Positions 1 through 64,000 of a DNA stretch of 64,000 nt are shown one piece after another. Made by a program: the position numbers and the translations under genes. The notes beneath the pieces were generated by a model that searched no databases, was not told the origin of the DNA, and was given only the letters and a program-made list of their open reading frames with translations. The first letter of the stretch is position 1; the number at the start of each line of letters is the position of its first letter. Location: NCBI RefSeq assembly GCF_000186265.1, contig NC_014934.1:1178001-1242000 (forward strand), given 5' to 3'. This DNA comes from Cellulophaga algicola DSM 14237. Its GTDB lineage: Bacteria > Bacteroidota > Bacteroidia > Flavobacteriales > Flavobacteriaceae.

Positions 1-521
1 CCCAATATTTTTGCATCAACAGCAAAAACAGAATGCACGTCAATTTTATGATCTTGACTTATAGCCTCATCAGTTACGGTACTCATACGAAGTGTAAAAG
101 AGTCTTTCTTAATATATTCTTGCAAATCAGAATCTGCTAGATCTAATTCTAAAACTGATGCTGTTGCATCAACCTCTGTTTTAGAGGCGATTAAAATCTC
201 ATCTAAATCATCAGCATTAATATAAACTTCAATAGATTCTAAAAAACTAAAATCGGCGGTTTCAGGAGACGTAATTGTTAATGTAATTTCTTTCAGGATT
301 ATTTCTTCAATTAAATCCTTACGTGTGTCATTTACTTCAAATTCAGATTCTGAATTTGTTTCCATATCTGGAGTAGACACATTAAAAGGCAAATCTATTA
401 TTGTTGAAGATTCAATGGTTACTTGACTATCATAATCAATGTCAAATTTGGTTAATTCATCTAACTTATCACAGCTAGTTATTACCAAGATCAATATAAA
501 AAACTTAAAAAAAGTACGCAT
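1..521 (-). CDS. Lipoprotein, 3' part cut by the window edge
   Basis: The frame stays open from an ATG at 521 down to position 1, giving at least 173 residues, and the stop lies outside the window. The N-terminus is a hydrophobic stretch ending in the lipobox ITSC (Cys17), so the product should be a lipid-anchored envelope protein. The rest is acidic and rich in Asp, Glu, Thr and Ser, with no cysteine and no motif I recognise. It is followed by tyrS in the same direction, but tyrS ends at 595, upstream of this start, so the two may be co-transcribed. Function unknown. Confidence 0.75.
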   Translation of the reverse strand, partial: MRTFFKFFILILVITSCDKLDELTKFDIDYDSQVTIESSTIIDLPFNVSTPDMETNSESEFEVNDTRKDLIEEIILKEITLTITSPETADFSFLESIEVYINADDLDEILIASKTEVDATASVLELDLADSDLQEYIKKDSFTLRMSTVTDEAISQDHKIDVHSVFAVDAKIL

Positions 522-594
522 TTACTTACAAAATTAACGATTACTCTATACTAACGTGTTTATAATTTATTTATTGACTTTAATTTAAAAAAAA

Positions 595-1890
595 TTAAAC
601 AACGACTACTACAAAATAATTTTTCTTTCCTCGCTGTAGAAGAACAAACTTATCGTTGATTAAATCTTCTTTTGTAATTATGTAGTCTTCTTTAACCTTC
701 TCTTTATTTACCGAGATAGAGTTTTGTTTCAGCTCTCTTCTAGCTTCCCCATTAGACCCTAAAAAATTAGTCTTCGCGGCTAAAGCTCCAATCATATCTA
801 AACCTTCCTCAACATCTGCCATAGCTACCTCTGCTTGAGGAACACCTTCAAAAATGTCTAAGAATGTTTTTTCATTTAATTTCTTTAAACTTGCGGCTGT
901 AGATTTTCCAAAAAGAATTCCACTTGCCTCAACAGCGTTATCAAGTTCTTCTTGTGAGTGTACCATTACGGTAATCTCATCTGCTAAACGCTTTTGAAGT
1001 ACACGTAAATGGGGCGCTTCTTTATGCTCCGCTACTAAAGCTTCTATTTCCTCTTTACCGATAAAGGTGAATATTTTAATATACTTTTCTGCATCCTCAT
1101 CAGAGGTATTTAACCAATATTGGTAAAATTTGTAAGGTGATGTACGTTCTGCATCTAGCCAAACATTACCCCCTTCAGTCTTTCCAAACTTAGTACCATC
1201 TGCTTTTGTAATTAATGGACAGGTAAGTGCATAACCCTTACCACCACCCATACGTCTTATAAGTTCTGTTCCTGTGGTTATATTACCCCACTGGTCACTA
1301 CCTCCCATTTGTAAGGTGCAATTGTGTTCTTTAAAAAGATGTAAAAAATCATACCCTTGAACAAGTTGGTAGGTAAACTCTGTAAAAGACATTCCTTCTT
1401 TTGCTTCTGAAGAAAGACGCTTTTTTACAGAATCTTTTGCCATCATATAATTTACAGTAATATGCTTCCCCACATCACGGATAAATTCTAAGAATGAAAA
1501 GTCTTTCATCCAATCGTAATTATTGACAAGAATAGCCGCATTATCTGCTGCACCGCTAAAATCTAAAAAACGAGAAAGCTGTGCTTTCAAAGCATCCTGA
1601 TTATGGCGTAAGGTTTTTTCATCTAAAAGGTTACGTTCTGTAGATTTCCCAGAAGGATCTCCAATCATTCCCGTAGCACCACCAATAAGCGCATACGGTT
1701 TATGGCCTGCTAATTGAAAGTGACGCAACATCATCACCCCTACTAAATGCCCTATATGCAACGAATCTGCCGTAGGATCTATACCAACATAAGCCGATTG
1801 CATTTCATTCATTAAATGCTCTTCTGTTCCTGGCATGGCATCATGTAACATGCCTCTCCATTGTAATTCTGCTACAAAATTGGTTTTCAT
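595..1890 (-). CDS. tyrS: Tyrosyl-tRNA synthetase
   Basis: Charges tRNA-Tyr with tyrosine in the cytoplasm. The 431-residue length is that of the bacterial TyrRS1 type. The class I HIGH motif is intact (HIGH, residues 45-48), the tyrosine pocket segment YVGIDPT is at about 34-40, the [10 protein letters not shown] segment at about 194-203, and the KMSKS equivalent is KFGKT at 234-238. A C-terminal S4-type RNA-binding domain runs from about residue 360. The ATG start at 1890 fits the family and has a TATATTTG -7 box 27 bases upstream. The C-terminus ends in a run of five valines, which is unusual but harmless-looking. Confidence 0.97.
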
Positions 1891-1916
1891 TAGTGTACTA
1901 TTTTTTAATGTAGCTG

Positions 1917-1924
1917 CAAATATA
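1917..1924 (-). promoter_or_regulatory. Candidate -7 promoter box of tyrS
   Basis: Reads TATATTTG on the minus strand, a perfect match to the Bacteroidota -7 box TAnnTTTG, 27 bases before the tyrS ATG. No clear -33 TTG was found at the expected spacing, so this rests on the -7 match alone. Confidence 0.45.
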
Positions 1925-1991
1925 AAAGAATGTAGAGTTTTAGCCTCCGTAAAAATTGATTAAATGATTTACAATTCCGTATTTTTAAACC

Positions 1992-2999
1992 ATGATTTTA
2001 GTCACAGGCGGTACAGGTTTAGTTGGGTCACATCTTTTGTTTGAATTAACCAAAACAAATACTGTGGTACGAGCTATTCACAGAGAACATAGCGACTTAA
2101 AACAGGTAGAAAAAATATTTTCTTACTACACGAGAAATTCTCAAGAACAATTCAATAAAATAGAATGGGTACTTGCAGACCTCAATGATGTTCCTGCCAT
2201 AGACATCGCTTTTGAAAACATAACACATGTGTATCATTGTGCGGCTTTAATTTCTTTTGACCCTAGAAATTATGACAAACTATTTAAAATAAATTGCGAA
2301 GGCACTGCTAATATTGTAAACATTAGCTTAGCAAAGAAGGTCAAAAAACTGGCTTACATAAGTTCTATTGCTACTATTGGTCAAGAAATTAATTCTGATA
2401 CTGTCAACGAAGACTCCGATTGGAATGCAAAAGATGCCAATGTGTATGCACTCACTAAACACGATGCAGAAATAGAGGTTTGGCGCGGCTCTCAAGAAGG
2501 CCTACCTAGCATAATACTGAACCCTGGCGTTATACTAGGCCCTGGGTTTTGGGATTCTGGAAGCGGTACTATATTTAAAACCGCAGCAAAAGGATATGCA
2601 TATTACCCTCCTAGTGGCACAGGTTTTATTGGTGTAACAGATGTTGTAAACCTATTGATCTTAGGAATGAATTCTGAGATAAATAAAGAACGCTATATTG
2701 CTATTGCAGAAAACAACACCTATAAAGAAATTTTATGCCATATTTCTAAGAAACTAGACCTAAGACCCCCAAATAAAGAATTAAAAAAATGGCAGCTGAG
2801 CTTTTTATGGCGACTAGATTGGCTTGCTAGCTTCTTCTCTAATAAGGAACGAAAATTAACGAAGAACAGCACAAAATCGCTCCAAGAGCAAAAACAATAT
2901 GACAATCAAAAGATAAAAACTGCTTTTAGCTACACCTTTGAACCTATAGATAAGGTACTAGATTTTTGTACAGAACATTTTAAAAAGGAAACTTCTTAA
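1992..2999 (+). CDS. NAD-dependent epimerase/dehydratase (extended SDR)
   Basis: Extended short-chain dehydrogenase/reductase of 335 residues. The Rossmann motif GGTGLVG is at residues 6-12, the active-site serine lies in the YISS segment, and the catalytic pair appears as YALTK (Tyr-x-x-x-Lys). The family oxidises or reduces nucleotide sugars or related alcohols; relatives in flavobacteria are annotated only as epimerases, and the substrate cannot be read from sequence. The stop codon overlaps the stop of the convergent DUF4296 gene by four bases (2996-2999). The ATG at 1992 immediately precedes the Rossmann strand, so the start is secure. Confidence 0.88.
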   Translation: MILVTGGTGLVGSHLLFELTKTNTVVRAIHREHSDLKQVEKIFSYYTRNSQEQFNKIEWVLADLNDVPAIDIAFENITHVYHCAALISFDPRNYDKLFKINCEGTANIVNISLAKKVKKLAYISSIATIGQEINSDTVNEDSDWNAKDANVYALTKHDAEIEVWRGSQEGLPSIILNPGVILGPGFWDSGSGTIFKTAAKGYAYYPPSGTGFIGVTDVVNLLILGMNSEINKERYIAIAENNTYKEILCHISKKLDLRPPNKELKKWQLSFLWRLDWLASFFSNKERKLTKNSTKSLQEQKQYDNQKIKTAFSYTFEPIDKVLDFCTEHFKKETS

Positions 3000-3433
3000 T
3001 TCACTTTTGGCTTCAGAGGTTTCTCTACCGTTATACTATCAAGCTTTTTAGGCTTACGTATACGCTCAATACTATCTAAGGTTCGTTGCTCCTTTTTAGC
3101 ATCTTCTACAACTTTAAGATCTCCTTTTAATTTAGCTTCTACACCTTCATAAATCTCATCATACACCTCTGGGTTCGAAGCATAATAAACATCGCTTTCT
3201 ACAAACTGAAGGCTATCTATACCATGTTTGGTATAAATATATTTCATGGCTTCTATATCATTTTTTTTTAGAACATCTACACTCGTATTTTTTGCAGCGG
3301 TAACTAAAGCTAAATCGTACAAAATTACCGACATCTTGTCTTTTGTAATAAGGTTTTCTGGCGGCTTAATTAATTCCTCTTTGCAAGAAGAAACCATCAA
3401 AATTAAAGCAACTAAAATAACAAGTCTATGCAT
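2996..3433 (-). CDS. DUF4296 lipoprotein
   Basis: A 145-residue Bacteroidota-specific protein. Signal sequence with lipobox VSSC (Cys17), followed by the DUF4296 core, visible as the KDKMSVILYDLALVTAAK stretch. The C-terminal tail is charged and rich in Lys, Pro and Ile. It lies three bases downstream of the dihydroorotase gene, an arrangement I know from other flavobacteria (mannosyltransferase, dihydroorotase, DUF4296). Family function is unknown; an envelope role is inferred from the lipid anchor. Confidence 0.85.
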   Translation of the reverse strand: MHRLVILVALILMVSSCKEELIKPPENLITKDKMSVILYDLALVTAAKNTSVDVLKKNDIEAMKYIYTKHGIDSLQFVESDVYYASNPEVYDEIYEGVEAKLKGDLKVVEDAKKEQRTLDSIERIRKPKKLDSITVEKPLKPKVN

Positions 3434-3436
3434 AAT

Positions 3437-4771
3437 TTATCTATTGAATGTAAGACGTTTAGCATTGCGTTTCTTAGAAAAATTTCCGTTTTCATAAGCT
3501 AAATGTCCGTTTACAAAAGTATGCGATATATTTGACTGAAAGGTACTTCCTTCAAAAGGAGACCAACCACATTTATAGGCAATATTTGCTTTAGAAACCG
3601 TCCAAGAATCTTTTAAATCTACCAAAACTAAATCTGCATAATACCCCTCACGCACATAACCTCTGCGATCTATTTCAAATAAAATAGCTGGGTTATGACA
3701 CATTTTCTCTACAATCTTCTCTAAACTTATTTTACCTTGATGGTACTTCTCTAACATAGCTGGCAATGCATGCTGAACCAACGGCCCGCCTGACGGTGCT
3801 TTAGTATACACATTATCTTTCTCCTCCATAGTATGCGGCGCATGATCTGTTGCTAAAACATCAATACGGTCATCTAAAAAAGCATCCCATAATTGATCTC
3901 TATCTTCTGCGGATTTTACTGCAGGATTCCATTTAATTAAACTACCCTTAGTTTTATAATCTTCATCAGAAAACCATAAATGATGCAAACACACCTCGGC
4001 AGTAATTTTCTTTTCTTTTAAAGGAATATCATTCCTAAAAAGTGAAGTCTCTATTCCTGTAGACAAATGAAACACATGAAATCTTGCTCCTGTTTGTTTG
4101 GCTAGGGCTATTGCTTTAGATGATGACAGATAACAAGCTTCTGCACTTCGTATTAAAGGATGGTATTCCATAGGGATATTATCTCCATACTGCTCCTTGT
4201 ATTTGGCCAGATTATTTTTTATGGTGGTTTCATCTTCACAATGTGCCGAGATCACCATTTCTGTATTTCTGAATATTTTTTCTATGACCTCCTCATTATC
4301 TACTAACATATTACCAGTAGACGATCCTAAGAATAATTTTACCCCAGAACAGGCATTTCTATCTAATTTTTTAAGTTCCTCTAGATTATCATTGGTCCCC
4401 CCAAATAAGAATGAATAATTAGCATACGAGCTATTAGCGCCCATCGCAAATTTTTCTTCTAATTTATCTATAGTTGTTGTTTGTGGGTTGGTATTTGGCT
4501 GCTCCATGAAGGTTGTAATCCCTCCTGCAACAGCTGCCCTACTTTCACTAGCTATATCTCCCTTATGGGTTAATCCTGGTTCTCTAAAATGAACTTGATC
4601 ATCAATAATTCCGGGAAAAATATATTTTCCAGAGGCATCAATAACCGTAGCTGTAGCATCTGAAATATCAGTAGCAATCTTTTGAATAATATCGTCTTGA
4701 ATAAGAATATCTGCTACTTCTAGCTTATTTTCATTGACGATAGTAGCATTCTTTATTAAAAACTTACTCAT
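3437..4771 (-). CDS. pyrC: Dihydroorotase
   Basis: Amidohydrolase of 444 residues, predicted to close carbamoyl-aspartate to dihydroorotate in pyrimidine synthesis. Motifs in order: the metal-site segment DDQVHFREPG (about 57-66), GVKLFLGSSTG holding the carbamylated lysine, the HCED and HLST histidine segments, and ATDHAPH (metal-ligand Asp). The usual HxH of the first segment reads QxH; my recollection is that this Gln is common in Bacteroidota enzymes, so activity is not excluded. The ATG overlaps the stop of the upstream mannosyltransferase gene by four bases, indicating translational coupling. Allantoinase is the main alternative; DHOase fits the context better. Confidence 0.85.
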   Translation of the reverse strand: MSKFLIKNATIVNENKLEVADILIQDDIIQKIATDISDATATVIDASGKYIFPGIIDDQVHFREPGLTHKGDIASESRAAVAGGITTFMEQPNTNPQTTTIDKLEEKFAMGANSSYANYSFLFGGTNDNLEELKKLDRNACSGVKLFLGSSTGNMLVDNEEVIEKIFRNTEMVISAHCEDETTIKNNLAKYKEQYGDNIPMEYHPLIRSAEACYLSSSKAIALAKQTGARFHVFHLSTGIETSLFRNDIPLKEKKITAEVCLHHLWFSDEDYKTKGSLIKWNPAVKSAEDRDQLWDAFLDDRIDVLATDHAPHTMEEKDNVYTKAPSGGPLVQHALPAMLEKYHQGKISLEKIVEKMCHNPAILFEIDRRGYVREGYYADLVLVDLKDSWTVSKANIAYKCGWSPFEGSTFQSNISHTFVNGHLAYENGNFSKKRNAKRLTFNR

Positions 4772-5502
4772 GATTTAAATTTATTTTTTCTAAAAAAGCT
4801 CATCCATTTCATTTTGATTACGCCAAAAATAGCTTCTCGAACTATAGAAGAATTCATTTTTGATTTTCCCAATACACGATCGGTAAAAATAATAGGCACT
4901 TCTACAATCTTAAATTTGTTTAAATGCGCTCTAAATTTCATTTCTATTTGAAAAGCATAGCCTACAAAATGAATCGCAGATAAATCTATATTTTCTAAAA
5001 CTCTTCTTTTATAACAAATAAAGCCCGCTGTAGGATCATGAACTCGCATTCCTGTAATAATTTTTACATAGAATGATGCTCCATAAGACAACAATACACG
5101 ATGTAGAGGCCAGTTAACAACATTAACACCTTTAATATATCTAGATCCTACTGCCAGATCTGCCCCATCTACGCAAGCTTGATAAAGGCGCGTAAGATCG
5201 GCCGGGGTATGTGAAAAATCAGCATCCATTTCAAAAATAAATTCATAATGGTTTGCTAATGCCCATCTAAAGCCATGAATATAAGCCGTGCCTAAACCTG
5301 CTTTTTCTTTTCTAACTTCTAAAAATAGTTTTCCTGGAAAGGCTTTTTGTAGCTCCATAACCTTACTCGCAGTTCCATCTGGTGAATTATCATCAACAAT
5401 TAACACATGAAACTCCTTCTCCAAATCAAAAACAGCTTTAATTATAGCTTCTATGTTTTCAATTTCGTTAAAAGTTGGAATAATTACAAGACTATCGATC
5501 AT
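4768..5502 (-). CDS. Polyprenol monophosphomannose synthase (GT2)
   Basis: Family 2 glycosyltransferase of the DPM1 type, 244 residues, expected to move mannose (or another hexose) from a nucleotide sugar to polyprenyl phosphate on the cytoplasmic face of the inner membrane. It shows IPTFNEIENI near the N-terminus, the nucleotide/metal motif VDDNSPDGTA, EMDADFSHTP with the catalytic DAD, and GSRYIKG. No transmembrane tail is evident. It heads a three-gene run with dihydroorotase and DUF4296. A TATTTTTG -7 box sits 20 bases upstream. The divergent neighbour is a GT39-like lipid-linked-sugar transferase, which would use exactly this product. Confidence 0.9.
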   Translation of the reverse strand: MIDSLVIIPTFNEIENIEAIIKAVFDLEKEFHVLIVDDNSPDGTASKVMELQKAFPGKLFLEVRKEKAGLGTAYIHGFRWALANHYEFIFEMDADFSHTPADLTRLYQACVDGADLAVGSRYIKGVNVVNWPLHRVLLSYGASFYVKIITGMRVHDPTAGFICYKRRVLENIDLSAIHFVGYAFQIEMKFRAHLNKFKIVEVPIIFTDRVLGKSKMNSSIVREAIFGVIKMKWMSFFRKNKFKS

Positions 5503-5521
5503 AAAAAAAAATCTATTCTTG

Positions 5522-5529
5522 CAAAAATA
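5522..5529 (-). promoter_or_regulatory. Candidate -7 box for the mannosyltransferase operon
   Basis: TATTTTTG on the minus strand, matching TAnnTTTG, 20 bases before the ATG at 5502. No convincing -33 element seen. Confidence 0.4.
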
Positions 5530-5632
5530 GTTTTTTTATACTGGTAACGAAATTCACCTATAGTATTTATGATTATTTTAGACAAAAAAGCTAATTACAC
5601 TAATTAATTAAAAGCCTATGTCTTATAATTTG

Positions 5633-5640
5633 TAGTTTTG
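5633..5640 (+). promoter_or_regulatory. Candidate -7 box for the GT39-like gene
   Basis: TAGTTTTG on the plus strand, a perfect TAnnTTTG, 21 bases before the ATG at 5662. Together with the minus-strand box at 5522-5529 it makes the 159-base gap a divergent promoter region. Confidence 0.4.
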
Positions 5641-5661
5641 CGCAAATAAGCTTGTTGAAAA

Positions 5662-7329
5662 ATGCAGAAACTGCCGAAATTATTTATTTTTATCCTTGGA
5701 ATTATTTTCGCGATCAATTTAATACAAAGTTATTTTACCGATTTAATTTTTGATGAAGCCTATTATTGGCATTATGCTCAACATATGGCCTGGGGTTATT
5801 TTGACCACCCACCCATGGTGGCTTTCTTAATTAAATTAAGTAGTTTTTTCTTTGATGGTGAGCTAGGCGTTCGGTTTATGAGCTGCTTACTTTCTATAGG
5901 TACACTTCTATTTATTTGGCTAGTAATAGATAACCCAAAAAAGAAAGATTATGTGCTACACTTTTTTGTCCTCACATTTTCAATGACTCTCTTAAATGCC
6001 TACGGCTTTTTTACCCTCCCAGATACACCCCTTTTATTTTTCACCGCTGCCTTTTTATATGTTTATAAAAAGTTCATTGCCGCCCCTTCTATCCTATTAT
6101 CAATAATTTTAGGCTTAATTATGAGCGCGTTAATGTACAGTAAATACCACGCCGTTTTAGTGATTATATTTGTGTTAATTTCAAACATAAAATTAGTTTT
6201 AAACAAATATGCATGGCTAGCAGTATTCGTAGCATTACTAGGTTATTTGCCACACTTTTTATGGCTCTATGAAAACGATTTTGTATCCGTAAAATATCAT
6301 CTATTTGAGCGCCCTAATAGGGCTTATGACTTTAATGATTATACCGTTGGCTTCTTTTTAAACCTTCTTGCCTTATTCGGGCTTACATTTTTCTGGATCT
6401 ATAAAGCATTATGGAAAACTAAGGGGACAGATTTATTCAACAAAGCTTTATTGTACTTAACATACGGCACCATCATATTCTTCTTTATTTCTAGTTTTAA
6501 TCGTCGCATACAAACGCAGTGGATAATTGTTATCTCTATATCACTAGCTATACTTGCTTTTAATTATATGTTAGAGAATGAGAATGCCAGGAAATGGATT
6601 TTTAGAATGGGATTAGTAAATATTGTTCTCCTTATATTTATACGTTTTGTGTTAGTGTTCGAAGAAATTGCACCTATACATTATGAGTCACACGGAAATA
6701 AAGAGTGGGCAGCATCTATTAGTGATAGGGTTGGCGATACTCCTGTAGTTTTTGAAAACTCTTATAGAAACGCACCTATGTATGAGTTTTACTCTGGAAA
6801 AACTTCGTTCTCATTAAATAATGTCATGTATCGAAGAAATCAATATTCCATAGATGATACCGAATCAAAAGTGCAACATAAAAAAATACTCTATGTTTCA
6901 GGCTATTTAAAAAAAGGCGACATCGCTGTTGATTTACCTAAACAGAAAAAAGGTTTTGGTGTTTACATGAATGATTTTGAATCTTTTAGAAAATTACGTG
7001 CTATTCTTGATGAAAGTGAGATTTCACTTAAAAATAAAAGCGACATCACTTTAAAAATTTACAACCCTTATGATTTTGATATTGAACTAAGTAAGTTAAA
7101 ATACAAGGTTGCTTATCACACACAATACAAGCGCCCGGAAGAAATTGTGCCCATTACGCCAGTTCCAAAAGACGCAAACATTACGCTATTAAAAGCCAAA
7201 GACACCGTATATTACAGTTTTAAACTCCCACCATTTAAAATGGAAAATCCGGGCTATTTTAAAATTGCAATTAGTGAAAACGGACTTCAACCAGGGATGA
7301 ATGGTGATAATATAAAATTAGTAAACTAA
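5662..7329 (+). CDS. GT39-like membrane glycosyltransferase
   Basis: A 555-residue protein of the ArnT/PMT-like superfamily (GT-C fold). It has a hydrophobic N-terminal helix, then the first periplasmic loop with DEAYYWHYAQ and YFDHPP, the acidic catalytic segment typical of the family, followed by about nine further membrane helices to about residue 330 and a soluble C-terminal region of some 200 residues. It should transfer a sugar from polyprenyl phosphate to a lipid or protein acceptor on the periplasmic side. The divergently placed DPM1-type gene is a plausible source of its donor. The stop is followed immediately by the next ATG at 7330, so it leads an operon. Confidence 0.85.
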   Translation: MQKLPKLFIFILGIIFAINLIQSYFTDLIFDEAYYWHYAQHMAWGYFDHPPMVAFLIKLSSFFFDGELGVRFMSCLLSIGTLLFIWLVIDNPKKKDYVLHFFVLTFSMTLLNAYGFFTLPDTPLLFFTAAFLYVYKKFIAAPSILLSIILGLIMSALMYSKYHAVLVIIFVLISNIKLVLNKYAWLAVFVALLGYLPHFLWLYENDFVSVKYHLFERPNRAYDFNDYTVGFFLNLLALFGLTFFWIYKALWKTKGTDLFNKALLYLTYGTIIFFFISSFNRRIQTQWIIVISISLAILAFNYMLENENARKWIFRMGLVNIVLLIFIRFVLVFEEIAPIHYESHGNKEWAASISDRVGDTPVVFENSYRNAPMYEFYSGKTSFSLNNVMYRRNQYSIDDTESKVQHKKILYVSGYLKKGDIAVDLPKQKKGFGVYMNDFESFRKLRAILDESEISLKNKSDITLKIYNPYDFDIELSKLKYKVAYHTQYKRPEEIVPITPVPKDANITLLKAKDTVYYSFKLPPFKMENPGYFKIAISENGLQPGMNGDNIKLVN

Positions 7330-7989
7330 ATGAAAGAGGTTTTACTAAGAACAATCGAAAACGTAGACTGGATTACCCTTATCTTATGTTGTAGCATTGC
7401 CACAATGGTTCTAGCTAAAAAGATTTACTACGGTAGATTTGCAAATTTTATTATTTTACCTTTCAACAATAAATATATCTTTCTCTATAATAAAAAAGAC
7501 AAACTATCGCATTGGTTCACTATTTTTCTTTCTATTTTTCAATTGCTGAATTTTGCTTTATTTTTATATTATTTAGATTCAATTTTTCACGTAACTCAAC
7601 GTAGTACCACTCCTTTTTCTTACATGATTACGCTAGGAGTCCTAATTGCTTTTTTCTTTTCTAAATTAATACTACATCTATGTAATGCCTTTGTTTTTAA
7701 CATCCAAGGAGCTATTAGCGAATTTTTATTTAAAAAAATATCTTACTTTAATTACAGTAGTTTAGTAATGTTCATTGCGAATATTCTTCTTACTTATATC
7801 GTAAAAGATTCAAAAATTGTAATTTATATAAGTGTATTGTTAATTATAACAATTAACACCCTAGGATGGGTTACTGCGATAAGAAATCATCAAAAATTAA
7901 TTACCAATAATTTTTTCTATTTTATTTTGTACCTTTGCACACTCGAAATAGCACCCTTAGTGCTTTTAGGAGATTACTTTAAAGACTGA
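7330..7989 (+). CDS. DUF4271 membrane protein
   Basis: A 219-residue integral membrane protein with six to seven predicted helices and no catalytic motif that I can name. It matches the Bacteroidota family DUF4271 in its spacing of helices and in the segment after the first helix (KKIYYGRFANFI). There is no gap to the upstream gene, and its TGA overlaps the next start by one base. The family is commonly found directly before a HemD-like gene, as here. Function unknown. Confidence 0.8.
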   Translation: MKEVLLRTIENVDWITLILCCSIATMVLAKKIYYGRFANFIILPFNNKYIFLYNKKDKLSHWFTIFLSIFQLLNFALFLYYLDSIFHVTQRSTTPFSYMITLGVLIAFFFSKLILHLCNAFVFNIQGAISEFLFKKISYFNYSSLVMFIANILLTYIVKDSKIVIYISVLLIITINTLGWVTAIRNHQKLITNNFFYFILYLCTLEIAPLVLLGDYFKD

Positions 7990-8741
7990 TGCTTATGAAA
8001 GTAAAAACGATTTTGGTTTCACAACCAGAACCGAAGATGGAAAACTCTCCATATTCCCGACTTATTGACAAGGAAAAAGTAAAGGTAGATTTTAGACCTT
8101 TTATACATGTTGAAGGCGTAGATGCCAAAACTGTAAGGCAACAAAAAATTGATCTAAATAATTTTACTGCTATAATATTAACTAGCAGAAACGCTGTAGA
8201 TCATTTTTTTAGAATTGCAGAAGAAATGCGCTTTAAAGTACCTGATTCGATGAAATATTTCTGTCAGTCAGAAGCTGTTGCTTATTATCTACAAAAATAT
8301 GTAGTATACAGAAAGCGTAAAATATATGTAGGTAAAATGAATTTTCAAGATCTTTCTACTCTTTTCAAAAAGTATAAAGATGAAAAATTTTTACTACCAT
8401 CTTCAGATTCTCTAAAACCGATTGTTCCTGAAACACTTGATGCATTAGGATTAAATTGGACCAGAGGTATCTTCTACAAAACTGTAGTTAGTGACCTTTC
8501 TGATTTGAAAGATGTGTATTATGATATTTTAGTATTCTTTAGTCCATCTGGAATTGAATCTTTATTAAAGAATTTCCCAGATTTTGAACAAAAAGATACT
8601 AGAATTGCCGTTTTCGGAAATTCTACCGTAGCAGCAGCTACCGATGCTGGCTTAAGAATAGACATAAAAGCTCCAACTCCTGAAACGCCTTCAATGACTA
8701 TGGCGTTACAGAAATATATAGCAGGATTAAATAAAAAATAA
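7989..8741 (+). CDS. hemD: Uroporphyrinogen-III synthase family protein
   Basis: A 250-residue HemD-fold protein. Uroporphyrinogen-III synthase cyclises hydroxymethylbilane with inversion of ring D in tetrapyrrole synthesis. The two Rossmann-like lobes are recognisable, with ILTSRNAVDHF in the first and FFSPSGIESLL in the second, the paired signature segments of the family. Two starts are possible: ATG at 7989, overlapping the upstream stop by one base, and ATG at 7995, whose product begins MKVKTILVSQ and fits the first beta strand better. The gene is separated from other hem genes, so the activity is inferred from the family. A strong hairpin terminator follows. Confidence 0.82.
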   Translation: MLMKVKTILVSQPEPKMENSPYSRLIDKEKVKVDFRPFIHVEGVDAKTVRQQKIDLNNFTAIILTSRNAVDHFFRIAEEMRFKVPDSMKYFCQSEAVAYYLQKYVVYRKRKIYVGKMNFQDLSTLFKKYKDEKFLLPSSDSLKPIVPETLDALGLNWTRGIFYKTVVSDLSDLKDVYYDILVFFSPSGIESLLKNFPDFEQKDTRIAVFGNSTVAAATDAGLRIDIKAPTPETPSMTMALQKYIAGLNKK

Positions 8742-8766
8742 GTACTAATTTCTTATGTACTAGTAT

Positions 8767-8796
8767 AAAAAAAGCCTCTTTTCAGAGGCTTTTTTA
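8767..8796. terminator. Bidirectional hairpin terminator
   Basis: Stem AAAGCCTCT / AGAGGCTTT with a four-base loop, flanked by A-rich and T-rich runs on both sides. It lies between the convergent hemD-like and pckA genes and could end both. Confidence 0.85.
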
Positions 8797-8800
8797 GTTT

Positions 8801-10408
8801 TTAGAATCCGTAGCGTTGTGGTCCGCCACGTCTTATTTCTTCATTTGCATCCGATTCAAACTTTTTAAAATTCTCACGGAAAGCATTAGATAGCTTAAAT
8901 GCTGTTGTGTAATATTTCTCATCATTATTCCATGTTGTTCTAGGGCTTAAAACTTCTGTAGGCACCCCAGGACATTCTCTAGGCTGTGCAACGCCAAATA
9001 CAGAATGAATATGATACTTATCGTAAGAGTACAATCCTAAATCTCCATTTAGAGCTGCTGTAATCATGGCACGAGTATACTTCAACTTCATACGTGTTCC
9101 TATTCCGTAAGGACCACCTGTCCATCCTGTATTTACCAACCAAACATTAACGCCTGCATCTTTCATTTTCTTACTTAGCATCTCTGCATACTTCGTAGGA
9201 TGCAAAGGCATAAATGGAGCTCCAAAACAAGCAGAAAAATTAGGCGTAGGTTCTACAACTCCTGCCTCAGTACCAGCTACTTTTGCCGTATATCCAGAAA
9301 TAAAATGGTAAGCCGCTTGGCTAGGAGTCAACTTAGAAATTGGAGGCAAAACCCCAAAAGCATCGGCCGTTAAAAAAAAGATGTTTTTAGGGTTTTCACC
9401 TATAGAAGGTACTTGAATATTTTCAATATGATCAATTGGGTAACTTACTCTTGTATTTTGAGTAATAGAAATATCCTCAAAATCTACAACTCCTTGAGAG
9501 TCCATAACAACATTCTCTAGTAACGCCCCTTTTTTAATTGCTCCAAAAATTTCTGGTTCATTTTCTGCAGATAGGTTTATTACTTTAGCATAGCACCCTC
9601 CTTCAAAATTAAAAATGGTATTCTCTTTGGTCCAACCATGCTCATCATCACCAATTAGTTTTCTATTCGGATCTGCAGATAGTGTTGTTTTCCCTGTTCC
9701 CGATAGTCCAAAGAAAATTGCAGTATCGCCATCCTTCCCAACATTTGCAGAGCAGTGCATTGGTAATGTATTTTTATATACCGGTAAAATAAAATTAAGA
9801 GCAGAAAAAATTCCTTTTTTAATTTCTCCTGTATACCCTGTACCACCAATTAAAGCAATCTTTCTAGTGAAATTTAAAATTGCAAAATTGTGTTGACGCG
9901 TACCATCTACTTCAGCATCTGCCATAAAACCAGGAGCATTCACTACCGTCCATTCTGGATCAAAATTTACCAATTCTTGTTCTGTTGGCCTCAAAAACAT
10001 ATTACTAGCGAACATGTTAGACCAAGGGTACTCATTAATTACCCTAATATTTAATTTGTAATCTTCATCTGCACACGCATAGCTATCGCGTACATAAATT
10101 TCTTTATTATTTAAATAAGTGATGACTTTATCATACAAGGTATCAAAAGCAGCAGGCTCAAAAGGAATGTTAACATTGCCCCACCAGACTTTATCATTTG
10201 TAACTTCATCTTTTACTATAAATCTATCCATAGGAGACCTACCGGTAAACTCACCTGTATTTACCGCAAGAGCACCAGAAGATGCTTCTTTCCCCATACC
10301 CTTTTCTAGGGTTAATTTATGTAAATCATCTGGTGATAATTGATAATGTACATTTTCACTTGTAATACCATACTTAATCAACGAAATCGTTTTCGCAATC
10401 TTATCCAT
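8801..10408 (-). CDS. pckA: Phosphoenolpyruvate carboxykinase (ATP)
   Basis: Converts oxaloacetate and ATP to phosphoenolpyruvate, CO2 and ADP, the entry to gluconeogenesis. The product has 535 residues, normal for the ATP-dependent class. Visible motifs are TGRSPMDRF (substrate/PEP site, about 55-63), the kinase P-loop GLSGTGKTT at 234-242, the metal segment LIGDDEHGW at 251-259, and the C-terminal TGGPYG/GTRMK segment. It is monocistronic: about 77 bases separate it from the DUF423 gene upstream, and a terminator follows. The GTP-dependent enzyme is excluded by these motifs. Confidence 0.97.
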   Translation of the reverse strand: MDKIAKTISLIKYGITSENVHYQLSPDDLHKLTLEKGMGKEASSGALAVNTGEFTGRSPMDRFIVKDEVTNDKVWWGNVNIPFEPAAFDTLYDKVITYLNNKEIYVRDSYACADEDYKLNIRVINEYPWSNMFASNMFLRPTEQELVNFDPEWTVVNAPGFMADAEVDGTRQHNFAILNFTRKIALIGGTGYTGEIKKGIFSALNFILPVYKNTLPMHCSANVGKDGDTAIFFGLSGTGKTTLSADPNRKLIGDDEHGWTKENTIFNFEGGCYAKVINLSAENEPEIFGAIKKGALLENVVMDSQGVVDFEDISITQNTRVSYPIDHIENIQVPSIGENPKNIFFLTADAFGVLPPISKLTPSQAAYHFISGYTAKVAGTEAGVVEPTPNFSACFGAPFMPLHPTKYAEMLSKKMKDAGVNVWLVNTGWTGGPYGIGTRMKLKYTRAMITAALNGDLGLYSYDKYHIHSVFGVAQPRECPGVPTEVLSPRTTWNNDEKYYTTAFKLSNAFRENFKKFESDANEEIRRGGPQRYGF

Positions 10409-10485
10409 ATTAAAGAAGATTTATTAGTTTTAATGGGGTAAAATTATTGAAATTATAATTCATAGGGTAGTTTTTTCGTTAATAT

Positions 10486-10872
10486 CTAATAATTTTCTTT
10501 GTAATAGCGAAAACCAAGTAAAACCCAACCTACAATTAATAGCATCCCACCGATAGGTGTAAGCAACGCAATGGACTTAAAATTGAAAGAAAACAAGCTG
10601 TTTGTTGCTAATAAATAAATAGAAAAAGAAAAGAAAATTATCCCGATCGTAAACATCCAATAAATTAGCTTCTTATCTTTTTCTTGAATTTTACTAACTC
10701 CTGAAAGAATTAAAAGTAATAATGCATGATACATTTGATAGGTAACTCCCGTATTATAAGATGCTACCGCCTCTACACTTATCAAATTTTTTAAACCATG
10801 TGCCCCAAATGCGCCAAGTACCACTGCAAGTGTCCCAAATAATATTCCTGTAGTAAAAATTGTTTTGTTCAT
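10486..10872 (-). CDS. DUF423 membrane protein
   Basis: Small integral membrane protein of 128 residues with four predicted helices, of the YgdD/TMEM256-like family. The family mark GAFGAHGLK is present at about 21-29, followed by the conserved YHALLLL segment. No catalytic residues are known for the family. It is a single gene, divergent from the saccharopine dehydrogenase gene. Function unknown. Confidence 0.88.
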   Translation of the reverse strand: MNKTIFTTGILFGTLAVVLGAFGAHGLKNLISVEAVASYNTGVTYQMYHALLLLILSGVSKIQEKDKKLIYWMFTIGIIFFSFSIYLLATNSLFSFNFKSIALLTPIGGMLLIVGWVLLGFRYYKENY

Positions 10873-10944
10873 AACTAAAATGATTGTTATTTTTACATAT
10901 ATAACAAATGTGAAATTTAAATGTCACTATAAAGATACAAAACT

Positions 10945-12318
10945 ATGCTGCGTAAAATTCTAATTACTGGTGCTGGTAAGTCCACATCATATCTATTAGA
11001 TTACTTTTTAGAAAAAGCAATTGATGAACAATTACATGTTGTCATTGCAGATCTAAATCCGGAGACTATACCTGCAAAATTTAAAAATCATTCAAATTTC
11101 GCTGTTATAAAACTAGACATCTTCAATACAGAAAAACGCCAAAAAGCAGTACAAGAAGTAGACATCGTTGTATCCATGCTACCAGCGCATATGCACATTA
11201 ATATTGCCAAAGACTGTATCTTATTTAGCAAACACCTAGTTACCGCTTCATATGTTAGTGATGAAATTAAAACTTTAGATAAAGAAGCTAAAGAAAAAGG
11301 GCTTGTATTCATGAACGAAATTGGTCTAGACCCAGGTATTGACCATATGAGCGCCATGCAGATCATTGATGGAATTAAAAAGAAAGGGGGCAAAATGATA
11401 TTGTTTGAATCTTTTACAGGAGGATTAGTAGCCCCTGAGAGCGATAACAATTTATGGAATTATAAATTTACTTGGAACCCTAGAAACGTAGTCGTAGCAG
11501 GTCAAGGTGGTACGGCACAATTTATTCAAGAAGGAACTTATAAGTATATTCCATACCACAAACTATTTAGAAGAACAGAGTTTGTAGATATTAAAGGGTA
11601 TGGCAAATTTGAAGTCTACGCTAATAGAGACTCCTTAAAATACCGCGAAGCTTATGGCCTCAATGATATTCTCACATTATACAGAGGAACTATGAGACGT
11701 GTAGGTTTCTCTAAGGCTTGGAATATGTTTGTGCAATTAGGTTTAACAGACGATAGCTATACCATTGAAAACTCTGAAGGAATGGCCTATAGAGAATTTG
11801 TGAATTTATTTCTACCCTATTCTCCTACTGACTCCGTAGAATTGAAACTTAGGTATTATCTAAAAATAGATCAAGATGATATTATGTGGGAGAAATTACT
11901 GGAACTTGACTTATTTAGCGCTGACAAAAAAATTGCCCTTAAAAATGCAACTCCAGCACAAATACTACAAAATATACTTGAAGATAGCTGGACTCTTGCA
12001 GACGAAGACAAAGATATGATAGTGATGTATCATAAATTTGGTTATGAATTAAACGGGGTTAAAAAACAGATTGATGCCAACATGGTGGTCATAGGCGAAA
12101 ATAGAAGCCATACGGCTATGGCTAAAACAGTAGGCCTACCTGTTGCGATTGCTACTTTATTAATTTTAAATAAAAAAATTACGCGCGCAGGAATACAAAT
12201 TCCACTACAAGAAGAAGTATATACCCCTATTTTAAAAGAACTAGAAGCTTACGGAATTATATTTAATGAGGAAGAAGTACCTTACTTGGGATACAATCCA
12301 AACACGGTTGCTAGTTAG
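10945..12318 (+). CDS. Saccharopine dehydrogenase (Lys9/Lys1-like)
   Basis: A 457-residue saccharopine dehydrogenase-family enzyme with an N-terminal Rossmann motif (TGAGKSTSYLL, about 8-18) and the family's NEIGLDPGIDHM segment at about 127-138, followed by the large catalytic domain. The eukaryotic-type reductase acts on saccharopine/alpha-aminoadipate semialdehyde in lysine metabolism; in flavobacteria it most likely serves lysine breakdown, an inference. An Lrp/AsnC regulator begins 50 bases downstream on the same strand, a pairing that suggests amino-acid-responsive control. Confidence 0.85.
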   Translation: MLRKILITGAGKSTSYLLDYFLEKAIDEQLHVVIADLNPETIPAKFKNHSNFAVIKLDIFNTEKRQKAVQEVDIVVSMLPAHMHINIAKDCILFSKHLVTASYVSDEIKTLDKEAKEKGLVFMNEIGLDPGIDHMSAMQIIDGIKKKGGKMILFESFTGGLVAPESDNNLWNYKFTWNPRNVVVAGQGGTAQFIQEGTYKYIPYHKLFRRTEFVDIKGYGKFEVYANRDSLKYREAYGLNDILTLYRGTMRRVGFSKAWNMFVQLGLTDDSYTIENSEGMAYREFVNLFLPYSPTDSVELKLRYYLKIDQDDIMWEKLLELDLFSADKKIALKNATPAQILQNILEDSWTLADEDKDMIVMYHKFGYELNGVKKQIDANMVVIGENRSHTAMAKTVGLPVAIATLLILNKKITRAGIQIPLQEEVYTPILKELEAYGIIFNEEEVPYLGYNPNTVAS

Positions 12319-12367
12319 TAATTGAAACTAATTTGCTATATTTCATTCTAAATTGAAACTAGAACAA

Positions 12368-12838
12368 ATGAAATCAGCTAAAGAAAATGTAAAAATTGAT
12401 GGAATAGATAAAAAGATATTACGTTTTCTAATGTCTGATGCCCGTAAACCTGTTCTAGAAATAGCTAGAAACATAGGTATTTCTGGCGCTGCTATTCATC
12501 AAAGGCTCCGGAAACTAGAAAATTCAGGACTTATTGCAGGGTCAAAATTTGTAATTAATCCAAAAGTACTTGGGTTTTCTACGATGGCTTATGTGGGTAT
12601 TTATTTAGATAAAGCAATGAGCAACCCAGTCGCTGTAAAACAATTAGAGAAAATTCCTGAAATTCTTGAATGTCATTACACTACAGGAAACTGGTCTATT
12701 TTAATTAAGGTATTATGTAGAGATAATGAGCACTTAATGCAGGTTTTAAACAATAAGATTCAACAGATTGATGGGGTATCAAGAACGGAAACTTTTATTT
12801 CGCTAGATCAACAAATAGAACGCCAAATAACGATATAA
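12368..12838 (+). CDS. Lrp/AsnC-family transcriptional regulator
   Basis: DNA-binding regulator of about 156 residues: an N-terminal winged helix (IDGIDKKILRFL through GAAIHQRLRKLE) and a C-terminal RAM ligand-binding domain (about 70-145). Such proteins sense amino acids and regulate neighbouring metabolic genes; the saccharopine dehydrogenase gene just upstream is the obvious target. I chose the ATG at 12368. A TTG at 12353 in frame would add five residues (MKLEQ) and is possible, since TTG starts are used elsewhere in this window, but nothing favours it. Confidence 0.88.
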   Translation: MKSAKENVKIDGIDKKILRFLMSDARKPVLEIARNIGISGAAIHQRLRKLENSGLIAGSKFVINPKVLGFSTMAYVGIYLDKAMSNPVAVKQLEKIPEILECHYTTGNWSILIKVLCRDNEHLMQVLNNKIQQIDGVSRTETFISLDQQIERQITI

Positions 12839-12840
12839 GG

Positions 12841-13392
12841 TTAATTTCTCTAAGTTTCAAAAATAAAAAACTAAGCTATAGTATTGCTTGTGTAGCACTA
12901 TGCTTTTTTTCCTGCAAAGAAGAATTGAAATCTGATAGTTTGATGGCCAATGTAAGCTGGCAAAAGAACTTACTAATCAGTATCTCTTAAAAAATGAAGT
13001 AATTTTTAAATTATTTAATAAAGAAAACCCAAAGTCTCTTTTAAGAGAACTCTTTAATACAAACAAAAAGGACTGCGATACAGACATTACCTAATACAGG
13101 TACAGAATCTTGTCATTATCAAACACAGCTTTCTATAAAATATGATAACAAAACTGAAATTTTAAAAGAAATCAAAACTAAGTCTATCGCTTTATTCTCC
13201 ACTTATTTTGATGAGATTGTATCTGAAAGCACCATTAAATATGAGGTTTTTAACTCTTCCAAAAAAAATAGATACGATGTTAAAATTAAGAAAAGCAAGG
13301 ATATAGAACTTCTCAGATGCATAGTACACATCATGCGCTTACACACCTATGAACAAACTGTAAAAATCTTAGACATAAAAAAGGTTCCTTAA
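12841..13392 (+). pseudogene. Decayed lipoprotein gene with two frameshifts
   Basis: Three open segments in two frames read as one protein. The first (12841-12987) gives a hydrophobic stretch and lipobox FFSC, then stops at 12988. The second, in another frame from about 12935 to 13091, gives a charged segment ending at a stop at 13092. The third (from about 13095) returns to the first frame and runs to a TAA at 13390-13392, just before a terminator. No ATG opens the first segment. An intact ancestor would be a lipoprotein of about 180 residues. Sequencing errors could mimic this, since both shifts are in A/T-rich stretches. Family not recognised. Confidence 0.6.
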
Positions 13393-13410
13393 GTAAAGGA
13401 ACCTTTTTTA
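13377..13410. terminator. Hairpin terminator between the relic and the zinc peptidase gene
   Basis: Inverted repeat AAAAAGGTTCC / GGAACCTTTTT with a short loop (TTAAGTAAA), with A- and T-runs on the two sides, so it can act in both directions. It overlaps the last codons of the decayed gene. Confidence 0.8.
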
Positions 13411-13429
13411 TTATCTATTAAAAGTTATA

Positions 13430-14125
13430 TTACCTTCTTCCTCCAAATACTTGTAAAGCCCAATATGCAAGAGTAGCAACGGAACCAATAGCCGCTACTA
13501 AATAGGTTCTTGCAGCCCATTTCAAAGCATCTTCTGCGCCAGCATATTCATCTGGAGCTAACATATTTGTATTCTTTAACCATGCCAATGCACGATGGCT
13601 TGCATCATATTCTACGGGTAAGGTAACTAAACTAAAAATCGTAGCAAAACTCATCATAACTAGACCTGCGACTGCGACATAATACCCAATTCCAAATCCA
13701 GCAGCTGCACCTAACATTAGTCCACCAAATACGATCCACATAGACATGCTAGAGGTAACGTTTACAATAGGAACTAATTTAGATCGTAAGCCTAACCATT
13801 GATAGGCTTGCGCATGTTGTACCGCATGACCACATTCGTGAGCCGCAACTGCTGCCGCAGAAGCATTACGCTGATTATAGACCCCTTCACTTAAATTTAC
13901 AGTCTTATTTGAAGGATTATAATGGTCTGTTAACATGCCCGGTGTAGAAATTACTTTTACATCACGAATACCATTATCCGCTAGCATTTTTTCAGCAATT
14001 TCTGCACCGCTCATGCCATTTCTTAAATGTATTTTTGAGTATTGCTCAAATTTGCTTTTCAGCTTCCTGCTTACTAACCAACTAACTAATGCAATCGCTC
14101 CTATTAATATATAATATCCGTACAT
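13430..14125 (-). CDS. Zinc metallopeptidase, YugP type
   Basis: Membrane-bound putative zinc peptidase of 231 residues. An N-terminal transmembrane helix (about 3-20) is followed by a cytoplasmic domain bearing the zinc-binding HECGH at 96-100, then three or four helices. The SDSF-like segment before HECGH (NLSEGVYNQRNASAAAVAAH) matches the YugP/Zn_peptidase_2 family. Substrates are unknown for the family. Single gene. Confidence 0.9.
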   Translation of the reverse strand: MYGYYILIGAIALVSWLVSRKLKSKFEQYSKIHLRNGMSGAEIAEKMLADNGIRDVKVISTPGMLTDHYNPSNKTVNLSEGVYNQRNASAAAVAAHECGHAVQHAQAYQWLGLRSKLVPIVNVTSSMSMWIVFGGLMLGAAAGFGIGYYVAVAGLVMMSFATIFSLVTLPVEYDASHRALAWLKNTNMLAPDEYAGAEDALKWAARTYLVAAIGSVATLAYWALQVFGGRR

Positions 14126-14185
14126 AATTTTTTATTTTAAAACTTAAATATAGCAAAGATTCTTTGCTATACTATACTAACGCAA

Positions 14186-14233
14186 AAATCCCGCCAAAAT
14201 TTTCCAACACGTAAATGTGGAAAATTTGGCAGG
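14186..14233 (-). terminator. Terminator of the alanine dehydrogenase gene
   Basis: A long imperfect hairpin with arms at about 14190-14206 and 14218-14233 (CCTGCCAAATTTTCCA on the minus strand pairing with TGGAAAATTTTGGCGGG), followed on the minus strand by ATTTTTG. It lies 30 bases past the ald stop. Confidence 0.8.
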
Positions 14234-14261
14234 ACTTTAAAACTTTTGAGAATGAATTAGC

Positions 14262-15353
14262 TTAAGAAGCCCATTCAAATGCCTCAATAATTTCTTTATA
14301 AACTACTTCACCTTCAGAAATATTTAAACCTTTCTGTAGTCCCGGATCAGAAGCTAATGCTTTTTTCCAACCCATATTAGCAATCTTAATAGCGTAAGCT
14401 GTAGTTACGTTAGTAAGCGCTATAGTAGAAGTATAAGGTACCGCACCTGGCATATTTGCAACAGAATAATGTACAATTTCATCTATAATATAAATAGGAT
14501 CTTCATGCGTTGTAGGTCTTGTTGTTTCTACACAACCTCCTTGATCTACAGCAACATCTACAATAACAGCACCAGACTTCATGGTTTTTAGCATGTCTCT
14601 AGTAATTAAATTTGGCGCTTTTTTACCTTTAAGTAAAACACCACCAATTATAAGATCATGTGTTTGTACAAATTCTCTAATGTTGTATTCGTTAGAAAAT
14701 AACGTAGTACAGTTATTTGGTAAAACGTCATTTGCATAACGCAAACGTTTCATGTCAACATCCAAAATAGTTACCTGAGCACCTAAACCAGATGCCATTT
14801 TAGCAGCTTGCATACCTACTACCCCTGCACCAAGTATTAAAACTTTTCCTGGAGGAACTCCTGGTACACCACCTAATAATAGTCCACGACCTTTTACTGG
14901 TTTTTCTAAATATTTTGCCCCTTGTTGGATAGACATTCTACCAGCAACTTCAGACATTGGCGTTAATAATGGTAAGCCACCATCTTTATCTTCTACTGTT
15001 TCATAAGCAATACAGACAGCACCACTTTCTATCATAGCCTTAGTTAAAGGCTCGCTTGAAGCAAAATGGAAGTATGTGAATACAATTTGTCCTTTTTTAA
15101 TAAGGCTGTATTCTTCCTGAATAGGTTCTTTAACCTTTACAATCATTTCAGCGATAGCATATACCTCTTCAATGGTTTCAAGAATTGTAGCTCCAGCATC
15201 TACATAAGCTTCATCTAAGAAACCACTATTATCACCTGCTGTTGACTGTACAAATACTTCATGGTTGTGTTTTACAAGTTCAAAAACACCACCTGGAGTC
15301 ATTCCTACACGACTCTCATTGTTTTTAATTTCCTTAGGGATACCTATTTTCAT
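14262..15353 (-). CDS. ald: Alanine dehydrogenase
   Basis: NAD-dependent conversion of alanine to pyruvate and ammonia, cytoplasmic. The 363-residue protein begins with the diagnostic MKIGIPKEIKNNESRVGMTP, has the VKVKEP segment around residue 74, and the nucleotide-binding GAGVVGMQAA at about 174-183. The C-terminal segment with MPGAVPYTST matches bacterial Ald rather than the transhydrogenase alpha subunit, which would be longer. Monocistronic, with its own terminator. Confidence 0.95.
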   Translation of the reverse strand: MKIGIPKEIKNNESRVGMTPGGVFELVKHNHEVFVQSTAGDNSGFLDEAYVDAGATILETIEEVYAIAEMIVKVKEPIQEEYSLIKKGQIVFTYFHFASSEPLTKAMIESGAVCIAYETVEDKDGGLPLLTPMSEVAGRMSIQQGAKYLEKPVKGRGLLLGGVPGVPPGKVLILGAGVVGMQAAKMASGLGAQVTILDVDMKRLRYANDVLPNNCTTLFSNEYNIREFVQTHDLIIGGVLLKGKKAPNLITRDMLKTMKSGAVIVDVAVDQGGCVETTRPTTHEDPIYIIDEIVHYSVANMPGAVPYTSTIALTNVTTAYAIKIANMGWKKALASDPGLQKGLNISEGEVVYKEIIEAFEWAS

Positions 15354-15772
15354 TTGCTTTGTATATTAAAACTTTCGTTAAAAAAGATAAATCTCTGTAA
15401 GATATGAATTTGATAATCAGATTATAGCAAGAAATTTATAATAAAAAACAAACTAAAAAAGACAAAGGCAAATATTAAGTTTTTTCAACAAACAAATTAA
15501 TTCGCCAATGTCAATTTTAATTATAATTAGTCGCGTCAAATTTGCTACAAATAGTTATAATAAAAAAACAAAAACCAGTAAAATTGTGATGGTTTAGCTA
15601 ATAATCAAACTTTTAACAATAAGCCCTGTATTGTTTTGCTGAAATTATAAAATTGATGCTTAAAATTCAGATTTTCGAATAAAGTGTTACAGAATTGTCA
15701 ACCTTAAACAAACTACGAAGAAAAAACACCAATCTACTGCATTTACTGCTGCAGATTGGTGTTAAATAAAAT
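15354..15772. other. 419-base intergenic region between ald and leuS
   Basis: Very AT-rich. It should hold the ald promoter on its left side and holds the leuS terminator on its right (15724-15764). I see no open frame with a credible start, no tRNA-like fold and no riboswitch core in the remainder. Confidence 0.5.
15724..15764 (-). terminator. Terminator of leuS
   Basis: Inverted repeat AACACCAATCT / AGATTGGTGTT with an inner CTGCAG-like extension; on the minus strand it is followed by TTTTTTC. It lies just past the leuS stop. Confidence 0.85.
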
Positions 15773-18700
15773 TTACCCTACTATATTGATAATTTTACCA
15801 GGAACAATAATTACCTTTTTAGGTGCTCTTCCTGCTAATTGTTGTATTGTTTTTTCATGAGCCATTACTGCTTCTTCTATCTGATCTTTAGTAAAATCCA
15901 TCGGAAGCTCTAATTTAAAACGCATTTTTCCATTAAAAGAAACTGGATATTCTTTACTACTCTCTACTAAATGTGATGCTTCAAACTTTGGAAACGGTGC
16001 TGTAGCAATAGATGCTGTATGTCCTAATTTACTCCATAATTCTTCCGCGATATGTGGTGCGTAAGGCGATACTAAAACAATTAACGCCTCTAGCACTTCT
16101 CTACTCGTACATTTCTGTGCAGACAGTTCATTTACCGCAATCATAAAGGTAGATACCGAGGTATTAAATGAGAAATTCTCAATATCTTCTTGTACTTTCT
16201 TTATGGTTTTATGCAAAGTTTTTAAATCCTCCCCCGACCCCTCCGAAGGAGGGGTGTTTGTTACGTAAAAAGCTCCATTTTCTCCAGAATGGTACAAACG
16301 CCATAATTTTTTAAGAAAACCATGAGTACCTGTAATACCAGCTGTATTCCAAGGCTTAGATTGCTCTAATGGCCCTAAAAACATCTCATACAAACGCAAA
16401 CTGTCTGCCCCATACTCTACACAAATACTATCCGGACTTACCACATTGTATTTAGATTTAGACATTTTTTCTACTTCGCGAGAAACTTTAAATTCCCCTC
16501 CCGACCTCCCCGAAGGGGAGGAGTTCTCATCGTAAAACTCACCATTGTCCAAAATAAAAGTAGCATCCTTATACTCTTTCCTCCAATTTTTAAACATTTC
16601 AACATCTAATTCATCTGAAGCATTTACAAACGATACATCAACGTGCGTTTCGTAATAATTTCTGGAATTATTCTCAATTACAACTTTTCCTTTTAAATTT
16701 AATTTCTCTATTTCTTTTTCAATTATAGAGGTTAGCTTCTTATCAATCGATAAAACAAAATCATTATGTTCTTGTTCTTCGTTATTTTTAACATCTCCAT
16801 AATAAACCCTAATGAGCTTAATTACGTCATTAGAAATAAATGTATTTTCTAAAATCTTATATTTATCACTCAATTCATCAATTAAATCCAACTCTTCTTG
16901 TGTAAGATCCACATCAGAAAATCTTGAAATATTATAACCCACTCTATGAACAAAAGCACTTGTCCCCGTAATCATTCCTTGATTGATCAGTTTTTTAGCA
17001 AACTCGTTTTTAGGCACTACCCCTTTATCAAACAAGAATTTTTGCCAAAAACGAGCATATAATAAATGTCCTGTTGCATGCTCACTACCACCAATGTATA
17101 AATCTACATCTTGCCAATAGTCCATCGCCTCTTTAGAGAATATTTCATTCTCATTATTGGGGTCCATATAGCGGTTAAAGTAGAAACTACTCCCCGCCCA
17201 ACCTGGCATGGTATTTAATTCTAAGGGCCACACCGTGGCGTTATTTATCTTACTGTTATCTACAACCTGGTTAGAAACCGTGTCCCAGGCCCAAACGGTA
17301 GCATTCCCTAATGGTGGCTCACCAGTTTCGGTGGGTAAATATTTTTCTACTTCTGGTAATGCAATTGGTAAATGCTTCGCATCTATCATTTGCGGCATAC
17401 CATCTACATAATATACTGGGAAAGGTTCTCCCCAATACCGTTGTCTGCTAAAAACAGCATCACGCAAACGGTAGTTAATTTTCCCTTTTCCTTGTCCTAT
17501 TTTTTCCAATTCATAAATTGCTAATTTCATCGCTTTTTTATACGGCAATCCGCTTAAGAAATCAGAATTTGCAATTACAGTTTTATCTTTATCAGCATGT
17601 GCTTCTTCAGAAATATCTACGCCTTCAAATACATTAGGAATAGCTATATTGAATTTTTTAGCAAAATCATAATCACGCTGATCACCACAAGGCACTGCCA
17701 TAACCGCTCCTGTACCGTATCCTGCTAAAACATAATCACCAATCCAAATCGGAATCGGCTCTTTGGTAAAAGGATGCTCTGCATAAGCCCCCGTGAATAC
17801 TCCTGAAATGGTTTTAACATCTGCCATACGCTCCCGCTCGCTACGTTTTGCGGTTGCCTCAATATATGCATCTACCGCTGCTTTCTGCTCTGGAGTGGTT
17901 ATTTTAGCTACCAACTCATGCTCTGGCGCCAGCGTCATAAAAGAAACTCCGAAAATAGTATCAGGGCGCGTGGTAAACACATCAATCCCCCTAACCCCCG
18001 AAGGGGGAACTTCCTTGCTAATTGCAAGCTCATTTGTTATACTTTTTAAGACTGTGTCTAAATCTCCTATAACTTCTTCATTCGTAAAACGAATGACTTT
18101 AAAACCTCTAGCATTTAAAACATCTGTACGTACTTGATCTGCCTCTTTTTGAGTATCATGAATAGCCCCATCAACCTCAATAACTAATTTCTTAGAAAGG
18201 CATACAAAATCAACTATGAAATCAGCAATTAGATGTTGTCTTCTAAATTTATCTCCACTATTTTTCCCTTTCAAACTTTCCCACAACACAGCTTCTGCCT
18301 CTGTAGGATTATTTCGCATCTCTTTAGCTTTTTCCAATAATAAATGCGAATTATTACCCCCAGTCATATACCCAGGAGCAGTTCCCTTTCCTTCGGAGGG
18401 GGCTAGGGGGAGGATTTGAAACGTTACTGAAGCACCTTGACTTCTACCAATCCAATTGGTTTGTGAATCTTTAAGCGGTTGTGGCCAATCTACCGTAGTC
18501 AAATCATCTAACAAACGTTGTGCATATGCAGAAATTCGCATACTCCATTGTGTCATTTTTTTACGGATAACAGGGTGACCACCGCGTTCTGAAACTCCGT
18601 TTACAATCTCATCATTTGCTAAAACCGTACCTAATTCTGGGCACCAGTTCACTTCAGTTTCAGCCAAATATGTTAACCTATATTGTAAAAGTAATTCTTG

Positions 18701-19288
18701 TTGCTTTTTAGTGTCAAATGCTTTCCACTCCTCTGCCGTAAAAGCAATAATATCTTCATCAGAAACAGCATTTACTGTTGCATTACCTTCTTTTTCAAAA
18801 AGAGCAATCAATGTAATTATGTCTTCTGCCTTATTAGAATTATTATTATACCAAGAGTTGAACAACTGAATAAAAATCCACTGTGTCCATTTATAATACT
18901 CCGGAGTAGACGTACGTACTTCTCTACTCCAATCAAAAGAGAAACCAATTTTATCTAATTGCTCTCTATATCTTTTAATATTAGTTGCTGTAGTTGTTGC
19001 TGGATGCTGCCCTGTTTGAATAGCATATTGTTCTGCTGGCAAGCCAAAAGAATCATATCCCATTGGGTGCAATACATTAAACCCCTTATGTCTTTTATAA
19101 CGTGCATAAATATCACTAGCAATATACCCTAACGGATGCCCAACATGGAGTCCTGCTCCAGAAGGATAAGGAAACATATCTAAGACATAAAACTTTTCTT
19201 TATCAGAATTGTTCTCTGCTTTAAACGTTTGGTTTTCTGCCCAATATTTTTGCCATTTGGCTTCAATTTCTGTGAAATCGTAGTTCAT
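15773..19288 (-). CDS. leuS: Leucyl-tRNA synthetase with in-frame nuclease-domain insertion
   Basis: Charges tRNA-Leu in the cytoplasm. HVGH is at residues 48-51, the editing-site TTRPDT at 439-444 and KMSKS at 941-945, so the catalytic core, editing domain and anticodon domain are all present. At 1171 residues it is far longer than typical bacterial enzymes (roughly 800-950). Residues 292-435 are an extra DUF559 nuclease-like module lying just before TTRPDT. Residues about 783-880, between GTSAFVHR and THVDVSFVNASDEL, are longer than I expect for this group. Residues 921-932 and 1011-1022 are translated palindromic repeats. The frame is unbroken throughout, and as leuS is normally essential the enzyme is presumably active. 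Confidence 0.95.
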   Translation of the reverse strand: MNYDFTEIEAKWQKYWAENQTFKAENNSDKEKFYVLDMFPYPSGAGLHVGHPLGYIASDIYARYKRHKGFNVLHPMGYDSFGLPAEQYAIQTGQHPATTTATNIKRYREQLDKIGFSFDWSREVRTSTPEYYKWTQWIFIQLFNSWYNNNSNKAEDIITLIALFEKEGNATVNAVSDEDIIAFTAEEWKAFDTKKQQELLLQYRLTYLAETEVNWCPELGTVLANDEIVNGVSERGGHPVIRKKMTQWSMRISAYAQRLLDDLTTVDWPQPLKDSQTNWIGRSQGASVTFQILPLAPSEGKGTAPGYMTGGNNSHLLLEKAKEMRNNPTEAEAVLWESLKGKNSGDKFRRQHLIADFIVDFVCLSKKLVIEVDGAIHDTQKEADQVRTDVLNARGFKVIRFTNEEVIGDLDTVLKSITNELAISKEVPPSGVRGIDVFTTRPDTIFGVSFMTLAPEHELVAKITTPEQKAAVDAYIEATAKRSERERMADVKTISGVFTGAYAEHPFTKEPIPIWIGDYVLAGYGTGAVMAVPCGDQRDYDFAKKFNIAIPNVFEGVDISEEAHADKDKTVIANSDFLSGLPYKKAMKLAIYELEKIGQGKGKINYRLRDAVFSRQRYWGEPFPVYYVDGMPQMIDAKHLPIALPEVEKYLPTETGEPPLGNATVWAWDTVSNQVVDNSKINNATVWPLELNTMPGWAGSSFYFNRYMDPNNENEIFSKEAMDYWQDVDLYIGGSEHATGHLLYARFWQKFLFDKGVVPKNEFAKKLINQGMITGTSAFVHRVGYNISRFSDVDLTQEELDLIDELSDKYKILENTFISNDVIKLIRVYYGDVKNNEEQEHNDFVLSIDKKLTSIIEKEIEKLNLKGKVVIENNSRNYYETHVDVSFVNASDELDVEMFKNWRKEYKDATFILDNGEFYDENSSPSGRSGGEFKVSREVEKMSKSKYNVVSPDSICVEYGADSLRLYEMFLGPLEQSKPWNTAGITGTHGFLKKLWRLYHSGENGAFYVTNTPPSEGSGEDLKTLHKTIKKVQEDIENFSFNTSVSTFMIAVNELSAQKCTSREVLEALIVLVSPYAPHIAEELWSKLGHTASIATAPFPKFEASHLVESSKEYPVSFNGKMRFKLELPMDFTKDQIEEAVMAHEKTIQQLAGRAPKKVIIVPGKIINIVG
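16227..16255. repeat. GC-rich palindromic repeat, solo copy R1 in leuS
   Basis: Core ACCCCTCC-GAA-GGAGGGGT (16237-16255), preceded by TCCTCCCCCG. It is strikingly GC-rich against its AT-rich surroundings. It is translated in leuS as NTPPSEGSGED and keeps the frame. It has the same architecture as R2-R4. Confidence 0.8.
16493..16524. repeat. GC-rich palindromic repeat, solo copy R2 in leuS
   Basis: Core CCTCCCC-GAA-GGGGAGG (16505-16521), preceded by TTCCCCTCCCGA. Translated in leuS as NSSPSGRSGGEF just before the VSREVEKMSKS segment. Same orientation as R1 and R3. Confidence 0.8.
17985..18010. repeat. Terminal palindromic repeat R3 of the leuS insertion
   Basis: Reads ATCCCCCTAACCCCC then GAAGGGGGAAC on the plus strand: a CCCCC/GGGGG palindrome around CGAA. 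Translated in leuS as VPPSGVRGI. It is the inverted partner of R4. Confidence 0.8.
18381..18416. repeat. Terminal palindromic repeat R4 of the leuS insertion
   Basis: Reads GTTCCCTTTCCTTCGGAGG then GGGCTAGGGGGAGGAT on the plus strand; its reverse complement aligns with R3 (ATCC-CCCTA-CCCC-GAAGG-GGAAC). Translated in leuS as ILPLAPSEGKGT. Opposite orientation to R3, which makes the pair look like terminal inverted repeats. Confidence 0.8.
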
Positions 19289-19329
19289 TATATAAAGTTT
19301 GTTTAAACCCTGATGGTTTTAATGCGGAG

Positions 19330-19337
19330 CAAAAATA
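19330..19337 (-). promoter_or_regulatory. Candidate -7 box of leuS
   Basis: TATTTTTG on the minus strand, matching TAnnTTTG, about 42 bases before the leuS ATG. The rest of the 309-base leuS/ftsX divergent gap (19289-19597) shows nothing else I can name beyond general AT richness. Confidence 0.4.
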
Positions 19338-19597
19338 CCTTTATTATGGGAAAAAGGAAAAGATAATGGCCGCTTAGCATTAACAATTACATCAGAAACA
19401 AGAATTTAGACCTATAACCAACCTTATATTAGGTCACAAATTAACATGCATTATTGATTACTCAAATATGAAAACGACCTTTTTAAGCACTAAAAGCATC
19501 ATTTATAGTAAAAAACAAGATATTATTAGCACAAAATGTTAACAGTGATTTCATATTAAATATACTTTCCTATTTTTACATATCGTTTTCACAAATT

Positions 19598-20476
19598 ATG
19601 AGTAAATCTTTCGAGCGCTATCAACAACGTAAATTAATATCGAGCTATTTTTCTGTAGTCTTAAGCATAGGTCTTGTGCTTTTTCTATTAGGTATTTTAG
19701 GCTTATTGGTTTTAAATACAAAAAAACTAGCCGATCATTTTAAAGAACAAATAACCATCTCTGTCTTTTTAAAAGACAATGCAAAGCAGGTAGAAATAGA
19801 CCAACTCCAGAAAAGCTTAGTCATGGCAGCATATACCAAAGCCGCTACCTACGTTTCTAAAGAAGAAGCAGCAGCACAGCACAGCGAAGATATTGGCGAA
19901 AATTTTCAAGATTTCCTAGGGTATAATCCACTAAAAAACTCCATTGATGTTCAATTAAATGCAGATTTTGTGACCCCAGAGCAACTAGAAGAAATAGCAA
20001 CAGAAATTACAACCAAAGGATATGTAGAAGAAGTTAGCTATGACAAACCATTAATTGGTTTACTTAATGAAAATGTAAAACGAATTAGCTTCTGGATTTT
20101 AGTAGCCAGTAGCATTTTTACTTTTATTGCCGTTTTACTCATTAACAGCTCCATACGCCTGTCTATCTATTCCAAGCGTTTTATTATTAAAACGATGCAA
20201 ATGGTAGGCGCTACCAAAGTGTTTATTCGCAAACCATTTATTTGGACAAATATTAAACTAGGCCTACTGGGCGCTATTTTAGCAATGCTCGCATTAGCCG
20301 GAGTTTTATACTATGTGAATGAAAATTTCCCAGAATTGGGCCTCATGGAAGACCCTATTATTCTCCTGATTCTTTTTTCTAGTGTTTTTATTTTAGGCTT
20401 GTTAATTTCACTTATTAGCACCTACTTTGCAACACAACGTTTTTTAAATCTAAGAACAGACGAATTATATTATTAA
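19598..20476 (+). CDS. ftsX: Cell division protein FtsX
   Basis: Membrane subunit of the FtsEX ABC-like complex, which couples septum formation to periplasmic peptidoglycan hydrolases. The 292-residue protein has one N-terminal helix (about 20-42), an extracytoplasmic domain (about 45-165) and three C-terminal helices, the usual FtsX layout, with the FtsX-type segment KTMQMVGATKVFIRKPF between helices two and three. ftsE is not adjacent, as is common in Bacteroidota. It starts a tight run with DUF3098, uppP and truB. Confidence 0.93.
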   Translation: MSKSFERYQQRKLISSYFSVVLSIGLVLFLLGILGLLVLNTKKLADHFKEQITISVFLKDNAKQVEIDQLQKSLVMAAYTKAATYVSKEEAAAQHSEDIGENFQDFLGYNPLKNSIDVQLNADFVTPEQLEEIATEITTKGYVEEVSYDKPLIGLLNENVKRISFWILVASSIFTFIAVLLINSSIRLSIYSKRFIIKTMQMVGATKVFIRKPFIWTNIKLGLLGAILAMLALAGVLYYVNENFPELGLMEDPIILLILFSSVFILGLLISLISTYFATQRFLNLRTDELYY

Positions 20477-20485
20477 ATTTGCAGC

Positions 20486-20749
20486 ATGGCATACAAGAGC
20501 GACAATTCAAATCCGGATTCTAAAAAAGAATTTATCTTTCAAAATAAGAATTACACCTTCATGTTTATTGGCCTTGCTTTTATAGTAATAGGGTTTATAT
20601 TAATGAGCGGCGGAGGTAGTGATGACCCTAACGTTTTTAATCCTGAAATATATAGTTTTAGAAGAATCCGTTTAGCACCAACGCTTGTCCTTATAGGCTT
20701 AGGTATAGAAATCTACGCTATTTTGTTGAACCCTCATAAGAAAAATTAA
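20486..20749 (+). CDS. DUF3098 membrane protein
   Basis: An 87-residue protein with two predicted helices (about 26-42 and 67-81) joined by a loop containing NPEIYSFRRIRLAPT, the DUF3098 mark. The family is confined to Bacteroidota and is regularly found between ftsX and uppP, as here; the start is nine bases past the ftsX stop and the stop abuts the uppP TTG. Function unknown; the context suggests envelope or division. Confidence 0.85.
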   Translation: MAYKSDNSNPDSKKEFIFQNKNYTFMFIGLAFIVIGFILMSGGGSDDPNVFNPEIYSFRRIRLAPTLVLIGLGIEIYAILLNPHKKN

Positions 20750-21544
20750 TTGGAAGTTATAGACGCAATAATCCTCGGGATAATTCAAGGATTAACAGAA
20801 TTTCTACCTGTTTCATCAAGTGGACATTTAGAATTAGGAAAAGCTATTTTAGGAGACCATTCTGTACCCGAAGAGAGCCTTTTATTCACGGTAGTTCTTC
20901 ATTTTGCAACAGCATTGAGTACGCTTGTTGTTTTTAGAAAAGATGTTTGGGAATTACTTTGTGGACTTTTTCAATTTAAATGGAATGAAGAAACTCAATT
21001 CTCTATAAAAATTATTATTTCAATGCTACCAGCTGTTTTTGTTGGTTTGTTTTTTGAAAAACAATTAGAAAGCTTTTTTGGCGGCAATGTTCGCTTTGTA
21101 GGCTTCATGCTACTAGTTACTGCAGTACTTCTTTACTTAGCAGACAAAGCTAAAGACACGGATAAAAAAGTTAGTTTTAAAAGTGCCTTTTTGGTTGGTA
21201 TTTCTCAAGCCATAGCCATGCTACCTGGTATCTCTAGAAGTGGAGCAACTATTTCTACCTCTGTATTATTAGGGGTTGATAAAACTAAAGCCGCACGTTT
21301 TTCATTTTTAATGGTAGTTCCTTTAATTTTTGGTAAGATTTTTAAAGACTTATTAGGAGGAGAACTTACTTTTGATGGAGACAATAATGTTGCTATGGGT
21401 GCCGGTTTTATTGCTGCATTTATCGCAGGATTAGGAGCTTGTACTTGGATGATTCAACTCGTTAAGAAAAGCAAGCTTTCCTATTTCGCTATTTATTGTT
21501 TAATAGTAGGGCTTATTGCCATCGCCTATGGATATTTAGCATAA
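20750..21544 (+). CDS. uppP: Undecaprenyl-diphosphatase UppP (BacA)
   Basis: Recycles the cell-wall lipid carrier by removing one phosphate from undecaprenyl diphosphate; integral inner-membrane enzyme, 264 residues. Both signature regions are intact: GLTEFLPVSSSGHLEL at residues 14-29 and PGISRSGATIST in the second half. The start is a TTG at 20750, directly after the DUF3098 stop; no in-frame ATG precedes the first motif, so the TTG is required. Loss of this enzyme sensitises bacteria to bacitracin, which is how the family was named. Confidence 0.95.
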   Translation: MEVIDAIILGIIQGLTEFLPVSSSGHLELGKAILGDHSVPEESLLFTVVLHFATALSTLVVFRKDVWELLCGLFQFKWNEETQFSIKIIISMLPAVFVGLFFEKQLESFFGGNVRFVGFMLLVTAVLLYLADKAKDTDKKVSFKSAFLVGISQAIAMLPGISRSGATISTSVLLGVDKTKAARFSFLMVVPLIFGKIFKDLLGGELTFDGDNNVAMGAGFIAAFIAGLGACTWMIQLVKKSKLSYFAIYCLIVGLIAIAYGYLA

Positions 21545-21564
21545 CACACACTTAAAAATAGCTA

Positions 21565-22275
21565 TTGAAAACTAAAGAAGATTTTTTAGAAGGACAAACA
21601 CTTTTGATTGACAAACCATTAGAATGGTCTTCTTTCCAAGCGGTTAATTCTATTAAATGGAGTATCCGAAGAAAATTTGAGCTTAAAAAAATAAAAGTTG
21701 GTCACGCGGGCACCTTAGATCCTTTAGCGACAGGATTGCTGTTAATTTGCACAGGGAAATCTACCAAAACAATTAACGAACTTCAAGGTCAAGCAAAAGA
21801 ATATACAGGAACTATAACTTTAGGAGGTACCACACCTTCTTATGATTTAGAATCTGAAATTAATGAAACCTTTCCTACCGAACATATTACCGAGGCCTTA
21901 ATAAAAGAAGCTACTCAGCAATTTTTAGGTGAAATTGAACAAGCGCCACCTATTTTTTCAGCTTTAAAAAAAGACGGAAAACGTTTGTATGAATATGCAA
22001 GAGAAGGTATTGAAGTAGAAATAAAAAAGCGGCCAATTACTATTCACGAATTTGAGATTACCGCTATTGAAGATAACATAGTATCTTTTAGAGTAGCATG
22101 CAGCAAAGGCACCTATATTAGGTCTTTAGCCCATGATTTTGGGATTGCCCTGAAATCTGGAGCACATTTATCATCACTTAGAAGAACCAAAATAGGGAAT
22201 TACAACGTAGATAATGCTATAACCACAGAGGCATTTAATAAGTTATTAAATCCTGAATCTGAAGAAAATCTTTAG
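21565..22275 (+). CDS. truB: tRNA pseudouridine-55 synthase
   Basis: Makes pseudouridine 55 in the T-loop of tRNAs. The 236-residue product shows LLIDKPLEWSSFQAV, the catalytic motif GHAGTLDPLATGLL with Asp52, and the C-terminal CSKGTYIRSLAHDFG segment. It starts with TTG at 21565, 20 bases after uppP; there is no alternative ATG before the conserved N-terminal strand. It lacks a long PUA tail, usual for Bacteroidota TruB. Confidence 0.95.
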   Translation: MKTKEDFLEGQTLLIDKPLEWSSFQAVNSIKWSIRRKFELKKIKVGHAGTLDPLATGLLLICTGKSTKTINELQGQAKEYTGTITLGGTTPSYDLESEINETFPTEHITEALIKEATQQFLGEIEQAPPIFSALKKDGKRLYEYAREGIEVEIKKRPITIHEFEITAIEDNIVSFRVACSKGTYIRSLAHDFGIALKSGAHLSSLRRTKIGNYNVDNAITTEAFNKLLNPESEENL

Positions 22276-22345
22276 AAAAAGAGCATTTTCGTTGTTGTTC
22301 AACGATTTGATAAAATAATATTCTAAAAAAGTGGTTAATAGGAAT

Positions 22346-23083
22346 ATGAGTTTAAATAAAAGTCAACTTTCATTATTAATCACAATTTTTTCAATGGCCA
22401 TAGTGGTGTTGGGTTTATACAACGTACATTTAGGTTCATCGGAAAAAGAAGAGTATGTAGTGGAATTAGCTTTACTTGAGGAAGATCCTGAAGAACTTTT
22501 AGACGAAGAGGAACAAGAACTACAAGACCAAAAAGAAGCAGAAGCTATTAAAAGTCACATGGCTTTTAATGAAACAGCTAAAGCGAGTCAAGGAAACCCA
22601 GAGCCTTTAAAGACATTAGAAGAATTAATGGAAGAAGCAGAAAATGCCTCTGACAGCGATGAACCTAACGAACTTCTAACATCTGATTCTGGCGCATATG
22701 CTGCAAATTTAAAAGAACTTAAAAAAAAGCGTCAAGAAGCAAAACAATTACTTGGTGAACGCGAAGCTCAGAAAGATGTACCTACTAATAATTTAGCAAA
22801 ACGCAGGACATCTATCTCTTACTCCTTAATAGACAGAAACCACTACAACTTACCTGTACCCATTTACACATGTATTGAAGGCGGTAAAATTGTAGTTAAT
22901 ATTGTCGTAGATAGTCAAGGTACTGTAACAGATGCCAACTTTAATAAAAGCAGCTCTAGCACTAGCAATGGTTGCTTAATAGATAATGCTTTAGAATATG
23001 CCTATAAAGCATCTTTCAATAAATCTACAAAAGATAGCCAGAAAGGTACCATCACCTATTTATTCCAAGAGAAGGCCCGCTAA
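22346..23083 (+). CDS. TonB-like membrane-anchored protein
   Basis: A single N-terminal transmembrane helix (about 9-27) is followed by a long acidic, Glu-rich linker with coiled-coil character (about 35-150) and a C-terminal domain of about 90 residues resembling the TonB C-terminal fold (GGKIVVNIVVDSQGTVTDAN). It probably spans the periplasm, but the usual proline-rich linker is absent and no exbBD genes are adjacent, so coupling to TonB receptors is inference. I chose the ATG at 22346; a GTG at 22331 would add five residues. The 3' end overlaps the convergent thioredoxin-fold gene by 24 bases. Confidence 0.7.
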   Translation: MSLNKSQLSLLITIFSMAIVVLGLYNVHLGSSEKEEYVVELALLEEDPEELLDEEEQELQDQKEAEAIKSHMAFNETAKASQGNPEPLKTLEELMEEAENASDSDEPNELLTSDSGAYAANLKELKKKRQEAKQLLGEREAQKDVPTNNLAKRRTSISYSLIDRNHYNLPVPIYTCIEGGKIVVNIVVDSQGTVTDANFNKSSSSTSNGCLIDNALEYAYKASFNKSTKDSQKGTITYLFQEKAR

Positions 23084-23695
23084 TAAATCTTCCGCAGTAT
23101 GTACCCCTTTATCTTTTGTATACCAAATTTGCAAATCTTGCTTAAATTCTGGCGTTAACGTCCCGTGTGTATTTTTATAATCATTAACCAATTGAGTTGC
23201 CTTAGAAGGTCTTGGACCCCACTCTGAAAATACAGTATTCGTAGCATCATCAATCATTATTAACTTAGGAATAGATAAGGTGCCATTGTACAAAAATTGA
23301 TTCATCAATTCTAAGTTTTCATCACGGAGAATAACTTTAAAATCAATATTAGGATTGAGACTCGCTAATTTATTCATTACAGGCATAGTTTGCGCAGCAT
23401 CACCACACCAGCTTTCTGTAAGTACCAACCAGGTAACTTTTCTTTGAACGCTCTCTATTTTTTCTATTATATCCTCTGAAAACTTAAGCGTTTTATCTAA
23501 ACGTTTCATACGTTTATTATTAAGCAGGGTATAATCTGCAAGCGCTTCATTTTGAACGGTTCCTGTAGATTTTTTATCTACTACTAAATCTGAAACTGTA
23601 GTTCTATATTCTTGATAAGTCATTGCCTTAGCTAGGCTTGCCTTTAGTAATTCTGAAACTTCTTGGGAGTTCTTTTTGGTAGCTACGATATTCAT
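23060..23695 (-). CDS. Thioredoxin-fold protein with a single active-site cysteine
   Basis: A 211-residue protein of the bacterial thioredoxin-like family that carries TESWCGDAAQTMPV at residues 94-107. The classical WCxxC is reduced to WCGDA, so only Cys97 remains and a two-cysteine disulfide exchange is not possible in the usual way. The core fold continues through GTLSIPKLIMID, with the cis-proline before KL. No signal peptide, so cytoplasmic. It follows the YitT gene by 86 bases and may or may not belong to that operon. The substrate is unknown. Confidence 0.8.
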   Translation of the reverse strand: MNIVATKKNSQEVSELLKASLAKAMTYQEYRTTVSDLVVDKKSTGTVQNEALADYTLLNNKRMKRLDKTLKFSEDIIEKIESVQRKVTWLVLTESWCGDAAQTMPVMNKLASLNPNIDFKVILRDENLELMNQFLYNGTLSIPKLIMIDDATNTVFSEWGPRPSKATQLVNDYKNTHGTLTPEFKQDLQIWYTKDKGVHTAEDLLAGLLLE

Positions 23696-23781
23696 GATTG
23701 TTTTATTTGGGGTAAAATTAATAGCTAAGTTTTATATAAAAACTGAGTTACATCATGTTTGTAGAAAAAAGGAGCGAAAAC

Positions 23782-24714
23782 TTACAAATGTCTTTTTTTT
23801 ATCATTCCACCTCTGGTGTCGTTAATACTATTCATTACCACAAAAGCATGAGCATCTATTTTAGATATTTCTATATTCAACCTACGTATCTCTAGCCTTG
23901 TGATAACGGTATAAATAACATCATAATCTTTCTGAGCGCCCCCATCTTTACTAAAACCTCCTTTGGCTCTATATATCGTTAAACCTCTACCTAATTTTTC
24001 AGAAATCATAACTCTAATTTCTTCACTCTTATTAGAAATAATGGTAACCCCTGTATATTCCTCAATACCATCTACCACAAAGTCTAAGGTCTTGGAAGCA
24101 GACAAATAGGTTAACATAGAATATAAAGCTGTTTCTATAGATAAGAAATAGGCCGCTGCTAAAAAGATAACAATGTTAATTAAGATAATGATATCGCCAA
24201 TTGTAGTGCCTAGTTTTCTACTTAAAAAAATAGCTAGCACTTCTGTGCCATCTAATACACCACCCCCTCTAATAGATAAACCTATCCCTGCTCCTAAGAA
24301 AAACCCTCCAAAAACAGCAACTAAGAGCTTGTCTTGGGTAATTTCCGGAAAATGCACGGTAGATAACACCAGGGCCAAGCCTAGAATAGCAATTGCAGCT
24401 TTTATGGCAAATGTTTTACCGATAACCTTATAACCAAGTATCAAAAAAGGAACATTCACCACAATTATCAAAATAGGCAATGGCAGTTCAAAAATTTCTG
24501 TAGCAAGCAACGAAATACCAGTTGCCCCGCCATCTATAAATTGATTAGGGAGTAAAAAACTTTCCAACCCAAAGGCTGCAGAAAAAATACCCACTAGAAT
24601 AAAAAGCATATCTTTTAAGAATGCCTTGAAACCCACACGAAGTTTTCTAGATCTTTTAAGGTAGGCTCCAGCATGGCCCAATAAACGGTATCCTTTTGTT
24701 TTGCTATTTGGCAT
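23782..24714 (-). CDS. YitT family membrane protein
   Basis: A 310-residue integral membrane protein with five or six helices (FLLPNQFIDGGATGIS is the family mark at about 53-68) and a C-terminal cytoplasmic DUF2179 domain (about 215-305, GRGLTIYRAKGGFSKDG). The role of the family is not established. It begins nine bases after the TolC-like gene, so it is the last member of the export operon, although such operons do not generally require it. Confidence 0.88.
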   Translation of the reverse strand: MPNSKTKGYRLLGHAGAYLKRSRKLRVGFKAFLKDMLFILVGIFSAAFGLESFLLPNQFIDGGATGISLLATEIFELPLPILIIVVNVPFLILGYKVIGKTFAIKAAIAILGLALVLSTVHFPEITQDKLLVAVFGGFFLGAGIGLSIRGGGVLDGTEVLAIFLSRKLGTTIGDIIILINIVIFLAAAYFLSIETALYSMLTYLSASKTLDFVVDGIEEYTGVTIISNKSEEIRVMISEKLGRGLTIYRAKGGFSKDGGAQKDYDVIYTVITRLEIRRLNIEISKIDAHAFVVMNSINDTRGGMIKKRHL

Positions 24715-24723
24715 GTTATAACC

Positions 24724-26124
24724 TTATAAATCTTTAGGATTTATCGCTAAGCTATTAAATAATTTGGCTTTAGTTACAAAGAATTTATTTTGAACAGAAT
24801 TTTGTTTCAATTTAGATTCTATAAGTTTATTTTCTCTTGAATTGATTAAAAATAAAGAGCTTTCTCCGAAGCTAAACTTACGCTCTTCTGCTGCTAATAA
24901 AGTTTCATAGTTTTCTACCATATCTGCAATAAGTACATTCTGCTTTTCAAAAGATGCTAACTCACGGTACATTGCAATTACCTTATTTCTAATGACGATC
25001 TCCGCATTATCTAATTCGTATTTTGCATCTTGTAATTTAAATTTTGCTAATTTTAAATCTCCTCGTTCTTTTCTTAAGAATAGCGGCAATTGAAAGCGGA
25101 TACCTCCTTTATAATAATCGGTTAGTAATGAATTAAAATACTCGGGTGTTTCGGTTAAAAAATTATATTCAATTTCTATTTTTGGTAATAATTTATTCGC
25201 CTTTAAATTTTTATCTACCCGTAACCCATCCATTTTATAGGTAAGTGATTTTAATTTAGGGTGATTTTCTATGGTAAAACTATCTAGAGGCACTCCATTA
25301 ATTCCTAAAGTTTTATTGATATCTTCAGCCACATTTTCATCAGGAATAACATTTTCCTGAAGTTCAATAGGCACATTATCTAACCATAAAAAGCTTGAAA
25401 GCTCTAATGATTTTTGCATCAATCTAACTTTTGCTTGTTCTAAATTTAATGCTCTGTCTTGTAAGGTTATGGTAGCCTCAACGGTATCAATTGCTGCAAT
25501 TTGCCCTGAATACGCACTTTTTTTAACCCCATCTAGACGAATGTCTGCATTAGATAAGAAACTATCAAATATTATATTCTCATTATATGCCTGTAACCAA
25601 TCAAAATATGCTTTTGCAGCATCAAACAAAACTTGGTTTACTAAAATATCTCGGTCTGCTTTGGATTGTTCCCTAAAATACTTAGCTTTTTTCAAGGTTG
25701 CCATTCGGTCATTAATCCAAAGTCCTTGACCAATAGACATACTTACCCCTGCACTATACAAGCCATCATCAGGAACCGTAGCTTCAGGATTTAAATACAC
25801 TCCTTCATTTTGTTCAAAGGCACCTTTAAAATTCACCCCATACCAGGTAGGAATCTTAAAAACAGCATTTATTTTTTCGTAATACTCAGTCCCTTTAAAT
25901 TGTTTGGTTCCATAATCTACCTCAATTTTAGGATCAAAACCTCCCCTAGCTTTTAACAGGTTTGCCTGCCCTATATCTAGAGTTAACGCTGCTTGTTTTG
26001 CTATGGGATGATATTTTTTTACATACCCTAAATACTCCTTGAAGTTTAGCACCTCCGCACCCAAGTCTTGTGCACTTACACAAAAGCTAAAAAATAAAAG
26101 ACTGTACAAAAAAACTTTACTCAT
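24724..26124 (-). CDS. TolC-family outer membrane channel
   Basis: A 466-residue outer membrane efflux protein with a Sec signal peptide (cut after about FCVSAQ) and two long helical repeats of the OEP type, ending in the ESKLKQNSVQN coiled-coil stretch. It would form the exit duct of a type I export complex. Its start overlaps the HlyD stop by one base, and it is transcribed together with the ABC and HlyD genes, so the three form a complete tripartite pump. No substrate gene is adjacent. Confidence 0.88.
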   Translation of the reverse strand: MSKVFLYSLLFFSFCVSAQDLGAEVLNFKEYLGYVKKYHPIAKQAALTLDIGQANLLKARGGFDPKIEVDYGTKQFKGTEYYEKINAVFKIPTWYGVNFKGAFEQNEGVYLNPEATVPDDGLYSAGVSMSIGQGLWINDRMATLKKAKYFREQSKADRDILVNQVLFDAAKAYFDWLQAYNENIIFDSFLSNADIRLDGVKKSAYSGQIAAIDTVEATITLQDRALNLEQAKVRLMQKSLELSSFLWLDNVPIELQENVIPDENVAEDINKTLGINGVPLDSFTIENHPKLKSLTYKMDGLRVDKNLKANKLLPKIEIEYNFLTETPEYFNSLLTDYYKGGIRFQLPLFLRKERGDLKLAKFKLQDAKYELDNAEIVIRNKVIAMYRELASFEKQNVLIADMVENYETLLAAEERKFSFGESSLFLINSRENKLIESKLKQNSVQNKFFVTKAKLFNSLAINPKDL

Positions 26125-27473
26125 TATTTCTTATCCTTAGTTGCTGTTGCGTTTGGCTGATAATAGTTGGGCGGAAAACCATTTAATTGTCGCCATAACT
26201 CATACCAAATTGGCACATCTTCTAACAAGGCTATTGTATTTGCGCCAGAGCCCACACGAATCTCGTTGGGCCATGCTTGATCTTCTGAGTCTTGCGCTAA
26301 AAGAATGCGGTATTTTCCATTGGGACTAATGAATGTTTCTACAGCCACTACAACTCCGCCATAAGTACCATAAGATGCATTTGGCCAACCGCTAAATACA
26401 ATAGCAGGCCATCCATCAAACTCTATACGCACTTTCTCTCCTTTATGTATTAAAGGCAAATCTAAAGGCGCTACAAACATCTCTACCGCTTTATCATACA
26501 CAGAGGGCATAATACCCACCAATTTATCACCTTCTTTAAAAGTTTCACCAATACCCGCCTGAATTGCTTTGTTTATGTACCCACTTTGTGGCGCTTTAAT
26601 GTAATACATATCATTTCGCATTTCATAATTGGTAAACTGATTTTCTAATTTTGTTACCTGTGCTTGCGAATCGTATTGCCCTGATTGCGCACTATACATA
26701 TCACTTTGCGCTTTAGATATTTTATCCGTGTACGCCGTTTGTACACTACTTATTGCTACTGAAGCATTTAAAATTTCATTCCTACTTGCTAATAATTTAT
26801 TCTGTTGAGAAATTAATTTAGCCTGTGTCTCCTGCAACTTTAACCTTTTTTCTTCTACATCTGTAACTGCCTTTAGCCCCTCTTCTTGCAACAGCACAGT
26901 ACGATCATATTGACGTTCTGATATTTCAAGATTAGTTGCTGCCGCCATTAAATCAATACTATCACTCTGTACTTTTAACTTTGCTTGTAACAATTTATTT
27001 TTAGCTTGTTGCAATTTCAAACCTCGTTCTGTGGCCAATGCACCAATTTGATTATTCAGCGCTTTTACTTTGCCTTCATAAGAGACTACAGACCTTTCTT
27101 TAGCTTTAATTTGGTCTCCTGTACGCTCTACCAATTTAGGATCAAAATATTCATTTTTAATTTCTGAAATAAATAGAATAGTATCTCCTTTATTTACAAA
27201 ATCGCCTTCTTGCACATACCATTTTTCTATACGTCCTGGAATAGGAGATTGTATGGTTTGCGGGCGTTGATCTGGTTTTAAAGAAGTCAAAGACCCTTTA
27301 CCACGAACATTTTGCGTCCACGGCAAAAACAAAACAATAAAACCAAACAAGGCAGATCCGATTAAAAATCTATTAAAATACTTATAGTGCCTCTTATGAA
27401 AAACGCGTTGCGTAGACTTATAGCCAGAAAGGTCTACTTTTTCATTTAATACGTTATTAGATATATTAAGCAT
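26124..27473 (-). CDS. HlyD-family membrane fusion protein
   Basis: Periplasmic adaptor of 449 residues. One N-terminal helix (about 37-55), a lipoyl/biotinyl-like half-motif (IPGRIEKWYVQEGDFVNKGD at about 76-95), a long coiled coil (about 125-285) and a second half-motif (KAPQSGYINKA). It links the inner-membrane ABC protein to the TolC-like channel. The one-base overlap with the next gene and the eight-base gap from the ABC gene indicate one transcript. Confidence 0.9.
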   Translation of the reverse strand: MLNISNNVLNEKVDLSGYKSTQRVFHKRHYKYFNRFLIGSALFGFIVLFLPWTQNVRGKGSLTSLKPDQRPQTIQSPIPGRIEKWYVQEGDFVNKGDTILFISEIKNEYFDPKLVERTGDQIKAKERSVVSYEGKVKALNNQIGALATERGLKLQQAKNKLLQAKLKVQSDSIDLMAAATNLEISERQYDRTVLLQEEGLKAVTDVEEKRLKLQETQAKLISQQNKLLASRNEILNASVAISSVQTAYTDKISKAQSDMYSAQSGQYDSQAQVTKLENQFTNYEMRNDMYYIKAPQSGYINKAIQAGIGETFKEGDKLVGIMPSVYDKAVEMFVAPLDLPLIHKGEKVRIEFDGWPAIVFSGWPNASYGTYGGVVVAVETFISPNGKYRILLAQDSEDQAWPNEIRVGSGANTIALLEDVPIWYELWRQLNGFPPNYYQPNATATKDKK

Positions 27474-27481
27474 AGCTCTCT

Positions 27482-29149
27482 TTATTTTGTACTTACAATT
27501 TTACCGTCTTCAAGTGTAATGATCTTATCTACGCGACTAAACCATTTAACATCATGACTTACTACAACAACCGACCAAGGATTGGTTTTGTTCGTCAGAA
27601 AATCCATAATCGTTAAGGCTTCTATTTCATCTAACTGATCTAATGGTTCCTTTAAAATTAATAGTTTTGGCTTCCTTACGATTGCCCTAGCTAACACAAT
27701 TTTCTTAGCTACATTATGCGGTATTTGCTGTCCTTCTGGAAATAATATAGTTTGGATCCCTTTAGGTTGTTCTTTTACAAATTTGGTAAGCCCTGTATTC
27801 TCAATAGCCCAATACAAATCTTTCTGAGAAATTGTTTGATCGCCGAATGTAATATTATCAAAAATAGTTCCTTCAAACGGACTTTCTTCCGTTAACGATT
27901 GCCCTATAAAGTTTCTATAGTGATTTGGTAAAATATTTTCTAACGAAATATTATTTACATAAACAGCACCTTCTGTTGGGTGAATTAAACCAGCTATTAA
28001 GCGCAATAAAGTTGTTTTTCCCGAACCATTTGCTCCCATTAAAAGCGTTGTACTTTTAGGGTGTAGCGTTAAGGATAAATCATCAATAACCTTATAAGTT
28101 GCTCCTTGAGGAATGTAACTAATTTCTGAAATCTCTACAGTTAGCTCAGTGGTTTCTGTTAACGGAGTTTCTCCTTCTTGCGGCTCTAATTCTTTATCTA
28201 CAACCTGTCCTAATTTCTCAAGAGATGTTAATAAATCATAGATAGTCTCTAAGCCTTTAATCAATTTTTCTACTGAGTTTATCACCAATAAAATAATAAT
28301 CTCGGCAGCAACAAACTGCCCGATATTCATCTCTTGATTTAAAACCAATAACCCTCCTATCACTAATAACCCAGCAGTTACCAAAACTTTAAAACCAATC
28401 ATTTGAATGAATTGGATCACCAAAATTCTAAAATGACTTTCTCTTGCCTCTAAATACTCAGCAACCAACACATCATTTTTATATAAGGCATGATTGGTTT
28501 TTCCTGATAATTTAAAACTTACTAAAGAACGCGCAACCTCTTGAAGCCAATGAGCTACTTTATATTTATATTTAGATTCTGCCAGACTGGTCTCTAAGCC
28601 TTTTCGTGCTGTAAATTTGAACACCACATAAATAAGTACCAGAAGCAACAATCCGTAGACTATAAAAAATGGATGATAAAAGGATAGTAATAAAAGTCCG
28701 AATACTATTTGCAGTAGTGCAGCCGGAAAATCTAACAACACTTTAGCTAATGATTTCTGAACATTTAAAGTATCAAAAAACCTATTTGCCAATTCTGGAG
28801 GATAGTAGTCTTTTAATTCACTCATTTTAATTTTCGGAAACCGATACGCAAATTCAAAAGACGCCCTTGTAAATATTTTTTGCTGAACGTTTTCAATAAT
28901 TCTAATCTGCATGAGCTGTAATAAGCCCCCAAAAGCAACACCTCCAGTAACCAAAACTACCAATACAATCCAGGAACTACTTATTTGTGCTCCTTGAATG
29001 AGGTTGATAATTGCCTGAATCCCTAACGGAAGTGTTAAGTTGACGATCCCAGCAAAAATTGCATAATAGAAAGTTTGTAAAATGTCTCGCTTATCAAGTT
29101 TTAACAACCCAATTAAACGTTTCCAAGCGGTAAGTGCATTTTTAGCCAT
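27482..29149 (-). CDS. ABC transporter, fused permease and degenerate ATPase domain
   Basis: Half-transporter of 555 residues: an exporter-type membrane domain (about 20-310) followed by an ATP-binding domain. Walker A is intact (GANGSGKTT), as are the Q-loop (FIGQS) and the H-loop histidine (VVSHD). The LSGGQ signature is not recognisable; the aligned stretch reads IPHNV. The Walker B aspartate is replaced by lysine (LLILKEP where LLDEP is usual). ATP binding seems possible but hydrolysis doubtful. No C39 peptidase domain precedes it. It overlaps the TetR gene by eight bases and sits with HlyD and TolC partners. Confidence 0.87.
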   Translation of the reverse strand: MAKNALTAWKRLIGLLKLDKRDILQTFYYAIFAGIVNLTLPLGIQAIINLIQGAQISSSWIVLVVLVTGGVAFGGLLQLMQIRIIENVQQKIFTRASFEFAYRFPKIKMSELKDYYPPELANRFFDTLNVQKSLAKVLLDFPAALLQIVFGLLLLSFYHPFFIVYGLLLLVLIYVVFKFTARKGLETSLAESKYKYKVAHWLQEVARSLVSFKLSGKTNHALYKNDVLVAEYLEARESHFRILVIQFIQMIGFKVLVTAGLLVIGGLLVLNQEMNIGQFVAAEIIILLVINSVEKLIKGLETIYDLLTSLEKLGQVVDKELEPQEGETPLTETTELTVEISEISYIPQGATYKVIDDLSLTLHPKSTTLLMGANGSGKTTLLRLIAGLIHPTEGAVYVNNISLENILPNHYRNFIGQSLTEESPFEGTIFDNITFGDQTISQKDLYWAIENTGLTKFVKEQPKGIQTILFPEGQQIPHNVAKKIVLARAIVRKPKLLILKEPLDQLDEIEALTIMDFLTNKTNPWSVVVVSHDVKWFSRVDKIITLEDGKIVSTK

Positions 29150-29828
29150 TTGTTATTGGTGCTAAGGTTTTAAATACTAAATCTAAAAAATAGTTAGTGG
29201 GTGATTTAGGCTGATGACAATCTGTTAAGGTAGGAAAATGATCTTTTAAAAAGAACTGATGTAATGACCCCTCTAATATGGTACTAGCCAAACTAGAAGG
29301 ATATTCATAGGTTGGATTTACTTGATGAATTATTTCAGATAATCGCAAAACTAATCGCTTATAGATAATAAAATAACCCTCTTTATTCTCTTCATCTAAC
29401 TCTTTCGTTAAGTACGATTTGGAATACTCATTAATAACAATTTTACTTAAGATAACCTCATTAATATGCGAAAAATGAGAATCTTGTTCAATAGTTTTTG
29501 CGAGCACTTCTATTGCTTTTTCAAGTTTTTTAGAAGGATCTCCAATACTGTTTGTAGAAAACACTAATTGATACTCTAACCAACCCCAATACCAAGAAGC
29601 TAAATACAACAAAAGCTTATGCTTATTTTCAAAATACCGATAAATAGAACTTTCATTAGACTTGATAACCTCCCCTAATTTTTTAAAAGTGAATTTCTCA
29701 AAACCTATCTCATGAATCATTAAAATGCTATGTTCTATTATTTTCTTACCTAAATCAGAGGATTCAGGATCCTTAAGAAAAATCTTGTCATTTATTGCAA
29801 TTTTTACCGATTGTAAAAGCCTATCCAT
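29142..29828 (-). CDS. TetR/AcrR-family regulator
   Basis: A 228-residue one-component regulator. The N-terminal helix-turn-helix runs through GFEKFTFKKLGEVIKSNESSIYRYFENK (about 38-65), the typical TetR pattern, followed by an all-helical ligand domain. It is the first gene of the TetR-ABC-HlyD-TolC-YitT run and probably regulates it, including its own expression. Ligand unknown. Confidence 0.88.
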   Translation of the reverse strand: MDRLLQSVKIAINDKIFLKDPESSDLGKKIIEHSILMIHEIGFEKFTFKKLGEVIKSNESSIYRYFENKHKLLLYLASWYWGWLEYQLVFSTNSIGDPSKKLEKAIEVLAKTIEQDSHFSHINEVILSKIVINEYSKSYLTKELDEENKEGYFIIYKRLVLRLSEIIHQVNPTYEYPSSLASTILEGSLHQFFLKDHFPTLTDCHQPKSPTNYFLDLVFKTLAPITNG

Positions 29829-29851
29829 TACTTACTATTTAAATACGCTTG

Positions 29852-29859
29852 CAAATATA
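29852..29859 (-). promoter_or_regulatory. Candidate -7 box of the export operon
   Basis: TATATTTG on the minus strand, 24 bases before the TetR-type gene; matches TAnnTTTG. The TetR operator would be expected near here, but I see no clear palindrome. Confidence 0.4.
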
Positions 29860-29934
29860 ATAGTATTACTATCAACTCACAATAGTTTAACTTTTTTTAA
29901 CGAAAGCATAACTAATATTTTATGTTGTATTTTT

Positions 29935-29942
29935 TATATTTG
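29935..29942 (+). promoter_or_regulatory. Candidate -7 box for the small exported protein
   Basis: TATATTTG on the plus strand, 37 bases before the ATG at 29980. Confidence 0.35.
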
Positions 29943-29979
29943 AATCAGAGAATTAGTATGAACTTTAAACCTAAAACAT

Positions 29980-30342
29980 ATGAAAACTTTCATTATTTTT
30001 ATCTTTATGGCGATGTATACTCTAGGTGGGCATAGTCAAAAAACAACAGCAAACCTTGAAGAAGGTACTATAGTAATACTTACCAATATTAATGGCGAAC
30101 ACTACAAACACATAGATTTTCCCAGAAAAAATTTCATCATTAAAAGAGGTGCTTTAGCAGATTTTAATAGCCTGGCGGGAACAAAACTTGTTATTAAAGA
30201 GTACAAGGCAACTAAAGGCACTAATCAAATAGCCTTATTATCTAGACAAGATGGCAAACCTTTCTTTAGATTCTTTTCTTCTGTTGAAGCTAATATTGAA
30301 CAAGCCATAGAAAGTGGAGAATTGAAAATGTATTTAGAATAA
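29980..30342 (+). CDS. Small exported protein of unknown function
   Basis: A 120-residue protein with a Sec signal peptide (about 1-19, ending GGHSQ). The mature part is mixed and charged, with a beta-rich pattern (GTIVILTNINGE, TKLVIKEYKA), no cysteines and no motif I recognise. It stands alone, 80 bases before tag. Family not recognised. Confidence 0.65.
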   Translation: MKTFIIFIFMAMYTLGGHSQKTTANLEEGTIVILTNINGEHYKHIDFPRKNFIIKRGALADFNSLAGTKLVIKEYKATKGTNQIALLSRQDGKPFFRFFSSVEANIEQAIESGELKMYLE

Positions 30343-30422
30343 ATTACGTAATGCCTTACCGTCAAAGAAATTTCTCCACTATCTTTAAGCACTGTTAGTA
30401 TACAAAGACAAAAAGCGTTTAA

Positions 30423-30986
30423 ATGGAGAAACAACGATGTGGATGGTGCCAAGGCGATGATTTATACGAAGCTTATCATGATCTAGAATGGGGCGTACCC
30501 GTAAAAGAGGATGATAAGCTTTTTGAATTTTTAATTCTAGAAACCTTTCAAGCAGGTTTAAGCTGGATTACCATTCTACGAAAAAGAGAAAATTTCAGGG
30601 AAGCTTTTGATTCTTTCGATTATAAAAAAATAGCCAAATATGATGCTATTAAAATTGAAGAATTACTCCAGAATGCTGGAATTATAAGAAATAAGCTTAA
30701 AATTAATGCAACGATTTCTAATGCTATTGCATTTCTAAAAATACAAGAAGAGTTTGGTAGTTTTAGCACCTACATCTGGGAATTTGTTAAGCACAAACCC
30801 ATCAAAAATACCGTAGAAAACTATAAATTAGCACCAGCAAATACACCGCTATCTGATGTAATTAGCAAAGACTTAAAAAAAAGAGGATTTAAATTTGTAG
30901 GCAGTACGGTGATATATGCACAAATGCAAGCTACCGGAATGGTAAATGATCATGAAATAACCTGTTTTAGATATAATGAAGTATAA
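30423..30986 (+). CDS. tag: DNA-3-methyladenine glycosylase I
   Basis: Removes 3-methyladenine from alkylated DNA, base excision repair. The 187-residue product opens with the family's zinc-site start (QRCGWCQGDDLYEAYHD), then EWGVPVKEDDKLFEFL and FQAGLSWITIL with the conserved glutamate before it. Length and motifs are canonical. Its 3' end overlaps the next gene by 11 bases. Confidence 0.95.
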   Translation: MEKQRCGWCQGDDLYEAYHDLEWGVPVKEDDKLFEFLILETFQAGLSWITILRKRENFREAFDSFDYKKIAKYDAIKIEELLQNAGIIRNKLKINATISNAIAFLKIQEEFGSFSTYIWEFVKHKPIKNTVENYKLAPANTPLSDVISKDLKKRGFKFVGSTVIYAQMQATGMVNDHEITCFRYNEV

Positions 30987-31551
30987 ATTTATAGTACTAT
31001 TTTTTCTCTGTGGCTTTAATTCACTTTTAGCCCAAGTTAAACACGAACGCGAATTCCGAATTAAGAAAAAGGATTTTCCAACAGCAGCACATACGTTGAT
31101 AAAGAGCAATGTCTCCAATGCAAAAAAATTAAAATTTTATAAAGAAATAGATAGTTTAAAAATTAGTTACGAAGCCAAATTTAAGAAAGATAAATTATGG
31201 TATAGCATTGAATTTAATGAAGAAGGTACTTTAGAAGATATTGAAATTACCATTAAGACTGTTGACATTCCCAATGAAACTCATGAAGAAATTTTAAAAT
31301 ACCTTAGCAACAACTTTTCTTCTTTTAAAATCAAGAAAATTCAGCAGCAATATGTTGCAGAAGATCCTATGGAGAAAACTTTTAAAAATGCCTTTCAAAA
31401 TTTAATGATCCCTTCTGTTAACTATGAATTAATTATTGCTGCAAAAAAAGAGAACGGCTACGAACAATTTGAAATTCTTTTTAATGCTGAAGGAGTTTAT
31501 CTAAGTATTAGAAAATCATTACCTCCTAACTATGATCACGTCTTATATTAA
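30976..31551 (+). CDS. Exported PepSY-like protein
   Basis: A 191-residue protein with a signal peptide (about 1-20, ending SLLAQ) and two beta/alpha PepSY-like stretches (about 28-95 and 95-185) in which a charged amphipathic helix precedes beta strands (DKLWYSIEFNEEGTLEDIEI). Such domains are usually periplasmic and often inhibit or bind other proteins. It overlaps tag at its start and the DUF2490 gene at its end, so the three are likely co-expressed, although a link to repair is not apparent. It is unrelated in sequence to the array near 50 kb apart from the general fold. Confidence 0.65.
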   Translation: MKYKFIVLFFLCGFNSLLAQVKHEREFRIKKKDFPTAAHTLIKSNVSNAKKLKFYKEIDSLKISYEAKFKKDKLWYSIEFNEEGTLEDIEITIKTVDIPNETHEEILKYLSNNFSSFKIKKIQQQYVAEDPMEKTFKNAFQNLMIPSVNYELIIAAKKENGYEQFEILFNAEGVYLSIRKSLPPNYDHVLY

Positions 31552-32221
31552 ACTAGGGCTTTCCCTAATTCTCTTTTTTATAATAACCCCTAGTTTTGCT
31601 CAAGATAATTTTACAGGATACCTTGAGCCTCAAATTTCCGTAAACCATAAAATATCTCCGCTCTATGCGTTTAATTTTTCTACAAGCAATAGAGCCTATT
31701 TCTATAAAGACGGAGCAACTGCCGTTAATATGCGACAATTAGATTTTGCTCATTTTTCTGAATTAACGATAGCCTCTAATCAAAGTTTTTCTTTAGGAAT
31801 TCAATATAGATTTAGAGCCCTCTTTGAGGAAGAGAAAGAAAATGAGCTGCGAATTACACAACAATATAATTACAAATTTAAACCAAAATCTATACGATAT
31901 GGACACAGAGTACGAACAGAACAACGTATCTCTCCCTCATTAACGACATTCCGGTTTAGATATAGATTTGCGGCAGATATGCCTCTGAAAGGCGAAAAAC
32001 TTGATATAGGAGAACCTTATATTATAGTTTCTACAGAAAGTTTATTAAGTGTAGCCAATACAAAAAAACCAAGTTACGATCAACGTTTTTCTTCCCAGAT
32101 TGGTTACAAATTGAGCTCAAACACCAAAGTGCAAATTGGCTTAGAATACCGACTAGAAGAATACAATACAACTTTAGCACAAGTACTTTTCTTAAATTCT
32201 GCTTTTGTTCTTACCCTTTAA
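31532..32221 (+). CDS. DUF2490 outer membrane-type protein
   Basis: A 229-residue protein with a signal peptide (about 1-23, ending SFAQ) and alternating beta strands ending in an aromatic/hydrophobic C-terminus (FVLTL), the pattern of an outer membrane beta barrel and of DUF2490. The family is common in flavobacteria and has no established function. It overlaps the PepSY-like gene by 20 bases, suggesting one envelope unit. A protein-protein pair is inference. Confidence 0.8.
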   Translation: MITSYIKLGLSLILFFIITPSFAQDNFTGYLEPQISVNHKISPLYAFNFSTSNRAYFYKDGATAVNMRQLDFAHFSELTIASNQSFSLGIQYRFRALFEEEKENELRITQQYNYKFKPKSIRYGHRVRTEQRISPSLTTFRFRYRFAADMPLKGEKLDIGEPYIIVSTESLLSVANTKKPSYDQRFSSQIGYKLSSNTKVQIGLEYRLEEYNTTLAQVLFLNSAFVLTL

Positions 32222-32347
32222 AAGTCTATTCCGTTTTATTTTAAAATATCCCAAAGTTAAAATATCATTCTTATTAAGATCGTTAACTCTTAGTATTTCA
32301 ACTCTTTATTTTGCCTCCTCGGAGTGTAAAAAACCACCCTTTATTAA

Positions 32348-32977
32348 TTACAATAACTTAACAAAATCCTCTCTAGCTATCTCTTCTGCACCTAAACTTT
32401 CAAGGTGCTCTGTGTAGACTTGACAATCTATTAACGTATAATTCTTTATCGCTAACTCTTTTGCTAAACTTATAAAAGCAAATTTAGAGGCATTGCTCAC
32501 TAGACTAAACATACTTTCTCCACAAAAAACATGACCTAAATCTATACCATACAACCCCCCTACTAAAGTATCTTTTTCCCAAACTTCGTACGAATGCGCA
32601 ATGCCTTTTTCATGAAGCTTAAGGTAAGCTTCTTTCATCTTCTCTGTAATCCAAGTGCCGTCCTGGTCCTTTCTATCGACCATAGAGCAATACTCCAGTA
32701 CTGTTTTAAAATCTACATTCTTGGTTAAGGTAAATTGGCGATCTTTAATCACCTTACGCATGCTTTTAGAAATGTTTATTTTATGAGGAAATAATACCAT
32801 TCGTGGATCAGGACTCCACCACAAAATCAAAGAATCCTCGTTGAACCAAGGGAAAATTCCGCTTTTATAAGCCAACAATAGCCGTTCAGGAGAAAGATCT
32901 CCCCCAACAGCAAGCATACCTTCGTGGTTAGCCTTTGAAACATCAGGGAAAATTAATTCCTCAGAAAGAAAAATCAT
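32348..32977 (-). CDS. aat: Leucyl/phenylalanyl-tRNA-protein transferase
   Basis: Adds Leu or Phe to the N-terminus of proteins bearing basic N-terminal residues, making them N-end-rule substrates for ClpS/ClpAP. Motifs: GMLAVGGDLSPERLLLAYKSGIFPWF and WWSPDPRMVLFP. I place the start at the ATG at 32977 (MIFLSEELIFPD), which matches the family's N-terminus; an earlier in-frame ATG at 33031 would add 18 basic residues that the family lacks. Cytoplasmic, single gene. Confidence 0.93.
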   Translation of the reverse strand: MIFLSEELIFPDVSKANHEGMLAVGGDLSPERLLLAYKSGIFPWFNEDSLILWWSPDPRMVLFPHKINISKSMRKVIKDRQFTLTKNVDFKTVLEYCSMVDRKDQDGTWITEKMKEAYLKLHEKGIAHSYEVWEKDTLVGGLYGIDLGHVFCGESMFSLVSNASKFAFISLAKELAIKNYTLIDCQVYTEHLESLGAEEIAREDFVKLL

Positions 32978-33047
32978 AGGCTTATAGTTTAATTCTTTAT
33001 TCAATTTTTTTTTGACCTCAAAATACATCAAAGTCTATAAAAAACAA

Positions 33048-33080
33048 AAGACCTGTTTAGTTAAAAACTAAACAGGTCTT
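33048..33080 (-). terminator. Terminator of the DUF3127/flavin reductase unit
   Basis: Stem AGACCTGTTTAGTT / AACTAAACAGGTCT with a tiny A loop; on the minus strand it is followed by TTTGTTTTTT. It sits 20 bases past the DUF3127 stop. Confidence 0.85.
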
Positions 33081-33100
33081 CTCCTTAATTATATGTTAAT

Positions 33101-33484
33101 TTAAAAAGGTAAATCGTCGTGATCTTCTTCATTTAAATCATCTGCTGGCTGAAAAGAATCCATTGGTGGTGCTGGAGGTATTCCTGCACTTGAATTTGGT
33201 GCTGCCGCCTGAGCACTTTCTATTCTCCAACCTTGAATAGAGTTAAAATATTTAGTTTCTCCTTGTGGATTAACCCATTCTCTACCGCGTAAATTAATTC
33301 CAATTTTTATAGGCTGTCCAACACTTACGCTGTCCAATAAGTCACACTTATCTTGAACAAACTCTACCATAATATGTTGCGGATATTGCTCTTCTGTAGT
33401 AACGACAATTTCTCTTTTTCTAAATCCGTTATTTCCAAAGGTTTGAGTTTCCCCAACCATTTTCACTTTTCCTTCTACTTCCAT
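33101..33484 (-). CDS. DUF3127 protein with SSB-like C-terminal tail
   Basis: A 127-residue cytoplasmic protein. Residues 1-90 form the DUF3127 domain, a beta-rich fold that resembles an OB fold (VEGKVKMVGETQTFG, then KREIVVTTEE). The rest is a flexible Pro/Ala-rich linker ending in the acidic tail DHDDLPF, the classical form of the SSB C-terminal tip that recruits DNA-repair proteins. Binding single-stranded DNA is therefore plausible but not shown. It is six bases after the flavin reductase gene. Confidence 0.8.
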   Translation of the reverse strand: MEVEGKVKMVGETQTFGNNGFRKREIVVTTEEQYPQHIMVEFVQDKCDLLDSVSVGQPIKIGINLRGREWVNPQGETKYFNSIQGWRIESAQAAAPNSSAGIPPAPPMDSFQPADDLNEEDHDDLPF

Positions 33485-33490
33485 TTTCTC

Positions 33491-34372
33491 TTAATTTGAT
33501 AATAATACTTTCCAAGCGGAAAGTACGTCATTTTTATGTAAATATTCCTGTGCTTTACTATGAATTATTTTTTTATCATCTGCACTTATGATCACTCGTA
33601 GCTCCTCATTTGAAGCTAAAAACTCTTGAACTTCTTTTTCTGTAGGTATTTTTTCAACGTTCCCTAACCTACCTAGGTCATTCCCGGTTAACACCGTGCT
33701 AAAACGTATTTCTGCAGGTATTGCATCAACACCAATTCCTAACGAAGATAATGGTTTAGGCACTTCAAACAAACCTTCGTTTGCTCTACTATACCAATTA
33801 CCACCCATTCTAGCTACTAAATCTATCTTATGCTGATCTATAGCTCCATTTTCATCTAAAATTGCTTTGTCTACATGAACTTTTACAACTTCAGAAAAAA
33901 TTAAATTTCCGGCTCCGCCGTTTTCACCCAAAGCCTCAACTTTAATGACTTTGCACTCAAATTGTACAGGAGATTCTGCTACCCTAAAAGGTTTAACTAC
34001 GTCAGAAACTAACATTGTTAGACCCGCTTTTTGAAATTCATTTTCTCCTGCTGGATACTCTGTACTAGAAAGTGACATTTGTTGTACCATATCAAAATTC
34101 ACAACATTAATTACCACCTCTTTAGTTCGTAAACAGTTTTCTAGCGTATGCTTTGTAGTATTGTCGCGAACCCTACGTGCAGGAGAAAAAATTAAAATCG
34201 GCGGATTAGCACTAAACACATTGAAGAAACTAAAAGGAGATAAATTAGGCCTTCCATTTTCATCTATAGTACTCGCAAAAGCAATAGGCCTAGGACCTAC
34301 AGCCCCTAGTAAATACCCATGTAATTTTGCTGTTGTTACCTCATCCGGCAGTATAGAAATCATTTCTCGCAT
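33491..34372 (-). CDS. Flavin reductase-like (FMN-binding split barrel) protein
   Basis: FMN-binding split-barrel protein of about 293 residues, in the flavin reductase-like family; the core GPRPIAFASTIDENGRPNLSPFSFFN and the ARRVRDNTTKHTLEN segment identify it. Such proteins reduce flavins or act as diflavin-linked oxidoreductases; the substrate is unknown. I start at the ATG at 34372. The longer frame to 34390 would begin inside a TATTTTTG -7 box, so it is unlikely; 34363 is a further option. The C-terminal ~100 residues have no match I can name. Confidence 0.85.
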   Translation of the reverse strand: MREMISILPDEVTTAKLHGYLLGAVGPRPIAFASTIDENGRPNLSPFSFFNVFSANPPILIFSPARRVRDNTTKHTLENCLRTKEVVINVVNFDMVQQMSLSSTEYPAGENEFQKAGLTMLVSDVVKPFRVAESPVQFECKVIKVEALGENGGAGNLIFSEVVKVHVDKAILDENGAIDQHKIDLVARMGGNWYSRANEGLFEVPKPLSSLGIGVDAIPAEIRFSTVLTGNDLGRLGNVEKIPTEKEVQEFLASNEELRVIISADDKKIIHSKAQEYLHKNDVLSAWKVLLSN

Positions 34373-34379
34373 CGTCCTG

Positions 34380-34387
34380 CAAAAATA
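34380..34387 (-). promoter_or_regulatory. Candidate -7 box of the flavin reductase gene
   Basis: TATTTTTG on the minus strand, eight bases before the chosen ATG at 34372, implying a very short leader. It overlaps the upstream in-frame ATG at 34388-34390, which argues against that start. Confidence 0.4.
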
Positions 34388-34487
34388 CATAAATTACTAT
34401 CAAATATGAAACTAACAACTTATCAAATAGAGAGAATAACTTTTGACATTTTACGTTATATTGTACGCACTATAAGCATTTGTTTGA

Positions 34488-35636
34488 ATGAACTTTAACC
34501 CTGAAAAGAAAACTATAACTATAATCCTACAAATAACCTCTTTTGTTATTGTAAGTCTTATACTTTGGAACACAAATAGTTTTTTCAAAAAATTCAAAGA
34601 AGAAGAACGTAACAAAGTAGAAATTTGGGCCAGTGCCTTGGTAGAATTACAATCTTTACCCGCTGATGCCGATCCTGGTAATTTACCCTTGAAAATATTT
34701 CAAAACAATACGACTACCCCAATGATTTTAATGAACAGGGATGGTGCTATTAAGGTGAGTAACATGCCTAAAGAAATCACTACCGATACCGCCCTGATTC
34801 AAAAAAAAATAATAAAATTTGGAGAGGAGAATAAGCCCATAAAAATTGAATACAAGGGGGAAGATTTAGCCACATTATATTATGGAAATTCTGATGTATT
34901 AAACAAACTAAAATATTACCCCATTGCTCTACTTTTAATTATCTTCCTTTTCGGTACTGTTATTTATTTCTTTTTCAAAACAAATAAGTCTTCGGAGCAA
35001 AATAAACTTTGGGCAGGAATGGCAAAAGAAACTGCGCACCAAATAGGAACACCATTAACCTCTCTTCTAGGTTGGAATGAACTTTTAAAAGCAGAAAATA
35101 TAAATCCGAGTATTACGGAAGAGATTGAAAAAGATATTGCTAGACTAGAAACCATTACAGAACGTTTCTCTAAAATAGGCTCCTTACCTATTTTAGCAGA
35201 ACATGATATTGTTGTAGAAACCAAAAACGCATTTGATTATTTAAAACTGAGAAGTTCCAAACTAATTCATTTTTCATTTAGCAGTAAAGCAGAAAATCTT
35301 CCGGTACTTTTAAACAAATCACTATTTCAATGGACCATTGAAAATTTAGTTAAAAACGGAATTGATGCTATGCGAGGAAAAGGGAGCATTAGTGTTGAAA
35401 TTTTAAAAGAAGGAAATAATGCCGTAATTTTGGTCTCCGATACAGGCCACGGAATTTTAAAAAAAGATTTCAATACCATATTTAATCCTGGATTTACCTC
35501 TAAAAAAAGAGGCTGGGGCTTAGGCTTATCACTAGTAAAACGAATTGTGGAAGAATACCATAAAGGAAAAATAAAAGTTCTTACTTCGAGTAAGGACGGT
35601 ACAATAATGAAAATTACTTTTAAATTAAATTCGTAA
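34488..35636 (+). CDS. Membrane sensor histidine kinase
   Basis: A 382-residue kinase with two helices (about 10-30 and 145-163) enclosing an extracytoplasmic domain of about 110 residues, no HAMP, then the H-box AKETAHQIGTPLTSLLGWNE with phospho-acceptor His184, an N-box (ENLVKNGIDAM), and G-boxes DTGHGI and GWGLGLSLVKRI. The protein is complete. No response regulator is adjacent, so it is an orphan kinase in this window. Four bases separate it from the following zinc-ribbon-like gene, so they are co-transcribed. Confidence 0.9.
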   Translation: MNFNPEKKTITIILQITSFVIVSLILWNTNSFFKKFKEEERNKVEIWASALVELQSLPADADPGNLPLKIFQNNTTTPMILMNRDGAIKVSNMPKEITTDTALIQKKIIKFGEENKPIKIEYKGEDLATLYYGNSDVLNKLKYYPIALLLIIFLFGTVIYFFFKTNKSSEQNKLWAGMAKETAHQIGTPLTSLLGWNELLKAENINPSITEEIEKDIARLETITERFSKIGSLPILAEHDIVVETKNAFDYLKLRSSKLIHFSFSSKAENLPVLLNKSLFQWTIENLVKNGIDAMRGKGSISVEILKEGNNAVILVSDTGHGILKKDFNTIFNPGFTSKKRGWGLGLSLVKRIVEEYHKGKIKVLTSSKDGTIMKITFKLNS

Positions 35637-35639
35637 GCA

Positions 35640-35996
35640 ATGGCAGAGATAAAATTAGAAGTTATTAAGGAAGCAGACCTAACAAATAATTGTCCGGAAT
35701 GCTTTAACCAAGGTTTAAAATTATCCTTTTTTCAGAAACACTCTTACGGCAAGCTAATTCATAAAACAACGAATGAGATAACTTCTGAACTGGAATGTAA
35801 GAAGTGCGGAACCAAAATTTATCCGGTTGGGTGGACTCCAGACATAGAACGTGTTTTTGAATACTACCAGAAAATGGCGGTACCACAAAAAAAATCTATG
35901 AAATTTACCAGCCTGTTATATATTTTAATAGTAGCATTAATTACTATTGTTGCAGCGGGAATATACATTCTAATAGAAGGCGGTTTATTTAAGTAA
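35640..35996 (+). CDS. Small zinc-ribbon membrane protein
   Basis: A 118-residue protein with two CxxC pairs (NNCPECFNQG at about 16-25 and ECKKCGTK at about 52-59) that look like a zinc ribbon, and a C-terminal transmembrane helix (about 90-113). There is no signal peptide, so the Cys pairs face the cytoplasm if the topology is simple. It follows the histidine kinase by four bases and may be an accessory of it. Family not recognised. Confidence 0.65.
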   Translation: MAEIKLEVIKEADLTNNCPECFNQGLKLSFFQKHSYGKLIHKTTNEITSELECKKCGTKIYPVGWTPDIERVFEYYQKMAVPQKKSMKFTSLLYILIVALITIVAAGIYILIEGGLFK

Positions 35997-36034
35997 GAAA
36001 CAGCTAAAATGCTATGTTCATTAGCTACCCTTGA

Positions 36035-36427
36035 TTAAGCTAATTCTGCTTTTATTTTTTTTGCAATAGCCTTAAACTCTTCATCAGAAAACTTAACTTT
36101 ATGCTGAAAAGTAGCATCTTTCATTTCATTTAAAGGGATTAAATGAACGTGTACATGTGGCACTTCTAAGCCAATAACAGTCATCCCAACACGCTTACAA
36201 GCTATAGCACGCTCTAGCGCCTGACCAACTTTTTTAGAAAAAGCCATTAATCCCATATAGGTAGCATCATCTAAATCCATTATTTTATTTACCTCTTTCT
36301 TAGGAACACATAGCGTATGCCCTTTTGCATTTGGGTTGATATCTAAAAAAGCGAAAAACTCCTCGTTTTCAGCAATTTTATAAGAAGGAATTTCTCCACT
36401 GATAATCTTTGTAAATATACTAGCCAC
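36035..36427 (-). CDS. HIT-family nucleotide-binding protein
   Basis: A 130-residue histidine-triad protein. The catalytic HxHxH is present as HVHVHLIP near residue 95, and the N-terminal IFTKIISGEIPSYK and FLDINPNAKGHTLCVPKKE segments are standard HIT/PKCI features. Such enzymes hydrolyse adenosine 5'-phosphoramidates or dinucleotides. The gene lies 13 bases after the BLUF gene in the same direction and 71 bases separate BLUF from greA, so all three may be one transcript. Confidence 0.92.
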   Translation of the reverse strand: MASIFTKIISGEIPSYKIAENEEFFAFLDINPNAKGHTLCVPKKEVNKIMDLDDATYMGLMAFSKKVGQALERAIACKRVGMTVIGLEVPHVHVHLIPLNEMKDATFQHKVKFSDEEFKAIAKKIKAELA

Positions 36428-36440
36428 TGTCTTGTCTGTT

Positions 36441-36878
36441 TTATAAACTTGTTGGGTTAATTATTAGTTTATTAATACCCCTCCAAAACATTTTTAACGT
36501 AGTGGTTGGTTTCTCAATAAACTCTGAAAGTAAAAGAAGATTGTTTGCATAGCTCTTAACCTCAGCATCTTCTCCTAAACTTACACTTATATCCGTGAAT
36601 GCCATATTCCAATCTGGAAAAAAACGCTGGTCTTTTTCTCCTTCATATAATACTTGAACATTTAAATGCCTACTGTCTTCAACTATTTTTGAAAACACTT
36701 TCTGAACAATCTCCTCATCTCCCTCTAAGATTTGGATGAATTGATTTTTGTAAAAAACTAAACAGCCTGTAATGTCATTAGTTTTATTAACACTAATAGC
36801 TGTCTCCCGAATTGCCAAGATATCTGCATTTGAAATTCCAGAAGCTGCAACCGATTTATATGTTAATTCAAACATCAA
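36441..36878 (-). CDS. BLUF-domain blue-light sensor
   Basis: A 145-residue protein that is essentially a single BLUF domain (about 2-95) plus a helical tail. BLUF domains bind FAD and switch state in blue light. Key positions are visible: Tyr7, Asn31, Gln49 in FIQILEG, and Trp90-x-Met92 in DWNMAF, which correspond to the flavin-contact and switch residues of AppA-type domains. There is no output domain, so it must act through a partner protein. The neighbours on the same strand are greA upstream and the HIT gene downstream. Confidence 0.88.
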   Translation of the reverse strand: MMFELTYKSVAASGISNADILAIRETAISVNKTNDITGCLVFYKNQFIQILEGDEEIVQKVFSKIVEDSRHLNVQVLYEGEKDQRFFPDWNMAFTDISVSLGEDAEVKSYANNLLLLSEFIEKPTTTLKMFWRGINKLIINPTSL

Positions 36879-36949
36879 GTCTATGGTTATGTAAATTTAC
36901 AATGTACTTGAAAAGCAAATGCAATTTCAATCTATTAAATAATTACCAA

Positions 36950-37426
36950 TTAAGACCTGGTAATTTCTAGTATTTCTAATTTTAGAACACCATTAGGGAT
37001 TGTAATTTCTGCAGATTCTCCTACTTTCTTACCTAACAAACCTTTTCCTATTGGTGAATTTACAGATATTTTACCCGTCTTTAAATCAGCTTCACTTTCT
37101 GCAACCAAAGTATATTTCATCTCCATTCCATTGTTCTGGTTTTTCAACTTTACAGTTGATAAAACTAAAACTTTAGAAGTATCTAATTGAGATTCATCTA
37201 TTAAACGTGCATTAGAATATGTTTCCTCCAATTTTGAAATTCGAAGTTCTAACAAACCTTGTGCCTCTTTTGCAGCATCATATTCTGCGTTTTCAGATAA
37301 ATCACCTTTATCTCGAGCTTCTGCTATATCCCTTGATGCCTTCGGACGTTCTATATCTTTTAGCTGATTAAGTTCGTCTCTCAACTTTTTTAATCCCTCT
37401 GGTGTATAATATGATTTGTTACTCAT
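36950..37426 (-). CDS. greA: Transcription elongation factor GreA
   Basis: Stimulates transcript cleavage by backtracked RNA polymerase. The 158-residue product has the N-terminal coiled-coil tip acidic pair in SENAEYDAAKEAQ and the C-terminal FKBP-like domain ending SPIGKGLLGKKVGE. The start at 37426 gives YYTPEGLKKLRDEL, the standard GreA N-terminus. A terminator-like hairpin lies in its leader (see 37451-37475). Confidence 0.95.
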   Translation of the reverse strand: MSNKSYYTPEGLKKLRDELNQLKDIERPKASRDIAEARDKGDLSENAEYDAAKEAQGLLELRISKLEETYSNARLIDESQLDTSKVLVLSTVKLKNQNNGMEMKYTLVAESEADLKTGKISVNSPIGKGLLGKKVGESAEITIPNGVLKLEILEITRS

Positions 37427-37450
37427 AACTAAGCGTTTTATAAAATAAGA

Positions 37451-37475
37451 AAATCCTCTTTTTTATAGAGGATTT
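37451..37475 (-). other. Hairpin in the greA leader
   Basis: Inverted repeat AAATCCTCT / AGAGGATTT with a loop of about seven bases, followed on the minus strand by TTCTTATTTT. It lies 25 bases upstream of the greA ATG and just downstream of a TATATTTG -7 box, so it would sit at the very 5' end of the greA transcript. It looks like an intrinsic terminator, but no minus-strand gene lies upstream of it. Confidence 0.65.
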
Positions 37476-37479
37476 AAGA

Positions 37480-37487
37480 CAAATATA
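37480..37487 (-). promoter_or_regulatory. Candidate -7 box of greA
   Basis: TATATTTG on the minus strand, matching TAnnTTTG, 54 bases before the greA ATG and five bases before the leader hairpin. It places the hairpin within the leader. Confidence 0.45.
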
Positions 37488-37537
37488 CATTTTTTTTGTT
37501 CAACTTTGTTGCTGTGTTATTAAAATACAAGGTTGTT

Positions 37538-37987
37538 ATGTCTAGAATTTTAGGGTTTATTTTATTGGTCGTGTGTTTTGGATGTGATACGAGCACAACA
37601 AATAGAAATCCATATTTACAGGAAATAGGATTTAGATTTGATATAAACACTAATCTACCCTTATATAGCAACTTAACCAACGAAGGAAGCGCTATATATA
37701 TTGATGGCGGACAGGCAGGAACTAGAGGTATTTTTGTAATTAAAACCTTGTCTGCTTTTGCTGGCTATAGAGCATTTGAAGCCAGCTGTCCTAATCATAC
37801 GCCTAATAATTGCTCTACAATGACCTTAGACACGAGCAGAAATGCAGTTACTTGCGAGTGTGATGATTATAACTACAGTTTATTTACCGGACAACTACTA
37901 ACTAATCTAGGCGAAGACCAAAAATTCTACAATATGTTAGAGTATCGTGTAGCTGTGGGTAGTGGCGTAATCACCGTTACAAATTAG
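37538..37987 (+). CDS. Rieske-like lipoprotein without a complete cluster site
   Basis: A lipoprotein of about 149 residues from the ATG at 37538 (MSRILGFILLVVCFGC; the lipobox Cys is residue 16). An upstream in-frame ATG at 37496 exists but would put the signal sequence 14 residues in. The middle resembles a Rieske fold: CPNH then CECDDYNYSLFTG, where a true Rieske site needs C-x-H and C-x-x-H. Here the first element reads C-P-N-H and the second lacks the His, so a 2Fe-2S cluster is doubtful. Envelope location is inferred. Confidence 0.6.
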   Translation: MSRILGFILLVVCFGCDTSTTNRNPYLQEIGFRFDINTNLPLYSNLTNEGSAIYIDGGQAGTRGIFVIKTLSAFAGYRAFEASCPNHTPNNCSTMTLDTSRNAVTCECDDYNYSLFTGQLLTNLGEDQKFYNMLEYRVAVGSGVITVTN

Positions 37988-37999
37988 TACGTTAGGCCC

Positions 38000-38974
38000 T
38001 CATTTTAAAATTTCGCTCATAACCCAACTCGTATGCAAAGCTGTTTCTCCAGTTGACGGATGCGGAATACCATCAATTAAATCTGCTTTTAAATTCGCTA
38101 CATGATAGTGTTGTACGTGTTTTGGATTTTCTATAAATAGCTCTTCGATACCCTCCACATTTTCTAAAATAATAGCTTCTTCTTTAAATATAGAAAAATG
38201 TATAGTCCCTTTTGAACCTATAATTGACACGCTATCTTCTCTTGTAAAGGAACCAAAATGCCAACTTCCAGTACCCGTAATACCATTCTCATGTATCCAT
38301 GTTGCTGTAATTGCATCTTTAGCAGAATACAAACCTTGCTGATTAAGACTAATTCCAGAAACCTGTTTAAAATTTCCTAATAAATACGCAAACAAGTCTA
38401 AACCATGACTAGCCAAATCATCAAAATAACCTCCAGGAGCAATTTTAGCATCTGTGCGCCAATTGTACGTTCTATTTAAATCAATATCATTTGCAGGCTT
38501 AGAAAAACTCCAGTTGATATGCCTAACATCCCCTATTTTATTTTCTTTTAACCACGTTTCAACTTGTATAAAGCGCGGCAATGAACGCCTGTAGTACGCC
38601 ACAAATAACGGAACATTTTTAGCCTTAAAGGCATCCACTAGTGCTACCCCGTCTTCATAATTGGGCGCCAAAGGCTTTTCTATACAACAAGGCTTACCTG
38701 CTTGAGCAACCATTAATCCATATAATTTATGGGTGTCTGGTGGTGTTGCAATATAAATAGCATCTATCTCTGGATTGTTAATTATTTTATCTACGTCATT
38801 ATAAAAATGAGGAACACCATGTCTTTTGGCATAATCTTCTGCTTTTTGTAAATCTCTACGCATTACGGCATCTAAACTAAACCCAGAAGTTAATTGATAA
38901 GGCGGACCGCTTTTTACTTCGGTTACTGCACCACACCCTATTATTCCCCACCGTACAGACTGATTATCTTTCAT
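38000..38974 (-). CDS. Gfo/Idh/MocA-family oxidoreductase
   Basis: NAD(P)-dependent oxidoreductase of about 324 residues: an N-terminal Rossmann domain (WGIIGCGAV, about 9-17), the EKP motif (CIEKPLAPN), and a C-terminal alpha/beta domain with the HGLDLFAYLLG segment. The family acts on sugars, inositols and related polyols; the substrate is not readable. Start chosen at the ATG at 38974; a TTG at 38983 would add three residues. It overlaps nothing and is flanked by a convergent lipoprotein gene. Confidence 0.88.
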   Translation of the reverse strand: MKDNQSVRWGIIGCGAVTEVKSGPPYQLTSGFSLDAVMRRDLQKAEDYAKRHGVPHFYNDVDKIINNPEIDAIYIATPPDTHKLYGLMVAQAGKPCCIEKPLAPNYEDGVALVDAFKAKNVPLFVAYYRRSLPRFIQVETWLKENKIGDVRHINWSFSKPANDIDLNRTYNWRTDAKIAPGGYFDDLASHGLDLFAYLLGNFKQVSGISLNQQGLYSAKDAITATWIHENGITGTGSWHFGSFTREDSVSIIGSKGTIHFSIFKEEAIILENVEGIEELFIENPKHVQHYHVANLKADLIDGIPHPSTGETALHTSWVMSEILK

Positions 38975-39015
38975 ATTTCTCAATTATGATGAATTTAGGT
39001 ACTAAAATAAGCAAT

Positions 39016-39048
39016 AAAAAAAGGGTTTCTAAAAAGAAACCCTCACTT
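39016..39048 (-). terminator. Terminator of the TPP-controlled receptor gene
   Basis: Stem GAGGGTTTCT / AGAAACCCTT with an A/T loop; on the minus strand it is followed by TTTTTTTATT. It lies 28 bases past the TonB receptor stop. Confidence 0.85.
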
Positions 39049-39075
39049 TGACTCCAAGTAAGCCTTATCTAAGTT

Positions 39076-41289
39076 TTAAAAATTTAAAGTTGCCCCTACC
39101 AAGAAATTTGTTCCTGCTTGCGGGTAGTAACCAGCACCTTCAATTGTGGTTGTTACCCCTGGGGTAGACCATGTATCATCAAAAGTAAAAAAATAGCCAT
39201 TAGACTCATATAGCTCATTAAAAATATTATTCACTAGACCAGACAGCACAATACTCTTAATAAATGAATTGGTAACAATTTCGTATTGCACATTAAAATC
39301 AAATTGAGAATAGGCCTCTAATTTAGAACTACTAGCATCTATATTGCCCATATATTGTTCTCCTACATGCTTCCCTAATAACGATAATTGCAGATTATCT
39401 GTAGGCATATACACTAATGCACCACCGACTATTACACTTGGCGAAAAAGCTATTTCTGTATCCCCAAGGTTTTGCAATGCTCCATCTCTTTGAAATACAA
39501 AATCTTTATTCCTATTTGCACTTAAGGTAATATTTGGTCTAAAGGCAAATTTAGCACCCAAGGAAACATTAGCCTCTACTTCTAATCCTAATCTATAACT
39601 ATCACCTACATTTTCTCGCAATGGAGCACCTACATCATTCAATGCTCCCGTTAACACCAGTTGATCTTTATACCCCATGTAATATACATTGGTATTTAAT
39701 TGCAGTGTATTAGAAATATAACGCCACCCCAACTCAAAATCATTTAATCTTTCTGGCTTTGGGTTACCGCTCTCATAATCATTTCTATTTGGTTCCCTAT
39801 TCGCTACTGCATAGGAGAAATAAAAATTATTATTTGAGTTCAAATCAAAAGTAATCCCCGCTTTAGGGTTAAAGAAATTAAAAGTATCGTCTACTAAACC
39901 AGTTTCATCACCGTTAGCCTCATACCCAACTGTTCTGTATTGTAAATCTCCAAAAAGACTCCATTGATCATTTAACGTATAATTTATCTTGGAGAAAATA
40001 TTAAAGTCGGTCTTTGTAGAATTATCATCATAATACCTATCTCTGATGTTGCTAGTGCTGGCATACCTTGCCCAAATAACTTCACCAAAATGATCACCTT
40101 CATATTTGTTCCATCCTCCTCCAAGAATTAAATCAACATTTTCTTTGTTATAATTTGCAGAGAAAACAGTCCCATAAAAATCATTATCTAGCCAACGTCT
40201 GCGGATCACATCTGTAGTATTCACTTCTTCTCCGTCTACGATAACCGGAATAAAACCATAGGTATCAAAATCATCATCAGCTTTAAATTGCTCAAAATAG
40301 CCACTCCCCTTCGTATAATGCAGTGCTAAGTTGGTGCTCCAATTTTCATTTAAAGTTTCGTTCCATAACAACTGCGCATGATTCTGCTTGTAATTATCTT
40401 CCTCATTTTCATAAGTGTAATAATTATACCTGCGATCAGAATTTCTAAGGTTTTCTGCTTCGCTCTCTGTAAGTCCGTTAGCAGCAATAAAATCTTCTAT
40501 ACCTTGTGCATTATTATTTATTCTAGCAAGTGGTGTTCCGTACCAAGCTTGATACGTAACTTCATGACCACCAAAAAGAAGTGCTTTTATCAAAGTATTC
40601 TCATCTCTATAAGCCGCTTGTAGAAAGTAAGATTCTAGGTCTGATGTAGCTCTATCAATATACCCATCTGAATTAATCTGAGATAATCTTCCTGATATTT
40701 CTATCTGATCATTTAGCAAACCTGTACTAAATTTTAAGGTATTTCTTAAGGTCTTAAAACTCCCAATAGAAGAAGATATTTGGGCGTAAGCATCTTGAGA
40801 AATAGCATCTGTCAAAACATTTAAACTTGCTCCAAAAGCTCCAGCCCCATTCGTAGAAGAACCAACACCACGCTGTAACTGTAAACTCTCTGTAGAAGAT
40901 GCAAAATCTGGCATATTTACCCAAAAGGTACCATGCGATTCTGAATCGTTATAAGGAATTCCGTTTATGGTTACATTTACACGAGTAGCATCACTACCAC
41001 GAACACGAATACCTGTATAACCAACACCTGCACCAGCATCTGAGGTAGTCACCACTGAAGGTAAAAAATTCATTAAAATTGGAATGTCTTGCCCTAAGTT
41101 TCTTGGCTTTATTTGCTCTTTGGTTAAATTAGAAAAGGTAACCGGAGTTGCTTTTGTTACCCTAATGGCTGATACAAAAACCTCATCTAAAACCACCTTT
41201 TTCCCTTCTAAGGAATCTGTTGCTTGTTGCTGTGCATTTGCAGTGATTGCAAAACATAAAATTGAAACTAGTGTGAAAATAATTTTCAT
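39076..41289 (-). CDS. TonB-dependent receptor, predicted thiamine uptake
   Basis: A 737-residue outer membrane receptor: signal peptide (about 1-19), TonB box region (DEVFVSAIRVTKATP), plug domain (about 50-165, with GIRVRGSDATRVNVTING and FGASLNVLTD) and a 22-strand barrel ending in LNF. The leader contains a TPP riboswitch aptamer, so the gene should be expressed when thiamine pyrophosphate is low. Outer membrane receptors under such control have been predicted in Bacteroidota as thiamine transporters. No carboxypeptidase-like leading domain is present, unlike the other two receptors in the window. Substrate assignment rests on the riboswitch. Confidence 0.85.
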   Translation of the reverse strand: MKIIFTLVSILCFAITANAQQQATDSLEGKKVVLDEVFVSAIRVTKATPVTFSNLTKEQIKPRNLGQDIPILMNFLPSVVTTSDAGAGVGYTGIRVRGSDATRVNVTINGIPYNDSESHGTFWVNMPDFASSTESLQLQRGVGSSTNGAGAFGASLNVLTDAISQDAYAQISSSIGSFKTLRNTLKFSTGLLNDQIEISGRLSQINSDGYIDRATSDLESYFLQAAYRDENTLIKALLFGGHEVTYQAWYGTPLARINNNAQGIEDFIAANGLTESEAENLRNSDRRYNYYTYENEEDNYKQNHAQLLWNETLNENWSTNLALHYTKGSGYFEQFKADDDFDTYGFIPVIVDGEEVNTTDVIRRRWLDNDFYGTVFSANYNKENVDLILGGGWNKYEGDHFGEVIWARYASTSNIRDRYYDDNSTKTDFNIFSKINYTLNDQWSLFGDLQYRTVGYEANGDETGLVDDTFNFFNPKAGITFDLNSNNNFYFSYAVANREPNRNDYESGNPKPERLNDFELGWRYISNTLQLNTNVYYMGYKDQLVLTGALNDVGAPLRENVGDSYRLGLEVEANVSLGAKFAFRPNITLSANRNKDFVFQRDGALQNLGDTEIAFSPSVIVGGALVYMPTDNLQLSLLGKHVGEQYMGNIDASSSKLEAYSQFDFNVQYEIVTNSFIKSIVLSGLVNNIFNELYESNGYFFTFDDTWSTPGVTTTIEGAGYYPQAGTNFLVGATLNF

Positions 41290-41404
41290 TCGTATTAATT
41301 AAGTGACGAATAAAAGGGGCAATTACTCTTTCTGTTAATTGATATATTTGGGACTTAAGCATGCCATAAAGCGTGATTAAATTCCGTAAACAATCCTAAT
41401 GGCG

Positions 41405-41503
41405 ATTTACGCTTCCCTTGGCAGCATTACCTGCCCAGGTTCATTGGGTATAATCTCAGCTACGTTCTAAAAAATTAACTTTAGAATTTTGCACCCCTTT
41501 GAG
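41405..41503 (-). promoter_or_regulatory. TPP riboswitch aptamer (THI element)
   Basis: On the minus strand the order of conserved pieces is AAAGGGGTGC (P1/P2 start), a variable P3 hairpin, CTGAGATTATACCCA, ATGAACCTGGGCAGGTAATG, and CTGCCAAGGGAAGC. This is the thiamine pyrophosphate aptamer. It lies about 115 bases before the TonB receptor start. The stretch at about 41312-41323 reads TTGCCCCTTTT on the same strand and could pair with the AAAGGGG-GCAA side of the aptamer, a possible expression platform; that part is inference. Confidence 0.92.
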
Positions 41504-41660
41504 ATGCGGCAAAGATACAACCCTAAATTAAAATTTATCCAAAAACATTAAGAATATATAAATTATAAATATTATGAGCAAAAAATATTTTCTACATAAA
41601 ACAGTCTATTGATTTTTTTTTCTATATTTACAATATAATCAACCTTTAAAAATTTCAATT

Positions 41661-41915
41661 ATGAGAAAACTATTTTTAATTTGTTCGCTATTTGTAGGTT
41701 TGTCTTCATTTACGCCAAAATCAGTCGAAACTTCAAACAATTATGAAATTTCGGTTTCGGATGCATCTAACGAGTATTTTTTGTATTCTTGCACAGCTAC
41801 AGTCTATTATGAAGGTAGAGCTGTTACTAGTTTCACTGCCTATGGTTCAACAGCTTCAGGAGCTTGTTCCGTTGCTGGTTCAAGAGCTCGATCGTTCATT
41901 TCTGCATTAAATTAG
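41661..41915 (+). CDS. Small secreted protein before a GLPGLI cassette
   Basis: An 84-residue protein with a signal peptide (about 1-20, ending FTPKS) and a short mature part with two cysteines (SCTATVYYEGRA and GACSVAGSRA). No known family. It lies 70 bases before the GLPGLI gene on the same strand, in a distinctly AT-rich stretch. A secreted partner or substrate of the following outer-membrane genes is possible but unproven. Confidence 0.6.
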   Translation: MRKLFLICSLFVGLSSFTPKSVETSNNYEISVSDASNEYFLYSCTATVYYEGRAVTSFTAYGSTASGACSVAGSRARSFISALN

Positions 41916-41984
41916 TAAACAAACAAGATTACTTTTCAGGTCTAATTTTAAATAAAACTAGACCTGTTTTTCTAAAAAAAAAAT

Positions 41985-42728
41985 ATGATTTATCAAAAAA
42001 TTACAAGTGTTTGTATATTTACACTTCTCGCATACGTAACGACAGCCCAAAGCATTCAAGTAGAATATGATTATATACTAAAGATGCAAGAAATCCAACA
42101 AGAATACTCCGTCAAATCTAAACTTACAAGTGATGGTACTTCCTCTATTTATGAGATTGATCATACTGGAATTATGAAAAATTCCCAGGATACAAATAAT
42201 CCCGATGATGAAACTGAGCTAATTATTAAATCAAAAAGAAACGAATTTGTATTTAAAGACTTTAAAGAAAAAAAAATCTTCTATAGGGATAGAATAGGAT
42301 TGAAAGATTTTAAAATTAAAGATTCGTTAAGTAATACACAATGGAACTTAACAACTACTACTAAAGAAATTCTTGGTTACCTATGCCAAGAAGCTACGAC
42401 AAATTACGGCACTAGAGAATACACCGCTTATTTTACAACACAGCTGAATTACCCCGATGGACCATGGCGATTTAGCGGCCTTCCCGGATTAATTCTAGAA
42501 ATAAAGTCTGATGATGATTTCTTTAAATTAATTGCTACATCTATAGCCATTAAAAAAGAGCAATTAGTTTTAGAAAACCCTTATATAAAAGAGAAACTTA
42601 TTTCTTGGGGAGAATTTTTGGCTCTTTATAAAAAGAAGTATGATGAAGTAAAAAGGAATGGAATGAGCGAAAATGGACCTACTACTTTACTACCTAAAAA
42701 AGGTATCGTAGAATATATAAAAGAATAA
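41985..42728 (+). CDS. GLPGLI-family exported protein
   Basis: A 247-residue protein with a signal peptide (about 1-21, ending TTAQS) and the family motif FSGLPGLILEI at about 167-177. GLPGLI proteins occur in many paralogues in Bacteroidota and are frequently encoded directly before a TonB-receptor-like gene; their role is unknown. The next gene, such a receptor, starts 19 bases later. Confidence 0.88.
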   Translation: MIYQKITSVCIFTLLAYVTTAQSIQVEYDYILKMQEIQQEYSVKSKLTSDGTSSIYEIDHTGIMKNSQDTNNPDDETELIIKSKRNEFVFKDFKEKKIFYRDRIGLKDFKIKDSLSNTQWNLTTTTKEILGYLCQEATTNYGTREYTAYFTTQLNYPDGPWRFSGLPGLILEIKSDDDFFKLIATSIAIKKEQLVLENPYIKEKLISWGEFLALYKKKYDEVKRNGMSENGPTTLLPKKGIVEYIKE

Positions 42729-42747
42729 GAAATAGCAATAATTTGGT

Positions 42748-45375
42748 ATGCAGCTAAGATTTGGTGCTATAATTCTAATTCTACTACTCCAGCAGGGTAT
42801 TTATGGTCAAACAATTGAAGGAAAAATTGTTGATGAATCAGGAACACCAATAAACTTCACAGTGATTACTGCAAAAAATAGTGAAGCTAGTAGTATAGTT
42901 TTAGCATATGGGATTAGCAATGAAAATGGGCACTATAAATTAGAATTAAAAAAAGATATTGACTCTTTAGTTTTAGAATACAAAAATCCAAAATATTTCG
43001 ATAAAATTATTAAAATTACCAATAGTGACAAAGGTGAAAATTTAACTAGTACTATTACATTAGTAGAAAATCTAACAAAATTAGAAGAAGTCGTTGTCTA
43101 CTCTAAACCAACATCGGTAATAGTTAGCAAGGATACTACTACCTACAAAATAGACAACTTTCTAGATGGTTCCGAAAGTGTTGTAGAAGATTTAATTAAG
43201 AAGTTACCTGGAATAAGAGTAAGTGATAATGGTCAAATATCCTTTAAAGGTGTTCCTATTAAGAGTTTACTACTAGATGGTGATGATCTTTTTGGAGAAA
43301 ATTATACTATCGGAAGTAAAAATATCGATATCGAAGCTATAGAGGGATTATCCGCGATAGAAAATTATCAAGAAAATTCATTATTAAAAGATATTAAAAA
43401 AAGTAATGCGGTTGCATTAAACCTTTCTTTAAAAAAGGGAGAAACAAATTTTTCTAATGGCAGTAAAATTGGCTTAGGAATAGAAAACAAATTAGACTTA
43501 AGCAGTACTACTTTAGGTATTTCAAAAAAAATAAAAACATTTTCTACAGTAAAATATAACAATATTGGAATTGACGACTCCCCATATGATTATTTCGCTA
43601 CAAATAACTACAATTTAAAAAATCTGGAAAAAAATGAAAGAAATTTGGGTAATATTCTAAATGATACAGAATTAAGCACCCAACTGCCAGATGATAGAAC
43701 AAGAATAAATAGTACAATCTTTTCTAGCATAAATACCATCTTAAAAATTACGGATAAAATTGATTTAAAAGCAAATTTTGATTTAAAAAAAGATAGGCTT
43801 GAAAGAAAAATATTAACTAACCTTTCATATTTTGATGAAAATCAAACAGCAATAAATCAATCTGAAGAACTAAAAATTAAACCAAAAATTTATAACACAA
43901 AGCTTAATTTTAAATATACTCTCTCAGACAAAGAGCTCATAGAAGTAAACAGCACACTAGAGAATGATTATTTACAATCGGAAGAAAATGTTAACATTAA
44001 CGGAATTTTGCAGGAAAGTTCGATTAACAGGGCCGTACATAAAAATCATCAAATTTTAAATTACACTAATAGAATTAATAAAAACACCGCATTTACTAGC
44101 AGCATATTACTGAATAATGATAAAAATATTGAGAAATTAAATATATTATCAGACTTCGAAATTGATAGCGGTATAAATTTAGAACAAACAATAAATCAGC
44201 TCAAAACTTATATAAATTTTGAAAATTCTCTTCTTCTGCATTATAATAAATTTGATATTGATATAAATTTAGGGTACTCCGAAGAGAACAATAAGTTGAA
44301 TTCAAATTTAAATGCAGATCAAACAGAAGAAATACTAACCAACAAAATTGAATTTAATAAAAACCTTATATTTTTAAACAACAAATTTTCATACCGAAAA
44401 GACAAATGGATATTTAACACCTCGCTAAACTTAAATTATTTAGATCAAAACCTTCAAGACATAGAGCGATTAACTGTTAAAAATAATACTACTTTTTACA
44501 TCAACCCAAAACTCAGTATTTTTTATAAAGCAAATAATAAAAGTATCATCCATTTCTCCAGCCAATATGATGAAAAAGGTCTTGATTTAGAAAATATATT
44601 TGAGAATAGTATATTTAACTCTTACAGAACATCTACCAAAAATAGTTTTGAACTTGAAACCTTGAAATATTACAGTGGTCAGCTAACATATAATTATAAT
44701 GACTTTTTTAATTTGTTCCAATTAAACGCTGGAATGAATTATTATCATCAAAAAAATAATTTTTTGTCAAATATCATAATAGATGATATTAATATAGTAA
44801 ATGAAAATGTTCTTAAGAATGTATATTCTGATAATATATCTTTTAACCTTTTTGCTGATAAATATATAGGCATTTTTAAATCAAATTTTAAATTTAATTT
44901 TGTTCAGAGTATTAATAATTATAGTAATGTAATTAATAGTTCTAATCTTAGAAATAACAAAGTTTCTACAAAACTATTTGAAAATAAAATTAAAACTGGT
45001 TTTGTAGGTATGTTTAATTTTGAGAATAGTTTACAAGTCCGTTATTCTACATTTAAATCAATTAGTGATATTTCTAATAAATCTATTAATAATTCTTTTA
45101 AGATTTTTTTTAGACCTCAAAAAAGATTGAATATTACAACTACTATAGATTATTATTTACCCGATAATCGAAAGGATAATAGCTTTTCATTTCTTGATTT
45201 GTCCTTAAACTATTCTACAAAAAATGAAAAAATGAAATTCTCGTTAACTTCAAGGAATTTACAATTGACTGGTAGAGACTACACTCAGAGAAATATTTCT
45301 GATATTTTTGACTCAACAACAACTATCAATTTACAAAGAGAATACCTATTACTTTCAATTGATTTTAGATTATAA
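42748..45375 (+). CDS. TonB-receptor-like outer membrane protein, GLPGLI partner
   Basis: An 875-residue protein with a signal peptide (about 1-20), a carboxypeptidase-regulatory-like domain (about 22-105, TIEGKIVDESGTPINF), a plug domain (about 110-225, LIKKLPGIRVSDNGQISFKGVPI) and a long beta-barrel rich in Asn and Lys. The plug-like region carries no obvious TonB box, and barrel family relatives are unassigned. Its AT content is higher than the neighbours. It forms a unit with the GLPGLI gene. Cargo unknown. Confidence 0.8.
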   Translation: MQLRFGAIILILLLQQGIYGQTIEGKIVDESGTPINFTVITAKNSEASSIVLAYGISNENGHYKLELKKDIDSLVLEYKNPKYFDKIIKITNSDKGENLTSTITLVENLTKLEEVVVYSKPTSVIVSKDTTTYKIDNFLDGSESVVEDLIKKLPGIRVSDNGQISFKGVPIKSLLLDGDDLFGENYTIGSKNIDIEAIEGLSAIENYQENSLLKDIKKSNAVALNLSLKKGETNFSNGSKIGLGIENKLDLSSTTLGISKKIKTFSTVKYNNIGIDDSPYDYFATNNYNLKNLEKNERNLGNILNDTELSTQLPDDRTRINSTIFSSINTILKITDKIDLKANFDLKKDRLERKILTNLSYFDENQTAINQSEELKIKPKIYNTKLNFKYTLSDKELIEVNSTLENDYLQSEENVNINGILQESSINRAVHKNHQILNYTNRINKNTAFTSSILLNNDKNIEKLNILSDFEIDSGINLEQTINQLKTYINFENSLLLHYNKFDIDINLGYSEENNKLNSNLNADQTEEILTNKIEFNKNLIFLNNKFSYRKDKWIFNTSLNLNYLDQNLQDIERLTVKNNTTFYINPKLSIFYKANNKSIIHFSSQYDEKGLDLENIFENSIFNSYRTSTKNSFELETLKYYSGQLTYNYNDFFNLFQLNAGMNYYHQKNNFLSNIIIDDINIVNENVLKNVYSDNISFNLFADKYIGIFKSNFKFNFVQSINNYSNVINSSNLRNNKVSTKLFENKIKTGFVGMFNFENSLQVRYSTFKSISDISNKSINNSFKIFFRPQKRLNITTTIDYYLPDNRKDNSFSFLDLSLNYSTKNEKMKFSLTSRNLQLTGRDYTQRNISDIFDSTTTINLQREYLLLSIDFRL

Positions 45376-45451
45376 ATACCCACTTTACAAACAACTCCTA
45401 GTAACTTTACATTTGTTAGTAATTAATTAACACCGCAACGACAAACTTTTT

Positions 45452-47959
45452 TTGAAAAAAGAACGTAATTACATTAGGCCCTTTACTGTGATGAAAAAAA
45501 ATAAATCTAAAAAAAAATTTACATTAAGAATCGTACTCAGTTATTTAATACTAATTGGTTTAGCGGTAATTTCTGGAATCTTTATTCTTTCAGAAATTAA
45601 GAGCTACATAGCAACGGATACTTCTGGTGAAAATGACGTAAAATTTATAAAAACAGGCTCTTTACTTACACAACTTTACGAGGCCGAAAGTTTATCTAAG
45701 CTGGCATTACAAACGAAAACCAAAGAAAATTTTACAGCGTATGCCAAAAAAATTGATGTGGTTTCTGCAGAAATAGATTCACTTAAGGAAGTGGTGGCGA
45801 GTGAATACCAAGTTAAACTTCTTGATAGCGTTCAAAAACTTTTAAAACTAAAGACCTATAACAACGAAGAATTAAGGCGATTAAAATTAAAAAGTGAAGC
45901 CAATAGCTCTCTTGATATAGCTTTAGCAAAATTTAATACTATGGAGCTTTCCTTAGGAAAAATTACACCCAAAAGTATTGCACCTAATATTGACGAATTA
46001 TCGCCTAAAGCAAAGAGTGTTATTGAAAAACTTACCATTATCTTAAATGACAATGTTCCCAAAGAAACACATAGTCCACAAAAAATAGATTCTATCATAA
46101 ATGCTTCACGAAACTTATTAAATGAAGCCAAAGAAAAAGATGCTTTAACGCAACGTGCTTTAGCAGAAAAAGAGCAAGAAATAAACCAAAACGATTTAGA
46201 TTTATCACAACAATTAAGAAGTATTGTTAGTGCCTTTGAGCAAGAAATTATTGCCACAACTCATACCGACAATTTAAAAAAACAAGAAATTTTAAAACGT
46301 AGTACTCGCTTAGCGAGTGGTGCTGCGATACTTGCTTTTCTAACTGTAGGAATTTTTACATTTCTGATTACTCGAGATTATTGGCGTGTACAAACCTACC
46401 GACAAAATTTAGAAGAAGAAAAGAAGTTCTCTGAGTCCCTTTTAAAAAGTAGAGAACAACTTATTTCTACCGTAAGCCATGACTTACGAACCCCTCTAAA
46501 CACGATTACAGGATATTCAGAATTAATGGAAAACACTAGTTTAACAGGGAAACAAATTGGCTACTTAAAAAATGTAAAATCTGCAGCTACTTATGTTGAT
46601 AATTTAGTAAATGATTTGTTAGATTTTTCTAAACTAGAAGCTGGCAAACTCAAAATTGAAAATATTCCATTTTTATTACCTGATTTAATTCAGGAAACAG
46701 CGCAAAACCTAGAAGAATTTTACAAGAATAAACCCATAGAGCTTCAAATCGTAATCGATAAGAAACTTCATAAGACATTGATTGGAGATCCTTTCCGAAT
46801 TAGGCAAATTCTAACTAATTTAATTAGTAATGCTTACAAATTTACCCAAGATGGTTTTATAAAAGTAGTTGCTACAGTAACCATTGAAAATAATGCTGTT
46901 TACAAAACAAGAATTCAGGTTATTGATAGCGGTATTGGTATTGAAAAAGAAAAACAAGAACATATTTTCAAAGAATTTGCCCAGGCTGATGATAGCACAG
47001 AAAAAAAATATGGCGGTTATGGCTTAGGCTTAACTATTTCTAAAAAATTAACAGAGCTTCTTCAAGGAACTATAAATTTAAAAAGCGATAAAGACCAAGG
47101 AAGCACATTTACATTTACTATTCCTTTAAAGCTATCAGAAAGTCAAATTACCTCATCAGAAAAAAAAGAAATTAACTTTAAAGAAAACAGAATTACCTTA
47201 TTAATAATAGACGATGATATCGCTATGCGTAAATTGCTACAAGAGGTTTGTGAAAATTCTAATATTAATACCATTTCCTATGCTGACTTTAATGCTATTG
47301 GTTTAAAAGAAAAATTGAATTATGATGCTGTTCTTACGGATATACAAATGCCTACAATTAATGGTTTTGAAGTTTTAGAAAAACTTAAAAGTGGTGTTTA
47401 TCAACATTATACAAAACAACCTATTCTTGCCATGACAGGAAGGAAGGATTTAGAAACTTCGGCTTATTTAGCTGCTGGTTTTAATACTATTCTACAAAAA
47501 CCCTTTGCTAAAAATCAGTTTTTAGAATGTTTAGCTGCGTTATTCCCTGAACTAGCCAAAGAAGACAACTCTAAAGGCAAGGAAGTACACCTTAGCAACT
47601 CTACTCTGTTTGATTTAAAAACAATTACTTCTTTTCTAGATGATTCTAATGAAGGTTTAAAAGATTTGATTGACACCTTTTTAAGAGACACCGTAGATAA
47701 TCTTGAAATTCTAGACAACGCTGTACTAACTAAAGATAGTGCAAGCTTAAATGCAACCTCTCATAAAATGCTTGCCATGTTTAGACAGTTAGAAGCCAAA
47801 GATTCTATTGCGATCCTTGAAACTTTTGAAAAATTAAAAGATGGTGCTATAAGTGACAAGGAACTTAAAATGAAATATCAACAATTAAAAAATAATATTA
47901 TAGCACTTACACTTGCTTTAAAAGCTGATAAAACTATAAATCCAGATTATACAGGTTAA
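45452..47959 (+). CDS. Hybrid sensor histidine kinase with REC and HPt domains
   Basis: An 835-residue phosphorelay protein: N-terminal helix (about 25-45), a helical extracytoplasmic region (about 50-285), second helix (about 288-308), HisKA with His343 (STVSHDLRTPLN), HATPase (about 450-560, GYGLGLTISKKL), REC domain with Asp630 (LTDIQMP), and a C-terminal HPt with His771 (ATSHKMLAMF). So a full His-Asp-His relay sits in one chain, needing an external response regulator. The adjacent NtrC-type gene, convergent and overlapping by 26 bases, is the natural partner. TTG start at 45452; an in-frame ATG at 45491 is the alternative. Confidence 0.92.
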   Translation: MKKERNYIRPFTVMKKNKSKKKFTLRIVLSYLILIGLAVISGIFILSEIKSYIATDTSGENDVKFIKTGSLLTQLYEAESLSKLALQTKTKENFTAYAKKIDVVSAEIDSLKEVVASEYQVKLLDSVQKLLKLKTYNNEELRRLKLKSEANSSLDIALAKFNTMELSLGKITPKSIAPNIDELSPKAKSVIEKLTIILNDNVPKETHSPQKIDSIINASRNLLNEAKEKDALTQRALAEKEQEINQNDLDLSQQLRSIVSAFEQEIIATTHTDNLKKQEILKRSTRLASGAAILAFLTVGIFTFLITRDYWRVQTYRQNLEEEKKFSESLLKSREQLISTVSHDLRTPLNTITGYSELMENTSLTGKQIGYLKNVKSAATYVDNLVNDLLDFSKLEAGKLKIENIPFLLPDLIQETAQNLEEFYKNKPIELQIVIDKKLHKTLIGDPFRIRQILTNLISNAYKFTQDGFIKVVATVTIENNAVYKTRIQVIDSGIGIEKEKQEHIFKEFAQADDSTEKKYGGYGLGLTISKKLTELLQGTINLKSDKDQGSTFTFTIPLKLSESQITSSEKKEINFKENRITLLIIDDDIAMRKLLQEVCENSNINTISYADFNAIGLKEKLNYDAVLTDIQMPTINGFEVLEKLKSGVYQHYTKQPILAMTGRKDLETSAYLAAGFNTILQKPFAKNQFLECLAALFPELAKEDNSKGKEVHLSNSTLFDLKTITSFLDDSNEGLKDLIDTFLRDTVDNLEILDNAVLTKDSASLNATSHKMLAMFRQLEAKDSIAILETFEKLKDGAISDKELKMKYQQLKNNIIALTLALKADKTINPDYTG

Positions 47960-49286
47960 TTTTATTATATAAAGTTTTACGCGTCACTTTCAATAATTTC
48001 GCTGCTTTAGATTTATTGAAGTTAGTTTCTTTTAAAGCTCTTATAATTTGATCTTTCTCATAAGCATCTTTAGAGAAATTTTCACTTTCTACTTTTTTAT
48101 TTCCTTCAAAAAGTTCTTTTGGCAATACATCTGTTTGAATTATATCTCCTGTAGTTAGGAGTACAGATCTTTTTATAATATTCTGTAATTCTCTTAAGTT
48201 ACCTGGCCAATGGTATTGATTAAAAACAGCAGTAGTCTCATCTGAAAAACCTAATACACGTTTATCAAGTGACTTATTTGCTTTATCTAAGAAAAAATCT
48301 GCAAACAAAGGTAAATCCTCAAAACGCTCTTGTAACGAAGGTGTTTCAATAGAGAACTCATTAATTCTGTGGTACAAATCTTCTCTAAATGTTCCTTTCT
48401 CAACAGCCTCTACTAGATCTTCATTGGTTGCCGTTATTACACGAACATCAACAGACACTTCTTTTGTACTACCAACACGCTTTATTTTACGCTCTTGAAG
48501 CGCTCTTAAAAGCTGAATTTGATTCTCGTAAGATAGATTCCCTATTTCATCTAAAAATAATGTCCCGCCATTTGCAGCTTCAAAATGACCAATTTTATCT
48601 TCTATGGCACCCGTAAAACTCCCTTTAACGTGTCCGAAAAATTCGCTTGTAGCAATTTCTTTAGGGATGGCTCCACAGTCTACCGCAACAAAACTAAAAT
48701 CTTTTCTTTTACTTGTATCATGAATTGATTTTGCAGTAACTTCTTTACCTGTTCCACTTTCCCCCGTGATGAGAATAGACATATCTGTAGGCGCTACCAA
48801 TTTTATATATTCATGTAACTTTTTAGAAGCATCACTAATGCCTTTAATTCCATTACCAACATTAAGCGTTATTTTATCTTGAGCTTCCTTTTCATTACTT
48901 TCTGCAACCGTCTCTACTTGCTTTACTTTTTGGTTTAAAGCATTCTCTACAAGCATTACCATTTCTTCTGGAGTAAATGGCTTAGAAATATAATCAAAAG
49001 CACCTTTTTTCATTGCCGTAACAGCTGTAGAAACTTCTGCATAGCTCGTCATTACAAGAACTGGAATCTTAGAATTGATAGCCTTTATATCTGACAATAA
49101 CTCTATTCCGTCATAATTTGGCAGGCGCAGGTCTGTAATGACCATATCAAAATCTCCACCTTTAAATTTTTTCTTAGCATCTTCAGCTGTAAAACTTGCT
49201 TCTACATCATATCCCTTCTTTGCTAAAAAACGTTGTAACATTTGACAAAAAGCAGCATCATCTTCAATAATTAAAATTCTAGGCAT
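47934..49286 (-). CDS. Sigma-54-dependent response regulator (NtrC family)
   Basis: A 450-residue activator: REC domain with phospho-acceptor Asp52 (VITDLRLPNYDG), AAA+ domain with Walker A GESGTGKE (175-182), the sigma-54 contact loop GSFTGA (222-227), Walker B LFLDEIGN, and a C-terminal Fis-type helix-turn-helix (KSKAAKLLKVTRKTLYNKI). The GSFTGA loop means it activates RpoN promoters from upstream sites. The PepSY-like array starts directly upstream on the same strand, and its members carry matching candidate promoter and upstream elements, so I infer it regulates them. Confidence 0.95.
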   Translation of the reverse strand: MPRILIIEDDAAFCQMLQRFLAKKGYDVEASFTAEDAKKKFKGGDFDMVITDLRLPNYDGIELLSDIKAINSKIPVLVMTSYAEVSTAVTAMKKGAFDYISKPFTPEEMVMLVENALNQKVKQVETVAESNEKEAQDKITLNVGNGIKGISDASKKLHEYIKLVAPTDMSILITGESGTGKEVTAKSIHDTSKRKDFSFVAVDCGAIPKEIATSEFFGHVKGSFTGAIEDKIGHFEAANGGTLFLDEIGNLSYENQIQLLRALQERKIKRVGSTKEVSVDVRVITATNEDLVEAVEKGTFREDLYHRINEFSIETPSLQERFEDLPLFADFFLDKANKSLDKRVLGFSDETTAVFNQYHWPGNLRELQNIIKRSVLLTTGDIIQTDVLPKELFEGNKKVESENFSKDAYEKDQIIRALKETNFNKSKAAKLLKVTRKTLYNKINLYNLDL

Positions 49287-49370
49287 AAACTAAGTGTTGT
49301 GATCATATATACGTACGTCAAATATACCTTATTAAGACTGATGAATTTGTTTAAAATTATCATAAAAAAG

Positions 49371-49399
49371 AAAGGGACTGTATTAAATACAGTCCCTTT
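49371..49399 (-). terminator. Terminator T1 of array copy 1
   Basis: AAAGGGACTGTAT / ATACAGTCCCTTT hairpin, 41 bases past the copy 1 stop. The same hairpin recurs after copies 2, 3 and 4. Confidence 0.85.
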
Positions 49400-49439
49400 C
49401 AACCAAACTAACGTGATACAAATCAGTTACTAAATTACT

Positions 49440-49742
49440 TTACATCTCTATCCAATTTCCGCTCTCATCAGCATAAAGTGTACCTGTAGTACCACCTTCT
49501 AATGAAACATCTATTTTATATTGTTTTTGATCATTTACATATACCTTATCGATCGTTGCGGATGGATAGCTGGTAGACACCGCTGTTGCAACTGCTTCAG
49601 GCAATTCTGACATTTCAATCTCTGAAAAACCATCTTGTGTTGCTGAAACAATTACTGTTTCTTCTACTGCAGTTTCACTAGGTTGTGCAAATGCGGTAAA
49701 ACCTACGAATGTAAATACGGATGCTAAAATTAATTTTTTCAT
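49440..49742 (-). CDS. Secreted PepSY-like protein, array copy 1
   Basis: A 100-residue protein starting at the ATG at 49742. A longer frame to 49823 exists but the other copies start at MKKLIL. Signal peptide (about 1-20, ending FAQ), then a single PepSY-like domain of about 75 residues (SELPEAVATAVSTSYPSATIDKVYV, ending GNWIEM), so periplasmic or secreted. It is nearly identical to copies 2-4; it differs from 2 in one residue near the end (ADESGN against ADENGN). PepSY-like proteins are often small inhibitors or sensors. Terminator downstream and sigma-54-like promoter upstream are its own. Confidence 0.85.
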   Translation of the reverse strand: MKKLILASVFTFVGFTAFAQPSETAVEETVIVSATQDGFSEIEMSELPEAVATAVSTSYPSATIDKVYVNDQKQYKIDVSLEGGTTGTLYADESGNWIEM

Positions 49743-49790
49743 GTTATATATTTTTAAAGCGTTATTAATAATTAAACTTATTACTTCTAT

Positions 49791-49806
49791 TGAAAATATA
49801 ATGCCG
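49791..49806 (-). promoter_or_regulatory. Candidate sigma-54 promoter, array copy 1
   Basis: Minus strand reads CGGCATTATATTTTCA, i.e. a GGCA at -24 and TTTC at -12 with the sigma-54 spacing (TGGCAC-N5-TTGC). It ends about 49 bases before the ATG. It has three mismatches to consensus, and the -12 G is missing, so activity is uncertain. It is identical in copies 1-4. Confidence 0.4.
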
Positions 49807-49881
49807 AAAGCTAAATACCACACATTTAATGAATAAGTAACTGTATTTCAGATACTTAACAAACTCTGGTTAAATTACCGA

Positions 49882-49930
49882 TTGTGTATATCTGAGTAAT
49901 ACCTATGCGTATTGGGTAATTTCTACACAA
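49882..49930. promoter_or_regulatory. 49-bp dyad element upstream of array copy 1
   Basis: TTGTGTA at one end and TACACAA at the other, with an inner dyad (GAGTAATAC and GTATTGGGT). It lies about 77 bases upstream of the promoter candidate, where an NtrC-type activator would bind. The same 49-bp element precedes copies 2-4. Confidence 0.5.
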
Positions 49931-50029
49931 GACTTTCAATGATCAGACTTATGTTTTTATTTTAGATTTTGTACTAAAATCGCAACTAAACTAAAAAGAG
50001 AAATAATAGCATACCGACTCTAAACAAAA

Positions 50030-50060
50030 AAAGGGACTGTATAATAATACAGTCCCTTTT
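50030..50060 (-). terminator. Terminator T2 of array copy 2
   Basis: AAAGGGACTGTAT / ATACAGTCCCTTT hairpin downstream of copy 2, the same as T1 with a slightly different loop. Confidence 0.85.
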
Positions 50061-50095
50061 TAACCAAACTAGTGTGATATAAATCGATTTATCGA

Positions 50096-50398
50096 TTACA
50101 TCTCAATCCAATTCCCGTTTTCATCAGCATAAAGAGTACCTGTAGTACCACCTTCTAATGAAACATCTATTTTATATTGTTTTTGATCATTTACATATAC
50201 CTTATCGATCGTTGCGGATGGATAGCTGGTAGACACCGCTGTTGCAACTGCTTCAGGCAATTCTGACATTTCAATCTCTGAAAAACCATCTTGTGTTGCT
50301 GAAACAATTACTGTTTCTTCTACTGCAGTTTCACTAGGTTGTGCAAATGCGGTAAAACCTACGAATGTAAATACGGATGCTAATATTAATTTTTTCAT
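50096..50398 (-). CDS. Secreted PepSY-like protein, array copy 2
   Basis: A 100-residue near-duplicate of copy 1, with the same signal peptide and PepSY-like domain. It shares the EGGTTGT and KVYVNDQKQYKID variants with copy 1, and the 5' flank differs from copy 1 in the upstream dyad. Confidence 0.88.
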   Translation of the reverse strand: MKKLILASVFTFVGFTAFAQPSETAVEETVIVSATQDGFSEIEMSELPEAVATAVSTSYPSATIDKVYVNDQKQYKIDVSLEGGTTGTLYADENGNWIEM

Positions 50399-50446
50399 GT
50401 TATATGTTTTTAAAGTGTTATTAATAATTAAACTTATTACTTCTAT

Positions 50447-50461
50447 TGAAAATATAATGCC
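50447..50461 (-). promoter_or_regulatory. Candidate sigma-54 promoter, array copy 2
   Basis: GGCATTATATTTTCA on the minus strand, same sequence and distance to the ATG as in copy 1. Confidence 0.4.
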
Positions 50462-50537
50462 GAAAGCTAATAACTATACTTTTAATGAATAAATAACTGT
50501 ATTTCAAATACTTAACAAACACTCATTAAATTACTGA

Positions 50538-50586
50538 TTGTGTATAGTTGAGTAACAACCAAGCGTGTTGGGTAATTTCTACACAA
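50538..50586. promoter_or_regulatory. 49-bp dyad element upstream of array copy 2
   Basis: TTGTGTA ... TACACAA, inner arms GAGTAACA and GTGTTGGGT. Relative to copies 1 and 3 the T/C and A/G changes are compensatory (AATAC with GTATT against AACA with TGTT), so the dyad is conserved. Confidence 0.5.
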
Positions 50587-50659
50587 AACATTGGTTTACC
50601 AAGTTCCTTTTGCCTTCTAGGTATACCATCAAAATAGTAGCTATAATGTCTAAATAAAA

Positions 50660-50692
50660 AAGGGACTGTATAATAATAATACAGTCCCTTTT
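50660..50692 (-). terminator. Terminator T3 of array copy 3
   Basis: AAGGGACTGTAT / ATACAGTCCCTT hairpin with a longer loop, downstream of copy 3. Confidence 0.85.
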
Positions 50693-50727
50693 TAACCAAA
50701 CTAGTGTGGTACAAATCGATTTCTCGA

Positions 50728-51030
50728 TTACATCTCAATCCAATTCCCATTTTCATCAGCATAAAGAGTACCTGAAGTACCGTCCTCTAATGAAACTTCT
50801 AATTTATATTGTTTTTGATCATTTACATGTGCTTTATCGATCGTTGCAGATGGATAGTTGGTAGACACCGCTGATGCAATTGCTTCTGGTAATTCTGACA
50901 TTTCAATCTCTGAAAAACCATCTTGTGTTGCTGAAACAATTACTGTTTCTTCTACTGTAGTTTCACTAGGTTGTGCAAATGCGGTAAAACCTACGAATGT
51001 AAATACGGATGCTAATATTAATTTTTTCAT
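50728..51030 (-). CDS. Secreted PepSY-like protein, array copy 3
   Basis: A 100-residue copy that differs from 1 and 2 in the C-terminal half (KAHVNDQKQYKLEVSLEDGTSGT) and shares these variants with copy 4. It also has SETTVEETV where the others have SETAVEETV. Signal peptide and domain as in copy 1. Confidence 0.88.
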   Translation of the reverse strand: MKKLILASVFTFVGFTAFAQPSETTVEETVIVSATQDGFSEIEMSELPEAIASAVSTNYPSATIDKAHVNDQKQYKLEVSLEDGTSGTLYADENGNWIEM

Positions 51031-51078
51031 GTTATATGTTTTTAAAGTGTTATTAATAATTAAACTTATTACTTCTAT

Positions 51079-51093
51079 TGAAAATATAATGCC
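51079..51093 (-). promoter_or_regulatory. Candidate sigma-54 promoter, array copy 3
   Basis: GGCATTATATTTTCA on the minus strand, about 49 bases before the ATG. Confidence 0.4.
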
Positions 51094-51169
51094 GAAAGCT
51101 AATAACTATACTTTTTACGAATAAATAACTGTTTTTCAAACACTTAACAAACACTCATTAAATTACTGA

Positions 51170-51218
51170 TTGTGTATACCTGAGTAATACTTATGCGTAT
51201 TGGGTAATTTCTACACAA
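51170..51218. promoter_or_regulatory. 49-bp dyad element upstream of array copy 3
   Basis: TTGTGTA ... TACACAA with inner AATAC / GTATT arms, like copy 1 and unlike copies 2 and 4. Confidence 0.5.
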
Positions 51219-51290
51219 AACATTGGTTTACCAAGTTCCTTTTGCCTTCTAGGTATACCATCAAAATAGTAGCTATAATGTCTAAATAAA

Positions 51291-51320
51291 AAAGGGACTG
51301 TATAAATACAGTCCCTTTTT
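51291..51320 (-). terminator. Terminator T4 of array copy 4
   Basis: AAAGGGACTGTAT / ATACAGTCCCTTT hairpin downstream of copy 4. Confidence 0.85.
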
Positions 51321-51354
51321 AACCAAACTAGCGTGGTACAAATCGATTTCTCGA

Positions 51355-51657
51355 TTACATCTCAATCCAATTCCCATTTTCGTCAGCATAAAGAGTACCT
51401 GAAGTACCGTCCTCTAATGAAACTTCTAATTTATATTGTTTTTGATCATTTACATGTGCTTTATCGATCGTTGCAGATGGATAGTTGGTAGACACCGCTG
51501 TTGCAATTGCTTCTGGTAATTCTGACATTTCAATTTCTGAAAAACCATCTTGTGTTGCCGAAACAATTACTGTTTCTTCTACTGCAGTTTCACTAGGTTG
51601 TGCAAATGCGGTAAAACCTACGAATGTAAATACGGATGCTAATATTAATTTTTTCAT
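51355..51657 (-). CDS. Secreted PepSY-like protein, array copy 4
   Basis: A 100-residue copy almost identical to copy 3 (KAHVNDQKQYKLEVSLEDGTSGT) but with SETAVEETV like copies 1 and 2. It starts the four-gene array on the transcribed strand. Signal peptide and domain as in copy 1. Confidence 0.88.
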   Translation of the reverse strand: MKKLILASVFTFVGFTAFAQPSETAVEETVIVSATQDGFSEIEMSELPEAIATAVSTNYPSATIDKAHVNDQKQYKLEVSLEDGTSGTLYADENGNWIEM

Positions 51658-51705
51658 GTTATATGTTTTTAAAGTGTTATTAATAATTAAACTTATTACT
51701 TCTAT

Positions 51706-51720
51706 TGAAAATATAATGCC
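51706..51720 (-). promoter_or_regulatory. Candidate sigma-54 promoter, array copy 4
   Basis: GGCATTATATTTTCA on the minus strand, about 49 bases before the ATG. Confidence 0.4.
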
Positions 51721-51796
51721 GAAAGCTAATTAACACACATTATAAACACAACTAATTGTATGTCAGGCATTTAAAAAGAGCTTGTTAATTAACTGA

Positions 51797-51845
51797 TTGT
51801 GTATAGTTGAGTAACAAACAAGCGTGTTGGGTAATTTCTACACAA
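51797..51845. promoter_or_regulatory. 49-bp dyad element upstream of array copy 4
   Basis: TTGTGTA ... TACACAA with inner AACA / TGTT arms, like copy 2. Confidence 0.5.
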
Positions 51846-51954
51846 GACTTTCAATAATCAGACTTATTTTTTTTTTAAAATTTTGGACTAAAATCTTCTT
51901 CTATAAAAATTAAACGTAAAAGTATCTATCCTTTTGCAGGTAATTTTTAGGCAA

Positions 51955-51983
51955 AAAAAAAAAAGAGCTGCCCCCGCAACTCT
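51955..51983 (-). terminator. Terminator of the diverged fifth paralogue
   Basis: AAGAG...CTCTT stem with an inner GC pair and a C-rich loop; on the minus strand it is followed by ten or more T. It lies about 43 bases past the stop at 52026. Confidence 0.75.
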
Positions 51984-52025
51984 TTATCCAAACCAAACTA
52001 ACTAAATTTATTTACTAACAAAATC

Positions 52026-52331
52026 TTACATATCTAACCAATTCCCTTCGGCATCGGCATATAATTCCATATTCTCCCCAGTTTCACTAGTTACAATTAA
52101 TTTATATTCTGCTTCTTCGTTTACAAATGCTTTAGCAATTGTAGCTCCTGGGAAATTTTTCCCTAGGGCTGCAGTAATCTCTTCTGGTAAAGCGTCTATT
52201 TTTATTTCCGAGAAATCTTGAGCAAATATTCCTTCCATTATTCCATCATGAAAAATTGGAGTAGTTTCTGTTGCTGTTATCGTTCCTAAACTTCCTATGG
52301 CTAATGCTGTTGCAAATACTAACTGTTTCAT
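52026..52331 (-). CDS. Diverged secreted PepSY-like protein, array relative
   Basis: A 101-residue protein with a signal peptide (about 1-20) and the same domain as the array copies: DFSEIKIDALPEEITAAL, FPGATIAKAFVNEEAEYK, ending GNWLDM. It is only distantly similar at the sequence level but in the same location, orientation and size, with its own terminator and a better sigma-54-like promoter. It is probably the older member from which the array, or its ancestor, diverged. Confidence 0.85.
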   Translation of the reverse strand: MKQLVFATALAIGSLGTITATETTPIFHDGIMEGIFAQDFSEIKIDALPEEITAALGKNFPGATIAKAFVNEEAEYKLIVTSETGENMELYADAEGNWLDM

Positions 52332-52380
52332 ATATCGTGTAATTAAATTCTACATCTGTTTTTTAAACTCGATTAGGATA

Positions 52381-52397
52381 AAGAAATAATAGTGCCA
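52381..52397 (-). promoter_or_regulatory. Candidate sigma-54 promoter of the fifth paralogue
   Basis: Minus strand reads TGGCACTATTATTTC, matching TGGCAC-N5-TTGC with one mismatch (TTTC for TTGC). It lies about 54 bases before the ATG, the same arrangement as in the four copies. Confidence 0.5.
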
Positions 52398-52412
52398 AAA
52401 TTTTAAAAAAGA

Positions 52413-52450
52413 AAAAATCCCTGTAAATCATTGATTTACAGGGATTTTAA
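52413..52450 (-). terminator. Terminator of the DUF4301 gene
   Basis: AAAATCCCTGTAAATCA / TGATTTACAGGGATTTT, a long perfect stem with a very short loop, A- and T-rich on both sides. It ends the minus-strand transcript containing DUF4301 and separates it from the fifth paralogue. Confidence 0.9.
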
Positions 52451-52480
52451 TATTAAACAAAATAAACTACATGTATATTT

Positions 52481-52529
52481 GTGTATCTTTTACTTAAGAA
52501 GTGTGTAAAATAGATACACTTTTAGTGTA
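52481..52529. promoter_or_regulatory. Inverted repeats between DUF4301 and its terminator
   Basis: Arms GTGTATCTTTTAC (52481-52493) and GTAAAATAGATACAC (52505-52519), then a perfect TACACT-TTT-AGTGTA palindrome (52515-52529). It contains TTGTGTA, as the array dyads do, and lies about 85-145 bases upstream of the sigma-54-like box of the fifth paralogue. It could be its upstream activating site or part of the DUF4301 3' end. Confidence 0.4.
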
Positions 52530-52533
52530 CCCA

Positions 52534-54081
52534 TTATTTACGAACTTGATGAGATTCTTTTAATAAGTCATTTACCGTTTTCACAGGATTAAAAGTCACT
52601 AGAGGCACCTCTACAAAAATAGTATTCCAAAAAGCCATAGCTCCATTCCATAAGCCAGGAAGTTCTAATGCTTTTAGTTCTTTTCCATCTTTTGTCTTAT
52701 CAGTAATAAAACCTTGCTTAACATCTACGAAATTTATTAAGTTGAATTTCTCCCCCTTAAAATTCTTTACACCACAAACTAAATCTACAGGATTAAAATG
52801 AGTAGCATTTTTTAGAATATTCATCTGGCTTACATTAGAGGCATCTATTTGTGCAGATTCTATTATTTGAAGAGAGATATTCCCTTTAGTATCTTTTATC
52901 CAAAATGGGCCACCTCCTGGTTCGCCTTCATTTTTAACCATTCCACAAATACGAATTGGTCTATTAATTTTATCAATAAGGATTTCTATTTGCTGAGCAA
53001 TGGTATAACTTTCGAAGTTATCAGAAAACCTAGCATTCAAATCTTTCTCTAAAAAAGATTTAATTTCCATCATTAAATCAAAATCTAAACTAGATTTATG
53101 CTCTAATTGTGTCGCATACTTAAAAGCCTTCTCTTGAAGCCTTACTAATAAGCCTCCTAACACTTCTTTGCTAGCAGCTACTTTATCTATATTTCTAGAA
53201 GGAACTACATTATCAATATTTTTGATAAATATAATATCTGCATCCTGTTCATTTAAATTTTCAATAAGTGCTCCGTGTCCTCCTGGTCTAAATAACAAGG
53301 TACCGTTCTCCTCACGAAAAAGTTCATTATCCATAGTCACCGCTATCGTATCTGTTTGGGCTTTTTGAAAAGAGTAACTTATATCATAAGAAGCATTAGT
53401 TTCTGTAGAAACGCGTTCCTTAATAGCATCAAACTCCGCATTAAACATTTCACCATGTTGTTCAGATATCGTAAAATGTAATTTTGCTTCGCCACCTGCA
53501 GTCGCATATAGTGCCGCTTCTTTTAAGTGTTCCTCAAATGGAGTTGCTGCATAGTCTCCATAATTGTGAAATGGCAATAAACCTTTAGGATAAAAACCGT
53601 AATTTAAACCTTGCTCACTAAGCATTTCATTTACAAAAAGAAATAACTCCTCTCCTTTGGAATTGAATTTACCATTTATTCGTTTTTGAATTATTTCATA
53701 GAATGGAAAATTTATTAATCTCTCCGAAAATTTCTCAATATCCTTATCTCCTGTTCTCTTAATGTAAGCATCTAATTCTTCTTCTTGAGGATTATATTTA
53801 CCTAAGAAGCTAAAGAAAGCTTTAAACATTCTAGAAGCTGCTCCTGATGCTGGAACAAATTTTAAAAGTGAATTACTATTTTTTGCAGCCTCAAAAGCCT
53901 CAATAAGCTTATGTTCATCTTCTTCGGTGAACTTTAAAATTCCCTCGCCCACAACTGCTGCTTTATCTAATTTAACAAATGGGATGCCTTCTTTAAAAGT
54001 CTCTATTTGCTTTACAACCTTCTCGGCCGCTATTCCTTTAGAAATTAGTTGTTGTTTGTCTTGGTTTGAAAATGCTGTCAT
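52534..54081 (-). CDS. DUF4301 protein
   Basis: A 515-residue protein of the Bacteroidota family DUF4301. It has a sugar-nucleotide-transferase look: LKFVPASGAASRMFKAFFSF near residues 75-94, and LFRPGGHGALIENLNEQDADIIFIKNIDNVVP in the middle, resembling the substrate-binding region of UDP-sugar pyrophosphorylase folds. Its actual activity is unknown. Its ATG overlaps the stop of the kinase gene by four bases. Confidence 0.85.
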   Translation of the reverse strand: MTAFSNQDKQQLISKGIAAEKVVKQIETFKEGIPFVKLDKAAVVGEGILKFTEEDEHKLIEAFEAAKNSNSLLKFVPASGAASRMFKAFFSFLGKYNPQEEELDAYIKRTGDKDIEKFSERLINFPFYEIIQKRINGKFNSKGEELFLFVNEMLSEQGLNYGFYPKGLLPFHNYGDYAATPFEEHLKEAALYATAGGEAKLHFTISEQHGEMFNAEFDAIKERVSTETNASYDISYSFQKAQTDTIAVTMDNELFREENGTLLFRPGGHGALIENLNEQDADIIFIKNIDNVVPSRNIDKVAASKEVLGGLLVRLQEKAFKYATQLEHKSSLDFDLMMEIKSFLEKDLNARFSDNFESYTIAQQIEILIDKINRPIRICGMVKNEGEPGGGPFWIKDTKGNISLQIIESAQIDASNVSQMNILKNATHFNPVDLVCGVKNFKGEKFNLINFVDVKQGFITDKTKDGKELKALELPGLWNGAMAFWNTIFVEVPLVTFNPVKTVNDLLKESHQVRK

Positions 54082-54641
54082 TGGTTTAGTAGTGTATTTA
54101 TGTGTTCAATTGCTGTTTTTAATCTTGTTGCTTTATCCCCTCTCAGGATAATATATTTGCGATTATACCGATCAAGAGTATCTTTAAAATATTGAAACAT
54201 TTTCTCTCGTTCTAGCGGTTTATCCCGCAGATCATCCTCTTCCCATGGCACATCAATATAAGTCAAAAAATATAAATCATACTTATTTTTGAGTGCATAT
54301 TTATCTAAAACAGGATCACAATGTCCAATATAATACGCTTCCGAATATACTTTTGTTTCCAATAAATCTGTATCGCATATCAAAACTTTATTAGCTTTTT
54401 TGGCAAGTTTGTTTTCCAACTTCATTTGTCCCGCTGCAATAGGCAACAAATCTTTGGGCTCACAGGTTTTTTTTTCTTCGTTCCATTTATCCTGTAAATA
54501 TTCTCGCGCATATTCCGGAACCCAAACCGAGTTATAGTAACGCGCCAGTTGTCCGGATAATGTAGTTTTTCCTGTAGATTCAGGTCCGAATAAAACTATT
54601 TTTATTACGTCTGAAGGTTCTTGTTTAAACTTTTCTTCCAT
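54078..54641 (-). CDS. NadR-like P-loop kinase, possibly a thiamine kinase
   Basis: An ATPase of about 187 residues of the AAA_28/NadR-kinase type. It shows a P-loop LFGPESTGKTTL (about 17-28), a Walker-B-like LICDTDLLETKVY, and an LLRDKPLEREKMFQYF-like lid segment. Homologues next to PnuC act on ribosylnicotinamide; because a thiamine-binding gene and not a nicotinamide gene lies upstream, thiamine is an alternative substrate. I start at the ATG at 54641 (MEEKFKQ); the longer frame to 54761 overlaps pnuC by 157 bases and lacks homology-like features. Confidence 0.8.
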   Translation of the reverse strand: MEEKFKQEPSDVIKIVLFGPESTGKTTLSGQLARYYNSVWVPEYAREYLQDKWNEEKKTCEPKDLLPIAAGQMKLENKLAKKANKVLICDTDLLETKVYSEAYYIGHCDPVLDKYALKNKYDLYFLTYIDVPWEEDDLRDKPLEREKMFQYFKDTLDRYNRKYIILRGDKATRLKTAIEHINTLLNQ

Positions 54642-55234
54642 GCAGCATATCCAAAAATTGCAATAAATGTAAATATAAGATACTGAAGGCTTGTGAACGT
54701 AAAGCCTTTGTAAAAATAAAGGGGAACTGAGATTACATCTCCGATGATCCAATATAACCAATTTTCAACTTTTCTTTTCGCCATTAACCACATTCCAACA
54801 AAAAAGATAGCTGTAGTTACAGTATCAACATATGCCGTCCAGCTTGTCCATTTATCAAAAACCTGATATACAACGAATACAAAAACGATAGTAGAAAAAA
54901 AGATTATTGCCGATATTTTATGTTCTTTTAATGTTGTTTTAGAAATAGGAGTCGTATGCTCTTTATCTACCTTACGTGTCCAAATATACCAACCATAAAC
55001 ACTCATGATAAAATAATAAACATTAATCATCATATCTCCTAAAAGACCCCAAATAACTAATAAGTATACAAATATTGCAGTACTTATCATCCCCGTTGGG
55101 TAGACTAAAATGTTATTTTGTTTTGAGAATACTACCGATAATAGCCCAAATAGTACTGCTATAATCTCTAAAACAATATGATGTGTTTCATAGCGCGCAT
55201 ATTGCTCAAAGAAAAAATTAAAAATGGGGTTCAT
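54605..55234 (-). CDS. PnuC/PnuT-family vitamin transporter
   Basis: A 209-residue inner membrane protein with seven predicted helices and the PnuC pattern: the NILVYPTGMISTAIFVYL stretch, YYFIMSVYGWYIWTR, and NWLYWIIGDVISVPLYFYKG. The family facilitates uptake of nicotinamide riboside (PnuC) or thiamine (PnuT), trapped by phosphorylation. The adjacent thiamine-binding gene and the riboswitch-controlled receptor 13 kb away favour PnuT. It overlaps the gene on each side (17 bases with the binding protein, 37 with the kinase). Confidence 0.88.
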   Translation of the reverse strand: MNPIFNFFFEQYARYETHHIVLEIIAVLFGLLSVVFSKQNNILVYPTGMISTAIFVYLLVIWGLLGDMMINVYYFIMSVYGWYIWTRKVDKEHTTPISKTTLKEHKISAIIFFSTIVFVFVVYQVFDKWTSWTAYVDTVTTAIFFVGMWLMAKRKVENWLYWIIGDVISVPLYFYKGFTFTSLQYLIFTFIAIFGYAAWKKSLNKNLQT

Positions 55235-55478
55235 AATCGCTTCGGTCAGATTTAACGATTTTCATAAACAACAACCCTTTATCCATTAACTCAAAAGCTT
55301 CCTTAATCTCATTTTGAAGTAAAGACATTACCTCATCATATTCTCCATATACTTGAGTACTTAATGGGTTCTCTAATACCGTTAAGCCTGATGCTCTTAA
55401 TTTTTTTATAAACTGAATAATCACCGGTTCAAAAGTATCTTGTAATGGTGATAAAGTAAGCTCTACTGAAATGTTCAT
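55218..55478 (-). CDS. Thiamine-binding protein (MTH1187/YkoF-like)
   Basis: An 86-residue single-domain protein matching the thiamine-binding family in pattern: VELTLSPLQDTFEPVIIQFIKKLRASGLTVLENPLSTQVYGEYDEVM, with alternating strands and helices. The family binds thiamine or hydroxymethylpyrimidine in the cytoplasm. It is the first of three genes (binding protein, PnuC-like, kinase) that overlap or touch each other. Assigned from pattern memory, not a search. Confidence 0.7.
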   Translation of the reverse strand: MNISVELTLSPLQDTFEPVIIQFIKKLRASGLTVLENPLSTQVYGEYDEVMSLLQNEIKEAFELMDKGLLFMKIVKSDRSDYEPHF

Positions 55479-55489
55479 TTTAAATACTT

Positions 55490-56083
55490 TTAATTAAATA
55501 CAATCTCGTTGGTTTTCTGTGTTAAAACTTCTCCTGACTCTAGTGTAATATTGATTGTAAATATCGCTTGATCAGGGATATTATCCGTACGTACTAAATC
55601 AACCAAAAAATTTACCCTCCAGTTTTCCCTGGCTTGAAAATATTCTTTAAGATCAACACCAGAATCCGCGTAATAATCAAACACCGTAAAATTAGCGGTG
55701 ACATCTGTAGTAACCTGGCTATCAACATCTAAAACTAAAATTTCTATATCACGTAAGGGATCTAGGTAAATATATTCTGGCTCTTCACAACTACAAGCTA
55801 ATGCGGAATTAAAGCCAAAACCACTGAGCTTGATTCCTGGTGTATTTTTAGCAATCTGATTTTCTTCTGCGACCACATATATTTCTAATCCGAAGGCATT
55901 TTTATATAAATCATTTTCTGATGTACTGTTTTGGAATCCTGAAGTGTCATACGTCGTTAAATCAACTGCAGTATAGCTAACTTCAAAAATAGAAGCGTCA
56001 TCACAATTACAAGGTTCTGTACAAGCCGTAAAAATAAATTGAATACTATACAGAAGGCAAAGTGCTATTATATTCTTTTTCAT
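55490..56083 (-). CDS. Cys-rich lipoprotein of unknown function
   Basis: A 197-residue lipoprotein (lipobox FTAC, Cys20) with two cysteine-rich patches, CTEPCNCDD after the lipobox and CSCEEPEY at about 96-103, and otherwise beta-rich. It starts seven bases after the phosphopantetheinyl transferase stop and lies 11 bases before the thiamine-binding gene, so it is in the same run. Family not recognised. Confidence 0.7.
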   Translation of the reverse strand: MKKNIIALCLLYSIQFIFTACTEPCNCDDASIFEVSYTAVDLTTYDTSGFQNSTSENDLYKNAFGLEIYVVAEENQIAKNTPGIKLSGFGFNSALACSCEEPEYIYLDPLRDIEILVLDVDSQVTTDVTANFTVFDYYADSGVDLKEYFQARENWRVNFLVDLVRTDNIPDQAIFTINITLESGEVLTQKTNEIVFN

Positions 56084-56089
56084 TTTTAA

Positions 56090-56722
56090 TTATAGTTTTA
56101 CAGAATACACACAAGTGTAACCTTCAAATTCTAAAAAATCTACGGAATAGGAAGAATTTACACCCTCATACATAATCTCAGCAATAGATTCCCCATCCTC
56201 TAAATCAAATTCTTTTACATCAATATGCTGTAAAAAGCTCAATCCTTTTTCTGAGTAGATTTTATATAGTGCTTCTTTAGCTCCCCAAACAATGGTTAAT
56301 TTTCTAATGATAGCATCAGAATTTGCAAGTGTCCTGTATTCTTCTGGTTGTGTAAACTTATGCGCAATTTTCATTATTTTATCGCGCTGCAACTCTATAT
56401 CTATCCCTACCTCATCTGTTAGCGCTACAATTATTCCTGTAAAATCATGAGAATGTGTTATAGAAATATGGTTCCCATCCTTTAAATGTGGTTTACCATT
56501 TGCATCATAATATAAATCATGATCAACATAACCAGCTTGTGCTAGTAGGTGCCTAATACTCAGAAAACCCCTTCTATGCGCTTCAGACTTCATACCCACT
56601 AATCTGTTTGCACAATTATCCGTAAGTACAATTCCCTTAGCTAGTTGGTCCTCAGACTCCGTTACTTGCCAGATAAAAACTGTAATACTAGGTGTTACTG
56701 TAATTGTTTTGTAAAGAGGCAT
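56090..56722 (-). CDS. 4'-phosphopantetheinyl transferase
   Basis: Sfp-type transferase of about 210 residues, moving phosphopantetheine from CoA to a carrier protein. Motifs: HSHDFTGIIVAL, VGIDIELQRDKI (metal Asp and Glu) and WGAKEALYKIY. This marks the Sfp/EntD class over AcpS. I start at the ATG at 56722; a GTG at 56746 would add eight residues. No polyketide or fatty acid cluster is adjacent. Confidence 0.9.
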   Translation of the reverse strand: MPLYKTITVTPSITVFIWQVTESEDQLAKGIVLTDNCANRLVGMKSEAHRRGFLSIRHLLAQAGYVDHDLYYDANGKPHLKDGNHISITHSHDFTGIIVALTDEVGIDIELQRDKIMKIAHKFTQPEEYRTLANSDAIIRKLTIVWGAKEALYKIYSEKGLSFLQHIDVKEFDLEDGESIAEIMYEGVNSSYSVDFLEFEGYTCVYSVKL

Positions 56723-56739
56723 TGCTTTTAGTACCTTTG
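56708..56739 (+). promoter_or_regulatory. Promoter of sahH
   Basis: TTTG at 56708-56711 and TACCTTTG at 56732-56739 on the plus strand with a 20-base spacer, close to the Bacteroidota -33/-7 pair (TTTG-N19-TAnnTTTG). It overlaps the start of the divergent phosphopantetheinyl transferase gene. Confidence 0.6.
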
Positions 56740-56799
56740 CAATCACTAAATTTTTAGTGATAAAATTGCTATTTAACGAAAGTAAAAATAAAAAAGGAT

Positions 56800-58116
56800 A
56801 TGAGCACTAAAACTGTTTCTTATATACCTAACAAGGTAAAAGATATTACACTAGCAGACTGGGGTAGAAAAGAGATTAACTTGGCTGAAGCTGAAATGCC
56901 AGGATTAATGTCATTAAGAGAAGAATATAAAGATGAGCAACCGTTAAAAGGCGCTCGTATTGCTGGTTGTTTGCATATGACTATTCAAACAGCTGTTCTA
57001 ATAGAGACTTTAGTTGCCTTGGGTGCTGAAGTAACTTGGAGTTCTTGCAATATTTTCTCAACACAAGATCAAGCTGCTGCTGCTATTGCTGCTGCAGGAG
57101 TTCCTGTTTATGCTTGGAAAGGTATGAACGAAGAAGAATTTGATTGGTGTATTGAGCAAACTTTATTTTTCGGAGAAGACCGCAAGCCATTAAACATGAT
57201 TTTAGATGATGGTGGCGATTTAACTAACATGGTTTTAGATAGATATCCTGAACTTGCAAAAGGCATTAAAGGTTTATCTGAAGAAACAACTACAGGTGTT
57301 CACAGATTATACGAAAGAGTTAAAAATGGTACGCTTCCAATGCCTGCTATAAATGTAAACGATTCTGTTACTAAATCTAAATTTGATAATAAATACGGGT
57401 GTCGTGAGAGTGCTGTAGATGCTATTAGAAGAGCTACAGATACAATGCTTGCTGGAAAAAGAGTTGTTGTTGCTGGTTATGGTGATGTTGGTAAAGGTAC
57501 CGCTGCTTCTTTTAAAGGTGCTGGTTCTATAGTTACCGTTACAGAGATTGATCCAATTTGTGCTTTACAAGCTGCAATGGATGGTTTTGAAGTGAAAAAA
57601 TTAGAAACAGTTGTAGGTAATGCTGATATTGTAATTACAACTACAGGAAATAAAGACATTATCCGTGCTGAGCATTTTCTTGCCATGAAAGACAAGGTTA
57701 TTGTTTGTAACATTGGCCATTTTGACAATGAAATTGATATGGCTTGGTTAAACGGTAATTACGGTCATACAAAAGACGAAATTAAACCACAAGTTGATAA
57801 GTATACAATTGATGGTACTGATATTGTTTTATTAGCAGAAGGACGTTTGGTAAACTTAGGTTGCGCAACAGGGCATCCTAGTTTTGTAATGAGTAACTCA
57901 TTCACCAACCAAACACTTGCACAAATAGAACTTTGGAACTATACAGATAAATACAAAAACGACGTATACATGCTACCTAAACATTTAGATGAAAAAGTAG
58001 CTGCATTACACCTTGCTCGTTTAGGAGTAGAACTTACTGAATTAAAACCTGACCAAGCATCTTATATTGGTGTAAAAGTTGAAGGCCCTTTTAAACCTGA
58101 GTATTACAGGTACTAA
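56800..58116 (+). CDS. ahcY: S-adenosylhomocysteine hydrolase
   Basis: Cleaves S-adenosylhomocysteine to adenosine and homocysteine, part of the methyl cycle. The 438-residue protein shows [16 protein letters not shown] (about 51-66), [17 protein letters not shown], the NAD-binding GYGDVGKG, and the C-terminal FKPEYYRY ending. Length is canonical. The TTTG/TACCTTTG promoter upstream and a terminator downstream make it monocistronic. Confidence 0.97.
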
Positions 58117-58134
58117 AACAATAACTACTGAAAT

Positions 58135-58177
58135 CAAAATCCTTATTTTTCATTAAATAAGGATTTTTGATTTTTTA
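58135..58177 (+). terminator. Terminator of sahH
   Basis: AAAATCCTTATTT / AAATAAGGATTTTT hairpin followed by TTGATTTTTT on the plus strand, 20-60 bases after the sahH stop. Confidence 0.88.
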
Positions 58178-58196
58178 AGCTTACACCACCCATCTA

Positions 58197-59303
58197 ATGA
58201 ATATACTTTTAACAGGAGCAACCGGAACTTTAGGTTCTAGAGTATTATTTTCACTTATAGAACAACGCTTTGACACTATTGAGCGTATTTATCTTCCTGT
58301 TCGAAAAAGAGCCACTATATCCCCTGAAAATCGCATAAAAAATGTTATTTCAAGTGAATATGCTCCAGAATTTATCCAGAAAAATAAGGCTGAAATCTTC
58401 AATAAGATTAGCGTTATTAATGCAGATGAATTACTAAATCCAGAATCTTTTCTAGGCACTAAAAATCACATTGATTACTTTATTCATTCTGCAGGCTTTG
58501 TAAACTTATCTACAGACCCAAATGCAAAACAAGAAATATTTAAAGAAAACTTACAGTTCACAAAAGATATCTTTTATGCTTATCACAAGCACATTACCAA
58601 ATTTGTTTACATCAGTACTGCTTTTGCAGCAGGCAATATAGGCGGATTACTAAACAATGATTATTCTCTTTTAGAAAGCAATAATTACCGCAACCATTAT
58701 GAAGCTTCTAAACATGCTTCAGAAAAATTTTTAATAGAAGCCGGGAAAGAAAAAAATATTCCAATTCAGATATTAAGACCAAGTGTTCTAGGCGGTAATA
58801 TTTTAGAAAGCCCAAATTACTTTATCTCTAAGTATATGGTTTTCTATCTCTTTGCAAAATTTTTCAACAACAACATTTCTGATGATGCTGTACGTATTAC
58901 CACCACCGCAACAACAGGATTAAACATTATCCCTACAGACTATGCCGCACAAGTCATTGCTAAAGTCATCTCTACAGATATTGAACAATTAAACATTGTA
59001 CACTCCAAAGAAACAAATATGATGAAAGGAATTACTAAAATACTAGAAGCGGTAGACTATACAAACTTCTCCTTTACAGAGGATCTAATCAATACATCTA
59101 CTGGTTTTGCTTCAAAATTAGAGGCTTTTTATTACGAAACTATTGGCGTGCATTTACACCCCTATATGACTTCAAAACCTAATGAATGGGATACCACCCT
59201 TTTAGAAACTATTTTACCCATTCCAGAATACAACCTTGAAGATTATTTATCGGAAACGGTAACTTTTGCAAAAAATAAAAAATTTAGAAACCAGAAATGG
59301 TAA
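58197..59303 (+). CDS. NAD-dependent reductase, thioester-reductase-like (NAD_binding_4)
   Basis: A 368-residue extended SDR protein: GATGTLGSR at residues 7-15, the HSAGFVNLST segment, YISTAFAAGN and the YEASKHASE segment (Tyr-x-x-x-Lys). The overall pattern is that of the fatty acyl-CoA or thioester reductase domain (NAD_binding_4) rather than a sugar epimerase. No carrier or synthetase genes are adjacent. Substrate unknown. Confidence 0.82.
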   Translation: MNILLTGATGTLGSRVLFSLIEQRFDTIERIYLPVRKRATISPENRIKNVISSEYAPEFIQKNKAEIFNKISVINADELLNPESFLGTKNHIDYFIHSAGFVNLSTDPNAKQEIFKENLQFTKDIFYAYHKHITKFVYISTAFAAGNIGGLLNNDYSLLESNNYRNHYEASKHASEKFLIEAGKEKNIPIQILRPSVLGGNILESPNYFISKYMVFYLFAKFFNNNISDDAVRITTTATTGLNIIPTDYAAQVIAKVISTDIEQLNIVHSKETNMMKGITKILEAVDYTNFSFTEDLINTSTGFASKLEAFYYETIGVHLHPYMTSKPNEWDTTLLETILPIPEYNLEDYLSETVTFAKNKKFRNQKW

Positions 59304-59304
59304 C

Positions 59305-59338
59305 ATAAAAAAGGCTAACTATTAAAAGTTAGCCTTTT
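59305..59338. terminator. Bidirectional terminator between the reductase and phytase genes
   Basis: AAAAAAGGCTAACT / AGTTAGCCTTTTCT stem with a small loop, with A- and T-rich flanks on both sides. It lies between convergent genes. Confidence 0.88.
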
Positions 59339-59356
59339 CTAATTATTAGAATTTTA

Positions 59357-60379
59357 CTACTGCTCAATACCTAGCTTTGCCAAGTCATAGAAGAAGAAAT
59401 CTTTCTCGTCATTCATTGCTACAAATAATCCATTTTTAAAAGTTGAATTTAATGGTATGGTGACTACCTCACATCCATCAGTTTCTAGGGTTGATAAATT
59501 TATTGCTTTTATAAAATCGTTTGTTTTTCTAGAAAATATATTGAACTGTCCTTTCTGCTGATCAGATACAATTATATATCCTGTTCCATCAGTATACCGT
59601 GCAATGGCAATACCTTCTATATCTTCTTGAAAAAAATCACCTCCAAAGCAACTAATTTCCTTATCTCCCATTGCTGGTTCTGCATGATATTTACGGATTC
59701 CATGTTGTTCGTCTGAATAATACACAAACCCTAATTCAGAATCTACCGCAATGGCCTCAATTTCTTTTTTACCACTGAATTTACCAAATTTTCTAACTAA
59801 TGTTGATGTAATTACTCCTGTAGTATCAGCATTAATTTTATACTGATATAAATAGTCATCTTCCGGACCTTCTTTGCGACTCACAATAGCATAGAGCGTA
59901 CTATCTTTTGGCGAAGAATATAAGCTAATCCCCATAGGATAGGTAAATGCCACATTTGTTTCATCCTCAAACACTTTAAAACCACCATCATCTAAAGGTT
60001 TCATATCTGGAACAGAAAACATTCTAATTTGATTTTTCTCTCGCTCGGTGAACAAAATAACAGCGGTCCTTACTGAATCATTCACCTTAAATCCATATGC
60101 CAGGTCAACATTATTAGGTCTTTGAATGTTCCTTATAGTCTTATTTTCTATAATTTTCCCTTCTAAATCAAAAGCATAAATAGCACCGTTAGTTTCTTTA
60201 TCCGTACCAAAAACAATACTCTTTGATGCATCATCAGGATTTACCCAGATTGCAGGGTCATCTGTATCATTCAAAGTTTTTTCTGTTTTAATATCTGGAG
60301 AAATAGCTGGTAATTTATCTGATTTACAAGAAGTTAAAAACAAGAAAGGCAATACACTGTATACTAGTAATTTTTTCAT
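59357..60379 (-). CDS. Phytase, beta-propeller type
   Basis: Beta-propeller phytase lipoprotein of about 340 residues, predicted to release phosphate from phytate at the cell surface or in the periplasm. Lipobox LTSC (Cys18 counted from the ATG at 60379), DDPAIWVNP at about 40-48, and repeated propeller blades with conserved Asp/Glu calcium ligands (KKEIEAIAVDSELG, EDIEGIAIARY). A GTG at 60406 would put nine residues ahead of the signal. It lies 71 bases past the TonB receptor stop on the same strand, a common pairing. Confidence 0.9.
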   Translation of the reverse strand: MKKLLVYSVLPFLFLTSCKSDKLPAISPDIKTEKTLNDTDDPAIWVNPDDASKSIVFGTDKETNGAIYAFDLEGKIIENKTIRNIQRPNNVDLAYGFKVNDSVRTAVILFTEREKNQIRMFSVPDMKPLDDGGFKVFEDETNVAFTYPMGISLYSSPKDSTLYAIVSRKEGPEDDYLYQYKINADTTGVITSTLVRKFGKFSGKKEIEAIAVDSELGFVYYSDEQHGIRKYHAEPAMGDKEISCFGGDFFQEDIEGIAIARYTDGTGYIIVSDQQKGQFNIFSRKTNDFIKAINLSTLETDGCEVVTIPLNSTFKNGLFVAMNDEKDFFFYDLAKLGIEQ

Positions 60380-60449
60380 CTTAAGATTTATATAAATTAA
60401 GATCACTCAAGAATAGAGCGGTCTTTAAAATGGTGAGAGAATTAATTAT

Positions 60450-63320
60450 TTATTTTTTAAACACATCATATTTTAAACCGACAGTAAAACGCTGTCCGTA
60501 ATACTCCATCTGCTGCGTGCGTTCTTTTACGCCTTGAAAATAGCGTAAGGGCTGATTGGTAATATTATTTAAACCAGCATACAAACTAAGACTTCCATTA
60601 ATCTGGTAACTCGCATTAAAATCTAAGAAAAATTGCGTATCATAATACCTATCTTCAAAATCATTCCCACCTAATTCATCAATATAAGAATCTGTGAAGT
60701 TACCTGATAACCTCGCAGAGAATTTTCTATCATTGTACGCTAATGAAGCATTGAATGTATTTGGTGTGGTGTTGGGTAAATCTACGTCTTCTCTTTCATC
60801 ACCATCTTCATTTATAATTCCACTTGCTGAAGAAGTAATGAATGAATAATTTAAATACAAACTGAAATTTCTAGCAAAACCTGGTAAGAAATCTAACTGA
60901 CGTTGGAAAGCAAATTCTGCACCTAATATAGTTGCTCCCTCTCCGTTTAAAGGCTGATACACTTCATAACCCGTTGTTCCTTCACCATAAACATCATCCG
61001 TAGTTTCACCTACAAAAGTGTAAATAAAGTTGTCTAAATCCTTATAAAAAACACCTCCTGAAAGCAAACCAACACTCTCAAAATAATGTTCTGCCATGAT
61101 ATCAAAATTCATAGAAGTTGTAGCCTCCAAACTAGGGTTACCTAATATAATTTCATCATCACCAGATACAATATCAACAGAGGGAACCAAATCTGCATAA
61201 TTAGGTCTTGCCAAAGTATTTGTCCATGCAAAACGCACTATTGTAGCGTCAGAAGCAGAATATTTAAAATGTAAACCTGGCATTATGTTCGCATAAGAAC
61301 TCTCTTTTGTAATTTCTCCAGCTAAAGTATCTTCATCTAAAATATCATTACCTGTGGCAGTTATATTTGTGTTTTCTAAACGCACGCCGAACAGTACATC
61401 TAACTTTTCTGATAGTTTTTGATTGGTCATCACATACCCTGCAAATACATTTTCTTTTACGTTGTAATTCTCTCTTAGATATTCATCAGGAATAGATTCA
61501 CCATTTATAAGATTTAAGCTTCCTAACCATTCTTGATCAGCAAAAGAACCAATTAAATACTTACTACCTGCAAGAAAATCGCTGTCCGATAAATCTCTTG
61601 TTACCGTAGATGCTAGCGTTGGGTAGTCATCTTCAAAATCAAATTCGAAGAAATTATTATCACGAAGCTTAGTTTTTAAACGTGTTCTAGCGCCAAATTT
61701 AATAGCACCATCACCTTGACCAAAAAAATCTGAAGGCAATTCAAAATTTACAAAAATATTAAAATCTTCCTCTTTTGTAAATTGGTTCTCTTCGGTTAAC
61801 TCGTCATATTCAAAATTACCTAAAGCAGCATCAGCAGCATTTTCAGCAGTCATTATAGGAAAACGAGTATCTGTATTATCATTCAATACAGAATATTCCG
61901 AAGCATAAACAATATAACGTTCATTCAATCTTTCTTCAGATGCTTTTGCAAATGAAGACATCCAATCAACCTTCAGATTACCTACTAAATGTTTACCCCC
62001 TAGACTATAATTCTGCATACGCTGATCTTCTAAGCGTCTGTTTTTGTTTCTTTTAGAATCAATTCCCCCCTTTGTTTCGCGTGTAACTTCAGCTAAAAAG
62101 CTCGTAACTTTACCATCAGTAATAGTAAAATCTCCTGACTCCATATCTTCACCATCTACCATTTCACTTTGCAATGCAAATCTATTTTCCCTATCATCCC
62201 TCCAATTATATATAGTCTTTATGAAAAGTTTATTATTCGCATCAATTTTATAATCCATATTGGCAGAAAAGCTACGTCTAATACGTTGTACCAAGTACTC
62301 TCTTTGCTCAAATACATTTGTATAAGGATCAACATCAACTTCTTCTAAAACTGGTTCTCCATCACTGTCATCAACTCCTGAATAATATTCAAATTCATCC
62401 GTCCACTCTGCTTCAACATTATCAGAACCAAAATCATTATCATTATAAGATGCAGATAACATCCAACCAAATTTTCCATCTTTACTTCTATCGCCAAGTA
62501 AAAATGATCCGTTGATAATGGGTTTATTGGTAATAACATTTATACCAGAACCCGCAGTTGCAGATAATCTAAAACCTTGAGGAGAAGTTCTTGTTACCAA
62601 ATTAATAGATCCACCAAGCGCATCGGCATCCATATCGGGAGTAACAGCTTTACTCACTTCAATAGTTTGAATCATATCTGAAGGAATTAAATCCATCTGT
62701 ACATTTCTATTATCACCTTCCGCAGAAGGAACACGACTACCATTTAAAGTAACTGAATTTAATTGTGGAGATAAACCACGAATAATCACATTACGAGCCT
62801 CCCCTTGATCTACTTGCATGGTAATACCTGGAATACGCTTTACTGCATCTCCAATATTAGCATCTGGAAATTTCCCAATCTGATCGGTAGAAACCACATT
62901 GGTAATATTCATATTATTTTTTTGAGTATTCAATGCCTTAGCCTGACTACTTACACCATAACTTACCACTTCTACACCTTCTAGCTCTAAACTTTTTGGC
63001 TCAATAAAAACCTCAATAGAAGTAGTTCTACCTTCCATTATTACAATATCTTGGTCTACATTAGCGTATCCTAAATAAGTAACAGACACTTTATACGCGC
63101 CTACTGGAATTTCTACAAGCGAAAAATGACCATCAAAATCTGATGTAGTTCCTTTTTTTAAAGAAGAGATTATGACTGTTGCACCTGGAACACTCAACCC
63201 ATCTTCATCTGAGATTGCCCCTTCTAAATTACCATTTTGCGCTTGAATAGCAGCACTACTACAAGCAACAAATAGTAATAATAAAATTAATTTTAGAGAA
63301 TAATTCGTTTTCATTTTCAT
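60450..63320 (-). CDS. TonB-dependent receptor, phytase-linked
   Basis: A 956-residue outer membrane receptor: signal peptide (about 1-28), carboxypeptidase-like domain (about 30-110), plug (about 130-260, GLSPQLNSVTLNGSRVPS, PDMDADALGGSINLVTRT) and a barrel ending in VFKK. The plug's PDMDADALGGSINLVTR stretch is typical of the TIGR01782-type receptors. Pairing with a phytase suggests inositol phosphate or its products as substrate, which is inference. A second in-frame ATG (MKTNYS) at 63314 is the alternative start. Confidence 0.88.
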   Translation of the reverse strand: MKMKTNYSLKLILLLLFVACSSAAIQAQNGNLEGAISDEDGLSVPGATVIISSLKKGTTSDFDGHFSLVEIPVGAYKVSVTYLGYANVDQDIVIMEGRTTSIEVFIEPKSLELEGVEVVSYGVSSQAKALNTQKNNMNITNVVSTDQIGKFPDANIGDAVKRIPGITMQVDQGEARNVIIRGLSPQLNSVTLNGSRVPSAEGDNRNVQMDLIPSDMIQTIEVSKAVTPDMDADALGGSINLVTRTSPQGFRLSATAGSGINVITNKPIINGSFLLGDRSKDGKFGWMLSASYNDNDFGSDNVEAEWTDEFEYYSGVDDSDGEPVLEEVDVDPYTNVFEQREYLVQRIRRSFSANMDYKIDANNKLFIKTIYNWRDDRENRFALQSEMVDGEDMESGDFTITDGKVTSFLAEVTRETKGGIDSKRNKNRRLEDQRMQNYSLGGKHLVGNLKVDWMSSFAKASEERLNERYIVYASEYSVLNDNTDTRFPIMTAENAADAALGNFEYDELTEENQFTKEEDFNIFVNFELPSDFFGQGDGAIKFGARTRLKTKLRDNNFFEFDFEDDYPTLASTVTRDLSDSDFLAGSKYLIGSFADQEWLGSLNLINGESIPDEYLRENYNVKENVFAGYVMTNQKLSEKLDVLFGVRLENTNITATGNDILDEDTLAGEITKESSYANIMPGLHFKYSASDATIVRFAWTNTLARPNYADLVPSVDIVSGDDEIILGNPSLEATTSMNFDIMAEHYFESVGLLSGGVFYKDLDNFIYTFVGETTDDVYGEGTTGYEVYQPLNGEGATILGAEFAFQRQLDFLPGFARNFSLYLNYSFITSSASGIINEDGDEREDVDLPNTTPNTFNASLAYNDRKFSARLSGNFTDSYIDELGGNDFEDRYYDTQFFLDFNASYQINGSLSLYAGLNNITNQPLRYFQGVKERTQQMEYYGQRFTVGLKYDVFKK

Positions 63321-63481
63321 TGGTTATTTAGTTCTCAAAAATATGTATATCAAGCACATAGCATGTTTATTTAATGAAAACAAAAAGGAAAGAAAATCAG
63401 AAAAACAAGGAAACAAGTAGGCAACAATAAAGGTTAATTTACATTGCGGCAACCCTTTGTAAATATTGGCTCAATAAAGCA

Positions 63482-64000
63482 CTAAAATGAATGTAAAAAA
63501 GCACTTAATTCTTGCTTAGAATCTATGGGTAATTTTTTTCTAAGTCGATATCTAGAAACACGAACACTATCTGGTGTAAGCCGTAAAATAGATGCTATTT
63601 CTTTTGAGGAAAGGTTTAAACGCAATAAAATACTCAACCTCAATTCTGAAGGAGATAAAGAACCAGTTACCAATTTATTTATTTTCTGAATATACTCTGG
63701 ATGAATTTCTTTAAACAAAATCATAAACTCATCCCACTCATCTTCTTGTGATAAATTGAAATCTATTTCTTTAATCAATCCCATAAGTTTTCTTTTCAAA
63801 TCTACATTAGACCGATCCAAACAGTTCTTTAATGTGTGTGATAAATTAGAAAGCATTTTGTTTTTTTGCGATAGATGCAAACTATATCTAGAAAGTGACG
63901 TATTTTTTAAACGCACTTCTGTTTGCAGACTAAGCTCATCAGATTGAATTTTATCTAATTTTACTTTTAATAATTGCTGCTTAAGCAATGCTTCTTTCTG
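63482..64000 (-). CDS. LuxR-type regulator, N-terminal part cut by the window edge
   Basis: The C-terminal 172 residues or more of a protein whose start lies beyond the window. A coiled-coil-like helical stretch (about the first 80 visible residues) is followed by a LuxR-type helix-turn-helix (SPSELRLSILLRLNLSSKEIASILRLTPDSVRVSRYRLRKKL). In flavobacteria such tails belong to large sensors (two-component or Y_Y_Y type). It is directly upstream of the TonB receptor/phytase pair on the same strand and may regulate them; that is inference from position. Confidence 0.75.
   Translation of the reverse strand, partial: QKEALLKQQLLKVKLDKIQSDELSLQTEVRLKNTSLSRYSLHLSQKNKMLSNLSHTLKNCLDRSNVDLKRKLMGLIKEIDFNLSQEDEWDEFMILFKEIHPEYIQKINKLVTGSLSPSELRLSILLRLNLSSKEIASILRLTPDSVRVSRYRLRKKLPIDSKQELSAFLHSF

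Follow-up and report, generated by a model that had tools for sequence, protein, structure and literature searches.

The window analysed here is a 64,000-nucleotide stretch of the Cellulophaga algicola DSM 14237 genome (contig NC_014934.1, positions 1,178,001 to 1,242,000; genome G000 in the comparisons below). It contains a leucyl-tRNA synthetase (LeuRS) gene, leuS, carrying an in-frame insert that is bounded by palindromes and encodes a DUF559 nuclease domain. The features, in window coordinates, are as follows.

15773..19288, minus strand: leuS, leucyl-tRNA synthetase ORF, 1171 aa (ORF listing, Pfam, genome search)
16229..16253, plus strand: short triplex-type palindrome standing alone, in frame in leuS (TPPSEGSGEDLK)
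16496..16520, plus strand: short triplex-type palindrome standing alone, in frame in leuS (SSPSGRSGGEF)
17957..17974, minus strand: TTRPDT editing-site motif, LeuRS residues 439-444, immediately 3′ of the insert (sequence reading)
17987..18413 (about), minus strand: inserted unit, from palindrome to palindrome (arm search and comparison with empty alleles)
17987..18007, plus strand: gene-3′ outer palindrome, CCCCC-TAA-CCCCC-GAA-GGGGG, in the opposite orientation to the gene-5′ one
18026..18334, minus strand: DUF559 (PF04480) nuclease domain, LeuRS residues 319-421 (Pfam, profile, predicted fold)
18158..18211, minus strand: candidate catalytic residues D360, E371, D373 and H377 (conservation among modules)
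18384..18413, minus strand: outer palindrome at the gene-5′ end, CCTCCCCC-TAG-CCCCCTCC-GAA-GGAAAGGG

The LeuRS frame is uninterrupted over its 1171 residues, and the HVGHP, KMSKS and TTRPDT motifs were all read as intact. A genome search with LeuRS found no second LeuRS in C. algicola; a second DUF559 gene aside, the other matches spanned at most 110 residues at no more than 38% identity. Pfam places PF04480 between LeuRS domains (115.5 bits against a cut-off of 20.6; E = 1.3e-33), in line with the in-frame DUF559 module proposed by an initial annotation made from the sequence alone. The three catalytic candidates named there, D360, E371 and D373, are present at those positions, H377 being equally conserved, and the insert does lie just ahead of TTRPDT. 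Its bounds had been given as 17985-18416; the inverted palindromes are real, and the unit itself is a few bases narrower. The domain was also said to have no start of its own, which holds in part: an in-frame ATG occurs at M308, within GYMTGG, yet no stop codon follows the domain, so that DUF559 can be produced solely as part of LeuRS. The insert junctions, read as FQILPLAPSEG...PPSGVRGIDVF, carry no splicing residues, and no intein domain appeared in the Pfam scan, as expected from the annotated lack of splicing motifs; identity as an intein was rejected on both grounds. An assembly artefact was likewise rejected, because the structure recurs in many independent isolates, some of them with one-contig genomes.

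The palindromes at the ends of the unit share a particular layout, in which a pyrimidine arm and its complement are accompanied by a mirror copy of the pyrimidine arm outside, as in CCCCTCC-CGA-CCTCCCC-GAA-GGGGAGG at 16496. The two C arms of the gene-5′ outer palindrome are perfect mirrors and its G arm has two mismatches, while the inverted repeat arms at 17986-17999 and 18398-18411 (14 nt) are 93% complementary. No match to the C-rich palindrome arose in 100 shuffles of the window. Across 218 informative hairpins of 245 distinct ones, the mirror match was 0.833, against 0.676 for order-shuffled arms and 0.663 for a direct copy, and 74 of the 218 had perfect mirror arms against 5.3 expected, counts that are non-independent because many of the loci are related. 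By this layout the palindromes correspond to the mirror-arm repeats capable of intrastrand triplexes (PMC4666352). A chance palindrome was rejected on the shuffle controls, the mirror-arm excess and the proximity of DUF559 to the motif. As single-stranded DNA, two of four elements in the window folded better than shuffles (z = -2.41 and -2.35) and two did not (0.76 and -0.89); folding of the gene-5′ outer palindrome was no better than that of shuffles. The two short palindromes standing alone in leuS were absent from the initial description. A peptide similar to that of the 16229-16253 palindrome occupies the equivalent place in four genomes (G017, G008, G006 and G264), and in G264, which belongs to another genus, the DNA motif is also found there. 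Strict pattern searches of the C. algicola genome returned few repeats, because the arms vary.

Comparison with relatives indicates that the leuS site is usually free of the unit. We searched 18 Cellulophaga genomes, 17 of which have a whole leuS (G013 was excluded, its leuS being truncated by a contig end); the unit is present in three (G000, G001 and G011) and absent from the other 14. In ten of these empty congeners the stretch from F290 to F438 takes up 33 nt (e.g., AVFQVKDHDEVIDVF), against 441 nt in the filled gene, a net gain of 408 nt or 136 codons. In the remaining four (G005, G012, G014 and G008) the stretch is 45 nt long and contains another palindromic repeat, ATTGCGAGCGAAGCGAAGCAATC or one close to it, whose translation is ASEAKQSH. 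The loop is empty in G010, the nearest relative of G001 on the host tree. At the level of the family, the site region was matched in 138 of 140 genomes, as one match in 118 and as two split matches in 20, the latter reflecting a longer insert that is not always DUF559; in 60 further family leuS loci the loop was often short and sometimes held other repeat peptides.

Several other sequences occupy the same loop. The unrelated repeat ATTGCGAGCGAAGCGAAGCAATC, read as ASEAKQSH or similar, stands in frame before TTRPDT at L039, L041, L045 and L048 in congeners, near variants of it occur in the LeuRS loop of other genera (L173, L174, L178 and L181), and the repeat-like peptides LVQHD and HSELVSES are found ahead of TTRPDT elsewhere. 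Several repeat families thus seem to share this loop as a hotspot. In the LeuRS loops of L135 (G130) and L136 (G019) there is an in-frame degenerate DUF559 whose ExD motif is altered and which lacks the palindromes; these modules are decayed or repurposed.

Our analysis of the nuclease domain points to a conserved active site. Among hosted modules, D360, D373 and H377 were retained in 45 of 45 and E371 in 44 of 45, and in a second count the four candidates were invariant in 50 of 50. Module dN/dS ranged from 0.04 to 0.15 in eleven pairs and that of the host from 0.11 to 0.15 in six pairs, all of LeuRS, with many pairwise dS values above 1 and near saturation; these ratios indicate purifying selection on the nuclease module. 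A module profile matched 3hrl (E = 1.5e-29) and 3r3p, the catalytic domain of I-Bth0305I (E = 6.7e-8). The AF2 model of the module (pLDDT 84.4) retrieved 3hrl (1.4e-6), 3r3p (8e-5) and 1vsr (0.0097) in Foldseek, and the predicted fold is of the EDxHD/Vsr endonuclease type; a model of the whole LeuRS was poor (pLDDT 64.5, pTM 0.40) and was set aside. The PADLOC defence library gave no match for the module except a weak homing-endonuclease model (E = 8.7e-5), and identification as a defence gene was rejected for that reason. A DUF559 gene has been placed in the EDxHD homing family (PMC9403480).

A search for copies at other loci, as suggested in the initial annotation, found many, in about a dozen host proteins. 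Similar units lie in frame in MetH, RecG, IleRS, ValRS, PurL, RecJ and a UvrD-type helicase, and are fused to HemD, HisD, IspF and Gmk. In a profile search PF04480 was found in 143 of 299 family genomes, and 45 of the 150 matches listed, out of a larger number, belong to frames at least 340 aa long. Classed by motif, 40 loci with such frames comprised LeuRS (16), HemD (9), MetH (7), RecG (6), IleRS (1) and HisD (1), with the RecG rows from G180 and G078 standing outside these 40. The LeuRS-hosted unit occurs in at least 18 of the 299 genomes, G000 and G011 included. In the best 80 of at least 559 relatives from named genomes, a set biased towards the LeuRS query, 79 are in frame in a host nameable by motif, reading or Pfam: LeuRS in 49, the UvrD-type helicase in 15, RecG in four, IspF in three, RecJ and ValRS in two each, and PurL, MetH, IleRS and Gmk in one each, leaving one without an assigned host. 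Of these host calls, 48 of those for LeuRS and all for RecG, MetH and IleRS were made by motif and the others by reading, and Pfam confirmed twenty hosts from both sets, at least one per named protein. The ValRS insertion lies just ahead of TTRPET, the counterpart of the LeuRS site. The annotation had allowed for an old fixed domain, with all close relatives filled and no copies elsewhere; this does not apply, because empty sites are common and copies are present at many loci. Two of the loci call for separate mention: a unit in the LeuRS of a Paceibacterota MAG (L259) may be a binning error, and a 495-aa frame from a Sphingobacteriales MAG (L224) has repeated palindrome-like peptides (PHNPPLPPEGGSINGN) before its DUF559 domain.

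The MetH locus L090 of G231 carries two DUF559 units at two sites within one frame. The copies align from AGCCCCCCnnCCCCCAAAGGGGGAGC to its inverted partner, with the alignment lost outside, and show 81% DNA identity and a dN/dS of 0.04. In Cellulophaga, the MetH site is empty in 16 congeners (read directly in eight of them) and filled in G013, with no match in G014; LeuRS and MetH are the hosts for which empty orthologues were checked. At both, a few native codons give way to the unit, and neither site showed a target-site duplication.

The descent of the modules follows their insertion sites. A tree of 52 of the 74 module rows, the remainder being identical or overlapping, requires 8 changes of host label, where the least possible is 7 and the shuffled mean is 30; on this tree modules group by insertion site and not by genome. 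HemD (100/99), RecG (97/83) and MetH, including the second copy (100/99), each form a clade, and the one module from IleRS branches as the sister of the RecG clade. The LeuRS modules need four changes, with a B clade (99/93) that includes G011, A rows that are largely unresolved, and L114 apart. Five genomes (G142, G163, G161, G231 and G264) carry the unit in two kinds of host, and within each of them the modules of the two sites do not group together, IleRS excepted. On a LeuRS host tree of 90 rows, sampled to include carriers and without three of the 60 family loci (L137, L147 and L176), which departed from the site pattern, presence of the unit needs 18 changes against a shuffled mean of 19.2, and 133 of 500 shuffles were as low. 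The three congener carriers hold two diverged module lineages: between G000 (A) and G011 (B) the module distance is 0.71 and the host distance 0.16, a 4.5-fold greater divergence, which counts for more than one arrival.

The association of DUF559 with such repeats extends beyond the hosted units. Among 118 distinct DUF559 copies with flanks, a hairpin lay within 200 bp on the left in 76, on the right in 62 and on both sides in 44, against 0.023 expected per side, using a finder stricter than that for triplex motifs. The triplex finder, applied to 73 named loci, detected at least one motif in 69, on both sides in 42 and not on both in 31, while leuS loci without DUF559 yielded four triplex motifs in 179.8 kb. 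Seven of eight inverted repeat pairs within 300 bp are oriented like the ends of the unit. A covariance model, R1 (21 sequences, 6 pairs), matched repeats in 15 of 28 DUF559-carrying Flavobacteriaceae genomes (27 with three or more DUF559 plus C. algicola with two) and in 4 of 27 DUF559-free ones, some of them so classed by their absence from the 143 listed carriers (Fisher p = 0.004). The corresponding totals were 95 and 10 matches and include the repeats bounding the units themselves. The model favours C-rich 29-nt forms, the repeats of L002 not being among its matches, and the search over more than 40 genomes used stricter filters, with at most 135 candidates scored per genome.

For other phyla, we examined 14 DUF559 loci from a plasmid collection with 36 such records; some of the 14 share a strain or genus. 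Allowing one mismatch per arm, 11 of the 14 loci had a triplex motif no more than 300 bp from DUF559, against a mean of 0.09 and a maximum of 1 in shuffles. The motif flanked DUF559 on both sides in three loci (Sphingomonas L281, Pseudanabaena L283 and Deinococcus L284) and on one side in eight, E. coli among them; no motif lay within 300 bp in Sinorhizobium, Photobacterium and Methylobacterium. At the E. coli locus (L277), in the order sapF-ycjD-fabI, ycjD is the DUF559 gene and two triplex motifs lie downstream of it. It was matched in 3365 of 5426 E. coli genomes; a control E. coli genome gave no PF04480 match, although ycjD is annotated in the species. A clean empty ycjD site was not found, the one ycjD-lacking strain inspected having other genes beside fabI.

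Several known systems resemble the unit in part. Rickettsia palindromic elements likewise are palindromes that entered unrelated genes in frame and remain part of the protein; they are about 150 bp long and encode a conserved peptide (PMC10969869). In-frame palindromic DNA in unrelated genes, with empty orthologues for LeuRS and MetH, is equally what we observe here, but the Cellulophaga-type unit encodes a full nuclease domain, for which the accessible part of that account has no counterpart. The TM/TMECO repeats, earlier called PIT, consist of a hairpin with a third arm, and two types of inverted pair are described (Holder et al. 2015, PMC4666352). They are abundant in E. coli, cyanobacteria and Neisseria, and TMECO triplex formation has been reported in vitro (PMC4666352). 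The pyrimidine arm, its complement, the mirror third arm and the short loops all recur in the present palindromes by sequence layout; the E. coli motif, however, is described in the accessible text as always intergenic and without mobility genes nearby (PMC4666352), whereas here it bounds a nuclease frame and sits within coding frames. REPtrons and CGTC-tagged REPs likewise comprise short tagged palindromes and inverted pairs, with copies in ORFs, some of them co-located in orthologues (PMC3733652), but they carry a tyrosine transposase, whereas the unit in the window carries a Vsr-like nuclease, DUF559 alone, with no Y1 tyrosine transposase inside it.

I-Bth0305I and Vsr match the module in catalytic-domain sequence and fold. 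I-Bth0305I belongs to a phage group I intron, and the PDB name of 3r3p is "mobile intron protein". It has a long DNA-binding part (PMC3943268), unlike the DUF559 unit, which comes without intron, intein or further domain. Inteins are similar in lying in frame in conserved enzymes, often near active-site motifs, with a homing-type nuclease; the unit differs in having neither splicing domain nor junction residues, and the insert appears to stay. The intein-like persistence proposed in the initial annotation is a fair analogy. In literature searches directed mostly at non-subscription journals, the titles on DUF559 included none on in-frame insertion, and none were found on in-frame palindromes in Bacteroidetes or on a LeuRS with an endonuclease domain. 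For triplex repeats joined to DUF559 or ycjD, only Holder et al. (PMC4666352) surfaced, the accessible part of which names neither.

In our view these results probably reflect a mobile unit that carries a nuclease and is retained in essential proteins, without splicing, as an additional domain. What the sequences provide is a bounded unit, empty sites, in-frame copies in multiple proteins, a duplicate within one gene, lineages linked to sites, purifying selection on the nuclease, kinship with a homing endonuclease, and triplex-type repeats close by in several phyla. The unit would consist of a Vsr/EDxHD-type endonuclease frame and two inverted palindromes of triplex layout, all read through in frame. 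It would enter tolerant loops or ends of housekeeping enzymes, displacing a few native residues, and stay there as an extra domain, its ends encoding Pro/Gly/Ser-rich linkers. The nuclease may nick or cut the palindromes or the empty allele, and repair from the filled copy could spread the unit through gene conversion resembling homing, while new sites would be entered only rarely, via the palindromic ends. In essential genes only in-frame copies would survive, and the host's need for an open frame would then shield the nuclease from frameshifts and stops. The full-length protein is presumably made and active. Lone palindromes and inverted pairs could be non-autonomous remnants of the unit.

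The same elements might instead have spread independently of the nuclease, by a RAYT/Y1 transposase, slippage or recombination acting on the palindromes, with DUF559 as cargo kept by chance. Lone in-frame repeats without DUF559, repeats in four of the 27 DUF559-free genomes, and nuclease-free palindromic families entering the same LeuRS loop in frame are all compatible with this, as are five Y1 transposase matches in the C. algicola genome, one read as RAYT-like by length and context. A RAYT-driven repeat is not favoured, however, because that gene is flanked by a different palindrome. DUF559 also recurs next to the triplex-type repeats of several phyla, and almost every hosted copy keeps the active site, a conservation that a mere passenger would have no need of; we regard an origin as cargo as unlikely.

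One or a few ancient entries per site, followed by vertical descent and made patchy by loss through recombination with empty alleles, fit some of the results poorly: presence of the unit changes 18 times on the LeuRS host tree, the congeners G000 and G011 carry different module lineages, and one MetH has acquired a second copy at another site. On the other hand, the MetH, RecG and HemD modules each form one clade, and module and host distances were correlated among all 19 carriers (Mantel r = 0.33, p = 0.0125) and more closely among 14 A-type LeuRS carriers (r = 0.435, p = 0.002), but less so once close groups were thinned (r = 0.24, p = 0.19, n = 10). No recent transfer was detected among the compared carriers; close pairs co-diverge with their hosts (dS for G000/G001 of 0.83 in the module and 0.66 in the host), the lowest module/host distance ratio was 0.52, and no module pair is much closer than its hosts. 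With such parallel divergence of module and host, old insertions and many subsequent losses could explain much of the pattern, although as a full account we find this improbable. Least credible to us is a domesticated domain, with the nuclease serving the host enzyme or the cell through regulation, through contact with RNA, or as a trap for phage that interfere with the essential enzyme. Close relatives do without the module, the host proteins are functionally unrelated, and the defence library returned only the weak homing-endonuclease model, even if purifying selection in step with the host, and the G130 and G019 LeuRS that keep an in-frame module lacking palindromes and altered in ExD, as if retained for some other reason, fit such a role.

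Persistence of a mobile nuclease unit inside host proteins remains the reading we prefer, and the occurrence of the same kind of unit in many enzymes hints at a novel form of mobile DNA, one that endures as a component of host proteins. Selfish DNA that, rather than splicing out, forms a permanent domain of tRNA synthetases, DNA repair helicases and metabolic enzymes would be a rarity, and the filled, duplicated, decayed and empty states are all available to compare. A broader proposal, which we put forward tentatively, is that DUF559 may be the missing mobility enzyme of the TM/PIT repeats, with repeat-DUF559-repeat units autonomous, inverted pairs MITE-like and single repeats scars; the Bacteroidota units would then be permanent, unspliced, active nuclease domains inside essential proteins, and such units would form a class of selfish genes sheltered by the reading frame of the host. 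A nuclease gene bounded by triplex-type repeats in Bacteroidota, and lying beside them in other phyla, makes the question directly testable.

Some minor observations concern the C. algicola genome itself. Five equal-scoring triplex-type repeats found with the covariance model (G000:C1 25037, 880801, 1326341, 2995108 and 3003367) are perhaps parts of a longer repeated segment. The RAYT-like gene (L272, G000:C1:1737802) stands between its own palindromes, GCTAGCGCGAGCGTCACGCTCGTGCC, and four equal-scoring Y1 transposase genes (L268-L271) look like IS200 copies. Within LeuRS, both the length and the sequence of residues ~780-935 (16484-16951, minus strand), between GTSAFV and VEKMSKSK, are hypervariable from congener to congener, in contrast to the remainder of the protein.
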